Below, in pieces: positions 1 to 57,327 of a DNA stretch of 57,327 nucleotides (positions are counted from its first letter, which is position 1; the number at the start of each line of letters is the position of its first letter). A model generated the notes under the pieces. It had not been told where the DNA came from, did no database searches, and saw only the letters and a list, made by a program, of their open reading frames with translations. The stretch covers positions 241-57,567 of the forward strand of contig WHTT01000041.1 in assembly GCA_009377605.1 (NCBI GenBank). Direction: 5' to 3'. Position numbers and translations under genes: made by a program. The stretch is from Luteitalea sp. Its GTDB lineage: Bacteria > Acidobacteriota > Vicinamibacteria > Vicinamibacterales > Vicinamibacteraceae.

Positions 1-324
1 CAGCTCGATGCGGCAATGATAGCAGCGGCGGGCGTCGTTTCGGACAAAGCTCGGATCGGCCATCTGCTCCGTGTTGACGATTTTGAGCGACACACCGAGC
101 CGCTCGGCGATCTCGCAGGCGTCCGCGATCTCCGATGGCGGGTAGGCGGGCGAGGCGCCGATCACCGCCAGGGCTCTCGCGCCCAGCACCGCACGCGCGA
201 GGTCCATGAGGAGGACGCTGTCAGCGCCACCGGAAAAAGCCACGACGACGGAGCCCAGCTCCCTGAGGATCTCAGTGAGACGTTCGAGCTTTCCTTCGGT
301 GGCGAGAGGCAGCTCAGGATCCAT
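1..324 (-). CDS. larE: LarE, sacrificial sulfur transferase of nickel-pincer cofactor synthesis (C-terminus beyond window)
   Basis: LarE is a PP-loop ATPase. It adenylates the pyridinium biscarboxylate mononucleotide and donates sulfur to make the nickel-pincer nucleotide of lactate racemase. The first 108 codons are visible. The translation starts [16 protein letters not shown], carries the PP-loop signature FSGGADS near residues 29-35, and ends at the edge with [10 protein letters not shown], matching the Cys-containing segment typical of LarE. The ATG at 324 lies inside the end of larB, an 11-base overlap that suggests translational coupling. The 3' part runs off the left edge, so the sacrificial cysteine cannot be checked. 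Confidence 0.88.
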
Positions 325-1075
325 CTCGGTCTCCACGATTCATCATCCCGGCCAAGCAGCCGGCGCCGAAGCCATTGTCGATGTTGACCACGGCGACTCC
401 GGTGGCGCAGCTATTGAGCATCGTCAGCAGGGCCGCCAAGCCGCCAAAGCTCGCGCCGTAGCCGACGCTCGTGGGAACGGCAATCACCGGCACGGCCACC
501 AGACCGCCAATCACGCTCGGCAGCGCGCCGTCCATGCCGGCAACGACCACGAGGACACGCGCACCGAGGAGCCGCGGCAGATGCTCGAAGAGACGATGCA
601 GGCCGGCGACGCCCACATCCGTAATCCGGAGCACGTTGTTGCCCATGAGGCCAGCGGTAATCGCCGCTTCATCAGCCACGGGTAGATCGGCGGTTCCCGC
701 GCTCACCACGACAATCCCCGTGCGGCCGGCCGGCGCGGCGCGTCGGTCGATCGTGATTGCCCGGGCGAGTGGATGGTAGACAGCGGCCGGTGTGGCCTCC
801 TGAACCGACGGGAACGCCTCGGGCCCCACCCGCGTGATGAGGACGGTCTCCGATTGCTCGCTCAACCGGCTGGCGATCTGCGCAATCTGGTCCGTCGTCT
901 TGCCCTGTCCCAACACGACCTCTGGAAAGCCCTGCCGCACGGAGCGGTGGTGGTCCAGCGTGGCGAAATCGAGGTCTTCGAACGGCAACAGGCGCAGCCG
1001 ATCGAGCGCCTGCTCAACGGAGCACTGGCCGCTCTGCACCGCCCGGAGCAGCTCGACGAGGCGTTTGGAATCGAT
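314..1075 (-). CDS. larB: LarB, NaAD carboxylase/hydrolase of nickel-pincer cofactor synthesis
   Basis: LarB carboxylates and hydrolyses nicotinic acid adenine dinucleotide, the first step toward the nickel-pincer nucleotide. The C-terminal part is PurE-like and reads [16 protein letters not shown], then [17 protein letters not shown] and a glycine-rich end. The frame is open up to an ATG at 1183, but that codon lies inside the palindromic repeat at 1156-1218. Family members begin just before the segment [13 protein letters not shown]. There the only plausible initiation signal is an AGGAGG box followed seven bases later by ATC at 1075, so I place the start there. No ATG, GTG or TTG occurs in frame between 1180 and that box. 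If only canonical starts are allowed, the annotation becomes 314-1183. It is followed by larE with an overlap. Confidence 0.85.
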
Positions 1076-1134
1076 CGTTGCACCTCCTTGCGCGCCGACG
1101 TTTCTACATTTCCTTGCGCATAGCGAGGGGCCTT

Positions 1135-1218
1135 CAGAGTGTGAGAAATAATCGCCGTAGCGCAGGCCTTTAGGCCTGCCCATTCCGGCGCTTGCAGGCC
1201 TGAAGGGCCTGCGCTACG
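1135..1218. repeat. Interspersed hairpin repeat, family A, copy 1
   Basis: Inverted repeat with outer arms CGTAGCGCAGGCC and GGCCTGCGCTACG at 1156-1218 and further internal AGGCCT symmetry. The flank GTGAGAAATAATC is shared with the copy near 50080. It fills the larC-larB gap and could form a hairpin in the operon transcript. Other copies lie at 32725-32780 and 50077-50159. Confidence 0.8.
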
Positions 1219-1285
1219 AGGAATTCTTCGCACCTCTTCCAGGCCCCTCGCTACGTCCGTGGAAGCAGCAATGTCGCGCTCGAGA

Positions 1286-2479
1286 TCAAGCCGATGGCAC
1301 GTCCGCCGCGGCGGCGTCGAACGCCGCAACGGCGGCCGTGCGCACGCGGGCGAGCGAGAGGTGCTGTTCGGCCGCAATCTGCCGGCAAGACTCGTACTCC
1401 GGAGCGAACCGCACCGAGCCATCCGGGAGCCGCGCGACCACACCGCGAATGGCCCCCCATTCCGTACTGACCTCGCTCGGCTGCCGCCGCAGTACGTGGC
1501 GGGTCAGCGCTTGCCGCCGCACACCGAGCGTCATCGTGTCGCGGAAGATTATCGCTTCCAGACGATCCGCATCGGCGGGCTTCGCCTGCACGGCCAACAA
1601 CACGCCCGGACGCCCTTTCTTCATCTGAATCGGCGAGGCGCAAACATCGAGCGCGCCTGCTTCCCACAGCCGCTCGACGCAGTAGCCGATCGATTCGCCG
1701 TCCACGTCGTCGAGATTGGTCTCCAGCAGCACGATCGTATCGTGCTCGATCGGAGAGACGCCCGCGACCTCTTCGCCCACGAACAGTCGCAGGATGTTCG
1801 GGTGATCGAAGTCGCTCTGTCCCGGGCCGTAGCCGATCGACCGAATCGTCATCGCCGGCAGCGGACCGAACCGCTCTGCGAGCGTGGTGACGAGCGCCGC
1901 ACCGGTGGGTGTTGTCAGCTCGCCTTCGACGCTGAAGCTCGAGAGCGGGACCCCGCGCAGGAGCTCGCCCGTCGCGGGCGCGGGAATGGAGCATCTGCCG
2001 TGGGCGATCGTCACAAACCCCGTGCCAGTGGGCACCGGCGCCGCGACGAGGCGCTCGATGCCGAGGAGGTCGTACGCAATCGCGGACCCGACGATATCGG
2101 CGATCGAGTCGACCGCGCCGACCTCGTGGAAGTGGACCTCCTTGATCGTCGTGCCGTGGACCTTGGCCTCCGCCTCGGCAAGTCGCGTGAAGACCGCGGT
2201 CGCCAGCTGAGACGCACGGGGTGTCAGGGCACCGCGCTCGATCATCTCCGTGATGTGATGCAGGTGGCGATGCACGTGCTCCGGAGCGTGCTCGACGGTG
2301 ATCTGCGTTGCGCGGAAGCCTCGTTTCGTGACCGCCGACGCCACGAGCCGGCAGCTTGGCAGTCCGAGCGAGTCGATACCGGCTTGAACCGCTGCCAGAT
2401 CCGCGCCGGCGTCAACCAGCGCGGCAAGGGTCATATCACCGCTCACGCCGCTCGCACAATCGAGGTAGGCGATGGACAT
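1286..2479 (-). CDS. larC: LarC, nickel insertion protein (CTP-dependent cyclometallase)
   Basis: LarC inserts nickel into the bis-thiolated pincer nucleotide to finish the lactate racemase cofactor. The 397-residue product begins MSIAYLDCASGVSGDM, the family's N-terminal signature. It carries a histidine-rich stretch (EHVHRHLHHITEMIE) and the conserved EVHFHEVGAVDSIADIVG. I chose the ATG at 2479, 29 codons inside the longer open frame, because the signature starts there and GGAGACGAG precedes it. In Lactiplantibacillus plantarum larC is read through a programmed frameshift (larC1/larC2). Here both parts are one continuous frame. It lies 38 bases after the Ni transporter and upstream of larB. 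Confidence 0.93.
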   Translation of the reverse strand: MSIAYLDCASGVSGDMTLAALVDAGADLAAVQAGIDSLGLPSCRLVASAVTKRGFRATQITVEHAPEHVHRHLHHITEMIERGALTPRASQLATAVFTRLAEAEAKVHGTTIKEVHFHEVGAVDSIADIVGSAIAYDLLGIERLVAAPVPTGTGFVTIAHGRCSIPAPATGELLRGVPLSSFSVEGELTTPTGAALVTTLAERFGPLPAMTIRSIGYGPGQSDFDHPNILRLFVGEEVAGVSPIEHDTIVLLETNLDDVDGESIGYCVERLWEAGALDVCASPIQMKKGRPGVLLAVQAKPADADRLEAIIFRDTMTLGVRRQALTRHVLRRQPSEVSTEWGAIRGVVARLPDGSVRFAPEYESCRQIAAEQHLSLARVRTAAVAAFDAAAADVPSA

Positions 2480-2517
2480 CGTCTCGTCTCCAGCATAGGG
2501 GCGGTCGAGATCCGCGC

Positions 2518-3180
2518 TCAGACAATCAACCCGGTACGCAGCATCCAGACCAGGCCTAGCAGGCATGAGAAGCCGCCCAGAGCCGGCTGGACGAGGCGCA
2601 GTAGGTGCGCCTCGCGAACCCGCTGCAGCATTCCGCCCAGCACCATGCAGTAGGCTGCCATGGCGAGAATGACGCCGAGCCCGAACATGAACAAGGAGGC
2701 GGACAGTTCGAGCGCTGACCCGGCACCCGAGACGGGCACCAGTGCCAGCGCGGGAACGGCGCCCGCCAGTCCGTGAACCACGCCGGTGAGACCGACAACG
2801 CGTCTCCCGTAGCGGTTCCTTCGGTGGTCTGAGGTATGGAGGTGCGCATGGACCACGGTCCCCGTGGCACTGCCGTGACGGTGCGCGTTCCGCGAGAAGT
2901 AGTTCCTTCGCAAGGCCAGGAGGCCGACGTACACGAGAACGACACCGACGATGAGCTCCGCATAGGCGCTGAACCGATCAGGGACGGATCCCAGGAACGC
3001 GGCGAAGATCACTCCGGGAACCAGCACGCCCATCATATGGGCGATTCCCCATTCGAGGCTCACGCCGAGGGCGCCGCTCGGTCCGCGACGGTGGCTCAGG
3101 AACGTGCTCACCGCCGCCAGATGGTCGGGTCCGAATGCGTGCAGAATACCCAGGAACAACGCCGTGGTCGGAATCAGCAT
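2518..3180 (-). CDS. Nickel/cobalt transporter of the NicO/UreH-like membrane family
   Basis: This predicted inner-membrane protein of 220 residues has about six hydrophobic segments. The first carries HAFGPDHLAAVSTF, the His/Asp signature of nickel and cobalt permeases. A cytoplasmic or periplasmic loop is rich in histidine (RNAHRHGSATGTVVHAHLH). It is the first gene of the lar operon, which makes nickel supply for LarC the likely role. I chose ATG 3180, directly before the first hydrophobic segment; the open frame continues to 3288 but that extension is polar. No strong ribosome-binding site is seen before 3180, so the start is uncertain. Confidence 0.8.
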   Translation of the reverse strand: MLIPTTALFLGILHAFGPDHLAAVSTFLSHRRGPSGALGVSLEWGIAHMMGVLVPGVIFAAFLGSVPDRFSAYAELIVGVVLVYVGLLALRRNYFSRNAHRHGSATGTVVHAHLHTSDHRRNRYGRRVVGLTGVVHGLAGAVPALALVPVSGAGSALELSASLFMFGLGVILAMAAYCMVLGGMLQRVREAHLLRLVQPALGGFSCLLGLVWMLRTGLIV

Positions 3181-3385
3181 GAGTTCGGGTCGGGGACGTC
3201 TCCGGAATTGCGAAGCGGGCTGGCTCGGTCGGTCGCAAGCATCATATTCGAAGTGCGCCCCAATCCCCGGGTTCGACGGCATTCTCATCGGGCAGGGCGC
3301 ATGGATCTATCCACGCAGGTCGCAAAATGTAGCACTCAGGTCGTGTCCGCTCGTGGTGCCCGTGCCGACCGGTGCCTGCAGGGAC

Positions 3386-4093
3386 TCATGGCTGCGAGAC
3401 CGGTGTGATCTCCTCAGGCGCGAGCACCGGGTGAGCTCCTTCGCGATCGATCCGGTACGACACGGATGTGCGACCCGACGGACAGCACAGCGGGTCGGTG
3501 TCTTTGTACCGGCTGAACTCCACGCTCAGGGTCTCGTCGCTGAAGAGCGAGACAGGTCCGGCGTCACCGTCCATGCGGGACGCCATCGGCTCTGGGGCGA
3601 TCGTGCCGGCGAACTGGCCGCCGACGAAGATGAAGACCTGGTAGCCGAAAGGACGACACATGCCGTCGGCACCCGACATGCCGGAGACGAGCGTCACGTC
3701 GTTGTACGTCTGCCGCGATCCGAACAGCGACCATCCGGCCTGTGTGACCTGCGTATCTTCCGGCCCGTCGCCCTTCCTCAGTGAGTCCTTGCATTGCTCG
3801 TCGATTGTGGGCTCGTACTCGCCCTTGGTCGGCTTCGGAAGGGCGGCGCCTGGCCTGTTCCAGTTCCGGACCGGTCGGTCGAGCCAACTACCGGCCGAGG
3901 TCTCCGTCGCATCGACCGGCGGCTCGGTGGGCTCCTGCTGCTCGCGTGCAGGGGCTTCTGCATCACGTGCGTGCACCGCGGGAAGCTCGGACACGGTCGG
4001 AATCGGTGCCTGCTGCGCTTGCGCGGCGCCACCGAGCGACACCGAGAGCACGAGAGGAGCGATGTATTCCATTATCCGCATGTGATGTCCCAT
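3386..4093 (-). CDS. Secreted protein with LppP/LprE-like C-terminal domain
   Basis: A 235-residue exported protein of unknown function. A hydrophobic N-terminal segment (EYIAPLVLSVSLGGAAQA) looks like a signal peptide, followed by a proline- and glutamate-rich spacer. The C-terminal half resembles the LppP/LprE family, with FVGGQFAGTIAPEPM, a second beta-rich block, and KDTDPLCCPSGRTSVSYRID with the family's CCPS motif. ATG 4093 is preceded by GAGGAG at a seven-base spacing and is preferred over ATG 4111. The preceding 250 bases to the cotransporter remnant hold no gene I can support. Role unknown. Confidence 0.7.
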   Translation of the reverse strand: MGHHMRIMEYIAPLVLSVSLGGAAQAQQAPIPTVSELPAVHARDAEAPAREQQEPTEPPVDATETSAGSWLDRPVRNWNRPGAALPKPTKGEYEPTIDEQCKDSLRKGDGPEDTQVTQAGWSLFGSRQTYNDVTLVSGMSGADGMCRPFGYQVFIFVGGQFAGTIAPEPMASRMDGDAGPVSLFSDETLSVEFSRYKDTDPLCCPSGRTSVSYRIDREGAHPVLAPEEITPVSQP

Positions 4094-4341
4094 GGCAGTG
4101 CTCCTCAACAAATCGGATCAGTAACAGCTCACACGTTCTGAGGTATCTGCGCGGGAGTGTACCCGAAATGGCCCGCGGGCCGAGCAGGGGCTGGAAAACC
4201 ACGGGGACGGCCTCGATCGCGGTGCCCTGAGGAATCCGCACGGCCACTGAGTTTCCCGGAAAGTCATCTGTTCGTCACGGGGGCGACATATCACGACGCT
4301 ACCCTTCGACCTTCCCATCGTTGGGGGAGTGGAGCCAAGGA

Positions 4342-4617
4342 ATGGTTCGGAGTGGAGCTGGGGCGACAGTCGCTCACGAAGGCGTGGCGAGCGAGAGCGA
4401 GGCTGGCAGCGGTAATGCGCTGAGCTGGCTGATGGTCTCGGGACTCGTGTACACGCTCATCAGCGCGGTCAGCGTCATAGGGACCGGCTTCAAGGTTGCC
4501 GCCGGCGAACAGGCAGAGCAACTGTTCTCGCCGTCCCTATGATCATGGGCTCCAATATCGGCACTACGGTCACCAACACTCTGGTGAGCCTCGGTCATGT
4601 GCGGGACCCGGAGGAAT
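4342..4617 (+). pseudogene. Remnant of a Na/Pi cotransporter (NptA/PNaS family)
   Basis: Two out-of-phase fragments together resemble the start of a sodium/phosphate cotransporter. The first reads SWLMVSGLVYTLISAVSVIG and FKVAAGEQAEQLF. The second, in another frame, reads AVPMIMGSNIGTTVTNTLVS and LGHVRDPEEF. About 40 residues that normally lie between them, including the QSSS motif region, are missing at roughly 4531-4535 together with a frame change. The similarity stops abruptly near 4617 at a GAATTC sequence, beyond which the DNA belongs to the opposite-strand transhydrogenase. It therefore has an internal deletion and a 3' truncation and cannot encode a transporter. Confidence 0.72.
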
Positions 4618-5578
4618 TCCCAGGAAATCCGATGACGTCGCCCGCTGCGCAAATATGTGGCACCGAGGTACGATACCGCTCGTCGACTTGCAGGCGTCCG
4701 CGCTGGTCGGCTTCCAGTCCGGCTGCCTCGAGTCTCAGGTCTGTGGTGGCCCCGAGCCGTCCGGTCGAGAACAGCACGACATCGGCCACGAGGTGCTTGC
4801 CGGATGCCAACCTCACGAGCCCCTGGCGCTCGGCACCGCCGGCAACCTCGATCTGCTCCACGGCGTCGCCGCAGCGAAAGACCACGTCGCTCTTGCGCAT
4901 CTGGTGGATGAGCTCGTCGACGATCTCGTGATCGAGGAACTCGAGCGGTCGCGGCCGTTGGTCGATCACGGTGACGTGGACACCGAGCGCGGCGAACATC
5001 GAGGCGTATTCGATCCCGATCACACCGGCGCCCACAACCGCCATCGTGCGCGGGAGCTGATGGAGATTCAGCACAGTATCGGACGTGGTGATCGTCTGCC
5101 CATCCGCTTCGATATCGCGCGGCCTGCTCGGCACCGTGCCCACCGCAATGAGGATGTGGGCGGCTGTCAGTCGCCGACGGCCATTCCCCGCATCCACCAC
5201 GAGCGTATGCGGATCTTCGAACGACGCCCGTCCGTACAGGAGGCGAATGTCATTGCGCGCCAGTACGTCGTGGACCATGCCAACTTCCCGCTGAATGACC
5301 CACGCGACATGACCGACCAGCTGCTGCATCGTGGGGCGCACACGTTCCCGGTACGACTTCTCGACACCTTCCAGGCCAGGGCGCGAGTAAACCCGGCGCA
5401 CCGCTTCCCGAAAGGTCTTCGACGGTATGGTGCCGGTGTCGACGCAGACGCCGCCGGCAAGTCGCCGCTTCTCGAGGACCGCGACCCGTTTCCCGAGCTT
5501 CGCCGCTTGAATCGCCGCGCGCTGCCCTGCGGGCCCGCTGCCAATGCAGACGAGGTCGTATTCAATACGCTCTGTCAC
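4595..5578 (-). pseudogene. sthA: Truncated soluble pyridine nucleotide transhydrogenase (SthA-like), C-terminal domain missing
   Basis: SthA is an FAD flavoprotein that exchanges reducing equivalents between NADPH and NAD. The frame starts at GTG 5578, with TAGGAG upstream, and carries the FAD motif GSGPAGQRAA, GGVCVDTGTIPSKTFREAV, the NAD(P) motif VVGAGVIGIEYASMFAALG and the second FAD motif AAGDVIGFP. Immediately after that motif the similarity ends. Nine unrelated codons (GNSSGSRT) lead to a stop at 4595. About 140 residues, including the dimerisation domain, are absent compared with the usual 460 or so. The break coincides with the break in the cotransporter remnant. Either a genomic deletion or inversion, or an assembly mis-join, could cause this. 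Confidence 0.78.
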
Positions 5579-5855
5579 CGTGCTCGCTCCTACCGCTCCA
5601 CCGTGTGCTCCGTTCGTATACCACAGCGGTGTGAACGCTCCGTGAACGCGGCACGCCGGCGGCCTGCGGAGGGAACGACGCTTCAGCATGCCCCTCGCTG
5701 GTCAGACGCGCGCAAGACCTTCCAGCGACCCCATGGGCCCTCCGCTCTGAAGGGCGAGCGACATGACGTTCACTCGCGGACAAGCTCTTCCGGGAGGAAC
5801 AGGCTAGAATAGTCGAAGAAGTCACGCATGGATTGACATGGAACGAGTGGTACGC

Positions 5856-6023
5856 ATGATCACGTTCGAAGAGCATGCCGTGGGGAAGCTGGACCTTGAG
5901 TACTGGTTGACGCGTCCTCCCATCGAACGTGTCGCCGCCGTTGAGGTGCTTCGTCGACAGCGTCATGGAACTGGCGTCCGACTTCAGCGAGTTCTGCGGG
6001 TCATTGAACGTGAATCGCGTTGA
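5856..6023 (+). CDS. Small partner protein of nucleotidyltransferase module
   Basis: A 55-residue protein containing LDLEYWLTRPPIERVAAVE and a basic helical tail ending RLQRVLRVIERESR. Small proteins of this pattern are often encoded directly before nucleotidyltransferase-fold proteins; this is from general family knowledge and no search was run. It overlaps the next gene by 59 bases in a different frame, so the two are probably coupled. ATG 5838 is an alternative start that adds six residues. A TAGAAT hexamer at 5805-5810 could be part of the promoter. I infer a toxin-antitoxin-like pair but cannot say which partner is toxic. Confidence 0.62.
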   Translation: MITFEEHAVGKLDLEYWLTRPPIERVAAVEVLRRQRHGTGVRLQRVLRVIERESR

Positions 6024-6417
6024 GTACCTCGTCGTGGGCGCCTACGCCATGGCGCTCCACGGCGTACCACGGTATACAGGCGATTTCGACGTCTACGTCA
6101 GGCCGACTTTCGCTAACGGCCTGCGTGTGATGGCAGCCATTCGCGAATTCGGCTTTCCCACCGATGCGCTGTCCGCAGAAGACGTGATCGATCCTCGCCG
6201 CGTCATTCAGATGGGCATGCCGCCACTCCAGATCCACATCATGAGCGAGATCAGCGGGCTCACCTGGGAACAAGCCTGGGCTGGCAGGGAAATCGGTCGC
6301 TTTGGAGAGCTCGATGTCGCCTTCCTCGGTCGAACCGAGCTCATCGAGAACAAGCGCGCTGCCGGGCGAACGAAAGATCTGGCCGATATCCAAGCGCTCA
6401 CCCGTCAGGTCGACTGA
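5965..6417 (+). CDS. Nucleotidyltransferase-fold protein, possible toxin-antitoxin component
   Basis: This 150-residue protein resembles the DUF6036/AbiEii-like nucleotidyltransferase group. The core reads YLVVGAYAMALHGVPRYTGD followed by FDVYV, giving the family's G-x-A-x-x-x-H-G and D-x-D-type active-site strand (here GDFDVYV). A second acidic strand (LDVAFLG) and a C-terminal KRAAGRTKDLADIQAL helix follow. I chose ATG 5965 because the fold begins within 30 residues and the upstream codons overlap the partner gene. About 235 bases follow before the tRNA; they hold only short shadow frames. Confidence 0.75.
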   Translation: MELASDFSEFCGSLNVNRVEYLVVGAYAMALHGVPRYTGDFDVYVRPTFANGLRVMAAIREFGFPTDALSAEDVIDPRRVIQMGMPPLQIHIMSEISGLTWEQAWAGREIGRFGELDVAFLGRTELIENKRAAGRTKDLADIQALTRQVD

Positions 6418-6653
6418 TATCAGAAGCGCCCGCCGCGACCGAGCCCATCTCAAATGCGTTGCCAACGGCGAAATAGACGAATGTGAGGATGTTGGGGGCA
6501 GAACCCCGAATTGCGGGCCGAAATATTGGCGCGCCCGGCCGCCTTCGCGGCCGTGCCGCTTCGGCGCCCAGGGAGGGATTCGGTCTGCGTGAGCGGAAGG
6601 CGAAGCAGACTCAACGAACGCGTCGGGCGAAGCCAGCTTGCGAAGCGAGATGG

Positions 6654-6727
6654 CGCGCCCGGAGGGATTCGAACCCCCGACCTGCGGCTTCGAAGGCCGA
6701 CGCTCTATCCAACTGAGCTACGGGCGC
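6654..6727 (-). tRNA. tRNA-Arg (anticodon UCG)
   Basis: Read on the minus strand the 74 bases fold as a cloverleaf. The acceptor stem is GCGCCCG/CGGGCGC, the D-arm GCTC/GAGC, the anticodon loop CTTCGAA with UCG at positions 34-36, and the T-loop TTCGAAT closes on GGGGG/CCCTC. The discriminator base is G and no CCA is encoded. The outermost anticodon-stem pair (27-43) is a T-C mismatch. It would read codon CGA. Confidence 0.9.
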
Positions 6728-6906
6728 GAACGAGCAACTACTAATCCTACCACGAGCGTAAGCCCGCGCCGTGGCGGCCAACACCTTCCTGTCCCCTCCA
6801 TTCTGCAGCGCAGTTCGTTACGCGGTTGTCGCGCCGAGAGTAGTACCCTACGCCCGCAGCGCGTCGGTGGCTGCAATCATTTTAGAACCCTTGAGGCACG
6901 GAAACG

Positions 6907-6926
6907 GCCGCCTCGGCGCGGCGGCC
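6907..6926. repeat. Interspersed palindrome, family B, copy 1
   Basis: GGCCGCCTCGGCGCGGCGGCC-type palindrome followed by CTACC, the same pattern as at 21760, 29700 and 53339. It lies between the tRNA and the truncated receptor, about 20 bases before the point where receptor similarity begins. Confidence 0.65.
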
Positions 6927-6948
6927 CTACCTAGGACAAAGTGCGGAG

Positions 6949-9504
6949 ATGCAGTTCCGTGGAACCGGCGCGTACTTCTTTCGGAACAAGCAGCTCAACG
7001 CCAACACGTGGGCGAACAATCGCAACGACGAGCCGCGTCCAGACGATGACCGCAAGAACACGTCGGTGAGCCTGGGTGGCCCGATTCGCCGCGACCAAAC
7101 GTTCTTCTTCGGATCGTTCATGGACTTTCGCGACAACGATTCAGGTCAGCAGAACAGCACACGGTTTCCGACGGACGCAATGGCACGGGGCGACTTCTCC
7201 AGCGTACCGGTGCAACTGCTCGATCCGGATTCCGGGCAGCCGCTCGCGGGCAATCGGATTCCGAGCCGGCTGCTCGATCCGGTCGCGCTGCAACTGGTGG
7301 AGCTGATGCCGACGGTCGAGAGCTACGACGATCGGCTCTTCTGGAGCTTCGAGGGCCCGTCGCGAAACGACGAGCTGCTGGCCAAAATCGATCACCATCT
7401 CGGCGCTGCGCACACGCTGCAACTGACGTCCTTCACGACATGGGGGAGGCAGACGATACCAAATCCCGGCGGCCGCCCGTCAGCGACCACCAACATTCCC
7501 GCCTGGGGGCCGCAGCTCAACGAATCGCGACAATACACCTCCGCGTTGCGACACACGTGGATTCTGGGGCCGCGTCTGGTCATGGAGTCGCGTGTCAGCG
7601 TCGCCCGCCTGGATGCCGACCGCACCACCGAGAACATCGGCAGAAACCTTGCAGACTTTGGAGCCCAGAACTACCCGATCAGCCAAGATGGGGCGCGCCG
7701 ATACCTTCCGCATATCACTATTGAAAACGGTCCGAATGGACGCAACGGCTTTCTGAGCCTCTTCAACCAAGGAAACTACCAGGCTGTGTCGAGCCTCTCG
7801 TGGAACACCGGCCGTCACAACCTGAAGTTCGGCGTGGAAGTGCAGCGACAGAACATCCGGCAATACGATGACACGGAGCGTATGTATTTCGAGTTCGACG
7901 GGCGGCACGCGGCGGGGCTCGACGCGCCACCGGAAAGCGATCAGTTCGCATTCGCGTTCGCGGACTTCATGATGGGGCAGACGACCCCGGCCGTGAGCTA
8001 CTCGGCGTCGGGCATCCTCGACTACGACGTGGTCAACTGGAACATCTTCGGATATGTCCAGGACGAGTGGCGGCTCACGTCTCGTCTGACGCTGACGCCA
8101 GGCCTCCGGTACGAGATCTACCTGCAGCCGCACGAGCAAGATGACAAGCAGGTCGCCTTTCGGATGGGGCACGAGTCGAGCCGATTTCCCAACGCGCCCA
8201 CGAATCTCGCCTTTGCCGGAGACGCCGGACTGGACGGTGGATTCTTCGAGCCAGACCGCAATAACTTTGCGCCGCGCCTCGGTCTCGCGTGGGACGTGCA
8301 AGGCGACGGCCGGACCGCCGTCCGGGCAGGCGTGGGTTGGTACTACTCCTATAACCCCAGTCAGTTCTTCATCTGGAGCGCCGAGAACAACCCGTGGCGG
8401 CCGGAAGTGTTCGGGAGTGGCGGCCGCCTGAGCGATCCGTGGCTCACCAGCCAGGAGCCGACGTACGCGTCACCACCCACGCCGCTGACGGGCGAGAACA
8501 TCGCCAATTTCCCGTGGACACCTCCGTATACCGCCACCGGTTATGCGGAGGACTTCGAGACGCCGTACAGCCTTCAGTGGAACGTCTCGGTGGAACGACA
8601 GATGTTCGAAGGGGTGTCCGTCACGGCTGGATACGTCGGCAACCGCGGTCACAGGTTCACGCAGATCCTCCCGATCAACGTCGCCGAATACCGCGAAGGC
8701 GCCAACGACACAGCGGGGAACATCAACGAGCGCCGGCCCATCCCTGACTTTGCCAGCGTCATGGAGATCAGCTCCACGGCGCGCCTCTGGTACGACGCAC
8801 TGCAGCTCAGCTCGACGTTGCGGGGCGGCGGCGTGACCGCGCGCGTGAGCTACGTGCTGGCGAAGGGCTACGACACGGCGGCTGCCGATCCAACGAGCCA
8901 GGGCAACCAACAGGCGGCCAACCCGCTGGACATCGCGGGGGAGCGCGGCGAGAACCAGCGGCGCCACACGTTTCGGGCCTTCTTCGCATGGGACCTGCCA
9001 TTCTTCAGCAATCGCCACACGCTTGCATCCTCGCTGCTTGGCGGCTGGCAGATTTCCGGCAGCGTGCGCGCGCGGAGCGGCGCGCCGCGGAACGTCACGC
9101 TCGGGACCGATTGGAACTTCGATGGCGTGACGGGCGATAGGCCGGACCTGGTCGGTGACATCCAGTATCCGCAGGCGGAGCTCGAGGACGGCGGGTACCA
9201 GTGGTTCGATCCGGCAGCGTTTGCACTGCCGGGTGGCGGGACGAACCACAACCTGTTCGGGACGCTGCCGCGCAACGCCATCTTTGGTCCCGGTGACTGG
9301 AACGTGGATGCTGCACTGCTCAAGCAGTTCCGCTTTGTTGGCGATCGTCGCTTCGAGCTGCGGTTCGAAGCCTACAACCTCTTCAACCACCCGAATCTCC
9401 AGCTCGGTAGCGGTGAGCTCGATTTCAGCAACGCCGACTTCGGCCAGGTCGTCACGCGCGACGGCAACCGCAGGGTCCAGCTCGGGATCAAGGCGTATTT
9501 CTAA
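6949..9504 (+). pseudogene. TonB-linked outer-membrane receptor lacking signal peptide, regulatory domain and plug
   Basis: The 851 codons match the barrel part of the carboxypeptidase-regulatory-domain TonB receptor family common in Acidobacteriota. The frame begins MQFRGTGAYFFRNKQLNAN, which aligns inside the family at the segment NDFHGTAYEFYRRKWLDTN of the intact receptor at 24474-28022. It then carries GGPIRRDQTFFFGSF and ends RVQLGIKAYF, a normal aromatic C-terminus. Compared with that paralogue about 270 N-terminal residues are missing, including the export signal, the beta-sandwich domain and most of the plug. The barrel frame itself is intact, so the loss may be recent. Without a signal peptide it should not reach the outer membrane. 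The ATG at 6949 may be accidental. Confidence 0.75.
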
Positions 9505-9620
9505 GGTTCGAGGTTCGAGGTTCGAGGTTCGAGGTCGGAGGTTCGAGGTTCGAGGTCGGAGGTTCGAGGTTCAAGGTCGGAGGTTCGAGGTTCGAGGTTC
9601 GAGGTTCAAGGTTCAAAGGT
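9505..9620. repeat. Tandem heptamer array (GGTTCGA-type units)
   Basis: About 16 head-to-tail seven-base units, mostly GGTTCGA, interspersed with GGTCGGA and GGTTCAA variants, begin directly after the TAA of the receptor frame. No gene is read through it. It separates this frame from the convergent ligD. Such an array is prone to slippage, so its length may differ among strains or be misassembled. Confidence 0.9.
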
Positions 9621-9666
9621 GGAAGAGACGAGGGCATGGTGGCTTGACAAGGGTTGTACCGTGCTT

Positions 9667-11865
9667 TCAGAGGCTTCCCAAGCGATCCAACACGGTGCGC
9701 ATGTCGGGGGGCTTGGTCGTTCTGAGCGATGCCCACAGATCACCGACGCGGCGAAAACGCGCTTCCACGGTGGTCAGCGTGAAGTCCTCGGGCGCCACGC
9801 CGTCATCCAACTCGTCCCACGCGAGCGGCGTCGAGACGCCGGCAAACGCCGTCGCGCGCACGCTGTAAGCCGACGCCAGCGTCTTGCCGAGGATGTTCTG
9901 GAGATAGTCGACGTAGACCGTGCGACCCCGCGCGCTGACCTGTCGCTCGACCGTGGCCTGCTTCGGGTGCTTCGTCGCGACGAGCGTCGCAATGATCCGG
10001 CAGAGGAGCTGGCCAGTGTGATAGCTGGTTCCCGGCGGTAACGGCAGATAGATGTGCAGGCCGCGCGAGCCGGAGGTCTTGGGCACGCCAGGGACGCCGA
10101 TGCTCTCCAGCTCCTCGTGCACCCAGCGCGCGACGTCGAGGACGTCAGCAAACGACGCGCCAGGCATGGGGTCGAGATCGATCGCGGCAAAATCCGCCGA
10201 TTCGGGGGAGCTCACGCGCGAGAACCAGGGATCCTGCGAGATGGCTGCCAACTGCGCCATGTAGAGCAGCGTCTCGAGCGTGCCCCCCACCAATCTCGGC
10301 GTCCGCTCGACACCCTTGTCCGAGCGCTCCTCGAGCACGTCCACCCGCACGCCAGGCGGCGCCTCGTCTGGCGCCCGCTGCTGGTAGAACGCCTTGCCGT
10401 TCACGCCGTTGGGAAAGCGCTTCATGACGAGCGGCCGATCGTCCACCACCGGCAGCAACCACGGCGAGATCCGCACGTAGTATCGAAGGAGGTCGCCTTT
10501 GGTGAAATTGCCCTGCGGCCAGAACACTTTCGCGAGGTTCGTCACGTCCAGCGTCTGGCCGCCGGGCAAGGCGAGCGTGCCGTCGCGCCGCGACTCCTCG
10601 AGCGCCTGGAGGTGAGAGACGAGCGACTCTCGCGCGGGATCGACTCGGAAGGCGGGCGGTCGCTTCTGGCCGCGCGGCGTCCGCCGTGAGCCCGACGTCT
10701 TCTCGCCCGTGCGCCGGCCGCGTCGCGAGGCGGTGCGCTCGACGTTCGCGGTCTCGGGCATCTGGCGCTCTGTGGGTGTCGCGAGCGGCAGCGGCAGCGC
10801 CAGCAACGGCTCGATGCCGACCTCGTGCGGCGCCTTGTCGTCACGCACTCCAAGGTAGACCGGATGGCGCAGCTTACGATCGTCGGTCCATTCCGCGAAC
10901 CGTACCTGCACGACCATCTCCGGCTTCACCCAGTGTGAGCCCGGCGGCGCGTCTTGCTCGTTGACGAACGGACAGTGTTCCGTCGCGCGGCTGGCGAGGA
11001 GACGTGAAAGCCGGCCGAGCTCCGTGTCGGAGAACCCTGTGCCCACCGCGCCGACGAAGAGCAGCGGCTGGTCCGCCCGCGCGCTGCTGCCGCGCACGCG
11101 GCGACGGTCGTCCACCCAGACGCCCATGAGCAAAGCGCCCATGTGCACGCGCGCGCCACGCGGCTCGGTCCACCCGCCGATCACGACTTCCTGCTGACGA
11201 AGAATCTTGATCTTGCGCCATGCGGTGCTTCGGCGACCGCTCTCGTACCGCGAGTCGGCGCGTTTGAGGATCAGACCTTCCAGGCCATGTTGTTCCGCCT
11301 CACGATAGAGTCGCCTGCCGTCGCCAGCCGTATACGAGCCGAGGCGCACCACGGGAGACGTCGCGGTGGCGAGCAGCCTGTCCAAGCGCGCACGCCGCGT
11401 CGTGAGCTGGAGCCCGCGAAGGTCGTCGCCGCCGTCGCGCAAGAGGTCGAACAACAGGAGGGCGGCTGGCTGTGCGCGCACGCGGGCGTCGATCTCGCGC
11501 GTCCCGGTGAGGTGCATCCGCCCTTGCAGCCGCTCGAATCCGGCCGGCTGGTCGCGCTCGTCCAGGGCGACGATCTCGCCGTCGAAGATGACCGGCTTGT
11601 CGAGGCGCTGGCCGAGCTGACGAAGCTCGCGCACCACCTCGGGGAACTGCGCGGTCTTCTCGTTGCCGTTGCGGGAATAGATCGCGACGCGCGGCGTGGG
11701 CGCAGCCGGCTCGACCATGACGATGGCGCGGATGCCATCGTACTTGGGCTCGAAGATGACTCTGTCGTCCAAGAGGTTTGCCTCGGAGGTGAGCTCACCC
11801 GCCACGGCCAACATGGGCCGCACTCGCGAAGGAGCCTCACGCCACGGTGTCGCTACGGGTGGCAT
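9667..11865 (-). CDS. ligD: LigD, NHEJ ATP-dependent DNA ligase with primase-polymerase domain
   Basis: LigD seals Ku-bound double-strand breaks after end filling. The 732-residue product has the ligase domain first, with the adenylated lysine in EPKYDGIRA (K41), VIFDGEIVALD, and GLILKRADSRYESG followed by the OB-fold. After a basic, low-complexity linker (GRRTGEKTSGSRRTPRGQKR) comes the polymerase/primase domain from about residue 430, starting LDVTNLAKVFWPQG and carrying DLDPMPG and the GSRGLHIYLPL segment. No phosphoesterase domain is present, so the order is Lig-Pol. ATG 11865 was chosen because it directly precedes the ligase fold; the longer open frame reads through the palindrome at 11896. 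It is divergent from ku. Confidence 0.93.
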   Translation of the reverse strand: MPPVATPWREAPSRVRPMLAVAGELTSEANLLDDRVIFEPKYDGIRAIVMVEPAAPTPRVAIYSRNGNEKTAQFPEVVRELRQLGQRLDKPVIFDGEIVALDERDQPAGFERLQGRMHLTGTREIDARVRAQPAALLLFDLLRDGGDDLRGLQLTTRRARLDRLLATATSPVVRLGSYTAGDGRRLYREAEQHGLEGLILKRADSRYESGRRSTAWRKIKILRQQEVVIGGWTEPRGARVHMGALLMGVWVDDRRRVRGSSARADQPLLFVGAVGTGFSDTELGRLSRLLASRATEHCPFVNEQDAPPGSHWVKPEMVVQVRFAEWTDDRKLRHPVYLGVRDDKAPHEVGIEPLLALPLPLATPTERQMPETANVERTASRRGRRTGEKTSGSRRTPRGQKRPPAFRVDPARESLVSHLQALEESRRDGTLALPGGQTLDVTNLAKVFWPQGNFTKGDLLRYYVRISPWLLPVVDDRPLVMKRFPNGVNGKAFYQQRAPDEAPPGVRVDVLEERSDKGVERTPRLVGGTLETLLYMAQLAAISQDPWFSRVSSPESADFAAIDLDPMPGASFADVLDVARWVHEELESIGVPGVPKTSGSRGLHIYLPLPPGTSYHTGQLLCRIIATLVATKHPKQATVERQVSARGRTVYVDYLQNILGKTLASAYSVRATAFAGVSTPLAWDELDDGVAPEDFTLTTVEARFRRVGDLWASLRTTKPPDMRTVLDRLGSL

Positions 11866-11895
11866 TGGTATGGGAGTGTAAGGAAAAGGCGCCTG

Positions 11896-11947
11896 AAAAA
11901 GGAACCGGGTACCTTTTCGCCGGCGAAAAGGTACCCGGTTCCTTTTT
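11896..11947. repeat. Perfect 52-bp palindrome, family C, copy 1
   Basis: Two 26-base arms beginning AAAAAGGAACCGGGTACC and ending GGTACCCGGTTCCTTTTT are exact reverse complements with no spacer; the centre is CGCCGGCG. It lies between the divergent ligD and ku starts, 30 bases upstream of ligD. A diverged copy sits at 43579-43644. It has the shape of a bidirectional terminator or a protein-binding palindrome, but it is more likely a mobile repeat. Confidence 0.92.
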
Positions 11948-12007
11948 CCGGTAAACCTTGAGCTAACATTGGCCGAGAGGAAGCGAGGGCCACTGGAGGG
12001 CCTCCGA

Positions 12008-12865
12008 ATGGCTGCACGACCTACGTGGAAAGGGTTTCTCAAGGTGAGCCTGGTCAACATCCCGGTGCGGGTGTTCCCAGCCACGGACTCCGCCGGCACC
12101 GTCAGCTTCAACCAGCTCCATGACGAGTGCCAGACGCGCGTCCAGTACAAGAAATGGTGCCCTACCCACGACCGCGAAGTGTCGAAGGATGAGATCGTCC
12201 GCGGCTACGAGTTCGAAAAGGGCCGCTACGTGGTCATCAACGACGAGGACCTCGAGAAGGTCCGCCCGCCGTCCACGCGTGTGATCAACCTCGTGCAGTT
12301 TGCGGACCTCGGCGACATCGATCCCGTCTACCTCGAAAAGCCATACTACCTCGCACCGGATGGTCCCGTGGCGGCCGAAGCGTTTGGCGTCATGCGCGAG
12401 GGGATGAAGGGGAAGGTCGGCATCGGCAAGCTCGCACTCTATGGTCGAGAGTACCTCGTGGCCGTCGCGCCGCGCGAGCGTGGCCTCGTCATGTACACGC
12501 TCCGGCGCGCAGACGAGGTCCGTCAGATGGGTGCCATCGACGAGTTCGAAGGCATTCCCGGTAAGCCGAATCCGGCGGAGGTGAAGCTCGCCCAGCAAGT
12601 GATCAGCTCGTTCGAGTCCAAGCTGGATCTCGGAGAGTTCAAGGACGAGTACCAACAAGAGCTGCGGCGGATCATCGACGCAAAGGTCGCCGGCGAAGAA
12701 GTCATCGCACCGCCCGAGGAGGCTCCGCAGAAAGTCGTGAACCTCATGGATGCGCTACGCCGGAGCCTCAATCAAGTGAGCGATACGCGGAAGCGAACCG
12801 CCAAAGCGGAGCTCCCGAAGCCGGTGGCCGCACGCCCCACGGCCCGGAAGCGCGCACGGGGATAG
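12008..12865 (+). CDS. ku: Ku, DNA end-binding protein of bacterial NHEJ
   Basis: Homodimeric Ku forms a ring on DNA ends and recruits LigD. The 285-residue product starts MAARPTWKGFLKVSLVNIPV, the typical Ku N-terminus, and contains the core beta-barrel segments FNQLHDECQTRVQYKKWCP and EFEKGRYVVINDEDLEKV. The lysine-rich C-terminus (RKRTAKAELPKPVAARPT, then RKRARG) resembles the extension that mediates LigD interaction or DNA threading. ATG 12008 is preceded by GGAGG with eight bases; an upstream TTG at 11969 is possible but less likely. It is divergent from ligD, with terC nine bases downstream. Confidence 0.95.
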   Translation: MAARPTWKGFLKVSLVNIPVRVFPATDSAGTVSFNQLHDECQTRVQYKKWCPTHDREVSKDEIVRGYEFEKGRYVVINDEDLEKVRPPSTRVINLVQFADLGDIDPVYLEKPYYLAPDGPVAAEAFGVMREGMKGKVGIGKLALYGREYLVAVAPRERGLVMYTLRRADEVRQMGAIDEFEGIPGKPNPAEVKLAQQVISSFESKLDLGEFKDEYQQELRRIIDAKVAGEEVIAPPEEAPQKVVNLMDALRRSLNQVSDTRKRTAKAELPKPVAARPTARKRARG

Positions 12866-12874
12866 AGACATACC

Positions 12875-13684
12875 GTGCTCGATCTCATTTGGTCGACAGG
12901 CACCATTGCGCTCGGGCTGACCGAGCAAGCCGCGACTCCGGCCAGTGCTGATCTCGTCAGTATGGCGAGCCTCATCACGCTGGTCACGCTCGTGGCGCTC
13001 GAGATCGTTCTCGGCATCGACAACATCATCTTCATTGCCATCCTCGCGGGCCGGTTACCAGCCGCGGAGCAGCCGCGCGCGCGGCGCCTCGGCATTGGGA
13101 TGGCTGTCATCTCGCGCATCCTCCTCCTGTTCGGCATCTCGTGGGTCATGACACTGACCCGCCCGTTGTTCACCCTGGCGGGCGTGAGCCTATCGGGGAA
13201 GCAGCTCATCCTCGTCGGGGGCGGCCTGTTTCTCATTGGCAAGAGCACCTACGAGATCCACGACAAGCTCGAAGGCGGCGACGACCACGGGAGCACTGTT
13301 CGTGGTGGCTCCGCGCTGGCCGGCGTCGTCTTCCAGATCATGCTGATCGACATCGTGTTCTCGCTCGACTCCGTGATTACCGCCGTCGGGATGACGCCGC
13401 ACGTGCCGCTCATGGTCATTGCCGTGCTCGCAGCGGCCGGTGTGATGCTCGCCTTTGCGGGTGCCGTCAGCGACTTCGTCCACCGGCACCCCACCATCAA
13501 GATGCTGGCGTTGGCATTCCTCCTGTTGATCGGCATGATGCTCGTGGTCGAAGGATTCGGGCAGCACGTCAGCAAGGGGTACATCTACTTCGCCATGGCT
13601 TTTTCGCTGTTGGTCGAGTTTCTGAACATGCGGCTGCGCGGGAAGGCGAAGCCGTTGCCGCTCCGACACTCGACGATGCGTTAG
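12875..13684 (+). CDS. TerC-family integral membrane protein
   Basis: TerC proteins are polytopic membrane proteins linked to metal-ion efflux and loading of exported metalloenzymes. The sequence has about seven transmembrane segments and both family signatures: ALEIVLGIDNIIFIAIL and MLIDIVFSLDSVITAVGM, each with acidic residues inside a membrane helix. The C-terminal helix reads YFAMAFSLLVEFLNMR. The GTG at 12875, nine bases after ku, gives 269 residues. ATG 12962 would remove 29 residues that include a weakly hydrophobic segment, so the start is uncertain. The tight spacing suggests co-transcription with ku. Confidence 0.88.
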   Translation: MLDLIWSTGTIALGLTEQAATPASADLVSMASLITLVTLVALEIVLGIDNIIFIAILAGRLPAAEQPRARRLGIGMAVISRILLLFGISWVMTLTRPLFTLAGVSLSGKQLILVGGGLFLIGKSTYEIHDKLEGGDDHGSTVRGGSALAGVVFQIMLIDIVFSLDSVITAVGMTPHVPLMVIAVLAAAGVMLAFAGAVSDFVHRHPTIKMLALAFLLLIGMMLVVEGFGQHVSKGYIYFAMAFSLLVEFLNMRLRGKAKPLPLRHSTMR

Positions 13685-13714
13685 TGGAAGGCGTTTACCG
13701 CGCCCTCTCGGGTG

Positions 13715-14653
13715 TTATGGGTGATCGTCGTGGCCTCGCGGTGTCGCCACCCGCACGTCCGTTTCGACGGAGAACTTGCGATAGTCGGAATATTCGGTGG
13801 TCGTATGGAAGCCGAACTTCCTGAAAAGGAGCGTGCGGCCGGACATCTTCACGTGCATGAGTGAGGGAAGCCAGATCTCGTCGTTGACTTTCTTGCGCTG
13901 AAACGTGAGCTCGCTGCCCGCATGGAGGCGGCCGACGATCCCCCATCCGATCTTGACGTCATCGATGACCTCGATTGCCACCTGTGCGATCTCGAAGTCC
14001 TGCTCATTGACCCAGGCACGCCCGTGCATCTCCTTCATGGTCTTCCCGATGCGCGTCTTCGGGTCCGCGTCGGGCTTGGGGGTGAGCTCTGCGACGATCA
14101 TCTGACGCCCGTCGAGGATGTCTCGGCCGATCAGTTGAACGTCGAACACCCGGAAGCCATCCTCGAGCCGCTCCTGCTCCTCTTGTCGCTCCTTGGCTCG
14201 TTTCTCGAGGCGCTCGGCACGCTCGTCCGGTGTCTCCTGTTCCAGCTTCTCACGGCGCTCGATCAGATCGTCGCGGTGCTCCTGATCCTGTTGCGCGACG
14301 ACAGCAGGATCGAGTGGTTTCCCGTCGACGGCGACCAGCCGTTTGTAGGTCTCACCAGAGATTGGCGATGGATAGACCTCGAACTCGCGGAGGGGCCCCA
14401 GCGATACCTTGCCGAGCTTGCTCACCTTGATGTCGCGCCGCCGCTCGCGATACGTGTATTGCCGAAGGAGCTCCTCGTCTGTCTTGAGGCGGGCATGCAC
14501 CTGCTCGCGTAACCACTCCGTGTCCGGCAGCGGTGCATCGACGTTGACCGGCCGGTCCAAGAGGTCGCTGGCGACCGGTTCTTGCGGGCGTGCGCTTGCC
14601 GCCGTCAGCAGGAGCAATAGCAGCGAAACCACAATGCGGGCAGATAGAACCAC
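13715..14653 (-). CDS. Secreted LolA-like protein of unknown function
   Basis: A 312-residue exported protein. From the GTG at 14653 the N-terminus is VVLSARIVVSLLLLLLTAAS, a good signal peptide. The middle holds a highly charged segment (DERAERLEKRAKERQEEQER), probably coiled coil. The C-terminal part, with GRAWVNEQDFEIAQVAIE and LTFQRKKVNDEIWLPSLMH, resembles outer-membrane lipoprotein-sorting (LolA-fold) proteins found in Acidobacteriota. The frame is open to ATG 14707, but a TATAAT box lies seven bases before the GTG, which points to the GTG as the start of a leaderless message. Function unknown. Confidence 0.68.
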   Translation of the reverse strand: MVLSARIVVSLLLLLLTAASARPQEPVASDLLDRPVNVDAPLPDTEWLREQVHARLKTDEELLRQYTYRERRRDIKVSKLGKVSLGPLREFEVYPSPISGETYKRLVAVDGKPLDPAVVAQQDQEHRDDLIERREKLEQETPDERAERLEKRAKERQEEQERLEDGFRVFDVQLIGRDILDGRQMIVAELTPKPDADPKTRIGKTMKEMHGRAWVNEQDFEIAQVAIEVIDDVKIGWGIVGRLHAGSELTFQRKKVNDEIWLPSLMHVKMSGRTLLFRKFGFHTTTEYSDYRKFSVETDVRVATPRGHDDHP

Positions 14654-14660
14654 TAGTACG

Positions 14661-14666
14661 ATTATA
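14661..14666 (-). promoter_or_regulatory. TATAAT -10 box, possible leaderless start
   Basis: On the minus strand a perfect TATAAT is followed by seven bases and then GTG (14653). No convincing -35 hexamer is seen 16-18 bases upstream, so this is tentative. Confidence 0.35.
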
Positions 14667-14717
14667 AAGATTAGAGACGTCAAAGGGGGCCCGCCGGCCT
14701 GACGCATCTTGCTGCTC

Positions 14718-14723
14718 TAGAAT
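14718..14723 (+). promoter_or_regulatory. TAGAAT -10 box six bases before the TPR gene start
   Basis: TAGAAT followed by GACCCA and ATG 14730. If used, transcription would begin at or next to the start codon. No matching -35 hexamer is evident. Confidence 0.3.
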
Positions 14724-14729
14724 GACCCA

Positions 14730-16253
14730 ATGTTCAGCGTGCTCCTGCTCGCATTGCTCCCATTGCTCGTGCTAGGACCTCCGCCGCACGCTGATGTTTT
14801 GCCTGGTCAGCAAGCGGTGCGAGAGGAACGGATCGTCGAGCTTGCCGGCCGTGCCAAGGAGGCGATGAGCTCGGGTCGGTTCGAAGAGGCCGCCAAGCTC
14901 TACGAGGAGATCCTGGTTGCGCATCCAGACGAGGCAGGACTCCACATGAACCTGGGCATGGCGCGAGCCATGGCGGGCCAGCCCCGGGCAGCGTTGCCCG
15001 CTCTCGAACGCGCGGCGCAACTGGATCCGTCGCTGCTCCCCGCGCAGCTCTTCCTCGGCACGGTCTACCTCGATCTCGGAGAGCCTGAGCGGGCAGTGGC
15101 CCCGCTCGAAAAGGTCGTCGCAGAACAGCACGACAACACGCAAGCTGCCCAAGCGCTCGGTGAGGCTCTACTGCAGATCGAGCGGTTCGACGAGGCGGCG
15201 GAACGGTTCGAGCGGCTCACAGAGGTGGCGCCGCAGTCTCCGAGCGGCTGGGCAGGGCTCGGCCGCAGCTACGAGGGCGGCGCGCGTCGCAGCTTCGGAG
15301 AGCTGCAGGAGATCGCACCAGGCTCACCCTACGTGTCGTTGATCGTTGCGGAGGTGATGGTCGCGACTCGCAAGCTGCCGCAGGCGTTCGCGCTCTACCG
15401 CGAGGCACAGAAGGCGTTGCCGGAGCTTCCCGGCGTCCATGAGGCGATCGCAGACATCTACGCAGCAAGCGGCCAGGCCGACTGGGCGGCCAGCGAGCGT
15501 GCCAACGCCCGCAAGATGGCGCCAGATTGCGGGCGCAAGCGTGCGGCCTGCGCGTTCCTGAAAGGGGAGCTGACACAGGCGGTACGGCTGACGAATGGGG
15601 AGCGGACGGCGGAGGCGTCGTATTGGCGGACGCGCGCGCTCAATCAACTGGCGACGCAGGCCTTTGCGCGGCTCGAGAGACTGCCGCCATCCGTCGAGCT
15701 CCATGCGGTCCGCGCTCGCATTGCCGCCGATCAAAATCGATCGCTGGACGCGGTCGAGGAGCTTCGCGCCGCGCTCGTGCTCGCGCCAGACGATCCGAGC
15801 CTCGAACGGGAGCTGGCGATGGCGCTCCACCTGGCGCGGGATCATGAAGCCGTGCTGCCCGTCGCTGAAAAACTGCTCGCCGTAGCGTCTGACGACCCCG
15901 AGCTAATATTCCTCTACGGCAGCGCGTTGCTCGACGCGCAACAGGTGGACCGCGCAATACCCTATCTCGAACGTGCCGTCGATGCCGTAGCGGCCCCCGT
16001 CGAGGCGCAGGCGGCGCTCGGCCGCGCGCTCATGCTGAAGGGAGAGGCGGCCGCCGCGATTCCACATCTCGAGGCGGCGCTCTCGACCGACGAGGATGGC
16101 AGTCTCTACTATCAGCTCGCGCAGGCGTATCAACGCAGCAAGAGGCCTACCGACGCACGCGCCGCGCTCGAGAAGTATCGCGACATCAAAGAGCGGATAG
16201 ACGCACAGAAGACGGAGGCTGGGGCGTCACCGCCGAAGATCACGCCACCTTGA
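14730..16253 (+). CDS. Secreted TPR-repeat protein
   Basis: A 507-residue protein with a hydrophobic leader (FSVLLLALLPLLVLG) and then successive 34-residue TPR units from about residue 38 to the end. Examples are AAKLYEEILVAHPDEAGLHM, AALPALERAAQLDPSLLPAQ and AIPYLERAVDAVAAPVEAQA. A Cys-containing insert (CGRKRAACAF) interrupts the array near residue 265. TPR arrays mediate protein-protein contacts, and a leader suggests a periplasmic scaffold. It is divergent from the LolA-like gene, about 75 bases apart. The specific role is unknown. Confidence 0.82.
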   Translation: MFSVLLLALLPLLVLGPPPHADVLPGQQAVREERIVELAGRAKEAMSSGRFEEAAKLYEEILVAHPDEAGLHMNLGMARAMAGQPRAALPALERAAQLDPSLLPAQLFLGTVYLDLGEPERAVAPLEKVVAEQHDNTQAAQALGEALLQIERFDEAAERFERLTEVAPQSPSGWAGLGRSYEGGARRSFGELQEIAPGSPYVSLIVAEVMVATRKLPQAFALYREAQKALPELPGVHEAIADIYAASGQADWAASERANARKMAPDCGRKRAACAFLKGELTQAVRLTNGERTAEASYWRTRALNQLATQAFARLERLPPSVELHAVRARIAADQNRSLDAVEELRAALVLAPDDPSLERELAMALHLARDHEAVLPVAEKLLAVASDDPELIFLYGSALLDAQQVDRAIPYLERAVDAVAAPVEAQAALGRALMLKGEAAAAIPHLEAALSTDEDGSLYYQLAQAYQRSKRPTDARAALEKYRDIKERIDAQKTEAGASPPKITPP

Positions 16254-16300
16254 TAATCCTCGAGTGTTTGTCGTGCGGGCCGCGGCGCGACAGCACCGAA

Positions 16301-16325
16301 CGAGGGGTCTAAAGACCCCCCCTCG
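16301..16325. terminator. Hairpin between convergent genes
   Basis: The inverted repeat GAGGGGTCT / AGACCCCCCCTC around an AA loop lies between the convergent TPR and HerA-like genes. It could act as a bidirectional terminator, but there is no T-tract and it may instead be another short interspersed repeat. Confidence 0.4.
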
Positions 16326-16353
16326 CTACTACGTGTTTGTGAGCACGACGACG

Positions 16354-18798
16354 TCAGGCGGACGTGGCGGGCACCCACGCGAGAGCGACCAAGGTGACCT
16401 CGATGTCCGCCTTGCGCGGACGCACCGCAAGCGTCTGGAGGTCGCCCGTGGCGCGTGCTCTCGCATCGAGCTTGGTGAGGTCCGCCTTCAACCGCCCCTC
16501 GAGATCGGCAATCTGCTGTCGAATGGCCTCCACATTCTCCGAGGCGCGCGCGACGTCGTCCCGTTCGCGCCGCACGCGGCCCGCTCCGCGCGCCGCGGTT
16601 GCCGCTCGGCCGAGGGTGCGCACGCTCAAACGTTTTCGACCGAGCATCGCACCCAGGATCGTCGCACCCACGGAGACTGCGGTCTGGATACCAGACTGGC
16701 TCACGTCCTGCTGCTCCTTGTCGAGCCGCTGCTCCGCGCGGCGCAGGCGCTCCTCAAGCGACGCCTGTTTGGGCGCGTACTTCTCCCGCAACTTCTCGAC
16801 TAGCTCGTCCCGGGCTTCGCGTCCCGATTGGTCGACCCGCGCGCGGAAATCGCGTTCCGATTCACCGGGCTTCGACAGCTGACCCGTCTCTGGATGCTTG
16901 AACAGCTCGATCGTCTGACTGCTGTAGGCCCATCTTGCGAACGCTTTGCCCCACCTGCCGTAGCTTGCTGGTTTGCCCGCCGCCGACGGCAGATCGGCAA
17001 AGTGTGCACCATCCTGCGGTGATGACTCCAGCTCGCCGGTGCTGAGATCGACCAGCGTCGCACGCGCCCAATCGACCGGCACCGCTTCGGTGGTGATGGG
17101 CGTCAGGGCCACGACGGGTCGTGTGACGTCGACACCTTTTCGCGCGTCGACGAAGTGGAGGTTGGCAGCGCCAAGCACCATGGGCTGATATGTCATCGGT
17201 CCTGTCGTCGGCGTGTCGCTTTGGGACTCACCAGCGAGCGTCTCCGTGGGCAAGAAGTGTTGAACGATTTCGGGCGGCAACACTGGACCAACCGGCTGCG
17301 CGCTCGTGGCTGGTGCACGGGGCACGCCCGGCGCCGCTCTCGAAACAGGCGACGCTTCCGGCCCACCCTTGGTGGGCGCATCGGACCCGGAGCCGGGCGT
17401 CAGCCGTTTGATCTGCGCGCGTGTCAGTGGCCCGCACAGATACGAGAGGGCCCACCGCGACTCGAAGATCACGAGCTCATCGTCGTGCACGTTGTGCAGG
17501 AGAAAGAGACGTTTTCCCAGCCCCGCGATCAGCTGTTCCATGGCCTGCCGATCGAAGGCGCCGCCGGCCGTCGCGGAGACGCCCTCGAGGCCATCCATCA
17601 CGCGTGCCTTGTCGCGCTCGGTTTGCAAGCGTCCAATGAGCCAGGTGCCGGTGTTGGCGAGCCCTTTGTAATCCAGATCAACTGGATTCTGCGTCGCCAA
17701 GACCACGCCCAATCCGTAGGCGCGTGCCTGCTTCAGCAGCAGGAGGAGCGGCTCCTTGCTTGGCGGATTGGCCACGGGCGGAAAGAATCCAAAGATCTCA
17801 TCCATGTAGAGCAGCGCCCGCAGGCTCGTCGTGCCCGACTGGCTGCGCGCCCAGGCCAGCACTTCGTTCAACAGCAGCGACACGAAGAACATCCGCTCGC
17901 TGTCGTTCAGATGCGCGATGGAAAAGATGGCGCAGCGTGCCTTGCCAGACGAGGATCGCAGGAGGGCGCTCACGTCGAGCGGATCGCCCGAGAGCCAGGC
18001 GTCGAATCCGGGCGCCGCGAGGAGATTGTTCAAGACGGTCGCGAGCGCGAAGCGATCGTTCTCGGGATAGAAGTCGTCCACGCGGAGCGCACCAACGCGA
18101 TCGAATGGCGGCTTTTGCACGTGCTGGATAAGGACCGGGAGGCTCGCGTCCACGGCGTCCGACCAGAGCGCCTCGAGGATCTTCGCCACGAGGATGTGCT
18201 CGCGACTCTTCAACGGATCGACGGCCAGCCCCACGAGCCCCAGCACGCTGGTTGCCGTCGTCGTGACCCGCTCCTGGAAGAGGTCGCTATCATCTCGGAT
18301 TTCCTGTGGGGGCGCGCCAAAGGACTGGAGGATGTTCACCGGTAAGCCGGCCGTGCTGCCGGGCGTGTAGAGCGCGATCTCCGTCGCATCGCGGAGGCGC
18401 TTGATCCGAGAGGCGCTCTGCCCCCATTCGGCCAGGCCCGTCTTCCAGCGCTCGGCCTCGCGCGCCGCGAGCTCCTCGGCCGACACCCCTAGCTTGCGTG
18501 CCTCGTCTTCGTTCACCCAAGGTTGGAAGCTCTCGGGCGCGAGGTCGGGGAACGATAGGAGGAGGTTGCCGAGGTCACCTTTCGGATCGATCACGATTGC
18601 TGGCACACCATCGATGAGGGCCTCTTCGATTAAGACGGTGCATAGGCCGGTCTTGCCGCTGCCGGTCATGCCGACACAGACCGCATGCGTGACGAGGTCC
18701 CGGGAGTCGTACAGCAGCGGAGCCTCCTCCCGCTTCTTGGCAGACAGGTCATAAGGGCGGCCAAGATAGAACGCGCCGAGCTTCTCGAAATCCTCCAT
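16354..18798 (-). CDS. HerA/VirB4-type ATPase with C-terminal coiled coil
   Basis: An 814-residue cytoplasmic ATPase of the FtsK/HerA superfamily. Walker A is GMTGSGKTG at residues 43-51. Walker B is LRALLYMDEIFGF near residue 340, followed by the sensor-like GLGVVLATQNPVDLDYKGL and an arginine-finger-type region (WLIGRLQTERDKARV). A proline-rich linker precedes a C-terminal domain with a long charged helix (KQASLEERLRRAEQRLDKEQ), a short hydrophobic segment and a second coiled coil. GGAGG lies six bases before ATG 18798. HerA partners with the NurA nuclease in DNA-end resection, but no NurA is adjacent, so the role is open. Confidence 0.82.
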   Translation of the reverse strand: MEDFEKLGAFYLGRPYDLSAKKREEAPLLYDSRDLVTHAVCVGMTGSGKTGLCTVLIEEALIDGVPAIVIDPKGDLGNLLLSFPDLAPESFQPWVNEDEARKLGVSAEELAAREAERWKTGLAEWGQSASRIKRLRDATEIALYTPGSTAGLPVNILQSFGAPPQEIRDDSDLFQERVTTTATSVLGLVGLAVDPLKSREHILVAKILEALWSDAVDASLPVLIQHVQKPPFDRVGALRVDDFYPENDRFALATVLNNLLAAPGFDAWLSGDPLDVSALLRSSSGKARCAIFSIAHLNDSERMFFVSLLLNEVLAWARSQSGTTSLRALLYMDEIFGFFPPVANPPSKEPLLLLLKQARAYGLGVVLATQNPVDLDYKGLANTGTWLIGRLQTERDKARVMDGLEGVSATAGGAFDRQAMEQLIAGLGKRLFLLHNVHDDELVIFESRWALSYLCGPLTRAQIKRLTPGSGSDAPTKGGPEASPVSRAAPGVPRAPATSAQPVGPVLPPEIVQHFLPTETLAGESQSDTPTTGPMTYQPMVLGAANLHFVDARKGVDVTRPVVALTPITTEAVPVDWARATLVDLSTGELESSPQDGAHFADLPSAAGKPASYGRWGKAFARWAYSSQTIELFKHPETGQLSKPGESERDFRARVDQSGREARDELVEKLREKYAPKQASLEERLRRAEQRLDKEQQDVSQSGIQTAVSVGATILGAMLGRKRLSVRTLGRAATAARGAGRVRRERDDVARASENVEAIRQQIADLEGRLKADLTKLDARARATGDLQTLAVRPRKADIEVTLVALAWVPATSA

Positions 18799-18889
18799 AT
18801 GTCCTCCGTTCCATCATCGCTCCGTCGCGAGCCATGACGATCATATGTCCGACTGTGGCAGAATCAGGCACACTGGGAAGGAGGAGAGC

Positions 18890-19780
18890 ATGTGGCAAGC
18901 GAGAGCGATAACGGCAGTCGTTTCATCGGCGGTGCTCATGGCAGCGGTCCTTCAGGCGCAGCCGGAGCGCCACCGGCGCGAGCGTGGCCTCGCCGTCGCG
19001 ACCTACAATATCCATCACGGCAGCGGAAACGAGGACTGCACGACGCCGCCGGCCGAGCCGGGACAGCCTCCGAACGCGGACTGCAACCTCAACCTGGGGC
19101 GCATCGCGCACGTGATTCGGTCGCTCGATGCGAACATCGTGGGCTTGCAGGAGGTGGATCGCTTCTGGGCGCGCAGCGGCGACGTCGACCAGCCACGTGC
19201 GCTGGCCCACATGCTGCGCATGCATTCGTGCTACGGCGCCAACCTCGATCACCCCGCGGATGGTCACGCGAACGTGCCGCACCAATATGGCACCGCCATC
19301 CTGAGCGTGTGGCCGATTCAAGGGTGCCAGAACACACTGCTGCCACGCACGGACCCGGCCAACGAGCAGCGCGGCCTTCTCGAGGCGCGCATCAATGTGG
19401 GACACGTGCCACTCCATTTCTATGGCACACACCTGCAGCACAACAGTCTCGACGATCGGATCGTACAGGTCGAAACCATTGCTGACCGTGTCGCGATGGC
19501 AGAGCAGCCGGTGGTGGTCGTCGGCGACCTGAACGCCGTTCCGACCGAGCCGTCACTGCCGCCGCTCCTCGCACTGCTCACGGACGTATGGGTCGCGGCG
19601 GGCGAGGGGGACGGCTTCACGATCCCGGCGCGGCCAGACGCTCCGCCAGATCGCCGCATCGACTATGTGCTCGTGTCCCCGGACCTGACGGTTCGCTCGG
19701 CCAGCGTGGCCGTCAACAACGTGACGGCGATGGCTTCGGATCACTATCCGGTCGCTGCCACCCTGGCGATCCGCAAATAG
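18890..19780 (+). CDS. Exported endonuclease/exonuclease/phosphatase (EEP) family hydrolase
   Basis: A 296-residue metal-dependent hydrolase with a signal-peptide-like start (AITAVVSSAVLMAAVLQAQ). It has the EEP motifs in order: VATYNIHHGS, IVGLQEVDRFW with the metal-binding Glu, FYGTHLQHN, VVVGDLNAVPTEP, RIDYVLVS and SDHYPVAA. Family members cleave phosphodiesters in DNA, RNA, phosphoinositides or sphingomyelin; the substrate cannot be told from sequence. AAGGAGG six to eight bases before ATG 18890 decides the start over the upstream ATG at 18845. The amidohydrolase gene follows after 45 bases, so the two may be co-transcribed. Confidence 0.88.
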   Translation: MWQARAITAVVSSAVLMAAVLQAQPERHRRERGLAVATYNIHHGSGNEDCTTPPAEPGQPPNADCNLNLGRIAHVIRSLDANIVGLQEVDRFWARSGDVDQPRALAHMLRMHSCYGANLDHPADGHANVPHQYGTAILSVWPIQGCQNTLLPRTDPANEQRGLLEARINVGHVPLHFYGTHLQHNSLDDRIVQVETIADRVAMAEQPVVVVGDLNAVPTEPSLPPLLALLTDVWVAAGEGDGFTIPARPDAPPDRRIDYVLVSPDLTVRSASVAVNNVTAMASDHYPVAATLAIRK

Positions 19781-19825
19781 AGCGGCAACGGGCAACGGGC
19801 AAGGGCCAAGGGACAAAGGAACCAA

Positions 19826-21757
19826 ATGCGAAACACACGGCCGTCAGCCCGACAACGATCGTGCAGTGCTGTGAGTCTGTTGGCGCTGCTTGTCGGGCTG
19901 AGCGGGTCACCCTTGGCCCAGCCGTCCGCCACGTTCGCGATTGTCGGCGCCCAGATCGTCGACGGGTCGGGTAACGAGCCGTTCGAGGGCACGATTCTCG
20001 TGCGCGACGGGCGCATCGCGCAGGCCAGTCCCGACGTGGAAGTGCCGGACGGCGTCCGCGTGATCGACGGGCGCGGCAAGACGGTGCTCCCTGGCCTGTT
20101 CGACTTGCACGTGCATCTCTTCGGGCGCGGCGTGGGTCGGCTGACGACGGATCTGAGCAAGCACTTGGCAGCGTATCTCTACTGCGGCGTGACCACGATC
20201 GCAGAGCTGGGCACGAGCCCGACACACTTTGCGGCGGTGCGAGACCTTCTGGCATCAGCCGATGTCCACGGTCCGCGCGTCGCGTTGGCGGCCCGTTTGG
20301 CGGTGCCGGGCGGACACGGCACCGAGGGCGGATGGCCATCCGCGCACACACAGCGCGTGTCCACGCCGGAGGAAGCACAGGCCGCGGTCGACCGCGTTGC
20401 ACGGTTCCGGCCGGACCTCCTCAAGGTGTTTGCCGACGGCTGGCGTTACGGGACGAATCCGGATCTCGCGAGCATGGATCTCGACACCCTCGAAGCACTG
20501 ACCTACCAAGGGCGCAAACATGGCTTGCGCGTGCTCACGCATACGGTCACGGCTCAAGGTGCGCGTGTTGCGGCCGATGCGGGCGTGGCGGTAATTGGCC
20601 ACGGCATTGGAGACGAGGTGGCGGACACGCGGCTGGCGAACGGTCTTCGCCAGCGCAATATGACCTACGCCCCCACGCTCAGCGTGTACGAGCTGCGCAG
20701 CCGCGATCGCTGGACGCAGTTGTTGTGGCATCTGGTAGAGCCGGCCACCCGGGAACGACTCGAATCGACCGCCACCAACCTAGCGTCTGGTCAAGGCAAC
20801 GGTGCGCCGTCGCCTGCGGGTAACGCTGCCGAGCTCGCGCCACGCGAGAAGCGATGGCAGGTGCTCATCGACAACGTTGCCAAGCTTCGCGAGCAGGGCG
20901 TTCGCTTTGCTGTTGGGACGGACGCCGGCGTCGGGGGAACCCCGCACGGCTGGTCGACGCTTCATGAGGTGCAGCTGCTCGTCGAAGGCGGGCTGACCCC
21001 GCTCGAGGCGCTCACGGCTGCGACGGGGAATAGCGCCTGGGCGCTTGGCGTCGAGCATGACCGCGGGTTCATTTCGTCGGGCAAGCGTGCGGATCTCCTG
21101 CTCGTCGATGGTGACCCAGTGGCCGACATCACGGCCATCGAGCAGATCGCGCAGGTCTTTCTCGACGGGCAAGCCGTAGATCGTGGCGCGCTCGAGCGGC
21201 TGATGACGAGTGAGGCGCCCACGCCGCTGCCCGTCGTCTCGATCACGAGTCCGCTCATCGACGACTTCGAGGGGCGCGACGGTCAGACGTCGCGCGGCAC
21301 GTACTGGATTGACGAGACAGAGTCTGGCGCGCACGCGACTCGCGTGGACATGACGCACGTGGCGAGAGGGGGAGGCCGGGCGCTTCGTGTCACGGCGACC
21401 ATGAGCGACACGAAGGAGCCGTTTGCCACGGTGTCGGTGCCGCTCAGCGCGGCCGGCCTCTGGCCGGTGGATGTGAGCCGATTCCGCGGCATTCGCTTCG
21501 AGGCACGTGGTGAGGGACGCTATCGCGTGCTGCTCGAGACGCGCAACGTCCGCGACGAGGTGTACCACGAATCCAGCTTCGCTGCGTCCTCGAAGTGGAT
21601 ACCGGTGGCGATTCATTTCGCCTCCGTCTCCCAGCCGCGCTCTGGCGTGCGTGTGCCTTGGACCGGGAAGGATCTCACGGCGATTACGTTCGAGCTTGCT
21701 CGACAGCCCGGCTCATCGGCCTGGATTGAGATCGACAATCTCCAGTTGTATCGCTGA
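19826..21757 (+). CDS. Exported amidohydrolase fused to a CIA30-like domain
   Basis: A 643-residue protein. After an N-terminal signal (VSLLALLVGLSGSPLAQ) comes an amidohydrolase TIM barrel with the HxH motif FDLHVHLFG (H95, H97), a lysine in DLLKVFADGW, histidines in RVLTHTVTA and AVIGHGIGD, and the metal-binding Asp of AVGTDAGVGG. It ends with the family's composite sheet (GFISSGKRADLLLVDGDPVA). From about residue 485 a second domain resembles the CIA30 galactose-binding-like fold, with PLIDDFEGRDGQTSRGTYW, FRGIRFEARGEGRYRVLLET and SAWIEIDNLQLYR. The amidohydrolase substrate is unknown; imidazolonepropionase- or prolidase-like enzymes are the nearest by pattern. Confidence 0.85.
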   Translation: MRNTRPSARQRSCSAVSLLALLVGLSGSPLAQPSATFAIVGAQIVDGSGNEPFEGTILVRDGRIAQASPDVEVPDGVRVIDGRGKTVLPGLFDLHVHLFGRGVGRLTTDLSKHLAAYLYCGVTTIAELGTSPTHFAAVRDLLASADVHGPRVALAARLAVPGGHGTEGGWPSAHTQRVSTPEEAQAAVDRVARFRPDLLKVFADGWRYGTNPDLASMDLDTLEALTYQGRKHGLRVLTHTVTAQGARVAADAGVAVIGHGIGDEVADTRLANGLRQRNMTYAPTLSVYELRSRDRWTQLLWHLVEPATRERLESTATNLASGQGNGAPSPAGNAAELAPREKRWQVLIDNVAKLREQGVRFAVGTDAGVGGTPHGWSTLHEVQLLVEGGLTPLEALTAATGNSAWALGVEHDRGFISSGKRADLLLVDGDPVADITAIEQIAQVFLDGQAVDRGALERLMTSEAPTPLPVVSITSPLIDDFEGRDGQTSRGTYWIDETESGAHATRVDMTHVARGGGRALRVTATMSDTKEPFATVSVPLSAAGLWPVDVSRFRGIRFEARGEGRYRVLLETRNVRDEVYHESSFAASSKWIPVAIHFASVSQPRSGVRVPWTGKDLTAITFELARQPGSSAWIEIDNLQLYR

Positions 21758-21759
21758 AC

Positions 21760-21856
21760 GGCCGCCTCGCGAGGCGGCCCCTACCGTCGTCCGTGGCCTC
21801 GGCGAGGCGACCTATCGTCGTCCGTGGTAGGGCGCGTTCGCCGAACGCGCCGTGCT
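21760..21856. repeat. Cluster of family B palindromes
   Basis: Three GC-rich palindromes in a row: GGCCGCCTCGCGAGGCGGCC, CCTCGGCGAGG and GGCGCGTTCGCCGAACGCGCC, separated by the shared word CGTCGTCCGTGG. The last one is translated as the C-terminus of the minus-strand gene at 21812. The third unit recurs at 29670-29691. Confidence 0.8.
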
Positions 21857-23281
21857 CGCGAGCCCCTTGCGTGTCGAACGCTGGTGGATCCAGATGCGGT
21901 CGTAGAGGGGCTCGGCGCTGGACGTGGGTTGCGTGAAGACGACCGTGCGCGTGTGAACGATGGGGAGGCCGATCTGATCGGCAACCTCGATCAACGTCTC
22001 ACGTGTCTCGTTGTGCACGAAGTGGCCGCCCGGCGCGACTATTCCCGCCACATTCGCCAGTCCCAACAGCAATTCCACTTCGTCGAAGTACGTCAGGAGG
22101 TTGGTGGCGATGACGAGCTCATATGGTGGCCCCTCCAGACGGTCCGTGATGATATTGCCGCGCGCCGCATGGACGCGGGCACGGGCGTCCGGCGAGAGCC
22201 GGATGGATCGATGGAGATGCGCAGGCAGCCGCTTCAGTGGTGGCGTGGACGCGCGCACTGGCGAGCCTATGGCGCGACCCCACCGACCGAAGTAGGTGCG
22301 GTATTCAGGCGTCAGCGGCGCGCTCGACTGATCGGGAACGGCCGATAGCAGCTCGAGTGCGGGCGCCTGCTGGGTGGTCCGTAGCCGCTCGATGTGCGAC
22401 ACGACGCGCGGGTTGATGTCGACGCAGTCGATTGTGACCTCAGACACAGTGGCGAGATCGAGCGAGAGCAGGTCGTCGAGCACTCCGTAAGGTTGATAGC
22501 TCTGGGGCGGAATCTCATCGACCAGTCCAGTGCGGGATGCGAGTGTCAGACCCGGTCCCACGACCAGGACCCGTCGAAGGCGTGCGGATGGATTGAGCGA
22601 CTGGATCACGCCAAGCGCCTGACGGACGGCGTAACCTGCCTCGACTCCCGTGTCGGTGCTGTATCCCCGTTGCTGGTAGAGCGAGGCGCCGGCATCGGTC
22701 GCGACGTCTCTCTTCTCGCGCGCGGCGGCAAACTCCTTGTCGTACAGGAACCGCATCACGCGCTCGTACTCTGCGGCCAGCACGGGAGCAAGACCTCGTA
22801 CGCTGACGCGTGGGTCGCCGGCGACCAGATCGCGGAAATATTCAAGGCGCTCGTCAGGAGAAACGGGGACAGCCCTCGTTTTCACTTCCTGACGATGAGA
22901 AAACGAGGGCAGTCCCCGTTTCTCCCGCAGCACGTCCGCGAGGGCGTCGAGGCGCGCTTGTGCGTCCGCCGGCACGGCGCGCTGCTCATGGTGCATCTTC
23001 GCGCTCAGCGCAGGCTCGATCGCGGGCAGTGAGGTGAAGCTCCGGGCCTGGAGCGCGTAGTAAACGAGCGCTTCCCAATCTCCGTCACGCAGACGGTTAA
23101 CCGTTTCTTTCTCGATGCGCTCGAGAGTCGATGAAAAGTCCGAGGTCTCGATCCCCTGGGCGGCCAGGTGTCGTTGTACTGCCGTCGGCAGATCGCTCCA
23201 AACGGCACGCCGGGTCGTGCCGTGAACCGCAGGGGCGGTCAGCAGTACCGACGCCAGAACCGCGACTGTGTGCGGACGCAT
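21812..23281 (-). CDS. Exported SAM-dependent methyltransferase-like protein interrupted by an in-frame palindrome
   Basis: The 489-residue product has a signal-peptide-like N-terminus (TVAVLASVLLTAPAVHG). Its class I methyltransferase core has VLVVGPGLTLASRTG (motif I), VTIDCVDINPRVV (motif II), and YELVIATNLLTYFDEVELLL followed by GGHFVHNE, a CheR-like arrangement. Residues about 119-143 (REKRGLPSFSHRQEV, then KTRAVPVSPD) are encoded by an inverted repeat at 22857-22925 and look inserted. The last residues (ARSANAPYHGRR) are encoded by another repeat at 21827-21850. An exported methyltransferase is odd because SAM is cytoplasmic, so it may have lost catalysis or the leader may be a membrane anchor. 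It is convergent with the amidohydrolase. Confidence 0.7.
   Translation of the reverse strand: MRPHTVAVLASVLLTAPAVHGTTRRAVWSDLPTAVQRHLAAQGIETSDFSSTLERIEKETVNRLRDGDWEALVYYALQARSFTSLPAIEPALSAKMHHEQRAVPADAQARLDALADVLREKRGLPSFSHRQEVKTRAVPVSPDERLEYFRDLVAGDPRVSVRGLAPVLAAEYERVMRFLYDKEFAAAREKRDVATDAGASLYQQRGYSTDTGVEAGYAVRQALGVIQSLNPSARLRRVLVVGPGLTLASRTGLVDEIPPQSYQPYGVLDDLLSLDLATVSEVTIDCVDINPRVVSHIERLRTTQQAPALELLSAVPDQSSAPLTPEYRTYFGRWGRAIGSPVRASTPPLKRLPAHLHRSIRLSPDARARVHAARGNIITDRLEGPPYELVIATNLLTYFDEVELLLGLANVAGIVAPGGHFVHNETRETLIEVADQIGLPIVHTRTVVFTQPTSSAEPLYDRIWIHQRSTRKGLASTARSANAPYHGRR
22857..22925. repeat. Palindromic element inside a coding region, family C-like
   Basis: Arms GGAGAAACGGGGACAGCCCT and its near-complement AGGGCAGTCCCCGTTTCTCC enclose a further CGTTTTC/GAAAACG pair and a short loop. 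It spans about 69 bases, equal to 23 codons, and keeps the host frame open. Confidence 0.85.
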
Positions 23282-23310
23282 GGCAATCGGTACGATCCTA
23301 TCAGCACTCT

Positions 23311-24456
23311 CTATCGTGAATCCGGAAGATGCTGCAGGTCCGGGTTTAGCCGCCGTGCGCGAGCAAGGGCGGCACGGGACTCTTCGAGCAAGCCAAGGCG
23401 CTCGAGGGCCCGACCCATGTGGTAGTGGGCGAGGGCATGGTCGGCGGACACCTGTGTCGCGCGCCGGAGGTGTTCGAGTGCACCCATCGCATCACCGCTC
23501 TCGAGCTGGCGAACACCGATGTAGGTGAGCACGGAGGCTTCGTGCTGCAGCCTCGCGCGTTGCCGCAGACGCTCCGACTCGGTCAGGTTCGTGCGCGCGG
23601 CAGCGTCGTCTCCTGCCTGTCGAAGGACCTGCGCGAGCGTATAGTACGCGCCCGGCTCCTCTGGACGCAGCGTGATCGCGCGACGGAGCGACGTGGCAGC
23701 CGCGACCCACTTGCGCTGAGCCATCAGGACCGCGCCCAAGCTGTAATGTGCATCGGCGTACTCCGGCTCCGCCGCAACCGCGGCGCCGAGCGTTCTCGCA
23801 GCGCGCTCCAGGTCGCCCTGCTGCCAGTAAATGACTCCCAGGGTGTAGTACGCCTCGGGGCGCGACTCGGTTTCGAGCAAACGCTCGAGCGCGACGATGG
23901 CTTCCGGCAGCCGATCGGCGCGCTTGAGGGCAAGTGCCAGGTTGTAGCGCGCGAGCCCGTGGGCCGGTCTGAGCGCCAGCGCACGACGGAAGCTCTCGAT
24001 CGCCGCCGCGAGGTCTTGCTCGGACTGCGCCAGTCCCAGTATGAAGTGCCGATCCGGATCGTTGGGGGCTGCCGCCAGTGAGGTGCGCGCCAGCCCCACG
24101 GCCTCACGTGCCTGCCCTGTCTTGACCAGGGCCAGTACCAGATTGCTGGTGGCCTTCGGAAACGTCGGGCGCCGCGCGATGGCCCGGCGGTAAGCCTCGA
24201 TGGCGGCCTCGATCAGCCCCGCCCGCTCGAGTGCCAGCCCCAGGTGGTGCTGCACGTCGGCTTCGCCCGGCGCGAGCTCCGCCGCCTCCCAGAGCAGCGG
24301 AAGCGCTGCAGCATGATTGCCGTTCGCTTCGAGCTCCACCGCGCGCGCGTACACTGCCTTCGCACGCGCGGGCTCCCCCTGCGCGGCGGCGGTTGCCTGT
24401 ACAGCGGGCAACACCGCCAAGACGAGCACTATGAACGGCCGGCCTCGAGCGGGCAT
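23311..24456 (-). CDS. Secreted TPR protein downstream of TonB receptor
   Basis: The 381-residue protein begins with a cleavable-looking leader (FIVLVLAVLPAVQATAAAQ), then nine or so TPR units. Examples are AAIEAYRRAIARRPTFPKAT, AAIESFRRALALRPAHGLAR and ALEHLRRATQVSADHALAHY. It starts 17 bases after the stop of the TonB-linked receptor on the same strand, so it is very likely in that operon and could act as a periplasmic partner of the receptor. Specific ligand unknown. Confidence 0.82.
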   Translation of the reverse strand: MPARGRPFIVLVLAVLPAVQATAAAQGEPARAKAVYARAVELEANGNHAAALPLLWEAAELAPGEADVQHHLGLALERAGLIEAAIEAYRRAIARRPTFPKATSNLVLALVKTGQAREAVGLARTSLAAAPNDPDRHFILGLAQSEQDLAAAIESFRRALALRPAHGLARYNLALALKRADRLPEAIVALERLLETESRPEAYYTLGVIYWQQGDLERAARTLGAAVAAEPEYADAHYSLGAVLMAQRKWVAAATSLRRAITLRPEEPGAYYTLAQVLRQAGDDAAARTNLTESERLRQRARLQHEASVLTYIGVRQLESGDAMGALEHLRRATQVSADHALAHYHMGRALERLGLLEESRAALARARRLNPDLQHLPDSR

Positions 24457-24473
24457 GGCCGATGTGGCGATCG

Positions 24474-27400
24474 TCAGAAGAGCAGCTTGACGCCGAGCTG
24501 AATCTGACGAGGAAAGCCGGACTGGCGCTGGTTGTTCTTGTCAATTGTGCCGAACAACGGGCTGTCCAAATCCGTGTTGTAGTTAACCTCGTCGTAGTTT
24601 GCGACGTTGAACAGATTGAACACCTCGACGCGGATCTGCAAGCGGACGTCGCCAGCGAGGCGTGTCGTCTTGGCGAAGTTGATGTCGAACTGTCGATAAG
24701 GCGGCCGGCGAATGTCCTCCGAGCGGAACGCCAGGACACGGGACGAGAATGGCGGCCGGCTGGTGAACCACGGCTCGCTGCAGCCTGCGGGGCCGTAGGG
24801 GCTCCTCGGGATGAGCGTGCCGCTGTCATCGTATCGCGCCGTACATGGCGCCGAGATGGCCCGAATAATGTCCGCGCCGTAGTCGGTGTCCTCATTGATG
24901 GCTGCCGGATTCAGCGTTGTCCGCTCACCATTCGGATCCAGATACACATCGGGTATGTCCCACGGCCGCCCGGTGTTGTAGACGAATAGACCAGCCACCT
25001 CCCAGCCGCCGAACAGGGCGTTCAATAAGCCGCTGGACTCACCCAGAATTGCACGGCCCTCACCAATCGGGAGCTCATAAACGGTGGAGAACGTCAGCCG
25101 ATGCGGCCGGTCCGACCAGTAATAGCCCTCCTGCGGAATCATGCGCTGAACGTCGAGCCAGCCCCAGCGCTCGATCATGCGCGAGAAGGTATAGGTGGCG
25201 TTGATCGTGATGCCATCGGAGAACCGCTTGTTCACGACAGCCTGGAACGAGTTGTAGTTCACGAGGCCATCGTTTCGCTCGAACTCTTCGATGCCGTCGA
25301 ACTGTGGGTACGGCCGATTGAGATCCCAGCGTTCGATCGTTGCACCCTCGAAACGATCAGTCCCTTCGAATCCCGAGACCCCTTGAAACGGATTTTGCAG
25401 CCGGTCGCGGCAGAAGTCGGCGTTTCCGCCGAGCAGCGGGTTACAGCTATCGCGGAACTCGGCTGAGGGCTCGTTAATCCCGTTCCACTGCGTCTGCAGC
25501 TTACGCGTCCGGCTGCCAACGTAGGACAGCTCGACGGACGTGCCCCAAGGGAGCACGCGCTGAACACCGATGTGGAACTGGTGAACTTTCGGAATCTCGA
25601 AGTTCGGGTTCGAATAGTTCGGGCTTCGTCCGAGGTTGGTCTCCAGGCCGAGCGAGGAGCCCGGCGGTTGCGCGACACCCTGCGGGAACGGGTTGTCAAG
25701 CGTCACGCTCGGCGTCCGGTTACCGTCGAGCGTGGAGACCAGCGGCGTCGTGATGCTGTAGCCGGTCGTGAAGGTCGTGCCGGTCGGGTTCATGTAGTAG
25801 AGCCCGTAGCCGCCTTTCACGATGGTTCGGTCGTTCAGCATGTAGGCAAAGCCAGCGCGCGGCTGGAAGTTGTTCAGATCCCAATCGTACGGATACTTCT
25901 CCGGGGCATCGGGGCCACCAATGAATCGCAGACCGCCCATGATGTCGCCTGGGAACACCGAATGGTCGATCCGGTCGTTGGCGGGGTTGACCGCGCCTGG
26001 ATCGAACGCATAAGCCATCCGTCTCTCTGCCTCCCAGACCGGTGAGTTGAGGTCCCAGCGGAGACCAAAGTTGAGCGTCAGCCGGTTGGAGATCTTCCAG
26101 TCGTCCTGAATCCAAGGGGCCCAGTAATTCCAGCGGTACTCGGGGAACAGGTTGTTGTTGATGTCGCCGTGGGTCGGAAGGCCGAGCAGGAACGACGCAA
26201 ACGCGCTTCCATTGAGCGGATCGCCCTGATTCCAGTCCCGCCGCGTGAACCGGTCGTCATGTTGGATGCGCATGCCTCCCGCAGCTCCGCTGTTCTTTTG
26301 CGTGAGCCAGGTCATGCGCATGTCGAGGCCGCCTCGAATGCTGTGGCTCCCTTTGAGCCACGAGAAGTTCGGCTGAAAGCTGTAGACCGTTGTGGTGCCC
26401 CGGCCGAAGCCGTTTCGGCCGAGGTTCGTGAAGTCGTTGATGTTGATCCGCGGGAACATCTGATGTGGTATTTGGCCGACCAGGTCGGCTGAAAATCCGA
26501 GCTCAGTGGCGTCGAAGCCGAGGGCGGCATCGGTCCGCGACGCCTCGACGTACTGACTCAACCCTGACCGCAGGTTCAGGACGAACGACGGGCTCACGGT
26601 CCGCACCCAGTCCCACACACCCGTGTAATTGATGCGCTCGAGCGGCCCCTGTGAGTCCTCGGCCGGGCCAGTGATGCCGTTGAAGCTGCGGATCTCCTCG
26701 CGATAGTTCTGCGCGTAGCGGACGAACATCTTGGTCTTCTCGCTGAAGACGTGGTCGACCTTGGTCGCGAGATTGTAGAAATCGTCCGTTGCGAGGTTCG
26801 GCGACAGAAAGAAGTTGCAGCGATACGAGGCACACCCCTCGTCTGGAGCCTGGTTCGGCAACGGCCAGAAGTGCAGGAGGTTTGTGGCAATGGGGTTAAT
26901 GCGATCCTGCGGAATGATGTTGTTCGGAAACGGAGCGCGCACCCAGTTTCCGTTCGCGTCGAGGCGCCCGGTCGCCGGATCGTAGATAGTGATCAGGTTG
27001 CCGCTCGCATCGCGATAGTTGCTGAAGTCGCCACGGCGCAGAGCTTCGTCCGGGTAGTGCTCGGTCTCGATGTTGGGATTGCTCTCCTTGTAGCCTTCCC
27101 AATTCACCATGAAGAAGGTCTTGTTCCGGACGATTGGACCGTCGACCTCGAAGCCGTACTGATCGAGCTTGTGATCAGGCCTTTCCTCCCCTTGCAGCTT
27201 CAAGAGGTCCCAGTTCGTGTCGAGCCATTTGCGCCGGTAGAACTCGTAGGCGGTGCCGTGGAAGTCGTTCGTACCAGACTTCAGCGACACGTTGATTGCA
27301 CCGCCCGCGGACCGGCCGTGCTGCGCGTCGTAGCTGTTGGTGACGATCTTGAACTCCTGGACGGCGTCGACCGGCGGCACGTACGCGATGTTGTTGCCGC

Positions 27401-28022
27401 CCGCAATCGAGTTGTTGGGCGCGCCGTCGAGCGTGAACTCGTTGTTGCGGTTCCAGCCGCCATTGATCGACCAGTCGGCAATGGCACCGTTGTCGAACGG
27501 CCGGTGGTAAATCGCCGGCCCGTTGAACGTGATGCCGGATGACAGAATCGACAGCATGAACGGATTGCGCGTATTGAGCGGAATCTCCGTCACGCGCTTG
27601 CTGTCGATCACCGTGCCGCGGTCCGCCCGGCTTGCCTCGAGCGTGTCAGCCGTGACCGTGACGGTCTCGGTGAGTGCGCCCACCTCCATCGAGATGTTCA
27701 ACGTGGCGGTCTGGCCCACCTGGAGCTGCAGGCTTTCCTGCGTGTAGCGCTTGAATCCATCGAGCTCGGCCGTCAGCGTGTAGAGGCCCGGTCTGAGGAA
27801 CGGGAGTGTGTACACGCCTTCGGCGTTGGTGACTGCCGTCGCCGTTTCATTCGTGGCAGTGCTGGTGATGACGACGGTGACCCCCGGCATCGCAGCTGCC
27901 GACTGATCGGTCACACGTCCCGTGACGGTCGCGCGGAACTCTTGCGCCGCGGCCGTGCCAAGGGCCGACGCCCCGAGCACGATTGCCAAGGCGGCAATCC
28001 AGGCAGTTCGCGTGTACTGCAT
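24474..28022 (-). CDS. TonB-linked outer-membrane receptor with carboxypeptidase-regulatory domain
   Basis: This complete receptor of 1182 residues has a signal peptide (WIAALAIVLGASALGTAAAQ). It is followed by a Cna-B/carboxypeptidase-regulatory-like beta sandwich (ATVTGRVTDQSAAAMPGVTV through VGALTETVTVTADTLEASRA), then a plug (VQEFKIVTNSYDAQHGRSAG) and a large barrel ending RQIQLGVKLLF with the aromatic C-terminus expected for BAM insertion. Members of this family import oligomers or other large substrates; none is identifiable here. ATG 28022 is preceded by GAGGAGGG and is preferred over a 32-codon extension. It is followed by a TPR gene 17 bases downstream. Confidence 0.92.
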   Translation of the reverse strand: MQYTRTAWIAALAIVLGASALGTAAAQEFRATVTGRVTDQSAAAMPGVTVVITSTATNETATAVTNAEGVYTLPFLRPGLYTLTAELDGFKRYTQESLQLQVGQTATLNISMEVGALTETVTVTADTLEASRADRGTVIDSKRVTEIPLNTRNPFMLSILSSGITFNGPAIYHRPFDNGAIADWSINGGWNRNNEFTLDGAPNNSIAGGNNIAYVPPVDAVQEFKIVTNSYDAQHGRSAGGAINVSLKSGTNDFHGTAYEFYRRKWLDTNWDLLKLQGEERPDHKLDQYGFEVDGPIVRNKTFFMVNWEGYKESNPNIETEHYPDEALRRGDFSNYRDASGNLITIYDPATGRLDANGNWVRAPFPNNIIPQDRINPIATNLLHFWPLPNQAPDEGCASYRCNFFLSPNLATDDFYNLATKVDHVFSEKTKMFVRYAQNYREEIRSFNGITGPAEDSQGPLERINYTGVWDWVRTVSPSFVLNLRSGLSQYVEASRTDAALGFDATELGFSADLVGQIPHQMFPRININDFTNLGRNGFGRGTTTVYSFQPNFSWLKGSHSIRGGLDMRMTWLTQKNSGAAGGMRIQHDDRFTRRDWNQGDPLNGSAFASFLLGLPTHGDINNNLFPEYRWNYWAPWIQDDWKISNRLTLNFGLRWDLNSPVWEAERRMAYAFDPGAVNPANDRIDHSVFPGDIMGGLRFIGGPDAPEKYPYDWDLNNFQPRAGFAYMLNDRTIVKGGYGLYYMNPTGTTFTTGYSITTPLVSTLDGNRTPSVTLDNPFPQGVAQPPGSSLGLETNLGRSPNYSNPNFEIPKVHQFHIGVQRVLPWGTSVELSYVGSRTRKLQTQWNGINEPSAEFRDSCNPLLGGNADFCRDRLQNPFQGVSGFEGTDRFEGATIERWDLNRPYPQFDGIEEFERNDGLVNYNSFQAVVNKRFSDGITINATYTFSRMIERWGWLDVQRMIPQEGYYWSDRPHRLTFSTVYELPIGEGRAILGESSGLLNALFGGWEVAGLFVYNTGRPWDIPDVYLDPNGERTTLNPAAINEDTDYGADIIRAISAPCTARYDDSGTLIPRSPYGPAGCSEPWFTSRPPFSSRVLAFRSEDIRRPPYRQFDINFAKTTRLAGDVRLQIRVEVFNLFNVANYDEVNYNTDLDSPLFGTIDKNNQRQSGFPRQIQLGVKLLF

Positions 28023-28398
28023 ATCCACCCTCCTCAACGGAACAATCGCGGTCAACCCCGGGCGGTTCGACACACTGAGTTGAGTGGTCGTCCGAGGTCG
28101 CAACGAATGGTCTAACAAGTTGAAGCGAGCTGACTCTAACCCAACTCTCAGTGGAGGTCAACAGCGGTCGATTACGGTTGGCGAATCTCGACTATTGACA
28201 CGCTGGCCTGTACGTCTCTCGAGGTGAAACCATCTATGACTGAGTCATCTCGACTCATTGGTATGACCATAGAAGCGCCATCGGCACGCGCGAGCTGACA
28301 GCCTCGCGTGGGGGTCCTGCTACTACGGGGGTATCTGGGCAGGCGCAAAGGACGAGGCAACAACCGTCAATTGGACAAGCGTCGATTGGAAAACGATC
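28023..28398. other. Leader/promoter region of the receptor operon
   Basis: 376 bases without a gene. It holds the GAGGAGGG ribosome-binding site at about 28028-28035 (minus) and a near-perfect 13-base palindrome ATGACTGAGTCAT at 28236-28248 that could be an operator. No clear -35/-10 pair was found. Confidence 0.5.
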
Positions 28399-29643
28399 TC
28401 ACGCGGCGAGCTTACCGAAGCGCGCGCGGAACTCTTCGACCGACAGCTTGCCGGCGTCGGCCAGCCGCGCCACCCAGTCGGGATCCTCGAAGTCGCGCGG
28501 ACCGAGGCGGACCATGTAGTGGCGGGCAACCTGGTATCCCTCGGTGTCGATGTCGACGGCGCGCAGTCGTCCGCGGCCGGTGGCCGGATCGAGGATGTCG
28601 CGGAACGGGATCGGCTGCATCTCACCACCCTGAATCGTGATGAGGGCGCCGGAGCCGCCGGCGATGAGATATTCGACGGCAGCATAGCCGAGATCGCGAG
28701 CGTACTCCGCGTCGAGGGGGATCGGCGGTGCAGAACGGAGCTCGTACCCAATCGTCTTGTCGACGAGAGTCACCTTCACGCTGCGGCGCTCGAGCCGTCG
28801 CTCGACCTCCGCCTTGACCTTGCGCCCGAGGGCCACTTCGGTCACGCGAATGTTGCCTTGCGCATCGCGGTCGACATCCTGGAGCTCCTGCACCTCGTGC
28901 GGGTCGAAGCGCTCGACCAACGCTTCCGAGAGCAACACGACGCCGTGTGATCGGCCAAGGGCGCGCCGCTTGATGATGGCTCCCTCGACAATGTCGGCAA
29001 CGTCGCCCAGGCAGATCCGCCCGTCCGGGAACTCTTCGGGAATGATCGTGCAGGTCACGCTCGCAGCTTTGCCGATGCCGAGCGTCAGGTGGCCGGTCGG
29101 TCGGCCCATGGTGACGCCGAGATACCAGCGCCCGGTCGTTCGCGCGTCTTCCATCAGCGCCTTCACGAGCTCGACGCCTACGTGGCGCGCCGTCTGGTAC
29201 CCGAGCGTCGGCACGGGCAGCGGCATCCACAGATCGTTGTCGATGCTCTTGGGCACTTGCACGACGCGCAAGCTGCTACCAGCGCGGGCCTCGAGCGCCA
29301 CCACGCTCCGGACGAGATCGTCACCGCCGATAGCGATGAGGGCGTCGATGTGTAACTTCTTGAGCGCCGCGATCGTGTTCTCCAGTGCCTCTGGATCACG
29401 CGTGAGGTCGGTGCGCGATGCGCCGAGCAATACGCCGCCGTCCAGGTGCACACGCGAGATCTCGTCGATCGAGAGCTCGTGCTGCTCGTCGGTGTACCGC
29501 TGCGCCAACCAAGTGAAGCCCTCGTGGAAGCCGATTGGCACCACGCCCGCATTCAACGCTTCGATAGCAGCGGCAGAGATGACGCCGTTGGTGCCCGGCG
29601 CCGGCCCACCACCGACGACAATGCCGATTCGTTTGATGTCCAA
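28399..29643 (-). CDS. 6-phosphofructokinase, pyrophosphate-dependent type (paralogue 1)
   Basis: This 414-residue glycolytic enzyme phosphorylates fructose 6-phosphate. The motifs are VGGGPAPGTNG (residues 10-20), GGDD (106-109), PKSIDND (131-137), MGRPTGH (179-185) and the effector-region GYELRSAPPIPLDAEYARDL. In this family the second Asp of GGDD and the Lys of PK(T/S)IDND mark pyrophosphate rather than ATP as phosphoryl donor, so a reversible PPi enzyme is likely. It lies 104 bases downstream of a paralogue on the same strand, separated by family B repeats. The reading GGDDLVRS instead of GGDDTLxxA is slightly unusual. Confidence 0.88.
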   Translation of the reverse strand: MDIKRIGIVVGGGPAPGTNGVISAAAIEALNAGVVPIGFHEGFTWLAQRYTDEQHELSIDEISRVHLDGGVLLGASRTDLTRDPEALENTIAALKKLHIDALIAIGGDDLVRSVVALEARAGSSLRVVQVPKSIDNDLWMPLPVPTLGYQTARHVGVELVKALMEDARTTGRWYLGVTMGRPTGHLTLGIGKAASVTCTIIPEEFPDGRICLGDVADIVEGAIIKRRALGRSHGVVLLSEALVERFDPHEVQELQDVDRDAQGNIRVTEVALGRKVKAEVERRLERRSVKVTLVDKTIGYELRSAPPIPLDAEYARDLGYAAVEYLIAGGSGALITIQGGEMQPIPFRDILDPATGRGRLRAVDIDTEGYQVARHYMVRLGPRDFEDPDWVARLADAGKLSVEEFRARFGKLAA

Positions 29644-29658
29644 TGCAGAGTCCTCGCC

Positions 29659-29743
29659 GTCGTCGCTGGTAGGGCGCGTTCGCCGAACGCGCCGTGATCG
29701 TGAACCCCGAGGGGGCGCCGCCTGGGCGAGGCAGCCCTACCGT
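29659..29743. repeat. Family B palindromes between the two phosphofructokinase genes
   Basis: GGCGCGTTCGCCGAACGCGCC with flank CTGGTAGG and GTGATCGTGAACCCC, then GGCGCCGCCTGGGCGAGGCAG and CCCTACCG. It is nearly the same arrangement as 21760-21856, in a different order. Confidence 0.8.
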
Positions 29744-29747
29744 TTTA

Positions 29748-31016
29748 TCATCGGGCACTGACCACTGACCACTGACCCAGAGGCTCGAATCGCTCTCGGA
29801 ACGTTCCCACGGAGAGATTCGCCGCTTCGGCAAGCTTGGTCACCCATGCGTTGTGCGCGAAATCGTCGCGCTCGAGCCGAATCATGTACGCGCGCGCGAC
29901 GCGATACCCCTCTGCTGCCGTGTCGACCAGGCGCACCCGCGTCTTGCCCGTCTCGGGATCGCGGAGGTCGGCAAACGGGATGGGCACCAGCCGCCCTCCC
30001 TGGATGCTCACCATGGCGCTGCTGCCGCCGGCCATGAGAAACCGAATCGCGCCGTTGCCGAGATCGCGGCAGTACTCCGCGTCGTATGGGATTGGATCGC
30101 AGCACCTCAGCTCGTACCCGAGGTTCTTGTTCGTCACCGTGAGCTTGATATCCCGCTGGCTGAGTCGTCCTTGCACTTCCGCCTTGACCTTGCGCGCGAG
30201 GTCGATCTCCGCAAAGCGAATGTGCCCGTGCTCGTCGCGCTCGACGTCCTCCAGCTCCGCGAGCTCCTCCGGATCCAGCTTCTCGATCACGCCTTCGGCG
30301 AGCACGGCGACGCCGTGGCCCCGGCCGAGCGCGCGCTGCTTGATAATCGCGCCTTCGACGATGTCGCAGATGTGCGAGAAGGGGAGACGCGGCTCCGAGA
30401 ACTCCTCGGCGATGACGGTCAAGGTGGCACCTGCCGCCTTGCCGATACCGAGCGCGAGGTGACCCGCCGTCCGGCCCATGGCCACGACGATGTACCAGCG
30501 ACGCGTCGAGCGCGCATCCTCCATGAGGTTGCGCACCAGCTCGACGCCCACGTGCCGCGCGGTTTGAAAGCCGAAGGTGGGGATGTGCGGAGGCAGCGGG
30601 AGATCGTTGTCGATGGTCTTCGGCACGTGCACCGTCCGAATGCGTCCATTGGAGCGCTCCGCCACCGTCCGTGAGGACAGCGCCGTATCGTCGCCACCGA
30701 TCGTGACGAGCGAGGTGACGCCAGCCTGCTCCAACGTCTCGACCACGGCCCGCATCGACTCTTCGGCCTTGGTCGGATTCTCACGCGCCGTGCCGAGCAC
30801 CGATCCCCCAAGCAAGTGCACCCGCGATACATCGTCAATGGTCAGCGGGCGGACCTGCGAGGTGTCGCGACGAACGAGATGTTTGAACCCATCGCGCACG
30901 CCAACCACAGAGAATCCTTGATTGATGGCCTCGATGGTGGCCGACGAGATGACAGCGTTGATCCCAGGCGCAGGACCGCCGCCGACGAGAATCGCGAGTG
31001 TGCCTCGAGCCGACAT
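29748..31016 (-). CDS. 6-phosphofructokinase, pyrophosphate-dependent type (paralogue 2)
   Basis: A 422-residue paralogue of the next gene downstream. It has LVGGGPAPGINAVISS near the N-terminus, GGDDTALSS at 107-115, VPKTIDND, MGRTAGHLALGIGKAAG and LGYELRCCDPIPYDAEYC. GGDD and PKTIDND again point to a pyrophosphate-dependent enzyme. The last codons (GQWSVVSAR) run into a short GACCACT tandem repeat at about 29757-29778, so the natural C-terminus may have been altered. TAGAAT lies nine bases before ATG 31016, so the message may have almost no leader. Two copies in tandem may differ in regulation or substrate. Confidence 0.88.
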   Translation of the reverse strand: MSARGTLAILVGGGPAPGINAVISSATIEAINQGFSVVGVRDGFKHLVRRDTSQVRPLTIDDVSRVHLLGGSVLGTARENPTKAEESMRAVVETLEQAGVTSLVTIGGDDTALSSRTVAERSNGRIRTVHVPKTIDNDLPLPPHIPTFGFQTARHVGVELVRNLMEDARSTRRWYIVVAMGRTAGHLALGIGKAAGATLTVIAEEFSEPRLPFSHICDIVEGAIIKQRALGRGHGVAVLAEGVIEKLDPEELAELEDVERDEHGHIRFAEIDLARKVKAEVQGRLSQRDIKLTVTNKNLGYELRCCDPIPYDAEYCRDLGNGAIRFLMAGGSSAMVSIQGGRLVPIPFADLRDPETGKTRVRLVDTAAEGYRVARAYMIRLERDDFAHNAWVTKLAEAANLSVGTFRERFEPLGQWSVVSAR

Positions 31017-31098
31017 ACGTATTCGATTCTATAGCATCATGCGAGATAGTATTGAGTACGCCACGCCGACTGTGACAGCAGGTCGTGGTTTGAGGGTG

Positions 31099-32685
31099 AT
31101 GCGTCGCTGGCAGACCGTGCTGGTCGTGAGCGGGCTGGTGCTCCTCGTCTTGATCGGGGGAGCCGCATGGCTGCTGATCCGCGCGACGAGCCAAGCCCGC
31201 GAGAGGGTTGTCGCCTACCTCGAGGAGCGCCTCGACAGCGAGGTCGAGCTCGCTGCGCTGGAGATCGATCTCTGGCCCCTTCCCTCGATTGCCGGCCGTG
31301 GTCTCGTCGTGCGACACCACGGACGGAGCGACGTGCCTCCGCTCGTCAGCATCCGCGAGTTTTCCGCAGATGCCACGTTCCGCGGCTTGCTGTGGCGGCC
31401 GCTGCGCGTGCGGCGCGTCCGCCTGGACGGCTTACGGCTCCACGTCCCACCAGGGGGAAGGGCCGAGGGGCGAGCGGGTGTGGAGGTTCGGCCGGCGAGC
31501 GTAGCGAGCGCTGCGTTTACCCAGGAGCCGGCGGCACCGCAGGAACAGCGCCAGCCAGCCGTCGTGGTCGATGAGATTCTCGCCGACCAGGCGCGGCTCG
31601 AGATCGGAACGAGCCGGACTGACCGGCCGCCACGCCTGTTCGAGCTGCACCGCATGCGGCTGCAGGAGTTCGCGATCGAGCACGCGAGTCGCTTCGACGC
31701 CCTCCTCACCAATCCACAGCCGCCCGGGCAAGTCACGACGTCCGGCACGTTCGGCCCCTGGAACGGCCAAGAGCCGAGCGCGACGCCGCTTGCCGGCAGG
31801 TATACCTTCGAACGGGCTGACCTCGGCGTCTTCAAGGGCATCGATGGCACGCTCGTCTCGCGTGGTGAGTTCGGCGGCCGGCTGGAGCGCATCGACGTTC
31901 GGGGTAAGGCGGACGTGACCGACTTCGAGGTCAAGGTGGCGGGCAATCGCGTGCGTCTCGTCTCGGAGTTCGTGACCGTCGTCGATGGGACCAATGGCAA
32001 CACCGAGCTCACGGATGTGCACGCCACCTGGCTGGACTCTGCGCTCGACGCGCAGGGGGCGGTGACCGGTGAAAGAGGGAAGCGCGGCCGCACCGTCGCG
32101 CTCGACGTCACCATGCAGCAGGCTGCGCTGCGCGACGTGCTGCAGTTCGCCATCAGTGATGAAAAGGTGCCGCTCGAAGGCCTCCTCGATCTGAAGACGC
32201 GGTTCGTGTTGCCGCCCGGTGAGGCGGATGTGATCGAGCGTCTCGAGCTCGACGGCGACTTCGAGATCGAGCGGGCGAAGTTCCTCAGTCTGAACGTGCA
32301 GAAGGCGATCGCGGAGCTGAGCCGACGTGGACAGGGTGAGATCGACGCGGAAACTGGCGAGAGCGTCGTCTCGAACCTGCGTGGCCATATCGCGCTCAGC
32401 GACGGCCAAGCGCGCTTCTCCAAATTGACCTTCGAGGTGCCGGGCGCCGAGGTTCGGCTGACCGGCGTCTACGCCATCCCGCGTGAATGGCTGGATTTCC
32501 GCGGCGAGCTGCGCTTGGATGCCACAGTTTCACAGACACAGGAGGGCTGGAAGCGCCAGGTGCTCAGGCCGTTCGATTCACTGCTTCGCCGCGATGGTGC
32601 CGGCACCATCGTTCCCATCAAGATCACCGGACCGCGCGCCAAGCCAAAGTTCGGCGTGGAGGTGAAGCGCATCTTTCGACGATAG
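31099..32685 (+). CDS. AsmA-family envelope protein
   Basis: AsmA-like proteins are anchored in the inner membrane and extend into the periplasm, where members are linked to lipid transport and outer-membrane assembly. The 528-residue product has one N-terminal membrane segment (VLVVSGLVLLVLIGGAAWLL). Next comes the AsmA start pattern (VVAYLEERLDSEVELAALEI and SIAGRGLVVRHHG), and the beta-rich C-terminal domain ends with LDATVSQTQEGWKRQVLRPF and GTIVPIKITGPRAKPKFGV. ATG 31099 directly precedes the anchor; ATG 31039 is possible. It is divergent from the phosphofructokinase. Confidence 0.85.
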   Translation: MRRWQTVLVVSGLVLLVLIGGAAWLLIRATSQARERVVAYLEERLDSEVELAALEIDLWPLPSIAGRGLVVRHHGRSDVPPLVSIREFSADATFRGLLWRPLRVRRVRLDGLRLHVPPGGRAEGRAGVEVRPASVASAAFTQEPAAPQEQRQPAVVVDEILADQARLEIGTSRTDRPPRLFELHRMRLQEFAIEHASRFDALLTNPQPPGQVTTSGTFGPWNGQEPSATPLAGRYTFERADLGVFKGIDGTLVSRGEFGGRLERIDVRGKADVTDFEVKVAGNRVRLVSEFVTVVDGTNGNTELTDVHATWLDSALDAQGAVTGERGKRGRTVALDVTMQQAALRDVLQFAISDEKVPLEGLLDLKTRFVLPPGEADVIERLELDGDFEIERAKFLSLNVQKAIAELSRRGQGEIDAETGESVVSNLRGHIALSDGQARFSKLTFEVPGAEVRLTGVYAIPREWLDFRGELRLDATVSQTQEGWKRQVLRPFDSLLRRDGAGTIVPIKITGPRAKPKFGVEVKRIFRR

Positions 32686-32724
32686 CGTCTCCGCACACAC
32701 TGTTCTACGACACACGTAGACACA

Positions 32725-32780
32725 TGTAGCGCGCGGCCTTCAGGCCCCTCGCCCGCGCGGCCTGAAGGCCGCGCGCTACA
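32725..32780. repeat. Interspersed hairpin repeat, family A, copy 2
   Basis: TGTAGCGCGCGGCCTTCAGG pairs with CCTGAAGGCCGCGCGCTACA around CCCCTCGCCCGCGCGG. It overlaps the end of the beta-lactamase-like gene, and its TAG is that gene's stop codon. Confidence 0.85.
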
Positions 32781-33675
32781 AAGGTGCCGACAGGCCCTCG
32801 ACGAGCAGCTCCGTCAGCTGCCAGATCAGCTTCTCTCCCACGTTGTCCGGGGAATAGTCCGTTTCCGGCATGTCTTCGACCGTGATGGCCAGCGCCACCG
32901 GGTCCGCGTGGCTGTAGATGATGCCCACGTCGCTGCGGAGCGCGTTGAGCGAGCCGCTCTTGCTGGCGACCGTCCAATCCTGTGGGGCATGCCGGCCCAT
33001 CGAGGCGGTGACCTGCTGCTTCTTCAGGATGTCGACGACGTCTTTCGAGGCGGCGGCGCTCACGATCTTGCCCTGGTGCAGCTGCTCGAGCAGCGTCACC
33101 ATCTCACGCGGTGTCGACACGCCGAGACCGAAGCGCCTGTTCTCCTCGACCATCCCAGCGTTGCTCCAGCCGGTGGGCGGCTCATCACCGCCGATGATTT
33201 TGCGATTCAACCGTGTTTGGGTGAGGCCAATCGTATCGAGATATTCGTTGACGGTGTCTGCACCGATGCGGTCGATGAGCAGATTCGTGGCCGTGTTGTC
33301 GCTGACGATGATCATGAGGATGGCGAGGTTTCGGACCGTGAGGTCGGTGCCGTCGGCCAGGCTCTGGAGAACGCCGGAGCCGGAGACCTTGTCCTCGGGC
33401 TTCAGGACCAGCGGCTCGTCCCATTTCACCTTGCCCTGAGCCACGAGCGATTGCAGCGCGCAAAGAATGGGCAGCTTGATCGTGCTCGCCGTCCGTACGC
33501 GGTCGTCTGGGTTGGACGCAACCTCCCGGCCGGTTCTCAGGTTCTTGGCGTAGAGGACCACCGTCCCCTTGAACCCCTTCGTGATCTCGGCGATTCGGTC
33601 GGCCAGTGGATCGGCGGCGGCCGGCGACGCGAGCCGTGCGAGCAAGACGAACGCGACGAGCAGTAGGCGGCGCAT
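32776..33675 (-). CDS. Exported class A beta-lactamase-like serine hydrolase
   Basis: A 299-residue protein with a signal peptide (LLLVAFVLLARLASPAAA). It has three active-site elements of the class A fold: STIK (S64-K67), SDN (125-127) and KSG (239-241) in place of KTG. The omega-loop motif ExxLN, which supplies the deacylating glutamate of true beta-lactamases, is not visible. The region reads TRLNRKIIGGDEPPTGWSNA, then a variable loop and VSTPREM. It may therefore be a slow beta-lactamase, an esterase or a peptidoglycan carboxypeptidase-like protein. The stop codon TAG lies within the family A repeat. ATG 33675 precedes the leader; the longer frame to 33705 is not needed. Confidence 0.78.
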   Translation of the reverse strand: MRRLLLVAFVLLARLASPAAADPLADRIAEITKGFKGTVVLYAKNLRTGREVASNPDDRVRTASTIKLPILCALQSLVAQGKVKWDEPLVLKPEDKVSGSGVLQSLADGTDLTVRNLAILMIIVSDNTATNLLIDRIGADTVNEYLDTIGLTQTRLNRKIIGGDEPPTGWSNAGMVEENRRFGLGVSTPREMVTLLEQLHQGKIVSAAASKDVVDILKKQQVTASMGRHAPQDWTVASKSGSLNALRSDVGIIYSHADPVALAITVEDMPETDYSPDNVGEKLIWQLTELLVEGLSAPL

Positions 33676-33761
33676 GCGCCATCTTGTCCCGTGGGCGTGG
33701 CACACGCAAGTGGTGCGGAGAGGTAGACATCTCCATTCAGGTAGATTATCTTCTGAAGAGG

Positions 33762-34112
33762 ATGCCGAAACGAGGCAGTGTGCCGATGCAGGGAGAGTTG
33801 CTCCAGGGAACCCTCGACCTGCTGATCCTCAAAACCCTCGCACTCGGGCCAGCCCACGGACACACGATCGCCCACGCGATCGAGCACCGGTCCGAGGAGG
33901 TGCTACAAGTGGAGCACGGGTCGCTGTATCCCGCGCTCCACAGGCTCGAGGATCGCGGCTGGATAGCCTCCTTCTGGGGAACGTCGGCGAACAATCGCCG
34001 CGCCCGCTATTACCGTCTCACACACAAGGGACGTGCACAGCTGGCGGCACAGACCTCGCGGTGGGACGAGATCGTCCGCGCGGTCAATCGGATTCTCCGT
34101 CCAGCCGAGTGA
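33762..34112 (+). CDS. PadR-family transcriptional regulator
   Basis: A 116-residue winged-helix protein. The N-terminus reads [20 protein letters not shown], followed by the recognition region [20 protein letters not shown] and the wing [18 protein letters not shown] 33762 follows GAAGAGG; ATG 33786 is possible. It ends seven bases before the FtsX-type permease gene, the usual acidobacterial PadR-permease pairing, and probably regulates that operon. Confidence 0.92.
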
Positions 34113-34119
34113 GACGCGT

Positions 34120-35835
34120 ATGAGCTTGTTCCGCTTCTTGCGACGCGCGCAGTGGGATGTCGAGCGCGCCAAAGAGCTCGACGATTACCTGGCCCACGAA
34201 ATCGACGACAACGTCGCACGCGGGAAGAGCTCGGACGAAGCCAGGCATGCCGCGCGCCGGAAGCTGGGGAGCCCTCTGCGGATCCGTGAGGAGATCTACG
34301 AGATGAACACCATTCCATTGCTGGAAATGATCGGACAGGACCTCCGCTACGGTATACGAATTCTTCAACGGAACCGGTTGTTCTCGCTCGTGGTGATCCT
34401 GACGCTCGCGCTCGGCATCGGCGCCAACACCGCCATCTTCAGCATCGTCAACGCGGTGCTGCTGCGCCCGCTCCCGTACAACGATGCCGATCGGTTGGTG
34501 CGGATCGTTCAGAATCGCACGGGTGCGCCGGCCGGCATGCCGGAGCGCCTTTCCGGTATGTCCACGGACGATTTTCAGATCTGGCGTGAGCGCACGCAGA
34601 CGCTGTCGCACATGGCCTTGTACGGACCGGACTCGATGACACTCACCGACCGGCCGCGCGGGTTGCTCGCCGCCGGGGAGATCGCGCTGGCCACCGTGCT
34701 GCTGATCGGTGCCGGCCTTCTGATTGGCAGCTTCGCGAAGCTCGCCAGCGTGGATCCCGGCTACGAGGCGCGCAACGTGCTCACGTTCCAGGTGGCGCTG
34801 CCGCAGACGCGGTACCCCGATACGGCACGACAGACCTTCTACGATCAGCTGCTGACCCGTCTGCAATCTACGCCTGGCGTGCAAGTGGCAGGCCTCGCAA
34901 ACACCCTGCCCCTTCAGAGTGGCATCATGCGGTTGTCGCTGAACATTCAGGGACAGCCTACGCCGGCGCGCCCCGAGGAGATCCCCTTTGCCGACAGTCG
35001 CGTGGTGAGCGCCAGTTACGTGCCGGCCATGGGGCTCGAGGTGGTGGCCGGCCGCGCGTTCACCGAGGCCGACCGAGACGGCCAGCCACAAGTGATGATG
35101 ATCAATGAGACGCTCGCGCGCCGCTATTTCCCCGACCAGAACCCTCTGGGGGAGCTCGTCCGCCTCGGGAGCGAGACGCCCTTTCGTGTCGTCGGCGTGG
35201 TTGGTGACGTCCGCCACGCTGGGCTCGACGCCGAGCCGCAGCCCGAGATCTACCTGGAGTACCGTCAGGCGACTGGGACCATGCCGGGCGGCCCCGGGAT
35301 GGTGTTCTTCGCGGTACGGACGGCCGGCGATCCGACGGCGATGGCCGCCATGGTGCATAGTCTCGTGAGGCAGCTCGATCCACAGCTGACCGTCGACAAC
35401 GTCGCCAGCCTGGAGCAGCAGGTGTGGGACTCGGTGGCGCAGCCGCGCTTCTACGCGGCCGTGCTAGGGCTGTTTGCCGCAGTGGCCCTCGCGCTGGCGA
35501 GCATCGGCATTTACGGCGTGATGGCGTACTCGGTCAGCCAGCGGACCCGGGAGATCGGTATTCGGATGGCGCTTGGCGCGCGCGGCCCGGAGGTGCTGCG
35601 CCTCGTGCTCGGCCAGGGCATCGCGCTCGCAGGCGTCGGGATGGTGGTCGGCCTCACGGGCTCGGCGCTCCTCTCGCGATATCTCGAGGGTCTGCTCTTT
35701 GGCCTGACGCCTCTCGATCCCTCGACGTTTCTTCTCGTTTCGGTGGTGCTCCTCGCGGTGGCCGCGCTTGCCTGCTACATTCCCGCCAGCCGCGCCATGC
35801 GCGTGGACCCGGCGACGGCGCTACGAGCAGAGTAG
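34120..35835 (+). CDS. ADOP-type FtsX/MacB permease with large internal deletion
   Basis: This membrane protein belongs to the acidobacterial duplicated orphan permease family. The N-terminus has the usual soluble helix pair ([20 protein letters not shown]), then TM1 ([20 protein letters not shown]). The first periplasmic domain stops after [16 protein letters not shown] near 34660 and jumps directly to [20 protein letters not shown], which in full-length members lies in the middle of the second half. A second periplasmic domain and the C-terminal TM bundle ([20 protein letters not shown] through [19 protein letters not shown]) follow. The length is 571 residues against roughly 800-890 in the family; the frame is kept across the deletion. 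About 250-300 residues including two or three TM segments are gone, so function is doubtful. Confidence 0.85.
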
Positions 35836-35872
35836 CGCCGGCTGGCTCGCCTATCGCTCTGACTTGGATCGG

Positions 35873-36877
35873 TCAATGCACAAAGTTGATCGCCAGCGCC
35901 GGGGTGATCGTCGTAGCCGTATTGCGCCCTGCAGCAATCACGCGGGCCCCAAGGAGTACGCCAATGTTGTTCCTCCAACTGTATTCGATTGCCGGCGCCA
36001 GGCCGAACGCGACGCTGGAGCCAGAGTCGCGCTGGTCGCTGGCCGAAGTCGGGTGCAGGATGCTGTGTCCAATCACGCGAGTATTGCCACTGCGGTGGTA
36101 GGTCGCGTCGAGCGCGAGCACCCAACGTCGAGTCACGCTGTATTCCCAGGATGCGTCGACGAAGAAAGAGTTGCCGGGCTTCGCGTGCCCGCGAAAGCCC
36201 GCTTCCGTGCCGTAGACACTCACATCTTCGATGCTCGCGCGGCTCGAGAACGCTTGCGACACGTTGACGCGCATCCGTAGGATGCGGCCATTCGGCAGCC
36301 AGAAGTAGGTCTGGGAGTAGATCGCCAACGTGGTGGTGCAGGCGCCACTACCGAGGCCGTCGCTCGGTCGGTCGCCCAGCTGATCGTACTTCCCGGTCGG
36401 AAACGTTTCCTGCACGGCGATGGAGGTCGTCGGCATCCATCGGCCCTCGCGAAACTGCGTGAGCCGGTACTGCGCCTGCACGGTGACGTCGCCCAGGCCG
36501 ACCCCCGAGCTGCTCAGCCCGTCGCTCACGTCGTTGTAGCCCACCGTCGGGATCATGCCAATCGTGAGTCGGTCTGCGAGCCCGTAGAGCACGTACGCCA
36601 GCGACCCGAAGCCGTGCGAACGGCTGACGCTGCGCCGGACGCCGTCGCCGTCGAAGCGGCCCTGCGTCGTGACGTCATACAGGTACGGCTCGATCAGGAA
36701 ATGTCCGCGCGGTAGCGTCGCGGCCGAGGGCGCCAGCATCGGGCCGGTCCACCACGCATCGTCCAGCGACTGGCGGACGACACTAGGAGATGACGAGACC
36801 TGCTGGGCATTGGCAAGGCTGGTCATCAACGTCAGCGCGCCGAGCGTTCCCTGAATCGCTCTCCCAATGGGGCTCAT
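35873..36877 (-). CDS. Predicted outer-membrane beta-barrel transporter-like protein
   Basis: A 334-residue protein with a signal peptide (IQGTLGALTLMTSLANAQQ) and alternating beta strands across the whole length. Examples are FLIEPYLYDVTTQGRFDGDG, GLADRLTIGMIPTVGYNDV, WVLALDATYHRSGNTRVIGH and VIAAGRNTATTITPALAINF. The pattern resembles the MetA-pathway phenol-degradation/transporter beta-barrel family; the substrate is unknown. ATG 36877 overlaps the stop of the upstream gene as ATGA, so the two are translationally coupled. The long N-terminal extension of the open frame is a shadow of that upstream gene. Confidence 0.75.
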   Translation of the reverse strand: MSPIGRAIQGTLGALTLMTSLANAQQVSSSPSVVRQSLDDAWWTGPMLAPSAATLPRGHFLIEPYLYDVTTQGRFDGDGVRRSVSRSHGFGSLAYVLYGLADRLTIGMIPTVGYNDVSDGLSSSGVGLGDVTVQAQYRLTQFREGRWMPTTSIAVQETFPTGKYDQLGDRPSDGLGSGACTTTLAIYSQTYFWLPNGRILRMRVNVSQAFSSRASIEDVSVYGTEAGFRGHAKPGNSFFVDASWEYSVTRRWVLALDATYHRSGNTRVIGHSILHPTSASDQRDSGSSVAFGLAPAIEYSWRNNIGVLLGARVIAAGRNTATTITPALAINFVH

Positions 36878-37476
36878 GGGTTGTGCCGGCTGAAGGTGGC
36901 AATCCAGTTCGGCTCCCACGTCTTTCCGCCGTCGGCAGAAAACGACTGCTCGAACCGAAATGAGGTTGGCGTGATATCGGAGAAGATGAATCGGACGAAG
37001 ATCGCCCTGCCCTGAAACATCTCCTGGTTGAAGAACTCGCCACGGCCATTCGTGAACTCGCCGATCATCGGTGGCCCCAAGCTCCCATCGCGGCTGTTGG
37101 CCCAAGAGATGCTCCACTGGCGCGACTGCGGGTTGTACAGGCGTAAGCTCAGGCCTTCGATGCGGGTCGTCGAGCTCTCGACCTGGAGCTCCCCCAAATT
37201 GGCGCGGCCGTTCCACACGCGTCGCACGACGGAAGTGCCCTCGAGATCGATCCAGGTATCGGAACCCGTCAGTGGCTCGACCAAAAGCCTGATATGAGCC
37301 TTCCAGCGTCCGAACTCGAAGTCGAAATCGTGTTGTCCATCTCGTTCCGCGCCGGATGTTCGCGCTTCGGGCGTCGCCTCACCCGAGTCCGTCTGGGCCG
37401 CCACGTGTGGCGAGCACAACGCGACAATCAGCGCACACAGCAAGGAGGACGTCCGAACACGCTGCAATACCTGCAT
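36874..37476 (-). CDS. Secreted DUF1579-like protein
   Basis: A 200-residue protein with a leader (TSSLLCALIVALCSPHVAAQ) and a lipocalin-like beta-rich body containing FDFEFGRWKAHIRLLVEPL, DLEGTSVVRRVWNGRANLGE and EPNWIATFSRHNP. The pattern resembles DUF1579-type proteins; no activity is known. GGAGAAGGAAG precedes ATG 37476. It is the first gene of a two-gene unit with the barrel protein and is divergent from the MocR regulator, with 134 bases between the starts, so that regulator may control it. Confidence 0.65.
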   Translation of the reverse strand: MQVLQRVRTSSLLCALIVALCSPHVAAQTDSGEATPEARTSGAERDGQHDFDFEFGRWKAHIRLLVEPLTGSDTWIDLEGTSVVRRVWNGRANLGELQVESSTTRIEGLSLRLYNPQSRQWSISWANSRDGSLGPPMIGEFTNGRGEFFNQEMFQGRAIFVRFIFSDITPTSFRFEQSFSADGGKTWEPNWIATFSRHNP

Positions 37477-37610
37477 CTTCCTTCTCCGTTCCCTGTTGGC
37501 GTTCGTGTTCTCTCGACCCGGATGGCCATTGCCGAAAGACAGGCGTCCGGAAGACACCGACTAGTTTGGAGTGTGCGCCAGCATGTGGTATTTCTAAAGA
37601 TCCACTTTCC

Positions 37611-39044
37611 GTGAAACTAGCGATACCATTTTCGGAACACGGCGGGCCGCTCTTCCGGCAGGTCTATCTCCGCGTGCGTGCGGCGATTCTGTCGGGCGCT
37701 CTCCAGAGCGGTGAGAAGCTTCCGTCGACCCGACAGATGGCGGAGCAACTTGGCATCTCGAGAACGGTCGTGTTGCTGGCCTACGATCAGTTGCTGGCCG
37801 AGGGGTTCGCGGTGGGTCGCATCGGATCGGGAACCTATGTCTCCGCTCCGGTGCGCGTTAGCCGGTCGGCTCGGTCCGAAGGGGCAGTCGCGGTGCGCCT
37901 GTCGCGCTTTGGATCTGCCGCCGCAGCGGCATGGGCGAGGGTGAACGTCCCGGAGCGGCGGAGCCGCTCGCTCCTTTATGACTTCGCGTACGGGCGGAGC
38001 GACCTGGAAACGTTTCCCTTCGAGATGTGGCGGCGCATCCTCCTGCGATGTGCCCGGAAAGCGCGGATCTCAGAGCTGGACTACGGTCCAGCCGCGGGAA
38101 ACGTTGCGTTGCGAGAAGCGATCTGCGTCCACTTACGACGGTCGCGCGCCGTCATTTGTGATCCGGCGCAGGTGGTGGTGGTGAACGGCTCACAGCAAGC
38201 ACTGGACCTGGTTGCTCGAGTGTTGATCGAACGGGGCGATCGAGTTGCCATTGAAGACCCAAGCTATCAGGGCACGCGTGAGGCTGTTCGCGCGGCTGGC
38301 GCTGATGTGCTGCCGATCGCGGTTGATCGCGATGGTCTGAACCCGGCCCAGCTCCCGCCGAGCGCTCGGATGGCGTTCGTCACGCCGTCGCACCAGTTTC
38401 CAACCGGCGCGATTCTCCCGCTGGCGCGACGACTGGCGCTCCTCGAATGGGCCAAGCGCAGACAGGCGGTCATCGTCGAGGACGACTACGACGGAGAGTT
38501 TCGCTACGAAGGACAGCCTGTGGAGCCGCTCTATGGCTTGGACGATGGCGCGCACGTCGTCTACATTGGCACCTTCTCGCGTACGGTCTTTTCGGCGCTC
38601 CGGATCGGCTACCTCGTTGCGCCACAATCGCTCGTCGCCGCGCTGACCTCGGCCAAATGGCTGTCGGACCGGCACACGACGACTCTAGAGCAGGAAACGC
38701 TCGCAGAATTCATGTCCTGCGGCATGTACGAGCGTTACCTCCGTCGCGTGCGTCGCAGAAATGCGCAGCGCCGGCGAGTGCTCCTCGAGAACATTCACGC
38801 GTACCTCGGTGATCGGGTCCAGGTGACCGGTGAAGGCGCTGGGGCCCACGTCGTCTTGTGGCCAAGCCGTCGCGTATCCGAAGAGGCGGTGATCGCGGGC
38901 GCTGCGGCGCGCGGCGTCGGCGTTTATGGCATCTCTCCGTACTTTCTGAAACGGCGCGTCCGAACGGGAATCATGCTCGGATACTCACGCATGAAGGAAA
39001 CGGAGATTCGGGAAGGCATCCGACGCCTTGCTGACGCGTTGTGA
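37611..39044 (+). CDS. MocR/GabR-type regulator with Arg at the expected PLP-lysine position
   Basis: A 477-residue regulator. Residues 1-75 form a GntR winged helix (LFRQVYLRVRAAILSGALQS and STRQMAEQLGISRTVVLLAY). The rest is a fold-type I aminotransferase domain with LDYGPAAGNVALREAI, EDPSYQGTREA, TPSHQFPTG and VEDDYDGEFRYEG. The Schiff-base lysine normally found in GTFSK-x-L-x-P-A-L-R is replaced: the sequence reads GTFSRTVFSALRIGYLV with Arg324 (codon 38580-38582). Covalent PLP binding is then not expected, although non-covalent binding of PLP or another effector is possible. Start is GTG 37611, the first in-frame start next to the winged helix. It is divergent from the DUF1579/barrel pair, its probable target. 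Confidence 0.87.
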   Translation: MKLAIPFSEHGGPLFRQVYLRVRAAILSGALQSGEKLPSTRQMAEQLGISRTVVLLAYDQLLAEGFAVGRIGSGTYVSAPVRVSRSARSEGAVAVRLSRFGSAAAAAWARVNVPERRSRSLLYDFAYGRSDLETFPFEMWRRILLRCARKARISELDYGPAAGNVALREAICVHLRRSRAVICDPAQVVVVNGSQQALDLVARVLIERGDRVAIEDPSYQGTREAVRAAGADVLPIAVDRDGLNPAQLPPSARMAFVTPSHQFPTGAILPLARRLALLEWAKRRQAVIVEDDYDGEFRYEGQPVEPLYGLDDGAHVVYIGTFSRTVFSALRIGYLVAPQSLVAALTSAKWLSDRHTTTLEQETLAEFMSCGMYERYLRRVRRRNAQRRRVLLENIHAYLGDRVQVTGEGAGAHVVLWPSRRVSEEAVIAGAAARGVGVYGISPYFLKRRVRTGIMLGYSRMKETEIREGIRRLADAL

Positions 39045-39063
39045 TCGCGTCGACCTGCTGCAG

Positions 39064-39513
39064 TCAGTTGACCTCGTCAGGTGATTCTTCGTCGGGCGGC
39101 GTGTCCGTCAATGAGATTTCGGGATGCACGACTTGGAGCCCCAAGTCCGTTTCGAACGGATCGAAGTCGCGGTCGTGGTGGAGCAACGCATGATCGCCTA
39201 GCAGGCAGAACGTGGCGATAAGGCAGTCGATGGTCTTGCGCACTGTGATACCGCGAGCCCGTAACAGCCGATAGTTGCGGGCAGCAGCCGTCGCCAAGTC
39301 AACACCGCCGGTCTCGAATACTTCGTAATGAAGGAGCTCTCTGAGGACTTCGGCCGCCTTGGCCTCCGACGTCACGCCCTGGAGCACCTCGCAGAGAATG
39401 AGATCCGCCAGCCCTAGCCGTTGTAGCGCCAGCTCGCGATCGAGCCATTCCGCTTCCGGCGTCGGGAGCCCCTTGAAATAGTCGACCCACACAGTTGTGT
39501 CGACAATCACCAT
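39064..39513 (-). CDS. VapC-type PIN-domain toxin (pair 1)
   Basis: A 149-residue PIN ribonuclease. Asp5 in MVIVDTTVWVDYF, a Glu in ADLILCEVLQG, Asp in RKTIDCLIATFCL and the DRDF segment near 115 give the acidic active site. It lies three bases after its antitoxin gene. Family members cleave tRNA or rRNA. Confidence 0.9.
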   Translation of the reverse strand: MVIVDTTVWVDYFKGLPTPEAEWLDRELALQRLGLADLILCEVLQGVTSEAKAAEVLRELLHYEVFETGGVDLATAAARNYRLLRARGITVRKTIDCLIATFCLLGDHALLHHDRDFDPFETDLGLQVVHPEISLTDTPPDEESPDEVN

Positions 39514-39516
39514 CGA

Positions 39517-39726
39517 CTATCGGCGCTCCGAGACACGATCCAGTCGGCTGGCGTCGAGATCGCCCTGCCAGGCGACACGCCCGCGCAATCGCCGGACGCC
39601 TACCTGCGCCTTTGTTTGGACGAGCAGGCGCAAGGCGGCGTCAACGACGGCGCGCTTGGTCTTGCTACCGCTGGCCCGCATCGCCTGCTTCATCAAACGA
39701 TCGTCAATCTCGATGTTTGTCCGCAT
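39517..39726 (-). CDS. VapB-type antitoxin (pair 1)
   Basis: A 69-residue ribbon-helix-helix-like protein starting MRTNIEIDDRLMKQAMRASG, typical of VapB antitoxins, with a tryptophan-containing C-terminal tail (RGRVAWQGDLDASR) that would fill the PIN active site. Probably autoregulated from the 336-base region shared with the second pair. Confidence 0.88.
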   Translation of the reverse strand: MRTNIEIDDRLMKQAMRASGSKTKRAVVDAALRLLVQTKAQVGVRRLRGRVAWQGDLDASRLDRVSERR

Positions 39727-40062
39727 CGTATGCCTTCTATGTGTAAGGATCAGCGATTATGGTGTATCCGGTCAAGTGCGCGGGTGATAAGCGGTGCTGC
39801 CGGCAAGCGTGATCGCGGGGGCGCGCGGCACCCGTCAGCACGACACGCCGGCGGCTCCGCCCACCAGCGCGTAACCGATCCTGTCCACCGACTCCACACA
39901 GGCCGGCACTCAGATGTTTGGGAGGCCGGACAAAAACTGGGGGGCGGCAAGCGCGGGTGATCGCGTCGAGAGCCGCGGTCCGGACGGAACCCCGTGGCCA
40001 GAACGCCCGAGGACCGCATGCCCTCAATTGACGCCATTGCCGAATGTGGTCACAATGACTAC
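39727..40062. other. Intergenic region between two divergent toxin-antitoxin pairs
   Basis: 336 bases with no gene I can support. Short open frames on both strands show no recognisable domain. The right end holds the promoter of pair 2 (40028-40056). On the minus side TTGACC at about 39773 and an AT-rich stretch before ATG 39726 may serve pair 1. Confidence 0.55.
40028..40056 (+). promoter_or_regulatory. Sigma70-like promoter for toxin-antitoxin pair 2
   Basis: TTGACG (40028-40033) and CACAAT (40051-40056) are separated by exactly 17 bases. ATG 40063 follows the -10 by six bases, so transcription would begin at or near the start codon. Confidence 0.5.
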
Positions 40063-40353
40063 ATGAGTCGATCGGTAACGGTGGGCACTCGAGAACTAAA
40101 GACTCGCCTCGGGACGTACCTCCGACGCGTGCGGTCGGGGCAGACCCTCCTTGTCACGGATCGTGGAAGGCCCATCGCTGAAGTCCGGCCTTTTGCGGCC
40201 GGTTCGACGCCGGAAGATGCCGGGCTGGCCCGACTGAAGGCAACCGGAGCGGTAACCCAGCTGGTCGATCGACCGCTGGCCACGTTCCGCCCGATGCGAA
40301 GCCGCAAATCGCTGTCGGATGCGGTCATCGAGGACCGTGCTGATCGCGTATGA
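40063..40353 (+). CDS. Phd/YefM-family antitoxin (pair 2)
   Basis: The 96-residue protein starts MSRSVTVGTRELKTRLGTYL and continues RVRSGQTLLVTDRGRPIAEV, the Phd/YefM DNA-binding fold. The C-terminal part is less ordered and should bind the toxin. ATG 40063 is preferred over an upstream frame because the fold begins there. Its stop overlaps the toxin start as ATGA. Confidence 0.9.
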   Translation: MSRSVTVGTRELKTRLGTYLRRVRSGQTLLVTDRGRPIAEVRPFAAGSTPEDAGLARLKATGAVTQLVDRPLATFRPMRSRKSLSDAVIEDRADRV

Positions 40354-40829
40354 CGCGCTATCTCGATGCGAGTGCGCTAGCGAAGCGTTACAGTCGCGAA
40401 CGCGGCAGCAGCGCGGTGCGCCGGTTGCTGGCCACCGGAAGGGCCGCTACGAGCCGGCTGTCGGAAGTGGAGGTGGCATCGGCGCTCGTGCGCCGTGAGC
40501 GCGAGGGCGCACTCACGATTCGCCAACGTGACCGCGGCCTGGCGCGGCTGCGTGCGGACGCAGCCGCGTTGATTGTTGTCGAGCTCACGCCGGAGGTCAC
40601 GGCAACGGCCAAGCAGCTGCTTCTACGTCACCACCTGCGCGCTAGCGATGCCATTCAACTTGCCAGCGCGCTCTACCTTCATCGTGAGCTGGACGTCGAG
40701 GTTCCGTTCGTGGCGTTCGACGACCGCTTGGTCGATGCGGCGCGCGGCGAAGGTTTGACGGTCGAGCGGGTCAGAAGTCCTTCTCGTCGCAGAACCGCCT
40801 CTCGGGAACGGAACGACACATCTTTGTAA
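40350..40829 (+). CDS. VapC-type PIN-domain toxin (pair 2)
   Basis: A 159-residue PIN-domain protein with Asp6 in MTRYLDASALAKRY, a Glu in SRLSEVEVASAL, Asp in LRASDAIQLASAL and FVAFDDRLVDAA near the end. It is translationally coupled to the Phd-like antitoxin. The C-terminal tail (SPSRRRTASRERNDTSL) is basic and may be an extension. The DUF2780 gene converges from the right, ten bases away. Confidence 0.9.
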   Translation: MTRYLDASALAKRYSRERGSSAVRRLLATGRAATSRLSEVEVASALVRREREGALTIRQRDRGLARLRADAAALIVVELTPEVTATAKQLLLRHHLRASDAIQLASALYLHRELDVEVPFVAFDDRLVDAARGEGLTVERVRSPSRRRTASRERNDTSL

Positions 40830-40839
40830 CGCCGAAATG

Positions 40840-41355
40840 CTACTTGAACACGCCGCTGAGAAGGCTCGCCGCCTGGCTCGCGCCCTTGTCTTGCACGAAC
40901 TTGGTCAGGATCGGCGCCATCTTGCCCGCCATGTCCGGAGAGAGCCCAAGCTTGTCGAAGTTGCCGGCGAGGCTAGCCAGACCCATCGCGCCACCGCCGA
41001 TGCCCGCCAACCCGGCCGCGCCCTGCATCGCCGGCGCCGCGCCGAGGAGCGCGTCGGTGCCAGGCACCGCCGAGGCCACCTCGGAGAATTCGTCTGGTTT
41101 GAGCTGCGACTTGGCGAGACCAAGGAGCGCGCCCGCGCCGCCTTGCGCCTGCTGCGGGGTGACGCCGAGCTCATTCGTGATGGCGCCGACGAGCTCAGGA
41201 TTTGCCGAGTCCTCGACCGAGAGCTCTTCCTGCGATGCCGCGGCGCCGGGCTGCGGCACGCTGGGCGAGCTCTCCTGCGCCAGGGCTGTGCCCTGGACGA
41301 TGCCGAGCGTAAACAGACCGCACAGGGTTAGTACTCTTGCCTTTGAGATTCGCAT
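40840..41355 (-). CDS. Secreted DUF2780-family protein
   Basis: A 171-residue protein with a signal peptide (VLTLCGLFTLGIVQGTALAQ). Its Gly/Ala-rich domain contains ELGVTPQQAQGGAGALLGLA and LKPDEFSEVASAVPGTDALL, characteristic of DUF2780 (VcgC/VcgE). The function of the family is unknown. GGAG lies nine bases before ATG 41355. About 200 bases to the divergent YihY gene hold no other gene. Confidence 0.82.
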   Translation of the reverse strand: MRISKARVLTLCGLFTLGIVQGTALAQESSPSVPQPGAAASQEELSVEDSANPELVGAITNELGVTPQQAQGGAGALLGLAKSQLKPDEFSEVASAVPGTDALLGAAPAMQGAAGLAGIGGGAMGLASLAGNFDKLGLSPDMAGKMAPILTKFVQDKGASQAASLLSGVFK

Positions 41356-41555
41356 GGCGTATGTCTCCGTTTTGCGACGTGTGTCGGGCTACTCGGCGCC
41401 GATATGTGCTGGCGAACAAGTGTAGCCCCTCGATACCCGAATGCGAGCTCATGCGTATCATGTCTGTCGCGCAAATGCGCGGCTGCCGACCTCCGATGAG
41501 CTTGCGTTTCACGCCCCCATCGCGCGCATGATGATTCACAACACGGAGGTGTCCC

Positions 41556-42596
41556 GTGGGCGAGCACAAAGAGGAAAGGCAAGAGGCCACAGTCCAGGCC
41601 GGTGGCTCAGATCGTGACGAGCCTTCTCGCGGAGGTGACAAGCGGCAGTACGGCATCGCACGGCAGTTCGGCGCCCTCTTGACGCTCGGACCCCGTCGTT
41701 TGGCGTTGCTGTTCTACGAGGCGTACAACGAGTGGTCGACCGACGGCGCCGCCCGGCTCGGCGCGGCCTTGTCCTACTACACGCTCTTTTCGATCGGCCC
41801 GCTGTTGATCGTCATCGTCGGCACGGTAGGTCTCATCTTCGGCGACAGGGCTGCACGGGGGGAGCTCCAACCCCTGCTCACAGGGCTCGCGGGGCAAGAG
41901 GCTGCGACGGCGATTGAGGAAATCCTGAAGCAAGGGATGACGAAGTCTGGGGGCGTGATTGCCAGCGTGACAGGCGCCGTGACGCTGTTTTGGAGCGCAT
42001 CGTTCCTCGTGAACGAGCTTAGGCAGCAGCTCGATATCGTGTGGAAGGTTCAGCCTGCCGCCCAAGCGGCAACCATGATGGGCGTCATTGCCGAGTTCCT
42101 CATCCAGCGGGTCTACGCCTTCTGCCTGGTCATCGCCGCCGGCCTCCTGCTGGTGATGTCCGTCCTCGTCAACACGGCGGTCGCGGCGGCCGGCACCTAC
42201 TTCAGCGCGTGGCTGCCGATGTCCGAGGTGGCGCTCCAGGCGATCAGCCTGAGCGTGGCGTTTGCGATGTCCACCGGCGTCTTCGCGCTGATTTACAAGG
42301 CGCTGCCAGACGCGGAGGTGGCGTGGGGCGACGTGTTCGTTGGCGGCGCGGTGACTGCGCTGCTCTTCGGTCTTGGCAGCTTCCTGATCGCGACGTTCGT
42401 GGGGAAGGCCGCCGCAGGCTCCGTCTACGGCGTCGCCGGTAGCGTGTTGGCGCTCCTATTGTGGGTCTACTATTCCTCGCAGGTATTCCTCTTCGGCGCC
42501 GAGCTGACACGCGTATTCGCGAACCGCTACGGTGGCTCGGTTCTGCCCCGGCGCCAAGGAGGCGTCCGCTTCATCCCTGGCGTGGCTCGTTCGTGA
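41556..42596 (+). CDS. YihY/BrkB-family membrane protein
   Basis: An integral membrane protein of 346 residues with about six transmembrane helices and the family hallmark RLGAALSYYTLFSIGPLLIV, then TLFWSASFLVNELRQQLDIV and the C-terminal VYGVAGSVLALLLWVYYSSQ followed by FLFGAELTRVFA. The N-terminus is acidic and cytoplasmic. Start is GTG 41556. Once misannotated as RNase BN; the actual role is unclear. The stop is nine bases from the end of the convergent glycosyltransferase. Confidence 0.9.
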   Translation: MGEHKEERQEATVQAGGSDRDEPSRGGDKRQYGIARQFGALLTLGPRRLALLFYEAYNEWSTDGAARLGAALSYYTLFSIGPLLIVIVGTVGLIFGDRAARGELQPLLTGLAGQEAATAIEEILKQGMTKSGGVIASVTGAVTLFWSASFLVNELRQQLDIVWKVQPAAQAATMMGVIAEFLIQRVYAFCLVIAAGLLLVMSVLVNTAVAAAGTYFSAWLPMSEVALQAISLSVAFAMSTGVFALIYKALPDAEVAWGDVFVGGAVTALLFGLGSFLIATFVGKAAAGSVYGVAGSVLALLLWVYYSSQVFLFGAELTRVFANRYGGSVLPRRQGGVRFIPGVARS

Positions 42597-42605
42597 GTCA
42601 CGCTC

Positions 42606-43526
42606 CTATTCCTGGACGGCCGAGCGCTGCCCGCGGCTCGAGTGGACTGCGGCTCGAATCCGGAGGTCACGAACGTAAGCCAACGTCGTGAACTTGACGA
42701 ACTTGAGCAGCTCTATCGAGTAATCGATTGCATAGCCCTGCCAACGCCGCGAGAAGCTGTCGAAGCTCATCACCGGAGCCGAGGAGCACACGCTCGCACT
42801 ATACAAGTAGTTTGCATAGCGGTGACATCGACTGTTCTCTACCCATTTCCACCAAGGTCGTCGCGTTACTTCGTGTCGGTACAAGAGCAGGACCTCGGGC
42901 AGCGTGTGGAAGCGGCAGAAGCGGTGAATACGGCGAAAGTACTCGAAATCCTCGGCCCGAACGAGCTCCTCGCGGTAGCGACCGAACGCGCTGAAACAGC
43001 GCGCGCGGAGCATGCTCGCCCCGTGGACCACGCCCATCCTCCCCCGTTGAAACCGCCGACTGATTGCGGCCGGCTCTTCGGGAAATCGGATGCTCCTCCG
43101 CGGCGCGGACCCGTTCCAGAACACCAGCATGTGGCCCGAGACCACATCGACCTCGGGATGCGCCTCGAGAAACGCCACCTGTCGCGCAAACCGGTGTGGC
43201 AGAGAGATGTCGTCGCTATCACACACGGCGATATAGCGTCCGGTTGCGACCGCGAGGCCGGCGTTGCGGGCAGCGCCGCGCCCGGAGTTCTTGGGCAAGC
43301 GGAGCACCCGGATGCGGGGGTCCCGGTACGCGGCAAGGACGGTCGGCGTGTCATCTTGTGATCCGTCGTCGATGACAATCAGCTCCCAGTTCTCGAAGGT
43401 TTGTGAGATCACGCTGTCGACGGCATCCTTCAGGTAGGGAGCGGCGTTGTAGGCCGGCATTACCGCTGACACCGTGATGGGCGCCGCCGGCCCGTGCGCC
43501 ACCGTGCCTCGTTGCACCGTCGTCAT
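42606..43526 (-). CDS. GT2-family glycosyltransferase (paralogue 1)
   Basis: A 306-residue GT-A enzyme with VSAVMPAYNAAPYLKDAVDS, ELIVIDDGSQDDTP, NSGRGAARNAGLAVATGRYI and the DxD-like CDSDD. A catalytic-base region (EELVRAEDFEYFRRIHRF) follows. The C-terminal tail is basic and amphipathic (SIELLKFVKFTTLAYVRDLR) and may bind the membrane. Roughly 70 percent of residues are the same by eye as in the enzyme at 46487-47413. It probably transfers a sugar to the repeat unit of the exopolysaccharide. Confidence 0.92.
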   Translation of the reverse strand: MTTVQRGTVAHGPAAPITVSAVMPAYNAAPYLKDAVDSVISQTFENWELIVIDDGSQDDTPTVLAAYRDPRIRVLRLPKNSGRGAARNAGLAVATGRYIAVCDSDDISLPHRFARQVAFLEAHPEVDVVSGHMLVFWNGSAPRRSIRFPEEPAAISRRFQRGRMGVVHGASMLRARCFSAFGRYREELVRAEDFEYFRRIHRFCRFHTLPEVLLLYRHEVTRRPWWKWVENSRCHRYANYLYSASVCSSAPVMSFDSFSRRWQGYAIDYSIELLKFVKFTTLAYVRDLRIRAAVHSSRGQRSAVQE

Positions 43527-43578
43527 ACCCGCCTACGTCTCCTCGAGGAAGCTGCAACATCGGGCGGAAGGGGTGACC

Positions 43579-43644
43579 AAAAACAGAAACCGGGTACCTT
43601 TTCGCCCTCGTCGCCCATCGAAAAGGAACCCGGTTCCTTTTTTT
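43579..43644. repeat. Diverged palindrome, family C, copy 2
   Basis: AAACCGGGTACCTTTTCG and CGAAAAGGAACCCGGTTCC with flanking A- and T-tracts pair with a few mismatches around a 14-base loop. It lies in the divergent region between GT2 paralogue 1 and the beta-helix gene. Confidence 0.8.
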
Positions 43645-43723
43645 CGCGCCTGAGAAATTGATCCCGCATGATACCCGATCTACACTACTGCAGTGCCCTA
43701 GTTCTCTGGTATCGCGATTTCCC

Positions 43724-45490
43724 ATGACGAAGCGGGTCCATTGGCCGCGCGTTCTCTTGCCCGCGAGTGCTCTCGCGCTTGCAATCGCCGCACCCTCGTC
43801 TGTGTTCGCACAGGCCCCGGCGCCGCCGGGCAGCCTGCGCATTATTGCGAGCCCAGACCCACAGGAGCCAGTAGTCGTCATCTGGTCCGACGAGGCCTCC
43901 CTTCAGCCGGGGAGCACGCGGCGGTTCACAGCCGTGGTGACCGGGACGTCGGAGCAGGAGGTGACATGGACGGCCACCGGCGGGAACATCGCGTCTGACG
44001 GAACGTATACCGCCGGCGAGACGCAGGGTAGCTATCGAGTGACCGCCACAACGTCGGAGGGCTCGATTTCTGCCTCTGCTCCGGTGACGATCGGCGTCGG
44101 GTCTGCCGTCGAGATCTCCCCCGGGCATGACATCCAGGCGATCGTGGCCGACAATCCTTCCGGTGCGACGTTTCTGTTGAATGCCGGCGTGCATCGCCTC
44201 CAAGCCGTCATCCCGAAGGACCGTCAGACCTTCATCGGCGAGCCGGGTACGATCCTCTCCGGCGCGCAAGTCCTGACAGGGTGGGTACGATCCGGTTCGA
44301 CCTGGTATGTGATAGGTCAGACGCAGCAGGGATCGCAGCGCGGCGAATGTCTTCCGGAGCACCCACGTTGTGCCTATCCGGAGGACCTCTTCGTCGACAA
44401 CGAAGCGCTGGTCCATACGGACAGTCTGTCGAATGGCGGGCCAGGCAAGTGGTTCTTCGATTATGCCGCGGAGCGTATTTACGTGTGGGATGATCCAACG
44501 GGACATGTGGTGGAGACGAGCGTCACTCCCTATGCGTTCGACGGCGCGGCGTCTGGCGTGACGATCACCAACCTCGTCGTGGAGAAATACGCGAACCGTG
44601 CCGAGGATGGCGCCATTCAGGCCTGGGATGCGCCGGGCTGGACGATTCTGGACAACGAGGTGCGATGGAACCACGGGATCGGCATCCACATGGCGGATGA
44701 TCGCAGGGTGCTCAACAATCATGTCCACCACAACGGACAGATGGGCATCGGCGGAAAGGGCGACAACAGCTACGTGGTTGGAAACGAGATCGCGTACAAC
44801 AATGCGGTTGGGTTCGATCCCTACTGGTCCGCAGGCGGCACGAAGTTCACGTTTTCCGACGGCCTGACGATCAGCGGCAACTTCTCCCATCACAACGGCG
44901 GGCCCGGCCTGTGGACCGACACGGACAACATCAACGTGGTGTTCGAGTACAATCGGTGCGAGGACAACACCCATTCGGGAATCTCTCATGAGATTGGGTA
45001 CAAGGCGATCATCCGCCACAATACGCTTCGCCGGAACGGCACGAAGCACCCATATCCCTACTGGGTGGACGGCGGTGGCATCGTCGTCTCCACGTCGAGT
45101 GATGTGGAGGTGTACGGCAACACGCTCGAGGAGAATTGGCAGGGCATTACGGGACTCGATGAGGATCGAGGGAAGGGCCGACATGGCGTCTACACGCTGA
45201 CGAACTTCCACGCGTACGACAACGTCGTGAAGTCGGTGAGACCACTCGGCGAGGGATCGGGCCGTACCGGCATCACGGGAGAGACGGAGGCGACCTTTAC
45301 CCGCAAAGGCAACCTGTTCACGAACAACACGTATGAGCTCGGTCCTTATCGGGCGTACTTCTTTTGGTTGGCTGGTGAGCACGGCGAGGCTGCCTGGAAG
45401 GGTTTTGGTCAGGACGTCAGCGGGAGGTTCACTCGCACCGTGGCTCGCCTGGGCACCCGCGGGGATGCGAGTGTGGCATCCGCGAGATAG
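43724..45490 (+). CDS. Secreted right-handed beta-helix protein with N-terminal Ig-like domain
   Basis: A 588-residue exported protein. The leader reads LLPASALALAIAAPSSVFAQ. Residues about 45-125 form a BIG2-like Ig domain (LQPGSTRRFTAVVTGTSEQE and SYRVTATTSEGSISASAPVT). From about 130 onward repeated right-handed parallel beta-helix coils appear, for example WTILDNEVRWNHGIGIHMAD, VLNNHVHHNGQMGIGGKGDN and VEVYGNTLEENWQGITGLDE. Such folds bind or cleave polysaccharides (lyases, epimerases, glycosidases); no catalytic set can be named from sequence. It is 14 bases upstream of the deacetylase gene and inside the polysaccharide locus, suggesting a role on the polymer. Confidence 0.8.
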   Translation: MTKRVHWPRVLLPASALALAIAAPSSVFAQAPAPPGSLRIIASPDPQEPVVVIWSDEASLQPGSTRRFTAVVTGTSEQEVTWTATGGNIASDGTYTAGETQGSYRVTATTSEGSISASAPVTIGVGSAVEISPGHDIQAIVADNPSGATFLLNAGVHRLQAVIPKDRQTFIGEPGTILSGAQVLTGWVRSGSTWYVIGQTQQGSQRGECLPEHPRCAYPEDLFVDNEALVHTDSLSNGGPGKWFFDYAAERIYVWDDPTGHVVETSVTPYAFDGAASGVTITNLVVEKYANRAEDGAIQAWDAPGWTILDNEVRWNHGIGIHMADDRRVLNNHVHHNGQMGIGGKGDNSYVVGNEIAYNNAVGFDPYWSAGGTKFTFSDGLTISGNFSHHNGGPGLWTDTDNINVVFEYNRCEDNTHSGISHEIGYKAIIRHNTLRRNGTKHPYPYWVDGGGIVVSTSSDVEVYGNTLEENWQGITGLDEDRGKGRHGVYTLTNFHAYDNVVKSVRPLGEGSGRTGITGETEATFTRKGNLFTNNTYELGPYRAYFFWLAGEHGEAAWKGFGQDVSGRFTRTVARLGTRGDASVASAR

Positions 45491-45504
45491 AACCGTTCTG
45501 TTCC

Positions 45505-46458
45505 ATGAGTACGACGGTCGACCTGGCGAAACGGCTGGGCACGACCGTCCTTCGTCGCGGCCCGGCGCGGCAGGCGGCGCTGCGGCTGGCGCGTGCCTCT
45601 CACCGCTCACTCGTCCTGGTCTATCATCGGGTCGCCCCCGATGGGCCAGCCGCACACGAAGTGGTCCCTTCGCTCCCGACGGCTCTGTTTGCGGCGCAGC
45701 TCGACATGCTCCAACAGATTGGGCAGGTCGTCGCTCTGGAACGTCTCCTCGAGTCACACGCAACCAACCAGGGTCCGCGATTCGCGATTACATTCGACGA
45801 TGATCACGTGTCTCATCGGCTCCACGCGTTGCCGGTGCTGAAGGCGCGCGGTTTGCACGCGACTTTCTTCCTCTCCGGGCGCAGCCTGCATGGCTTGGGC
45901 CCCTATTGGTGGAACATCCTCGAGCACAGCATCCATGTGAGAGGTTTGGAGTCCACACGTCGCGTGCTCGCACTCGACGGGAACGGGCCCCCAGAGCTGG
46001 CGGCTGCGCTGGAGGATTCACCGCTCACCGAACGACTCTCTCGGCTACTACCTTGCCCGGAAGACTCACCCATGCCTGCCGGCGACATCGACGCCCTGGC
46101 GCGGGCCGGGATGACCATTGGTTTCCACACGCTCCGCCACCCGATCATGACCGACGTCCCGTGCGCCGCATTGGACGCGGCCCTCGCGGAAGGTCGGTCG
46201 GCCCTTGCGGCAGCGGCCGGGACGTCGGTGGACCTTTTCGCGTACCCGCACGGACGTGCGGACGCGACGGCCGCTATTGCCGCTGAACGGGCCGGCTTCC
46301 GCGCGGCATTCGCTTCGGGGGGACGGCCCATCAGCCCTCGCAGCGACCCGTTTCTGCTCGGACGATGGGACCCCGGATTCCTGGTGCAGGATGAGTTCGC
46401 TGCAGCCGTGACGCTTCGACTCCTTCGCCCGCCCACGCCGCCGTGCTCGAGAAGGTGA
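45505..46458 (+). CDS. NodB-type polysaccharide deacetylase
   Basis: A 317-residue carbohydrate esterase family 4-like protein. After a basic N-terminus it has SLVLVYHRVAPDG, the metal/catalytic aspartates in FAITFDDDH (98-100), LHATFFLSGRSL, the histidine pair in GFHTLRHPIM and VDLFAYPHGR. The usual TFDDG is TFDDD here, and HSxxHP is HTLRHP. No cleavable signal is obvious, so it may work in the cytoplasm or at the membrane. It would remove N- or O-acetyl groups from the exopolysaccharide or its precursor. It is in a unit with the beta-helix gene and converges with GT2 paralogue 2. Confidence 0.87.
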   Translation: MSTTVDLAKRLGTTVLRRGPARQAALRLARASHRSLVLVYHRVAPDGPAAHEVVPSLPTALFAAQLDMLQQIGQVVALERLLESHATNQGPRFAITFDDDHVSHRLHALPVLKARGLHATFFLSGRSLHGLGPYWWNILEHSIHVRGLESTRRVLALDGNGPPELAAALEDSPLTERLSRLLPCPEDSPMPAGDIDALARAGMTIGFHTLRHPIMTDVPCAALDAALAEGRSALAAAAGTSVDLFAYPHGRADATAAIAAERAGFRAAFASGGRPISPRSDPFLLGRWDPGFLVQDEFAAAVTLRLLRPPTPPCSRR

Positions 46459-46486
46459 CGGGAGTTCTGAGTTTGAGTCTCACAAC

Positions 46487-47413
46487 TCACCCCGACGGCT
46501 TGGCATACGGCGAGCGGCCCCTCACGTTCCGCCGGGATGCGATTCGTAGCCAGAGATCGCGAACATACGCCGTGACCGTGAACTTGACGAACTTGAGCAG
46601 CTCGATGGAGTACTCGGCCGCGTAGCTTTGCCAGCGCTTGGAGAACGCCTCGAGACTGACCACTGAGGTCGCGGAGCGATCACCCGCACGATGCAGGTAA
46701 TTCGCATACCGGTGACATCGACTGTTCTCCACCCATTTCCGCCACGGCAGTCCCGCTGCCTCGTGCCGGTAGAGGAGCAGCACCTCCGGAAGGTTACGGA
46801 ACCGGCAGAACCGATGAATGCGGTGAAAGAGCTCGAAATCCTGGGCGCGAACGAGCTCCTCGCGATAGCAGCCGAACCGCTGGAAACATCGCGCGCGGAT
46901 CATGCTCGCTGGATGCGCCACGCCCATCTTGCCGCGTCGAAAGCGCTGATCGATCTTCGCTGGATCCTCGGGGAATCTCGTACCAGGTCGCGGGGCGTGT
47001 CCGCTCCAAAACACCAGCACGTGTCCTGAAACGATATCGATCTCGGGATGCGCGTCGAGAAACGCCACCTGCTCGGCGAAGCGGTGTGGCAGAGAGATGT
47101 CGTCGCTATCGCAAATCGCGACATACCGTCCGGTGGCCATCGCGAGACCGGCGTTTCTGGCGGCGCCCCGCCCGCGATTCTTTGGTAGCCGGAGCACGCG
47201 GATCCGGGGATCGTCGTACGCGGCGAGGATTGCCGGCGTGTTGTCCTGTGATCCGTCGTCGACGACGATCAGCTCCCAGTGTGTGAAGGTCTGCGCGAGC
47301 ACGCTGTCGATGGCGTCGTTCAAGTAACCGGCGGCATTGTAGGTGGGCATCACCGCTGACACGGTGACATGCTCGAGGTTGGGCGTCTCCGTACTACGCT
47401 GCCCCACAGTCAT
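46487..47413 (-). CDS. GT2-family glycosyltransferase (paralogue 2)
   Basis: A 308-residue enzyme with VSAVMPTYNAAGYLNDAIDS, ELIVVDDGSQDNTP, RGRGAARNAGLAMATGRYVA and CDSDD. It is closely related to the enzyme at 42606-43526 over the full length. ATG 47413 overlaps the stop of the flippase gene as ATGA. The open frame continues far upstream only as a shadow of the flippase. Last gene of the main exopolysaccharide operon. Confidence 0.92.
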   Translation of the reverse strand: MTVGQRSTETPNLEHVTVSAVMPTYNAAGYLNDAIDSVLAQTFTHWELIVVDDGSQDNTPAILAAYDDPRIRVLRLPKNRGRGAARNAGLAMATGRYVAICDSDDISLPHRFAEQVAFLDAHPEIDIVSGHVLVFWSGHAPRPGTRFPEDPAKIDQRFRRGKMGVAHPASMIRARCFQRFGCYREELVRAQDFELFHRIHRFCRFRNLPEVLLLYRHEAAGLPWRKWVENSRCHRYANYLHRAGDRSATSVVSLEAFSKRWQSYAAEYSIELLKFVKFTVTAYVRDLWLRIASRRNVRGRSPYAKPSG

Positions 47414-48807
47414 GCTCGTTCTCTTCCCGCCTCCGACGACTCCATGCGTCGCTGGGCCAGGTGGTGCGACGTCGCGAGCCATGGGCGCGCGAGCCGGTGT
47501 CTGATGATCATCGAGAGCGCGTACGTGACGATGAAGCTCAACGCCGCACCGTAGATGCCCCACGCCTGGATGCTCAACACGGCCACGACCAATGCGAGCG
47601 GGCCGCTGACGGCGCTGCTGATCAGCAGGAGCCGAGGCTGTTGCACGGCGCTCAAGACGATGCCGTAGCTCGTTGCCGCGCCATCGAACAGCGCAGCAAT
47701 GCCGAACAAGGGGATGAGCGCGGACGCGGATGAAAACTTCCCCAGGTACAGCAGCCGTTCCAGACTTCCATGGAAGAGCACGAGAATGATCTCGACGGTT
47801 AGGGCCAATGCCACCAACAGGGATGTGATCAGGCGGCTCTTTTGTCTGAGCGAGTCCAGTTTCCCTGCGCCGAAGTCTCGCGCCAGCGTCGGCAGTGCCA
47901 GATTCGACAACGCCGTCATCGTGTGGCTGATCGGCACCATGAAGACCTGCATCGCGCGCAGCGTGCCGGCCGCGGCCAGTCCAAGAGTCGCCGTCACGAT
48001 GAACGTCACTGCGGGGGCATGTGCCGTCTCCAGGCACACCTTCGCCAGCAGCCACCGGCCGTACCGCCATCGCTCCGAGATGAGCGTGCGCATCGTGAAC
48101 GGTACGGCGTCTTCGGTGACACGAGGGGCCTGATGAGCGATCAGCAACAACATGAAGGCTGCGGCGAGCGCACCGCCCGCCCCCATGATGAGGAATCCGA
48201 CGACCGGGCTCAGGTCGTAGAGCTGGATCCCGACCGCGATGCCGGCACAAATACTGGCGAGATACAGCGCGCTGCCGGTCATTGCCGCCATGGGGCGCGT
48301 CAAGAGGTACATGAAGCGTCGCGTCAGCCAGAACAGCAGGATCGCGGGGCAGCATGCGCCCGCCGAGATCAGTGCGCTCCCCACGCTACTTGCCAGGCCG
48401 ACACTCGACACCGCGATTCCGGCGGCGACCAGAATGGCCCCAAGGCAGGCCGTGAACACCGCATGCAGCACCAACTGCGCACGACAATACGCTCTGAGGT
48501 GTGACGCGTATCGTGAAGTCTCGAGCACCGTTGCGGGCTCGAGAATGAACGCGTTGTGCACCGCGGTCAGCGTGATCAGAATCGTGTAGGTGAACGCGAA
48601 TGCTCCGTAGTCGGCTGCAGGGAGCGAGCGGGCCAGGGCGACATTCATCACGAAGTTGCCGCCCGCAAACAGTGCCTGCTCGGTCACGGCAGCGCCGCCC
48701 TTGAGGATCCATGAGCGGACCCGTTCAACCGGTGGCGCGATACCCGTGAAGCTCAGGACCTGCGAGAAGAGCATCGGTGTGGTCCACGAATGCCGCCGCG
48801 CGGTCAA
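47410..48807 (-). CDS. Polysaccharide flippase (Wzx-like, MOP superfamily)
   Basis: A 465-residue membrane protein with about 12-14 hydrophobic helices, such as FVMNVALARSLPAADYGAFA, GAILVAAGIAVSSVGLASSV and GPLALVVAVLSIQAWGIYGA. The PAADYGAFAF segment near the N-terminus is typical of oligosaccharide flippases that move lipid-linked repeat units across the inner membrane. The start is probably TTG 48807, overlapping the upstream stop as TTGA; ATG 48774 is an alternative. It overlaps GT2 paralogue 2 at its end. Confidence 0.87.
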   Translation of the reverse strand: MTARRHSWTTPMLFSQVLSFTGIAPPVERVRSWILKGGAAVTEQALFAGGNFVMNVALARSLPAADYGAFAFTYTILITLTAVHNAFILEPATVLETSRYASHLRAYCRAQLVLHAVFTACLGAILVAAGIAVSSVGLASSVGSALISAGACCPAILLFWLTRRFMYLLTRPMAAMTGSALYLASICAGIAVGIQLYDLSPVVGFLIMGAGGALAAAFMLLLIAHQAPRVTEDAVPFTMRTLISERWRYGRWLLAKVCLETAHAPAVTFIVTATLGLAAAGTLRAMQVFMVPISHTMTALSNLALPTLARDFGAGKLDSLRQKSRLITSLLVALALTVEIILVLFHGSLERLLYLGKFSSASALIPLFGIAALFDGAATSYGIVLSAVQQPRLLLISSAVSGPLALVVAVLSIQAWGIYGAALSFIVTYALSMIIRHRLARPWLATSHHLAQRRMESSEAGRERA

Positions 48808-50030
48808 GCCATCGTCCGCGGGAGGGCGCTGGGGTTCGCCCGGCCGGCAGACGTCCGCTGTGCGGCGCTCGCGATGAATCGATCTCGGGTCGCTTGATAT
48901 GTGGCAGCAAGCATGGCGTAGTTCTGTTCAGCGGTGTATTTCGAGAGGAATAGCGCTCGGCCGCGAGATCCCATCCGCGCCAACTCCAGACGATGCGCGA
49001 GCGCCCAGCGGATCGTGGCCGCAAGACCAAAGGCGTCGCCGGGACGGACGTGGAGCCCCGCAACGCCGTCGGGAACGATCTCGGCCAGGGAGCCATGCCC
49101 GCTCACGATCACCGGTAACCCAGTGGCAAGCGCCTCCAGGAGGGTCATTGGGAATCCCTCATAGACTGTCGAGGGAAAGACCAAGAACGTCGCCTGTCGC
49201 ATCAGCTCCAGCACGCGTGCGCGCGGCACGTGCCCGAGCCACTCGACATTTGCCGGCGACCCTTGGGCCAGCGCGTCGAGTGGCCCGCTGCCGACGATCA
49301 CGAGCTTCAACGAGCTCCGCAACTGTCGCCAGGCGGACAACAGCACATCCAGACCCTTCTCGGTCGAGAGACGGCCGATGAACAACGCGAACTCGCCCGC
49401 GTGGTCGCCCGGCAACGGGTCCTCACTCACGGCATTCGGCTTGACGACGATTCGATCCGTGGGCAGGCCGCCAGCGACGAACTGCTGCTTGGCGAACTCG
49501 GTGAGCGCGATGTAGGTGGTGACCGCCTCGCGCCATGTCCCAAGCATCCGGTGGAGCGCGAGCATGGCGGTCGTCACGGCGGTGGCCGGTCGGCTCGCGC
49601 GATAGCAGGCGTGGACAACCGCTGGCCAGGCGACGCGCCGGCCGACACAATCGTGGCAGACATGGCCATCCCGATACAGCAGGGCATTTGGGCACATCAG
49701 CCGATAGTTGTGGAGCGTTTGGACGACCGGCACGCCTTCCGCCCGCGCCGCATAGTACGCGGCCGGGGAGATCAACGGGAACGTATTGTGAAAATGGGCG
49801 ATCTCCGGCGATTCCTCCCTGAACAGCGCGCGCAGACGAGCGTAGCTGTCGCGGTTCCAGAGCGTTGCCCGAGCGACCGCCAACCGCCGCATGTCATCGA
49901 TCGCGTCGTTGTGCACCGAATGCCGGCGGACCTCGTGACCATGCGCTTCGAGGAGCGTTGCCTCTGTGGAGAACACGTTGTCCTCGCCGCCCGCCTGCTG
50001 GTAATGATTGTGGAGCAGCACGATCTTCAC
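48804..50030 (-). CDS. GT4-family glycosyltransferase
   Basis: A GT-B enzyme of 408 residues. The N-terminal domain reads IVLLHNHYQQAGGEDNVFST, HFHNTFPLISPAAYYAARAE and VVQTLHNYRLMCPNALLYRD, plus a CxxC-containing stretch (HVCHDCVGRR). The C-terminal donor domain reads FALFIGRLSTEKGLDVLLSA and FLVFPSTVYEGFPMTLLEAL, with the EGFPMTLLE motif typical of GT4 retaining enzymes. Start is GTG 50030 behind GGGAG. A longer frame to 50060 is unlikely. It is coupled to the flippase. Confidence 0.92.
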   Translation of the reverse strand: MKIVLLHNHYQQAGGEDNVFSTEATLLEAHGHEVRRHSVHNDAIDDMRRLAVARATLWNRDSYARLRALFREESPEIAHFHNTFPLISPAAYYAARAEGVPVVQTLHNYRLMCPNALLYRDGHVCHDCVGRRVAWPAVVHACYRASRPATAVTTAMLALHRMLGTWREAVTTYIALTEFAKQQFVAGGLPTDRIVVKPNAVSEDPLPGDHAGEFALFIGRLSTEKGLDVLLSAWRQLRSSLKLVIVGSGPLDALAQGSPANVEWLGHVPRARVLELMRQATFLVFPSTVYEGFPMTLLEALATGLPVIVSGHGSLAEIVPDGVAGLHVRPGDAFGLAATIRWALAHRLELARMGSRGRALFLSKYTAEQNYAMLAATYQATRDRFIASAAQRTSAGRANPSALPRTMA

Positions 50031-50076
50031 GAATTCTCCCTTGGACACGGGCCTGACCATGTAGCGCAGGCCCTCT

Positions 50077-50159
50077 AGAGCGTGAGAAACAATCCCCGTA
50101 GCGCGGGCCGTTTCGGTCTGCCAGCCGCGCGCCCGGCAGGCCTAAAGGCCTGCGCTACG
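50077..50159. repeat. Interspersed hairpin repeat, family A, copy 3
   Basis: The flank GAGCGTGAGAAACAATC and the arms CGTAGCGCGGGCC and GGCCTGCGCTACG (50097-50159) match copy 1 at 1135-1218. It sits between the Wzy-like and GT4 genes, the longest gap inside the lower part of the operon. Confidence 0.8.
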
Positions 50160-50184
50160 GCTGTCAATTCACGGCCCCGACCCC

Positions 50185-51417
50185 CTAGGTCGGGCGCAGG
50201 AATGTCGAAGCTCCAGGCACCGCCGCACCGGTGACCGGCGCCCCAAGGCCGGCTCCCACCATCACGCCCAGCGGACCCATGACGAAGGGATAGATGATCG
50301 CGTTGTCGGTGATCGCGACAATCAGCAATCCCAAGAGACTCAATGTTGCCGCCAGCTTCATTGGCGCCAGGGGATCAGCGCGGCGCTCAGCCGACGTCCA
50401 TCGCGCGCAGAGCATACCAAGCCACATGGTGAGGCTCCCGACGAACAGGAGCAACCCGATGGCGCCCAGGTCGTGCCACAGACGCAGATAGTCGTTGTGA
50501 GGATGGTCGATATCATCGAGCTCATCGACAACGGCGCGCTGGCTGGACCCGAGCCCTTGTCCGATGACCGGGCTGGTCGTCGCCGACTCGGTGACCACAG
50601 CCCACATCCTCGCCCGTCCCGACACGTTGATGTCCACGCCGCCCACCTCGAATCCGACGTCCCCAGTGGTCAGCCGGTTGCGGAGCGGCGTGACGTAGGT
50701 GAAGAGCGCTCCTACCACAGCGAGCGTCACCAAAACTACGGGTACGCGCACCGCAAAGGCTCTTGGACTGAACCGTAGCCGCGCCAGCGTCGCCAGGAGT
50801 ACACAGAGCAGGCCGGCAGCGAGGGCAGTTCTCGACAGGCTCAACAGAATGGCGGACAGCCACAACCAGGCCTTGACACCCGCCCTCGGCACCTGCGACC
50901 AGTGCGCGAGGTGCCAGCTCAGCGGTAGCAGTGCCAAGATCGCCACGGAGCGGGCTCCGACGAACCAGCGCGTTTCGTCGGCCATGGGAAGACCGAGTGT
51001 CACCAGCCCCACGACGATAGTTGTGAGTGTGATCCGGTCGATCCAGCCCACGCCACGGCGAATGACCTCGTACATCCGTCGAGGCTCGGACGCGGCGAGC
51101 GTGCCTGACAGCAGCAGTGCCACGCCGAACAGCGCATAGACGACCCCATTCTGCACGCCTGCCGTCTGCGGCGGCGCCCAGAACACGCTGAGCCCGACCC
51201 ATCCCATGAAGAGCCCATAGGGGATCATCCGGTGGACCAGCGGTTTCGGGTACGCGCCAACGGCAATCAGGCCACCCACGGCAAGCGCGAGCTGCGCGAC
51301 CGTCAGCATGCCCATGCTGCTCACCCCGCCCACGTCCACGAGGTGTTGCGGCATATCGACGAGCGCCGCGATGAAAAGGAGCAGCGCCACGATCCAACGT
51401 GCGCGGGATGCCCTCAC
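50185..51417 (-). CDS. O-antigen polymerase/ligase-like membrane protein (Wzy/WaaL family)
   Basis: A 410-residue protein with about 10-11 membrane helices and the large loop motif DDIDHPHNDYLRLWHDLGAI, which is characteristic of O-antigen ligase/polymerase proteins. The loop SGRARMWAVVTESATTSPVI precedes it. In this context a Wzy role, joining repeat units in the periplasm, is most likely. GTG 51417 overlaps the stop of the WecG-type gene as GTGA. Confidence 0.87.
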   Translation of the reverse strand: MRASRARWIVALLLFIAALVDMPQHLVDVGGVSSMGMLTVAQLALAVGGLIAVGAYPKPLVHRMIPYGLFMGWVGLSVFWAPPQTAGVQNGVVYALFGVALLLSGTLAASEPRRMYEVIRRGVGWIDRITLTTIVVGLVTLGLPMADETRWFVGARSVAILALLPLSWHLAHWSQVPRAGVKAWLWLSAILLSLSRTALAAGLLCVLLATLARLRFSPRAFAVRVPVVLVTLAVVGALFTYVTPLRNRLTTGDVGFEVGGVDINVSGRARMWAVVTESATTSPVIGQGLGSSQRAVVDELDDIDHPHNDYLRLWHDLGAIGLLLFVGSLTMWLGMLCARWTSAERRADPLAPMKLAATLSLLGLLIVAITDNAIIYPFVMGPLGVMVGAGLGAPVTGAAVPGASTFLRPT

Positions 51418-52304
51418 TTGCGAGCCCCGAAGCTCGACTCAAACGCGTCAAGCTTCGGATCCTCGAGCGTGCTGTCTGGTTGCGTGTCGTTTGCCCTGGA
51501 GTGATCGGCCTGCCGCCCGCTCGCAGGAGCCGCCCGTCTCTGCCACGTCTCGAGCAGCGTCAGCCAGATGAACTGCGGATTGTTCACGAGATACCGCCGC
51601 CACAGCCTGCGCGGCTCGCTCGCCAAGCGAAAGAGCCACTCGAGCCCACTCTGCTGCATCCACTTGGGCGCTTGACGTTTCAAGCCCGCATGGAAGTCGA
51701 ACGCCGCACCCACGCCGATCAGCACAGAGGGACTGAGCTCGTGGACGTGCGTTGCCATCCAGCGCTCTTGCTTGGGAGTTCCCAGACCGACCCACACGAT
51801 GTCTGGCTTCGCGTCGTTGATGCGACGGATGACTTGCGCTTCTTCCTCCGGCGTCATGGCCTTGAAGGGCGGTGAATACGTGCCCGCGATCGCCAGCCCT
51901 GGATAGCGCTTCTCCAACCGGCGGGCCAGTCGTTCGGGCACACCCTCGCGCCCGCCGAAGAAGAAATGTCGGTATCCGGTTGCCAGGGAGCGCTCGCAAA
52001 TCGCCAGCATGAGGTCGGGCCCGTAGACGCGGGCCGTGTTGCGCCATCCTCGCCATCTGCTGAGCCACACCAGCGGCATCCCATCCGGGGTCACGAGCCC
52101 CGCGGCGTTGTGGATGTCGCGCAGTCGGGCATCGCGTTGGCTCTCCATGACACCGTGCACACCGGTGACGCAGACGTACTGGCCGGCGCCCGACGTGATC
52201 CATCGATCAATGACATCGAGCGCGCCATCCATGTCGATGGCGTTGACGCGGACGCCGAGAATGTCGACCTCAGGGATGGAACCGCCCGCCTCAGGCGACA
52301 CCAT
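51414..52304 (-). CDS. WecG/TagA/CpsF-family glycosyltransferase
   Basis: A 296-residue GT26 enzyme. The sequence reads VCVTGVHGVMESQRDARLRD, GLVTPDGMPLVWLSR, YRHFFFGGREGVPERLARRL, PDIVWVGLGTPKQERWMATH and LIGVGAAFDFHAGLKRQAPK, then QQSGLEWLFRLASEPRRLWR. These are the standard WecG/TagA blocks. It transfers a sugar such as N-acetylmannosamine(-uronate) onto the lipid-linked intermediate. It overlaps the epimerase gene upstream by 14 bases and the polymerase gene downstream by four. Confidence 0.93.
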   Translation of the reverse strand: MVSPEAGGSIPEVDILGVRVNAIDMDGALDVIDRWITSGAGQYVCVTGVHGVMESQRDARLRDIHNAAGLVTPDGMPLVWLSRWRGWRNTARVYGPDLMLAICERSLATGYRHFFFGGREGVPERLARRLEKRYPGLAIAGTYSPPFKAMTPEEEAQVIRRINDAKPDIVWVGLGTPKQERWMATHVHELSPSVLIGVGAAFDFHAGLKRQAPKWMQQSGLEWLFRLASEPRRLWRRYLVNNPQFIWLTLLETWQRRAAPASGRQADHSRANDTQPDSTLEDPKLDAFESSFGARK

Positions 52305-53301
52305 GCGCCACCTCGGTGCTCCTGAGGGAGTGTGCCACTTGCTCTTCGATCCACGGGTAGGTGCGCGCCACTCCCTCTTCGAGCGAGATCTGCGGTGCCC
52401 AGCCGAGCACCTGACGAAGTCGGGAGTTGTCCGAGTTGCGTCCGCGGACCCCCTGTGGCCCCGCCACGTGGCGCTTCGTCACCGTGATCCCTGCCGTGGC
52501 GGCGACCAGGTCGGCCAGCGCGTTGATACTAATGAGCCGATCCTGCCCCAGGTTCAACGGTTCGCTGTAGTCCGAGTCCATCAGCCCTCGGATCCCAGCC
52601 ACGCAGTCGTCGATGTAGCAGAACGATCGCGTTTGCTCGCCGTCGCCCCAGATCTCGATCTCGTGACGCCCCGAGAGCTTCGCGACGGCCACCTTGCGAC
52701 ACATGGCCGCAGGGGCCTTCTCGCGCCCGCCGTCCCACGTGCCGAGCGGACCGAAGATGTTGTGAAACCGTACGACGCGGGTCTCCATCTCGAACTCTTC
52801 CGCGTAGTGTCGGCAGAGGCGCTCGGTGAGCAGCTTCTCCCATCCATAGGCATCTTGTGGTTGCGCAGGATACGCTTCTTCTTCGCGTAGCGGTTGCACG
52901 TCAGCCTCGGTCTGCCGGTACTCGGGATAAATGCACGCCGATGAGGTATACAGGTAACGCTGAACGTCATTGCGCCGGGCGGCCTCGAGCGTCTGCGTGC
53001 TGATCAACAGGTTGTTGCGCAGGATCCGTGCGTGGTTCGTGGAAATGTAGCCCATCCCGCCCATGTCGGCGGCGAGCGCGTAGACGTGATCGATTCCTTT
53101 GGTACTTTCGAGGCAGTCCTCCCACTTGCACAGATCGCGAATGCAGAACTCGTCTGCAGCCGTTGGTGCGTATTCGGGATGCTTCAGATCGACGCCGCGC
53201 ACCCACGCCCCCTCACGCTTGAGCCGTGCCACGAGATGATGCCCGATGAAGCCACCGGCGCCGGTGACCAGTATCCGCTTCCCTGTTAGAGCTCGTGCCA
53301 T
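52291..53301 (-). CDS. NAD-dependent epimerase, GDP-mannose 3,5-epimerase-like
   Basis: A 336-residue extended short-chain dehydrogenase. It has a Rossmann start (RILVTGAGGFIGHHLVARLK), VYALAADMGGMGYISTNHAR, SSACIYPEYRQTEAD, the catalytic YGWEK and RVVRFHNIFGPLGTWDGGRE. The DMGGMGYI and YPEY segments are typical of GDP-mannose 3',5'-epimerases, which give GDP-L-galactose/gulose. Other GDP-sugar epimerases are possible. It is followed with overlap by the WecG-type gene. Confidence 0.9.
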   Translation of the reverse strand: MARALTGKRILVTGAGGFIGHHLVARLKREGAWVRGVDLKHPEYAPTAADEFCIRDLCKWEDCLESTKGIDHVYALAADMGGMGYISTNHARILRNNLLISTQTLEAARRNDVQRYLYTSSACIYPEYRQTEADVQPLREEEAYPAQPQDAYGWEKLLTERLCRHYAEEFEMETRVVRFHNIFGPLGTWDGGREKAPAAMCRKVAVAKLSGRHEIEIWGDGEQTRSFCYIDDCVAGIRGLMDSDYSEPLNLGQDRLISINALADLVAATAGITVTKRHVAGPQGVRGRNSDNSRLRQVLGWAPQISLEEGVARTYPWIEEQVAHSLRSTEVAHGVA

Positions 53302-53334
53302 GATTGTCCTCCTGGATGTTCGCTCGATCCATAG

Positions 53335-53475
53335 GTAGGGCCGCCTCGCCGAGGCGGCCGTGACGGCGCGTTCACGCCTTCGCGCTCCGCGCTCCCGCCT
53401 TCGCTAAAGCTTCGGCGGGTTCGACGTAGCCTTGGCGAAGTCGAAACGGGCGGACGAGTCGGCGAACGCGCCCCA
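53335..53475. repeat. Family B palindromes between wzz-like and epimerase genes
   Basis: GGCCGCCTCGCCGAGGCGGCC at 53339-53359 after GGTAGG, followed by a GC-rich stretch with CGCTAAAGCTTCGGCGGG and GGCGAACGCGCCCC at 53461-53474. The repeat fills the 176-base gap downstream of the wzz-like stop. Confidence 0.75.
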
Positions 53476-53477
53476 CC

Positions 53478-55043
53478 TCAGCGCGTCAGCGCGCTCCACA
53501 CGGCCGCCACGGTTACCAAGAAGAGCAGCGCTGTTGCCGCCGACGCCGCGAGGCCGCGCATCCGGTGCCCACGACGATCGTCACCCGTCGCCATTACCGG
53601 AACGACGGCGAGGACTGGAAGCGACAATGCAGTCAAGACATCTGCCCTGGTTCGCAGGCTGCGGTCGCGGATCTCGAGCAGCACGATGAGGCCAACCCCG
53701 AGTCCTAGCCCGGCCACCGCGCCGAGCCCAACGATGATCGCGCGCGGGGGGCTGACCGGCCGGTGCGAGACCTGGGCTTCCTCGACGAGCCTGAACTGCT
53801 CCCCGCCGCGGCGCCGCTCCAGGTCCTCCGCCATTTCGGCCGCCTGGCTGTTGGCCAGAATCTGCTTGTATTGCTCGGAGACGGTCTCGTAGTCGCGCAT
53901 CAGCGCTTTCATCTCGGACTCGCGCGCAGGCGCGGCATCCAACCGGCGTTGATACTCCGCAGCGATGCCCTGCAGCTTTTGCTCTTCCTCCTGCTTGCTC
54001 TCGACGTTCCGGTCCACGGCGGCCAGCTCTGCCTCGAGGTCACGTAGCCGCCTGCGTTGCGCCAGGTTTGCGGGCGTCCGCGGGAGCTTCTCTGCTGATG
54101 CCGCAGCTGGCCGCTCCAACTCCGCTCGCGCTTCCGCCTCGAGCTCGGAGACCACTCGTCGCGCTCGGATCACGTCCGGGTGCTCCGGCTTCAGGCGGCG
54201 CTCGAGTGACGCGAGCTCCGCCGACGCGTAGAGCAGCCGGTCTGCCGCGGATCCCCCTACGGCCGGCTCGTCGTTGTCTTTTTGATCAGTACGAGTCGGG
54301 TCGATGACCTGCGGGTCGGTCACGTCCGCGATTTGCCGCTCCATCAGCAGCCGTCGATCCTTGTCTCGATTGATGGATTCGCGAAGCTGCTGCAGCTGCA
54401 TCTGCGCGTTGGCGACCGCCTGCATGTTGGTCTCCATCTGGTCCGGCAGCGCTCCCGCGTACCTGCGTCGATAGGTCTCGAGCCGGCTTTCCGTCGTCTC
54501 GAGGTGAGCCTTGACCTGTTCGAGCTGCCGCTTGAGAAACTCGCTCGATCCTTGGGCCAGCTCGGTGCGCTCCTTGATGTTCTCGTCGATGAAGAGGCTG
54601 GCCAGTCGCGCCGCAACCCGCTGCGCGAGTGCTGGGTCGCCAGCATAGAAGCTCACTTCGAAGGCGTCGTCCTTGGCCGGCGCCATCGTCACGTCCTTGT
54701 CCCGCATCCGGTTGACGGCGTCGGCCATGGCGCCCGCTTGGCGGTCCGGATACACATTGAGCTCGCGGATGATCCGCTCGAGGCGCGGCCGGCTGAGGAT
54801 CCTGCGCCGGATGGATTCGAGCCGGTCCTGCGGACCGATGGTGACGGTCGAGCGCACGTAGGACTCGGGCACACTCTGAGGCACGATGGAGATGACCGCC
54901 GTGGAGACCCAACGGGACGGAAGCTTGGCAACCACGAGTGCGGTACCGGCGGCGACCACGAGAAAAGGCACTACAAGCAGCCACCGTCGTCGCCACGCGA
55001 CCGCGAGCATGTCTTCGGGTGTGTATTTCTTACCTGGAATCAT
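53478..55043 (-). CDS. Polysaccharide chain-length determinant / co-polymerase (Wzz/GNVR family)
   Basis: A 521-residue inner-membrane protein. TM1 is near the N-terminus (WLLVVPFLVVAAGTALVVA), followed by the Wzz domain (STAVISIVPQSVPESYVRST). A long periplasmic coiled coil spans about residues 170-440 (SSEFLKRQLEQVKAHLETTE; LRDLEAELAAVDRNVESKQE). The GNVR-type pre-TM block SEMKALMRDYETVSEQYKQI and TM2 (IIVGLGAVAGLGLGVGLIVL) follow, plus a third hydrophobic helix at the C-terminus. The layout resembles the XrtA/PEP-CTERM-associated chain-length proteins without a kinase domain. It is the first gene of the operon and starts at ATG 55043. The 214 bases upstream hold no gene and no promoter I can name with confidence. 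Confidence 0.88.
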   Translation of the reverse strand: MIPGKKYTPEDMLAVAWRRRWLLVVPFLVVAAGTALVVAKLPSRWVSTAVISIVPQSVPESYVRSTVTIGPQDRLESIRRRILSRPRLERIIRELNVYPDRQAGAMADAVNRMRDKDVTMAPAKDDAFEVSFYAGDPALAQRVAARLASLFIDENIKERTELAQGSSEFLKRQLEQVKAHLETTESRLETYRRRYAGALPDQMETNMQAVANAQMQLQQLRESINRDKDRRLLMERQIADVTDPQVIDPTRTDQKDNDEPAVGGSAADRLLYASAELASLERRLKPEHPDVIRARRVVSELEAEARAELERPAAASAEKLPRTPANLAQRRRLRDLEAELAAVDRNVESKQEEEQKLQGIAAEYQRRLDAAPARESEMKALMRDYETVSEQYKQILANSQAAEMAEDLERRRGGEQFRLVEEAQVSHRPVSPPRAIIVGLGAVAGLGLGVGLIVLLEIRDRSLRTRADVLTALSLPVLAVVPVMATGDDRRGHRMRGLAASAATALLFLVTVAAVWSALTR

Positions 55044-55257
55044 CGTGTGTCCAATTCGCGCGACAAGCAGGGACTACTAGATGCAACGTTGCCGCCAAGC
55101 TGAGGTAGGCAACGGCTTCCTCTGGAAAGGTGCCAATTTTTCTACCTGTTCTGCTCCGGCGGGTCGGGGCGAAGGGACGAACGATGGAGCCAGAAGTCTC
55201 CCTTTCGGCAGAGTAACGTCCGCGGCGACGCGGTAGAAAAGGGAGCCGGGGTAGCTT

Positions 55258-56244
55258 TCAGTCTCTCGCTACGGTCTCGTAGAAGTCTTTGATGATGCTG
55301 CCGCGATCGAAGTGCTCCCACAGCACGATCGTGCGGCGGTTCTTCGGTCGGTCGACCCACGAGCCATCCTTCAGGAGCGGCGCCGGTATTGTGACCCTGC
55401 TGGCCCAGGCGGGATTCTTCACGATGGCGGCGGCTGCCATGTCGTAGAGGGCACGAGACGGGGGAGTGCCGGCAAGCTCGATGTGCTCGAATAGGTTCAC
55501 CGAATAATCACCAAAGTTGCTGAACGCGCCCCCATGACGCCCGCGGACCGGAGGATCCACGCGCGGCCCTTTGCCTGGCATGTTCCGCTGGATCTCGGCT
55601 AGCGTGACGCGAACAGCATCGGTGCCGGAGGGTTGGTCGTAGCGGACAACCGCGATCTCGAAGTCCGCGCGTGTATCGAGAATGTACTGTAACGAGGGTT
55701 CGTCGTTGAGCTGATTGTACTCGCCCGGCTCGGGATAGTTCGAGCCAAGCCACACAATGCGGACCCGTGGCGCGATGTCCGGGGCCTTGGCCAGCGCCAG
55801 CGCCACGTTGGTCAGCTTGCCCACGGCCAACAAGACCAAGCGTCGATCGTCGCGCGCTCGCGCCCGCTCGATGATGAACCGAACGGCGTCCGCTCCGTCG
55901 AAGTCCGGTCGTCCGACACGGCTCTTGATGTCGTTGAACGCCTTGTCGGCGCCACGATAGACCTTCACCTCCGGGTGACGCGCGCAGAGGTTCACCATCC
56001 GCACCGCCTCACCGTAGTGCTCGTCGATACCGCCTCCACTTTGGGTGCGGTTGACCGTGATCCCTTCGACGTCGAACACATCGGCGTTGAGGAGGAGATA
56101 GGCGATTGCATGCTGATCGTCGAGCTCGTTGTTGGCGTCGGTGTCCAGGATTACCCGGATCTTGCCGGAGCGTGGCGCCGCGAGGCCGATGTGGGCGGTC
56201 GTTGCGGCAAGAACGAGGACGGTCACGAAGGTGAGGGCTCTCAT
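55258..56244 (-). CDS. Secreted nucleoside hydrolase-like protein (inosine-uridine preferring family)
   Basis: A 328-residue protein with a leader (RALTFVTVLVLAATTAHIGL) and the nucleoside hydrolase calcium site IRVILDTDANNELDDQHAIA. Then come IEGITVN-like VEGITVNRT, LVLLAVGKLTNVALALAKAP and VWLGSNYPEPGEYNQLNDEP, and the C-terminal part has ALYDMAAAAIVKNPAW with a conserved Asp. The spacing DTDANNELDD rather than DTDPGxDD is seen in the exported members. It would hydrolyse ribonucleosides or a related N-glycoside in the periplasm. ATG 56244 precedes the leader. Confidence 0.85.
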   Translation of the reverse strand: MRALTFVTVLVLAATTAHIGLAAPRSGKIRVILDTDANNELDDQHAIAYLLLNADVFDVEGITVNRTQSGGGIDEHYGEAVRMVNLCARHPEVKVYRGADKAFNDIKSRVGRPDFDGADAVRFIIERARARDDRRLVLLAVGKLTNVALALAKAPDIAPRVRIVWLGSNYPEPGEYNQLNDEPSLQYILDTRADFEIAVVRYDQPSGTDAVRVTLAEIQRNMPGKGPRVDPPVRGRHGGAFSNFGDYSVNLFEHIELAGTPPSRALYDMAAAAIVKNPAWASRVTIPAPLLKDGSWVDRPKNRRTIVLWEHFDRGSIIKDFYETVARD

Positions 56245-56572
56245 GGCTTGGGCTTTCGAGTCACGCCTTTCTGTCTGCGTCAAGACGCCGCGAGCGTTCC
56301 TGTGACGTAAGCGTCGGTATCGCCAGCTATTCGTCTATGCGAATATATAATGTATCCGATGAGCCTGCGGACGCGCTTCTCGAGGTGACCTCGAGTTGCC
56401 TTGATGAACCGGCAGCCAGCCTCCGTGCCCCCTTCTGGCGACTGGCGTGGCGCCGGCGTCTCTCTCGCGGCAGTCGAACTCGCCCCGGCGCTGCTTTGTC
56501 AGATCCGATAGTTCATTGCAAAACCAAGGAGAGCCGAATGTTGCCCGTATCTCTTTGGACGTCTTCCACGAG
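56245..56572. other. Intergenic region without a supported gene
   Basis: 328 bases. An AT-rich patch (ATATATAATG) at 56341-56351 could be a -10 region on either strand. Short frames on both strands show no recognisable domain. Confidence 0.5.
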
Positions 56573-57250
56573 CTACATGGCGACCGACCTTTCATCGGAA
56601 ACGCCCCCGACTAGGGGGACGACCACTGGGCGATCTCGTAGCACGTCGAGCGCCCAGCGTAGATCGAATCGCTCGCCGAGCCACTCTGGCGTGGCCGTGT
56701 CCGGCCCGATGCGGATCGCGGCCGCGGCCAGCCGCGCGGTGCTTGGCGCGAGCGGGTCCCCAACATCGCCGCCCTCGGTGTCCCATCTGGGCGCGGGTGG
56801 TGCGGCCGGCAGCAGTCGGCCGTCGGGTCGGCACACGGCGATCGTTCCATCCGGGGCTCGCGTGAGCGTGAAGCCTTCTTCATGCACCGCTCGATGATGT
56901 CGACGGCAGAGCAAGGAGAGATTAGTCAGCCGCGTCGCACCTCCGTCGGACCAGTGGACAATATGGTGGACGTCACAGTGCCGCGCCGTACAGCCGGGAA
57001 ACTGGCAATGGCGATCGCGGGCGGTGAGCGCCCGGCGGATCGCGGGCGGAATCGTCCGCCGCTTCCGTCCGACATCGAGCACCGTGCCATCTGGCGCATG
57101 CCGCATCACCACGGTCGCCGCATCGCAGGCGATGCGGCGCGACGTTTCAGCTGAAACGTGCGTCCCGTCCGCATCCTCCAGCACCGCCTGGCCCGCGTCG
57201 GACGCAACCGCCTCCCCGTCGGCCGTTCCGGCGTCTGCTTGGACCAACAT
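56573..57250 (-). pseudogene. 5'-truncated HNH endonuclease of the DUF222/13E12 type
   Basis: The 225-codon frame contains HVSAETSRRIACDAATVVMR, RTIPPAIRRALTARDRHCQF and the HNH site CQFPGCTARHCDVHHIVHWS followed by DGGATRLTNLSLLCRRHHRA. These are the C-terminal blocks of DUF222-HNH proteins, which are usually 400-500 residues. The DUF222 region that should precede MLVQADAG is absent. Upstream of 57250 the DNA turns AT-rich and encodes nothing similar, although the frame stays open to the window edge. I read it as a 5' truncated copy. These proteins are often mobile or multicopy. Confidence 0.7.
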
Positions 57251-57327
57251 AACCTTGCGGAGTCTGAGTATTTTACGACGATGTAGTATAATGGCCTGAA
57301 CTTGCAGCCGCGCACACAGGGGAGGCG

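Follow-up and report, generated by a model that had tools for sequence, protein, structure and literature searches.

Palindromic elements of Rickettsia (RPEs) lie in frame in unrelated conserved genes, where they are tolerated (PMC2229807, PMC10969869). In-frame REP sequences have already been described outside Rickettsia, so that in-frame palindromes are a known kind of sequence: REP dimers inside open reading frames code for 20-30 residues, and intragenic GTAG and CGTC REPs of this sort are present in Opitutus terrae, in Rickettsia conorii (RPE-4 and RPE-6), in Thauera and in others (PMC3733652). A further type is represented by the TIR repeats of TIRYT transposases, which flank the transposase gene with the consensus GGGGWSAS (Di Nocera et al. 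2013, PMC3733652); TIRYT has been equated with TnpA-Y1 subclass 2.1, whose median length is 238 aa (PMC6006769). The TIRYT repeat families have been described as being of moderate abundance, and the same paper reports intragenic copies for GTAG and CGTC repeats (PMC3733652). REPINs, the REP doublets of RAYTs, are inverted doublets of imperfect palindromes with single-strand hairpins and an extragenic preference (PMC3116915).

The window analysed here, a stretch of 57,327 nucleotides from Luteitalea sp., contains an inverted repeat at 22857-22925 with 32-nt arms (22857-22888 and 22894-22925) that are 91% complementary and separated by a gap of 5 nt. Folding of the sense-strand RNA gave -64 kcal/mol versus -29 ± 3.3 kcal/mol in dinucleotide shuffles (z = -10.6). 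As had been proposed in the original prediction, the palindrome lies in frame inside a gene, and the 489-aa frame stays open across it. The whole repeat is a REPIN-like doublet without an assigned strand; in the minus-strand gene it codes for approximately residues 119-142, which lie within REKRGLPSFSHRQEVKTRAVPVSPD. Its left REP arm, AAACGGGGACAGCCCTCGTTT (22861..22881, plus strand), holds the motif GGGGACAG, in agreement with GGGGWSAS, the consensus of TIRYT repeats. The right, inverted arm (22901..22921, minus strand) reads AAACGAGGGCAGTCCCCGTTT on the plus strand, and the unstranded spacer (22882..22900) resembles those of other 61-bp copies at C1:65909, C45:22709 and C155:4777.

Within the window, the repeat is the sole member of its own palindrome family. 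The suggestion that its arm words resemble the free-standing palindromes of the window was not upheld, and a single family was ruled out since the sequences differ, those at 11892-11951 and 32725-32780 belonging to two other families. The first of these, AAAAGGAACCGGGTACCTTTT, occurs at 11892-11951 and 43621-43641, often as tight doublets, and the copy at 11892 is not spanned by any gene; 103 matches were counted in the window's genome and 29 in a second species of the genus (G001), and a search of G029 returned none. The palindrome at 32725-32780, also seen at L048:1397-1414 and 2018-2035, is GTAG-type (GTAGCGC...GGCC); palindromes of this type are found on either side of the single intact RAYT in the genome (contig C22).

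Searching the window's genome (G000; 6.79 Mb, 382 contigs) with the arm at up to three mismatches revealed 107 matches (51 + 56), the backward control giving none, and the symmetric pattern AAANGGGGNCNGNCCCCNTTT retrieved 105 arms, again with a control of zero. About 100 palindrome arms of the GGGGACAG type are present, chiefly as inverted, REPIN-like doublets of 55-62 bp; more than 40 places are similar to all or part of the element at 22857-22925, and many copies, both intergenic and genic, were found, as anticipated. From 57 sites read in this genome, the unit was deduced to be a self-complementary 21-mer, AAACGGGGACAGCCC[C/T]CGTTT, usually accompanied by an inverted copy across a short spacer. 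The usual doublet measures 55 bp; the window copy, at 61 bp, belongs to a longer form whose spacer recurs in a few others. Doublets of 55-63 bp were present at 79 of 133 sites; target site duplication, sought there also as a test for a MITE of a DDE transposon, was lacking in 75 of the 79. The flank consensus showed no conserved tag, the tetranucleotides sought at the foot being GTAG/GTGG and CGTC, and the motif GGGGACAGTCCCC was not found printed in the literature searched. G001 yielded 222 forward and 217 reverse pattern matches with controls of zero, mainly of the sister form AAAAGGGGACAGGCCCCTTTT in highly regular 60-62 bp doublets. Related forms were detected in G029 and G047, which belong to another family of the same order; the palindrome type was absent from the 56 other relatives searched.

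In view of this architecture, the palindrome very probably represents one copy of a REP/REPIN-type mobile element that is non-autonomous. It shares with REPINs the inverted doublet of imperfect palindromes, the single-strand hairpins, the extragenic preference and, in relatives, the linkage to a RAYT, but differs in having no GTAG guide tetranucleotide and, in G000, no matching RAYT. With the TIR repeats of TIRYT (PMC3733652, PMC6006769) it has in common the GGGGWSAS motif (here GGGGACAG and GGGGTCAG), the self-complementary dimers, a long Y1 transposase (~240 aa) in relatives and the occurrence in Acidobacteria; unlike them, it is represented by about 100 to more than 200 arms per genome, including in-frame genic copies.

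RAYTs flanked by palindromes of the GGGGACAG type were found in G001 (L151), G029 (L159) and G047 (L158), and not in G000. These Y1/REP-associated tyrosine transposases are 42-49% identical in pairs, and the best NCBIfam model for each is the REP transposase model NF047646, at a score below its cut-off. The L151 frame comprises 242 aa with an NHWH motif and is a candidate for TIRYT subclass 2.1 (~238 aa with a C-terminal extension); the repeat beside it carries GGGGTCAG. This transposase also seems to draw its C-terminal residues (EKGARPLFPVGTN) from the downstream palindrome (L151:2124-2144). In another genome (G002), a Y1 transposase (L155:492-1238) adjoins a regular array of GGACGGCTCTCTGAGCCGTCC palindromes, mostly spaced every 56 bases. 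A PF01797 search of G000 returned one intact RAYT, that of C22, and one broken fragment; when the sequence of the G001 transposase was used to search G000 for a close relative, the C22 RAYT alone rose above noise. Both candidates for a cognate transposase were ruled out, as C22 sits between palindromes of the other, GTAG type and the fragment has none around it. Since relatives possess the gene and the G000 assembly does not, the copies in G000 probably either are relics or depended on a gene since lost.

The genic copies were determined in a census of 126 sites from the two species (G000 and G001), with both flanks and the frames read; the sample consisted of the fetched sites and covered about half of the G001 copies. 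Approximately 10 of the 126 sites lie inside genes, where about 110 would be expected at a coding density of 0.87, the sensitivity of detection being imperfect (the FtsX site narrowly missed the threshold and had to be included manually). All genic copies are open and in frame, and none disrupts its gene; ten of ten in frame corresponds to p = 2e-5 if one third were in frame by chance. In G000, the host genes are the window gene and those for HisH, PrmA, an MFS transporter, an FtsX-type permease and a membrane protein; in G001, they are a PKS acyltransferase region, the linker of an exosortase-EpsI fusion, a PHP-domain protein and the MFS orthologue. HisH, PrmA, MFS and FtsX were named by Pfam/NCBIfam, and the others by eye from the sequence. 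The MFS copy lies, judged by position, between TM6 and TM7. Three candidates for frame-shifting genic copies (L092, L178 and L239) were rejected, all being gene ends; at L178:1218-2030, the C-terminal tail of a histidine kinase, KRGQAPFSSA, is supplied by the palindrome. The unit is read in all three frames (KRGLSPF, EKGDSPLF and KTGTVPVF types), and hence no single peptide is encoded. The palindrome is probably purged from genes unless it comes to lie in frame within a tolerant loop or linker.

The parallel to Rickettsia RPEs that had been drawn originally holds for the phenomenon, insertion in frame into conserved genes, and not for the element, whose nearest kin are the REP/TIR sequences of REP-associated tyrosine transposases. 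The Rickettsia elements are of ~150 bp with a conserved encoded peptide, in contrast to 55-62 bp read in three frames here, and the link to a Y1 transposase in relatives sets the present element apart. The intragenic GTAG/CGTC REPs are likewise dimers in open reading frames coding for 20-30 residues, but palindrome sequence, tag and phylum differ.

Comparison of the two species revealed that the window gene and PrmA, which are filled in G000, have empty sites in G001, and that PKS, filled in G001, has an empty site in G000. The HisH unit is present in both species, in register and with few changes (EKGDSPLF/EQGDSPLF), and was, judging from this register, most likely inherited from their common ancestor. 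The MFS and FtsX loops are filled in both species with variants that differ. The exosortase-EpsI linker carries a GGGGAC doublet in G001 (L186, C2:49679) and, in G000 (L286, C26), another repeat-like coding stretch ending in RPKGLRY; in the PHP protein, the two species differ in the unit held, GGGGCC versus GGAACC. These last cases may point to hotspots or exchange, on a comparison limited to two species. A tentative reading, which we hold to be rather doubtful, is that several unrelated palindrome families in this lineage repeatedly land in, or are exchanged at, certain protein loops and linkers; if true, palindromes would be a standing supply of in-frame loop variation.

The finding that every genic copy is in frame could also mean that the palindrome is exploited, as a dedicated protein-coding element selected for translation and for diversification of protein loops. 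In 131 of 133 copies none of the six frames of the arm is closed, the HisH copy has been kept in register, and different palindrome families strike the same loops in the exosortase linker and the PHP protein, all of which would agree with such a role. However, the number of open frames hardly exceeds that of shuffles (5.38 versus 4.97 for doublets and 5.98 versus 5.90 for arms), and on this ground a coding adaptation of the element was rejected; moreover, the use of three frames leaves no single encoded peptide, and copies are depleted in genes about tenfold. We therefore regard exploitation as unlikely. Accordingly, of the original prediction of a mobile palindrome that tolerates or exploits coding insertion, toleration is retained on the basis of the loop position, the in-frame genic copies and the depletion from genes, and exploitation is not supported in view of that same depletion and the near-shuffled openness.

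An immobile, functional element acting as transcribed RNA or DNA structure, such as a terminator, an mRNA-stability hairpin or a protein binding site, would account for a very stable hairpin in mostly intergenic copies, but is very improbable given that the sites in the window gene, PrmA and PKS are each empty in the sister species, and given the expansion of different variants in each species and the transposase linkage in relatives.

Twelve related genomes contain homologues of the host gene itself (21812..23281, minus strand; 489 aa). The window protein carries 24 residues from the end of motif ADVL to motif DERL, versus about 5-6 in the aligned homologues, all of which, as had been predicted, lack the insert; the same-genus orthologue represents the empty site, over which the window gene has a net gain of 54 bases. 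By this alignment evidence, the palindrome is to be seen as an insertion into a conserved gene. For an AlphaFold2 model built from 16 sequences (mean pLDDT 84.7), comparison with the PDB gave matches to class I SAM-dependent methyltransferases, in accordance with the gene having been called methyltransferase-like. In this model, the insert (~121-142) is predicted to form a disordered loop that joins the helices at 104-119 and 143-153; pLDDT is below 50 at residues 123-139 and the rest is confident, the low values being expected in part because the insert is uncovered by every other alignment row. The notion that the frame is open by chance or belongs to a gene in decay, in which an in-frame insertion would be meaningless, draws on the failure of Pfam and NCBIfam searches to match any model to the host protein, but is largely refuted, and scarcely credible, in the face of homologues across the order with conserved motifs before and after the insert, 68% identity to the same-genus orthologue (G001), coding-like usage on either side of the insert in the codon model and the confident fold.

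Returning to the mobile REP/REPIN-type element, two inverted, self-complementary 21-nt units form an element whose movement most likely occurs in trans, in the form of single-stranded hairpin DNA, the mover most likely being one of those REP-associated tyrosine (HuH/Y1) transposases that have GGGGWSAS repeats on their flanks. Copies landing in genes would usually be purged; the window copy probably survived because the frame was kept, no stop fell in frame and the landing was in a predicted surface loop between helices. The insert would then be translated and presumably be nearly neutral.

What is new here is the element type, GGGGWSAS, and the lineage in which protein-coding palindromes occur. 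Beyond GTAG/CGTC REPs and Rickettsia RPEs, these palindromes thereby come to include, in Acidobacteriota (Luteitalea relatives), a type for which relatives show linkage to TIRYT-like transposases. Matched filled and empty sites in two species of one genus constitute a natural experiment on loop tolerance as well as on the scattering of hairpins by Y1 transposases, and HisH and PrmA with palindrome-derived residues are directly testable cases.
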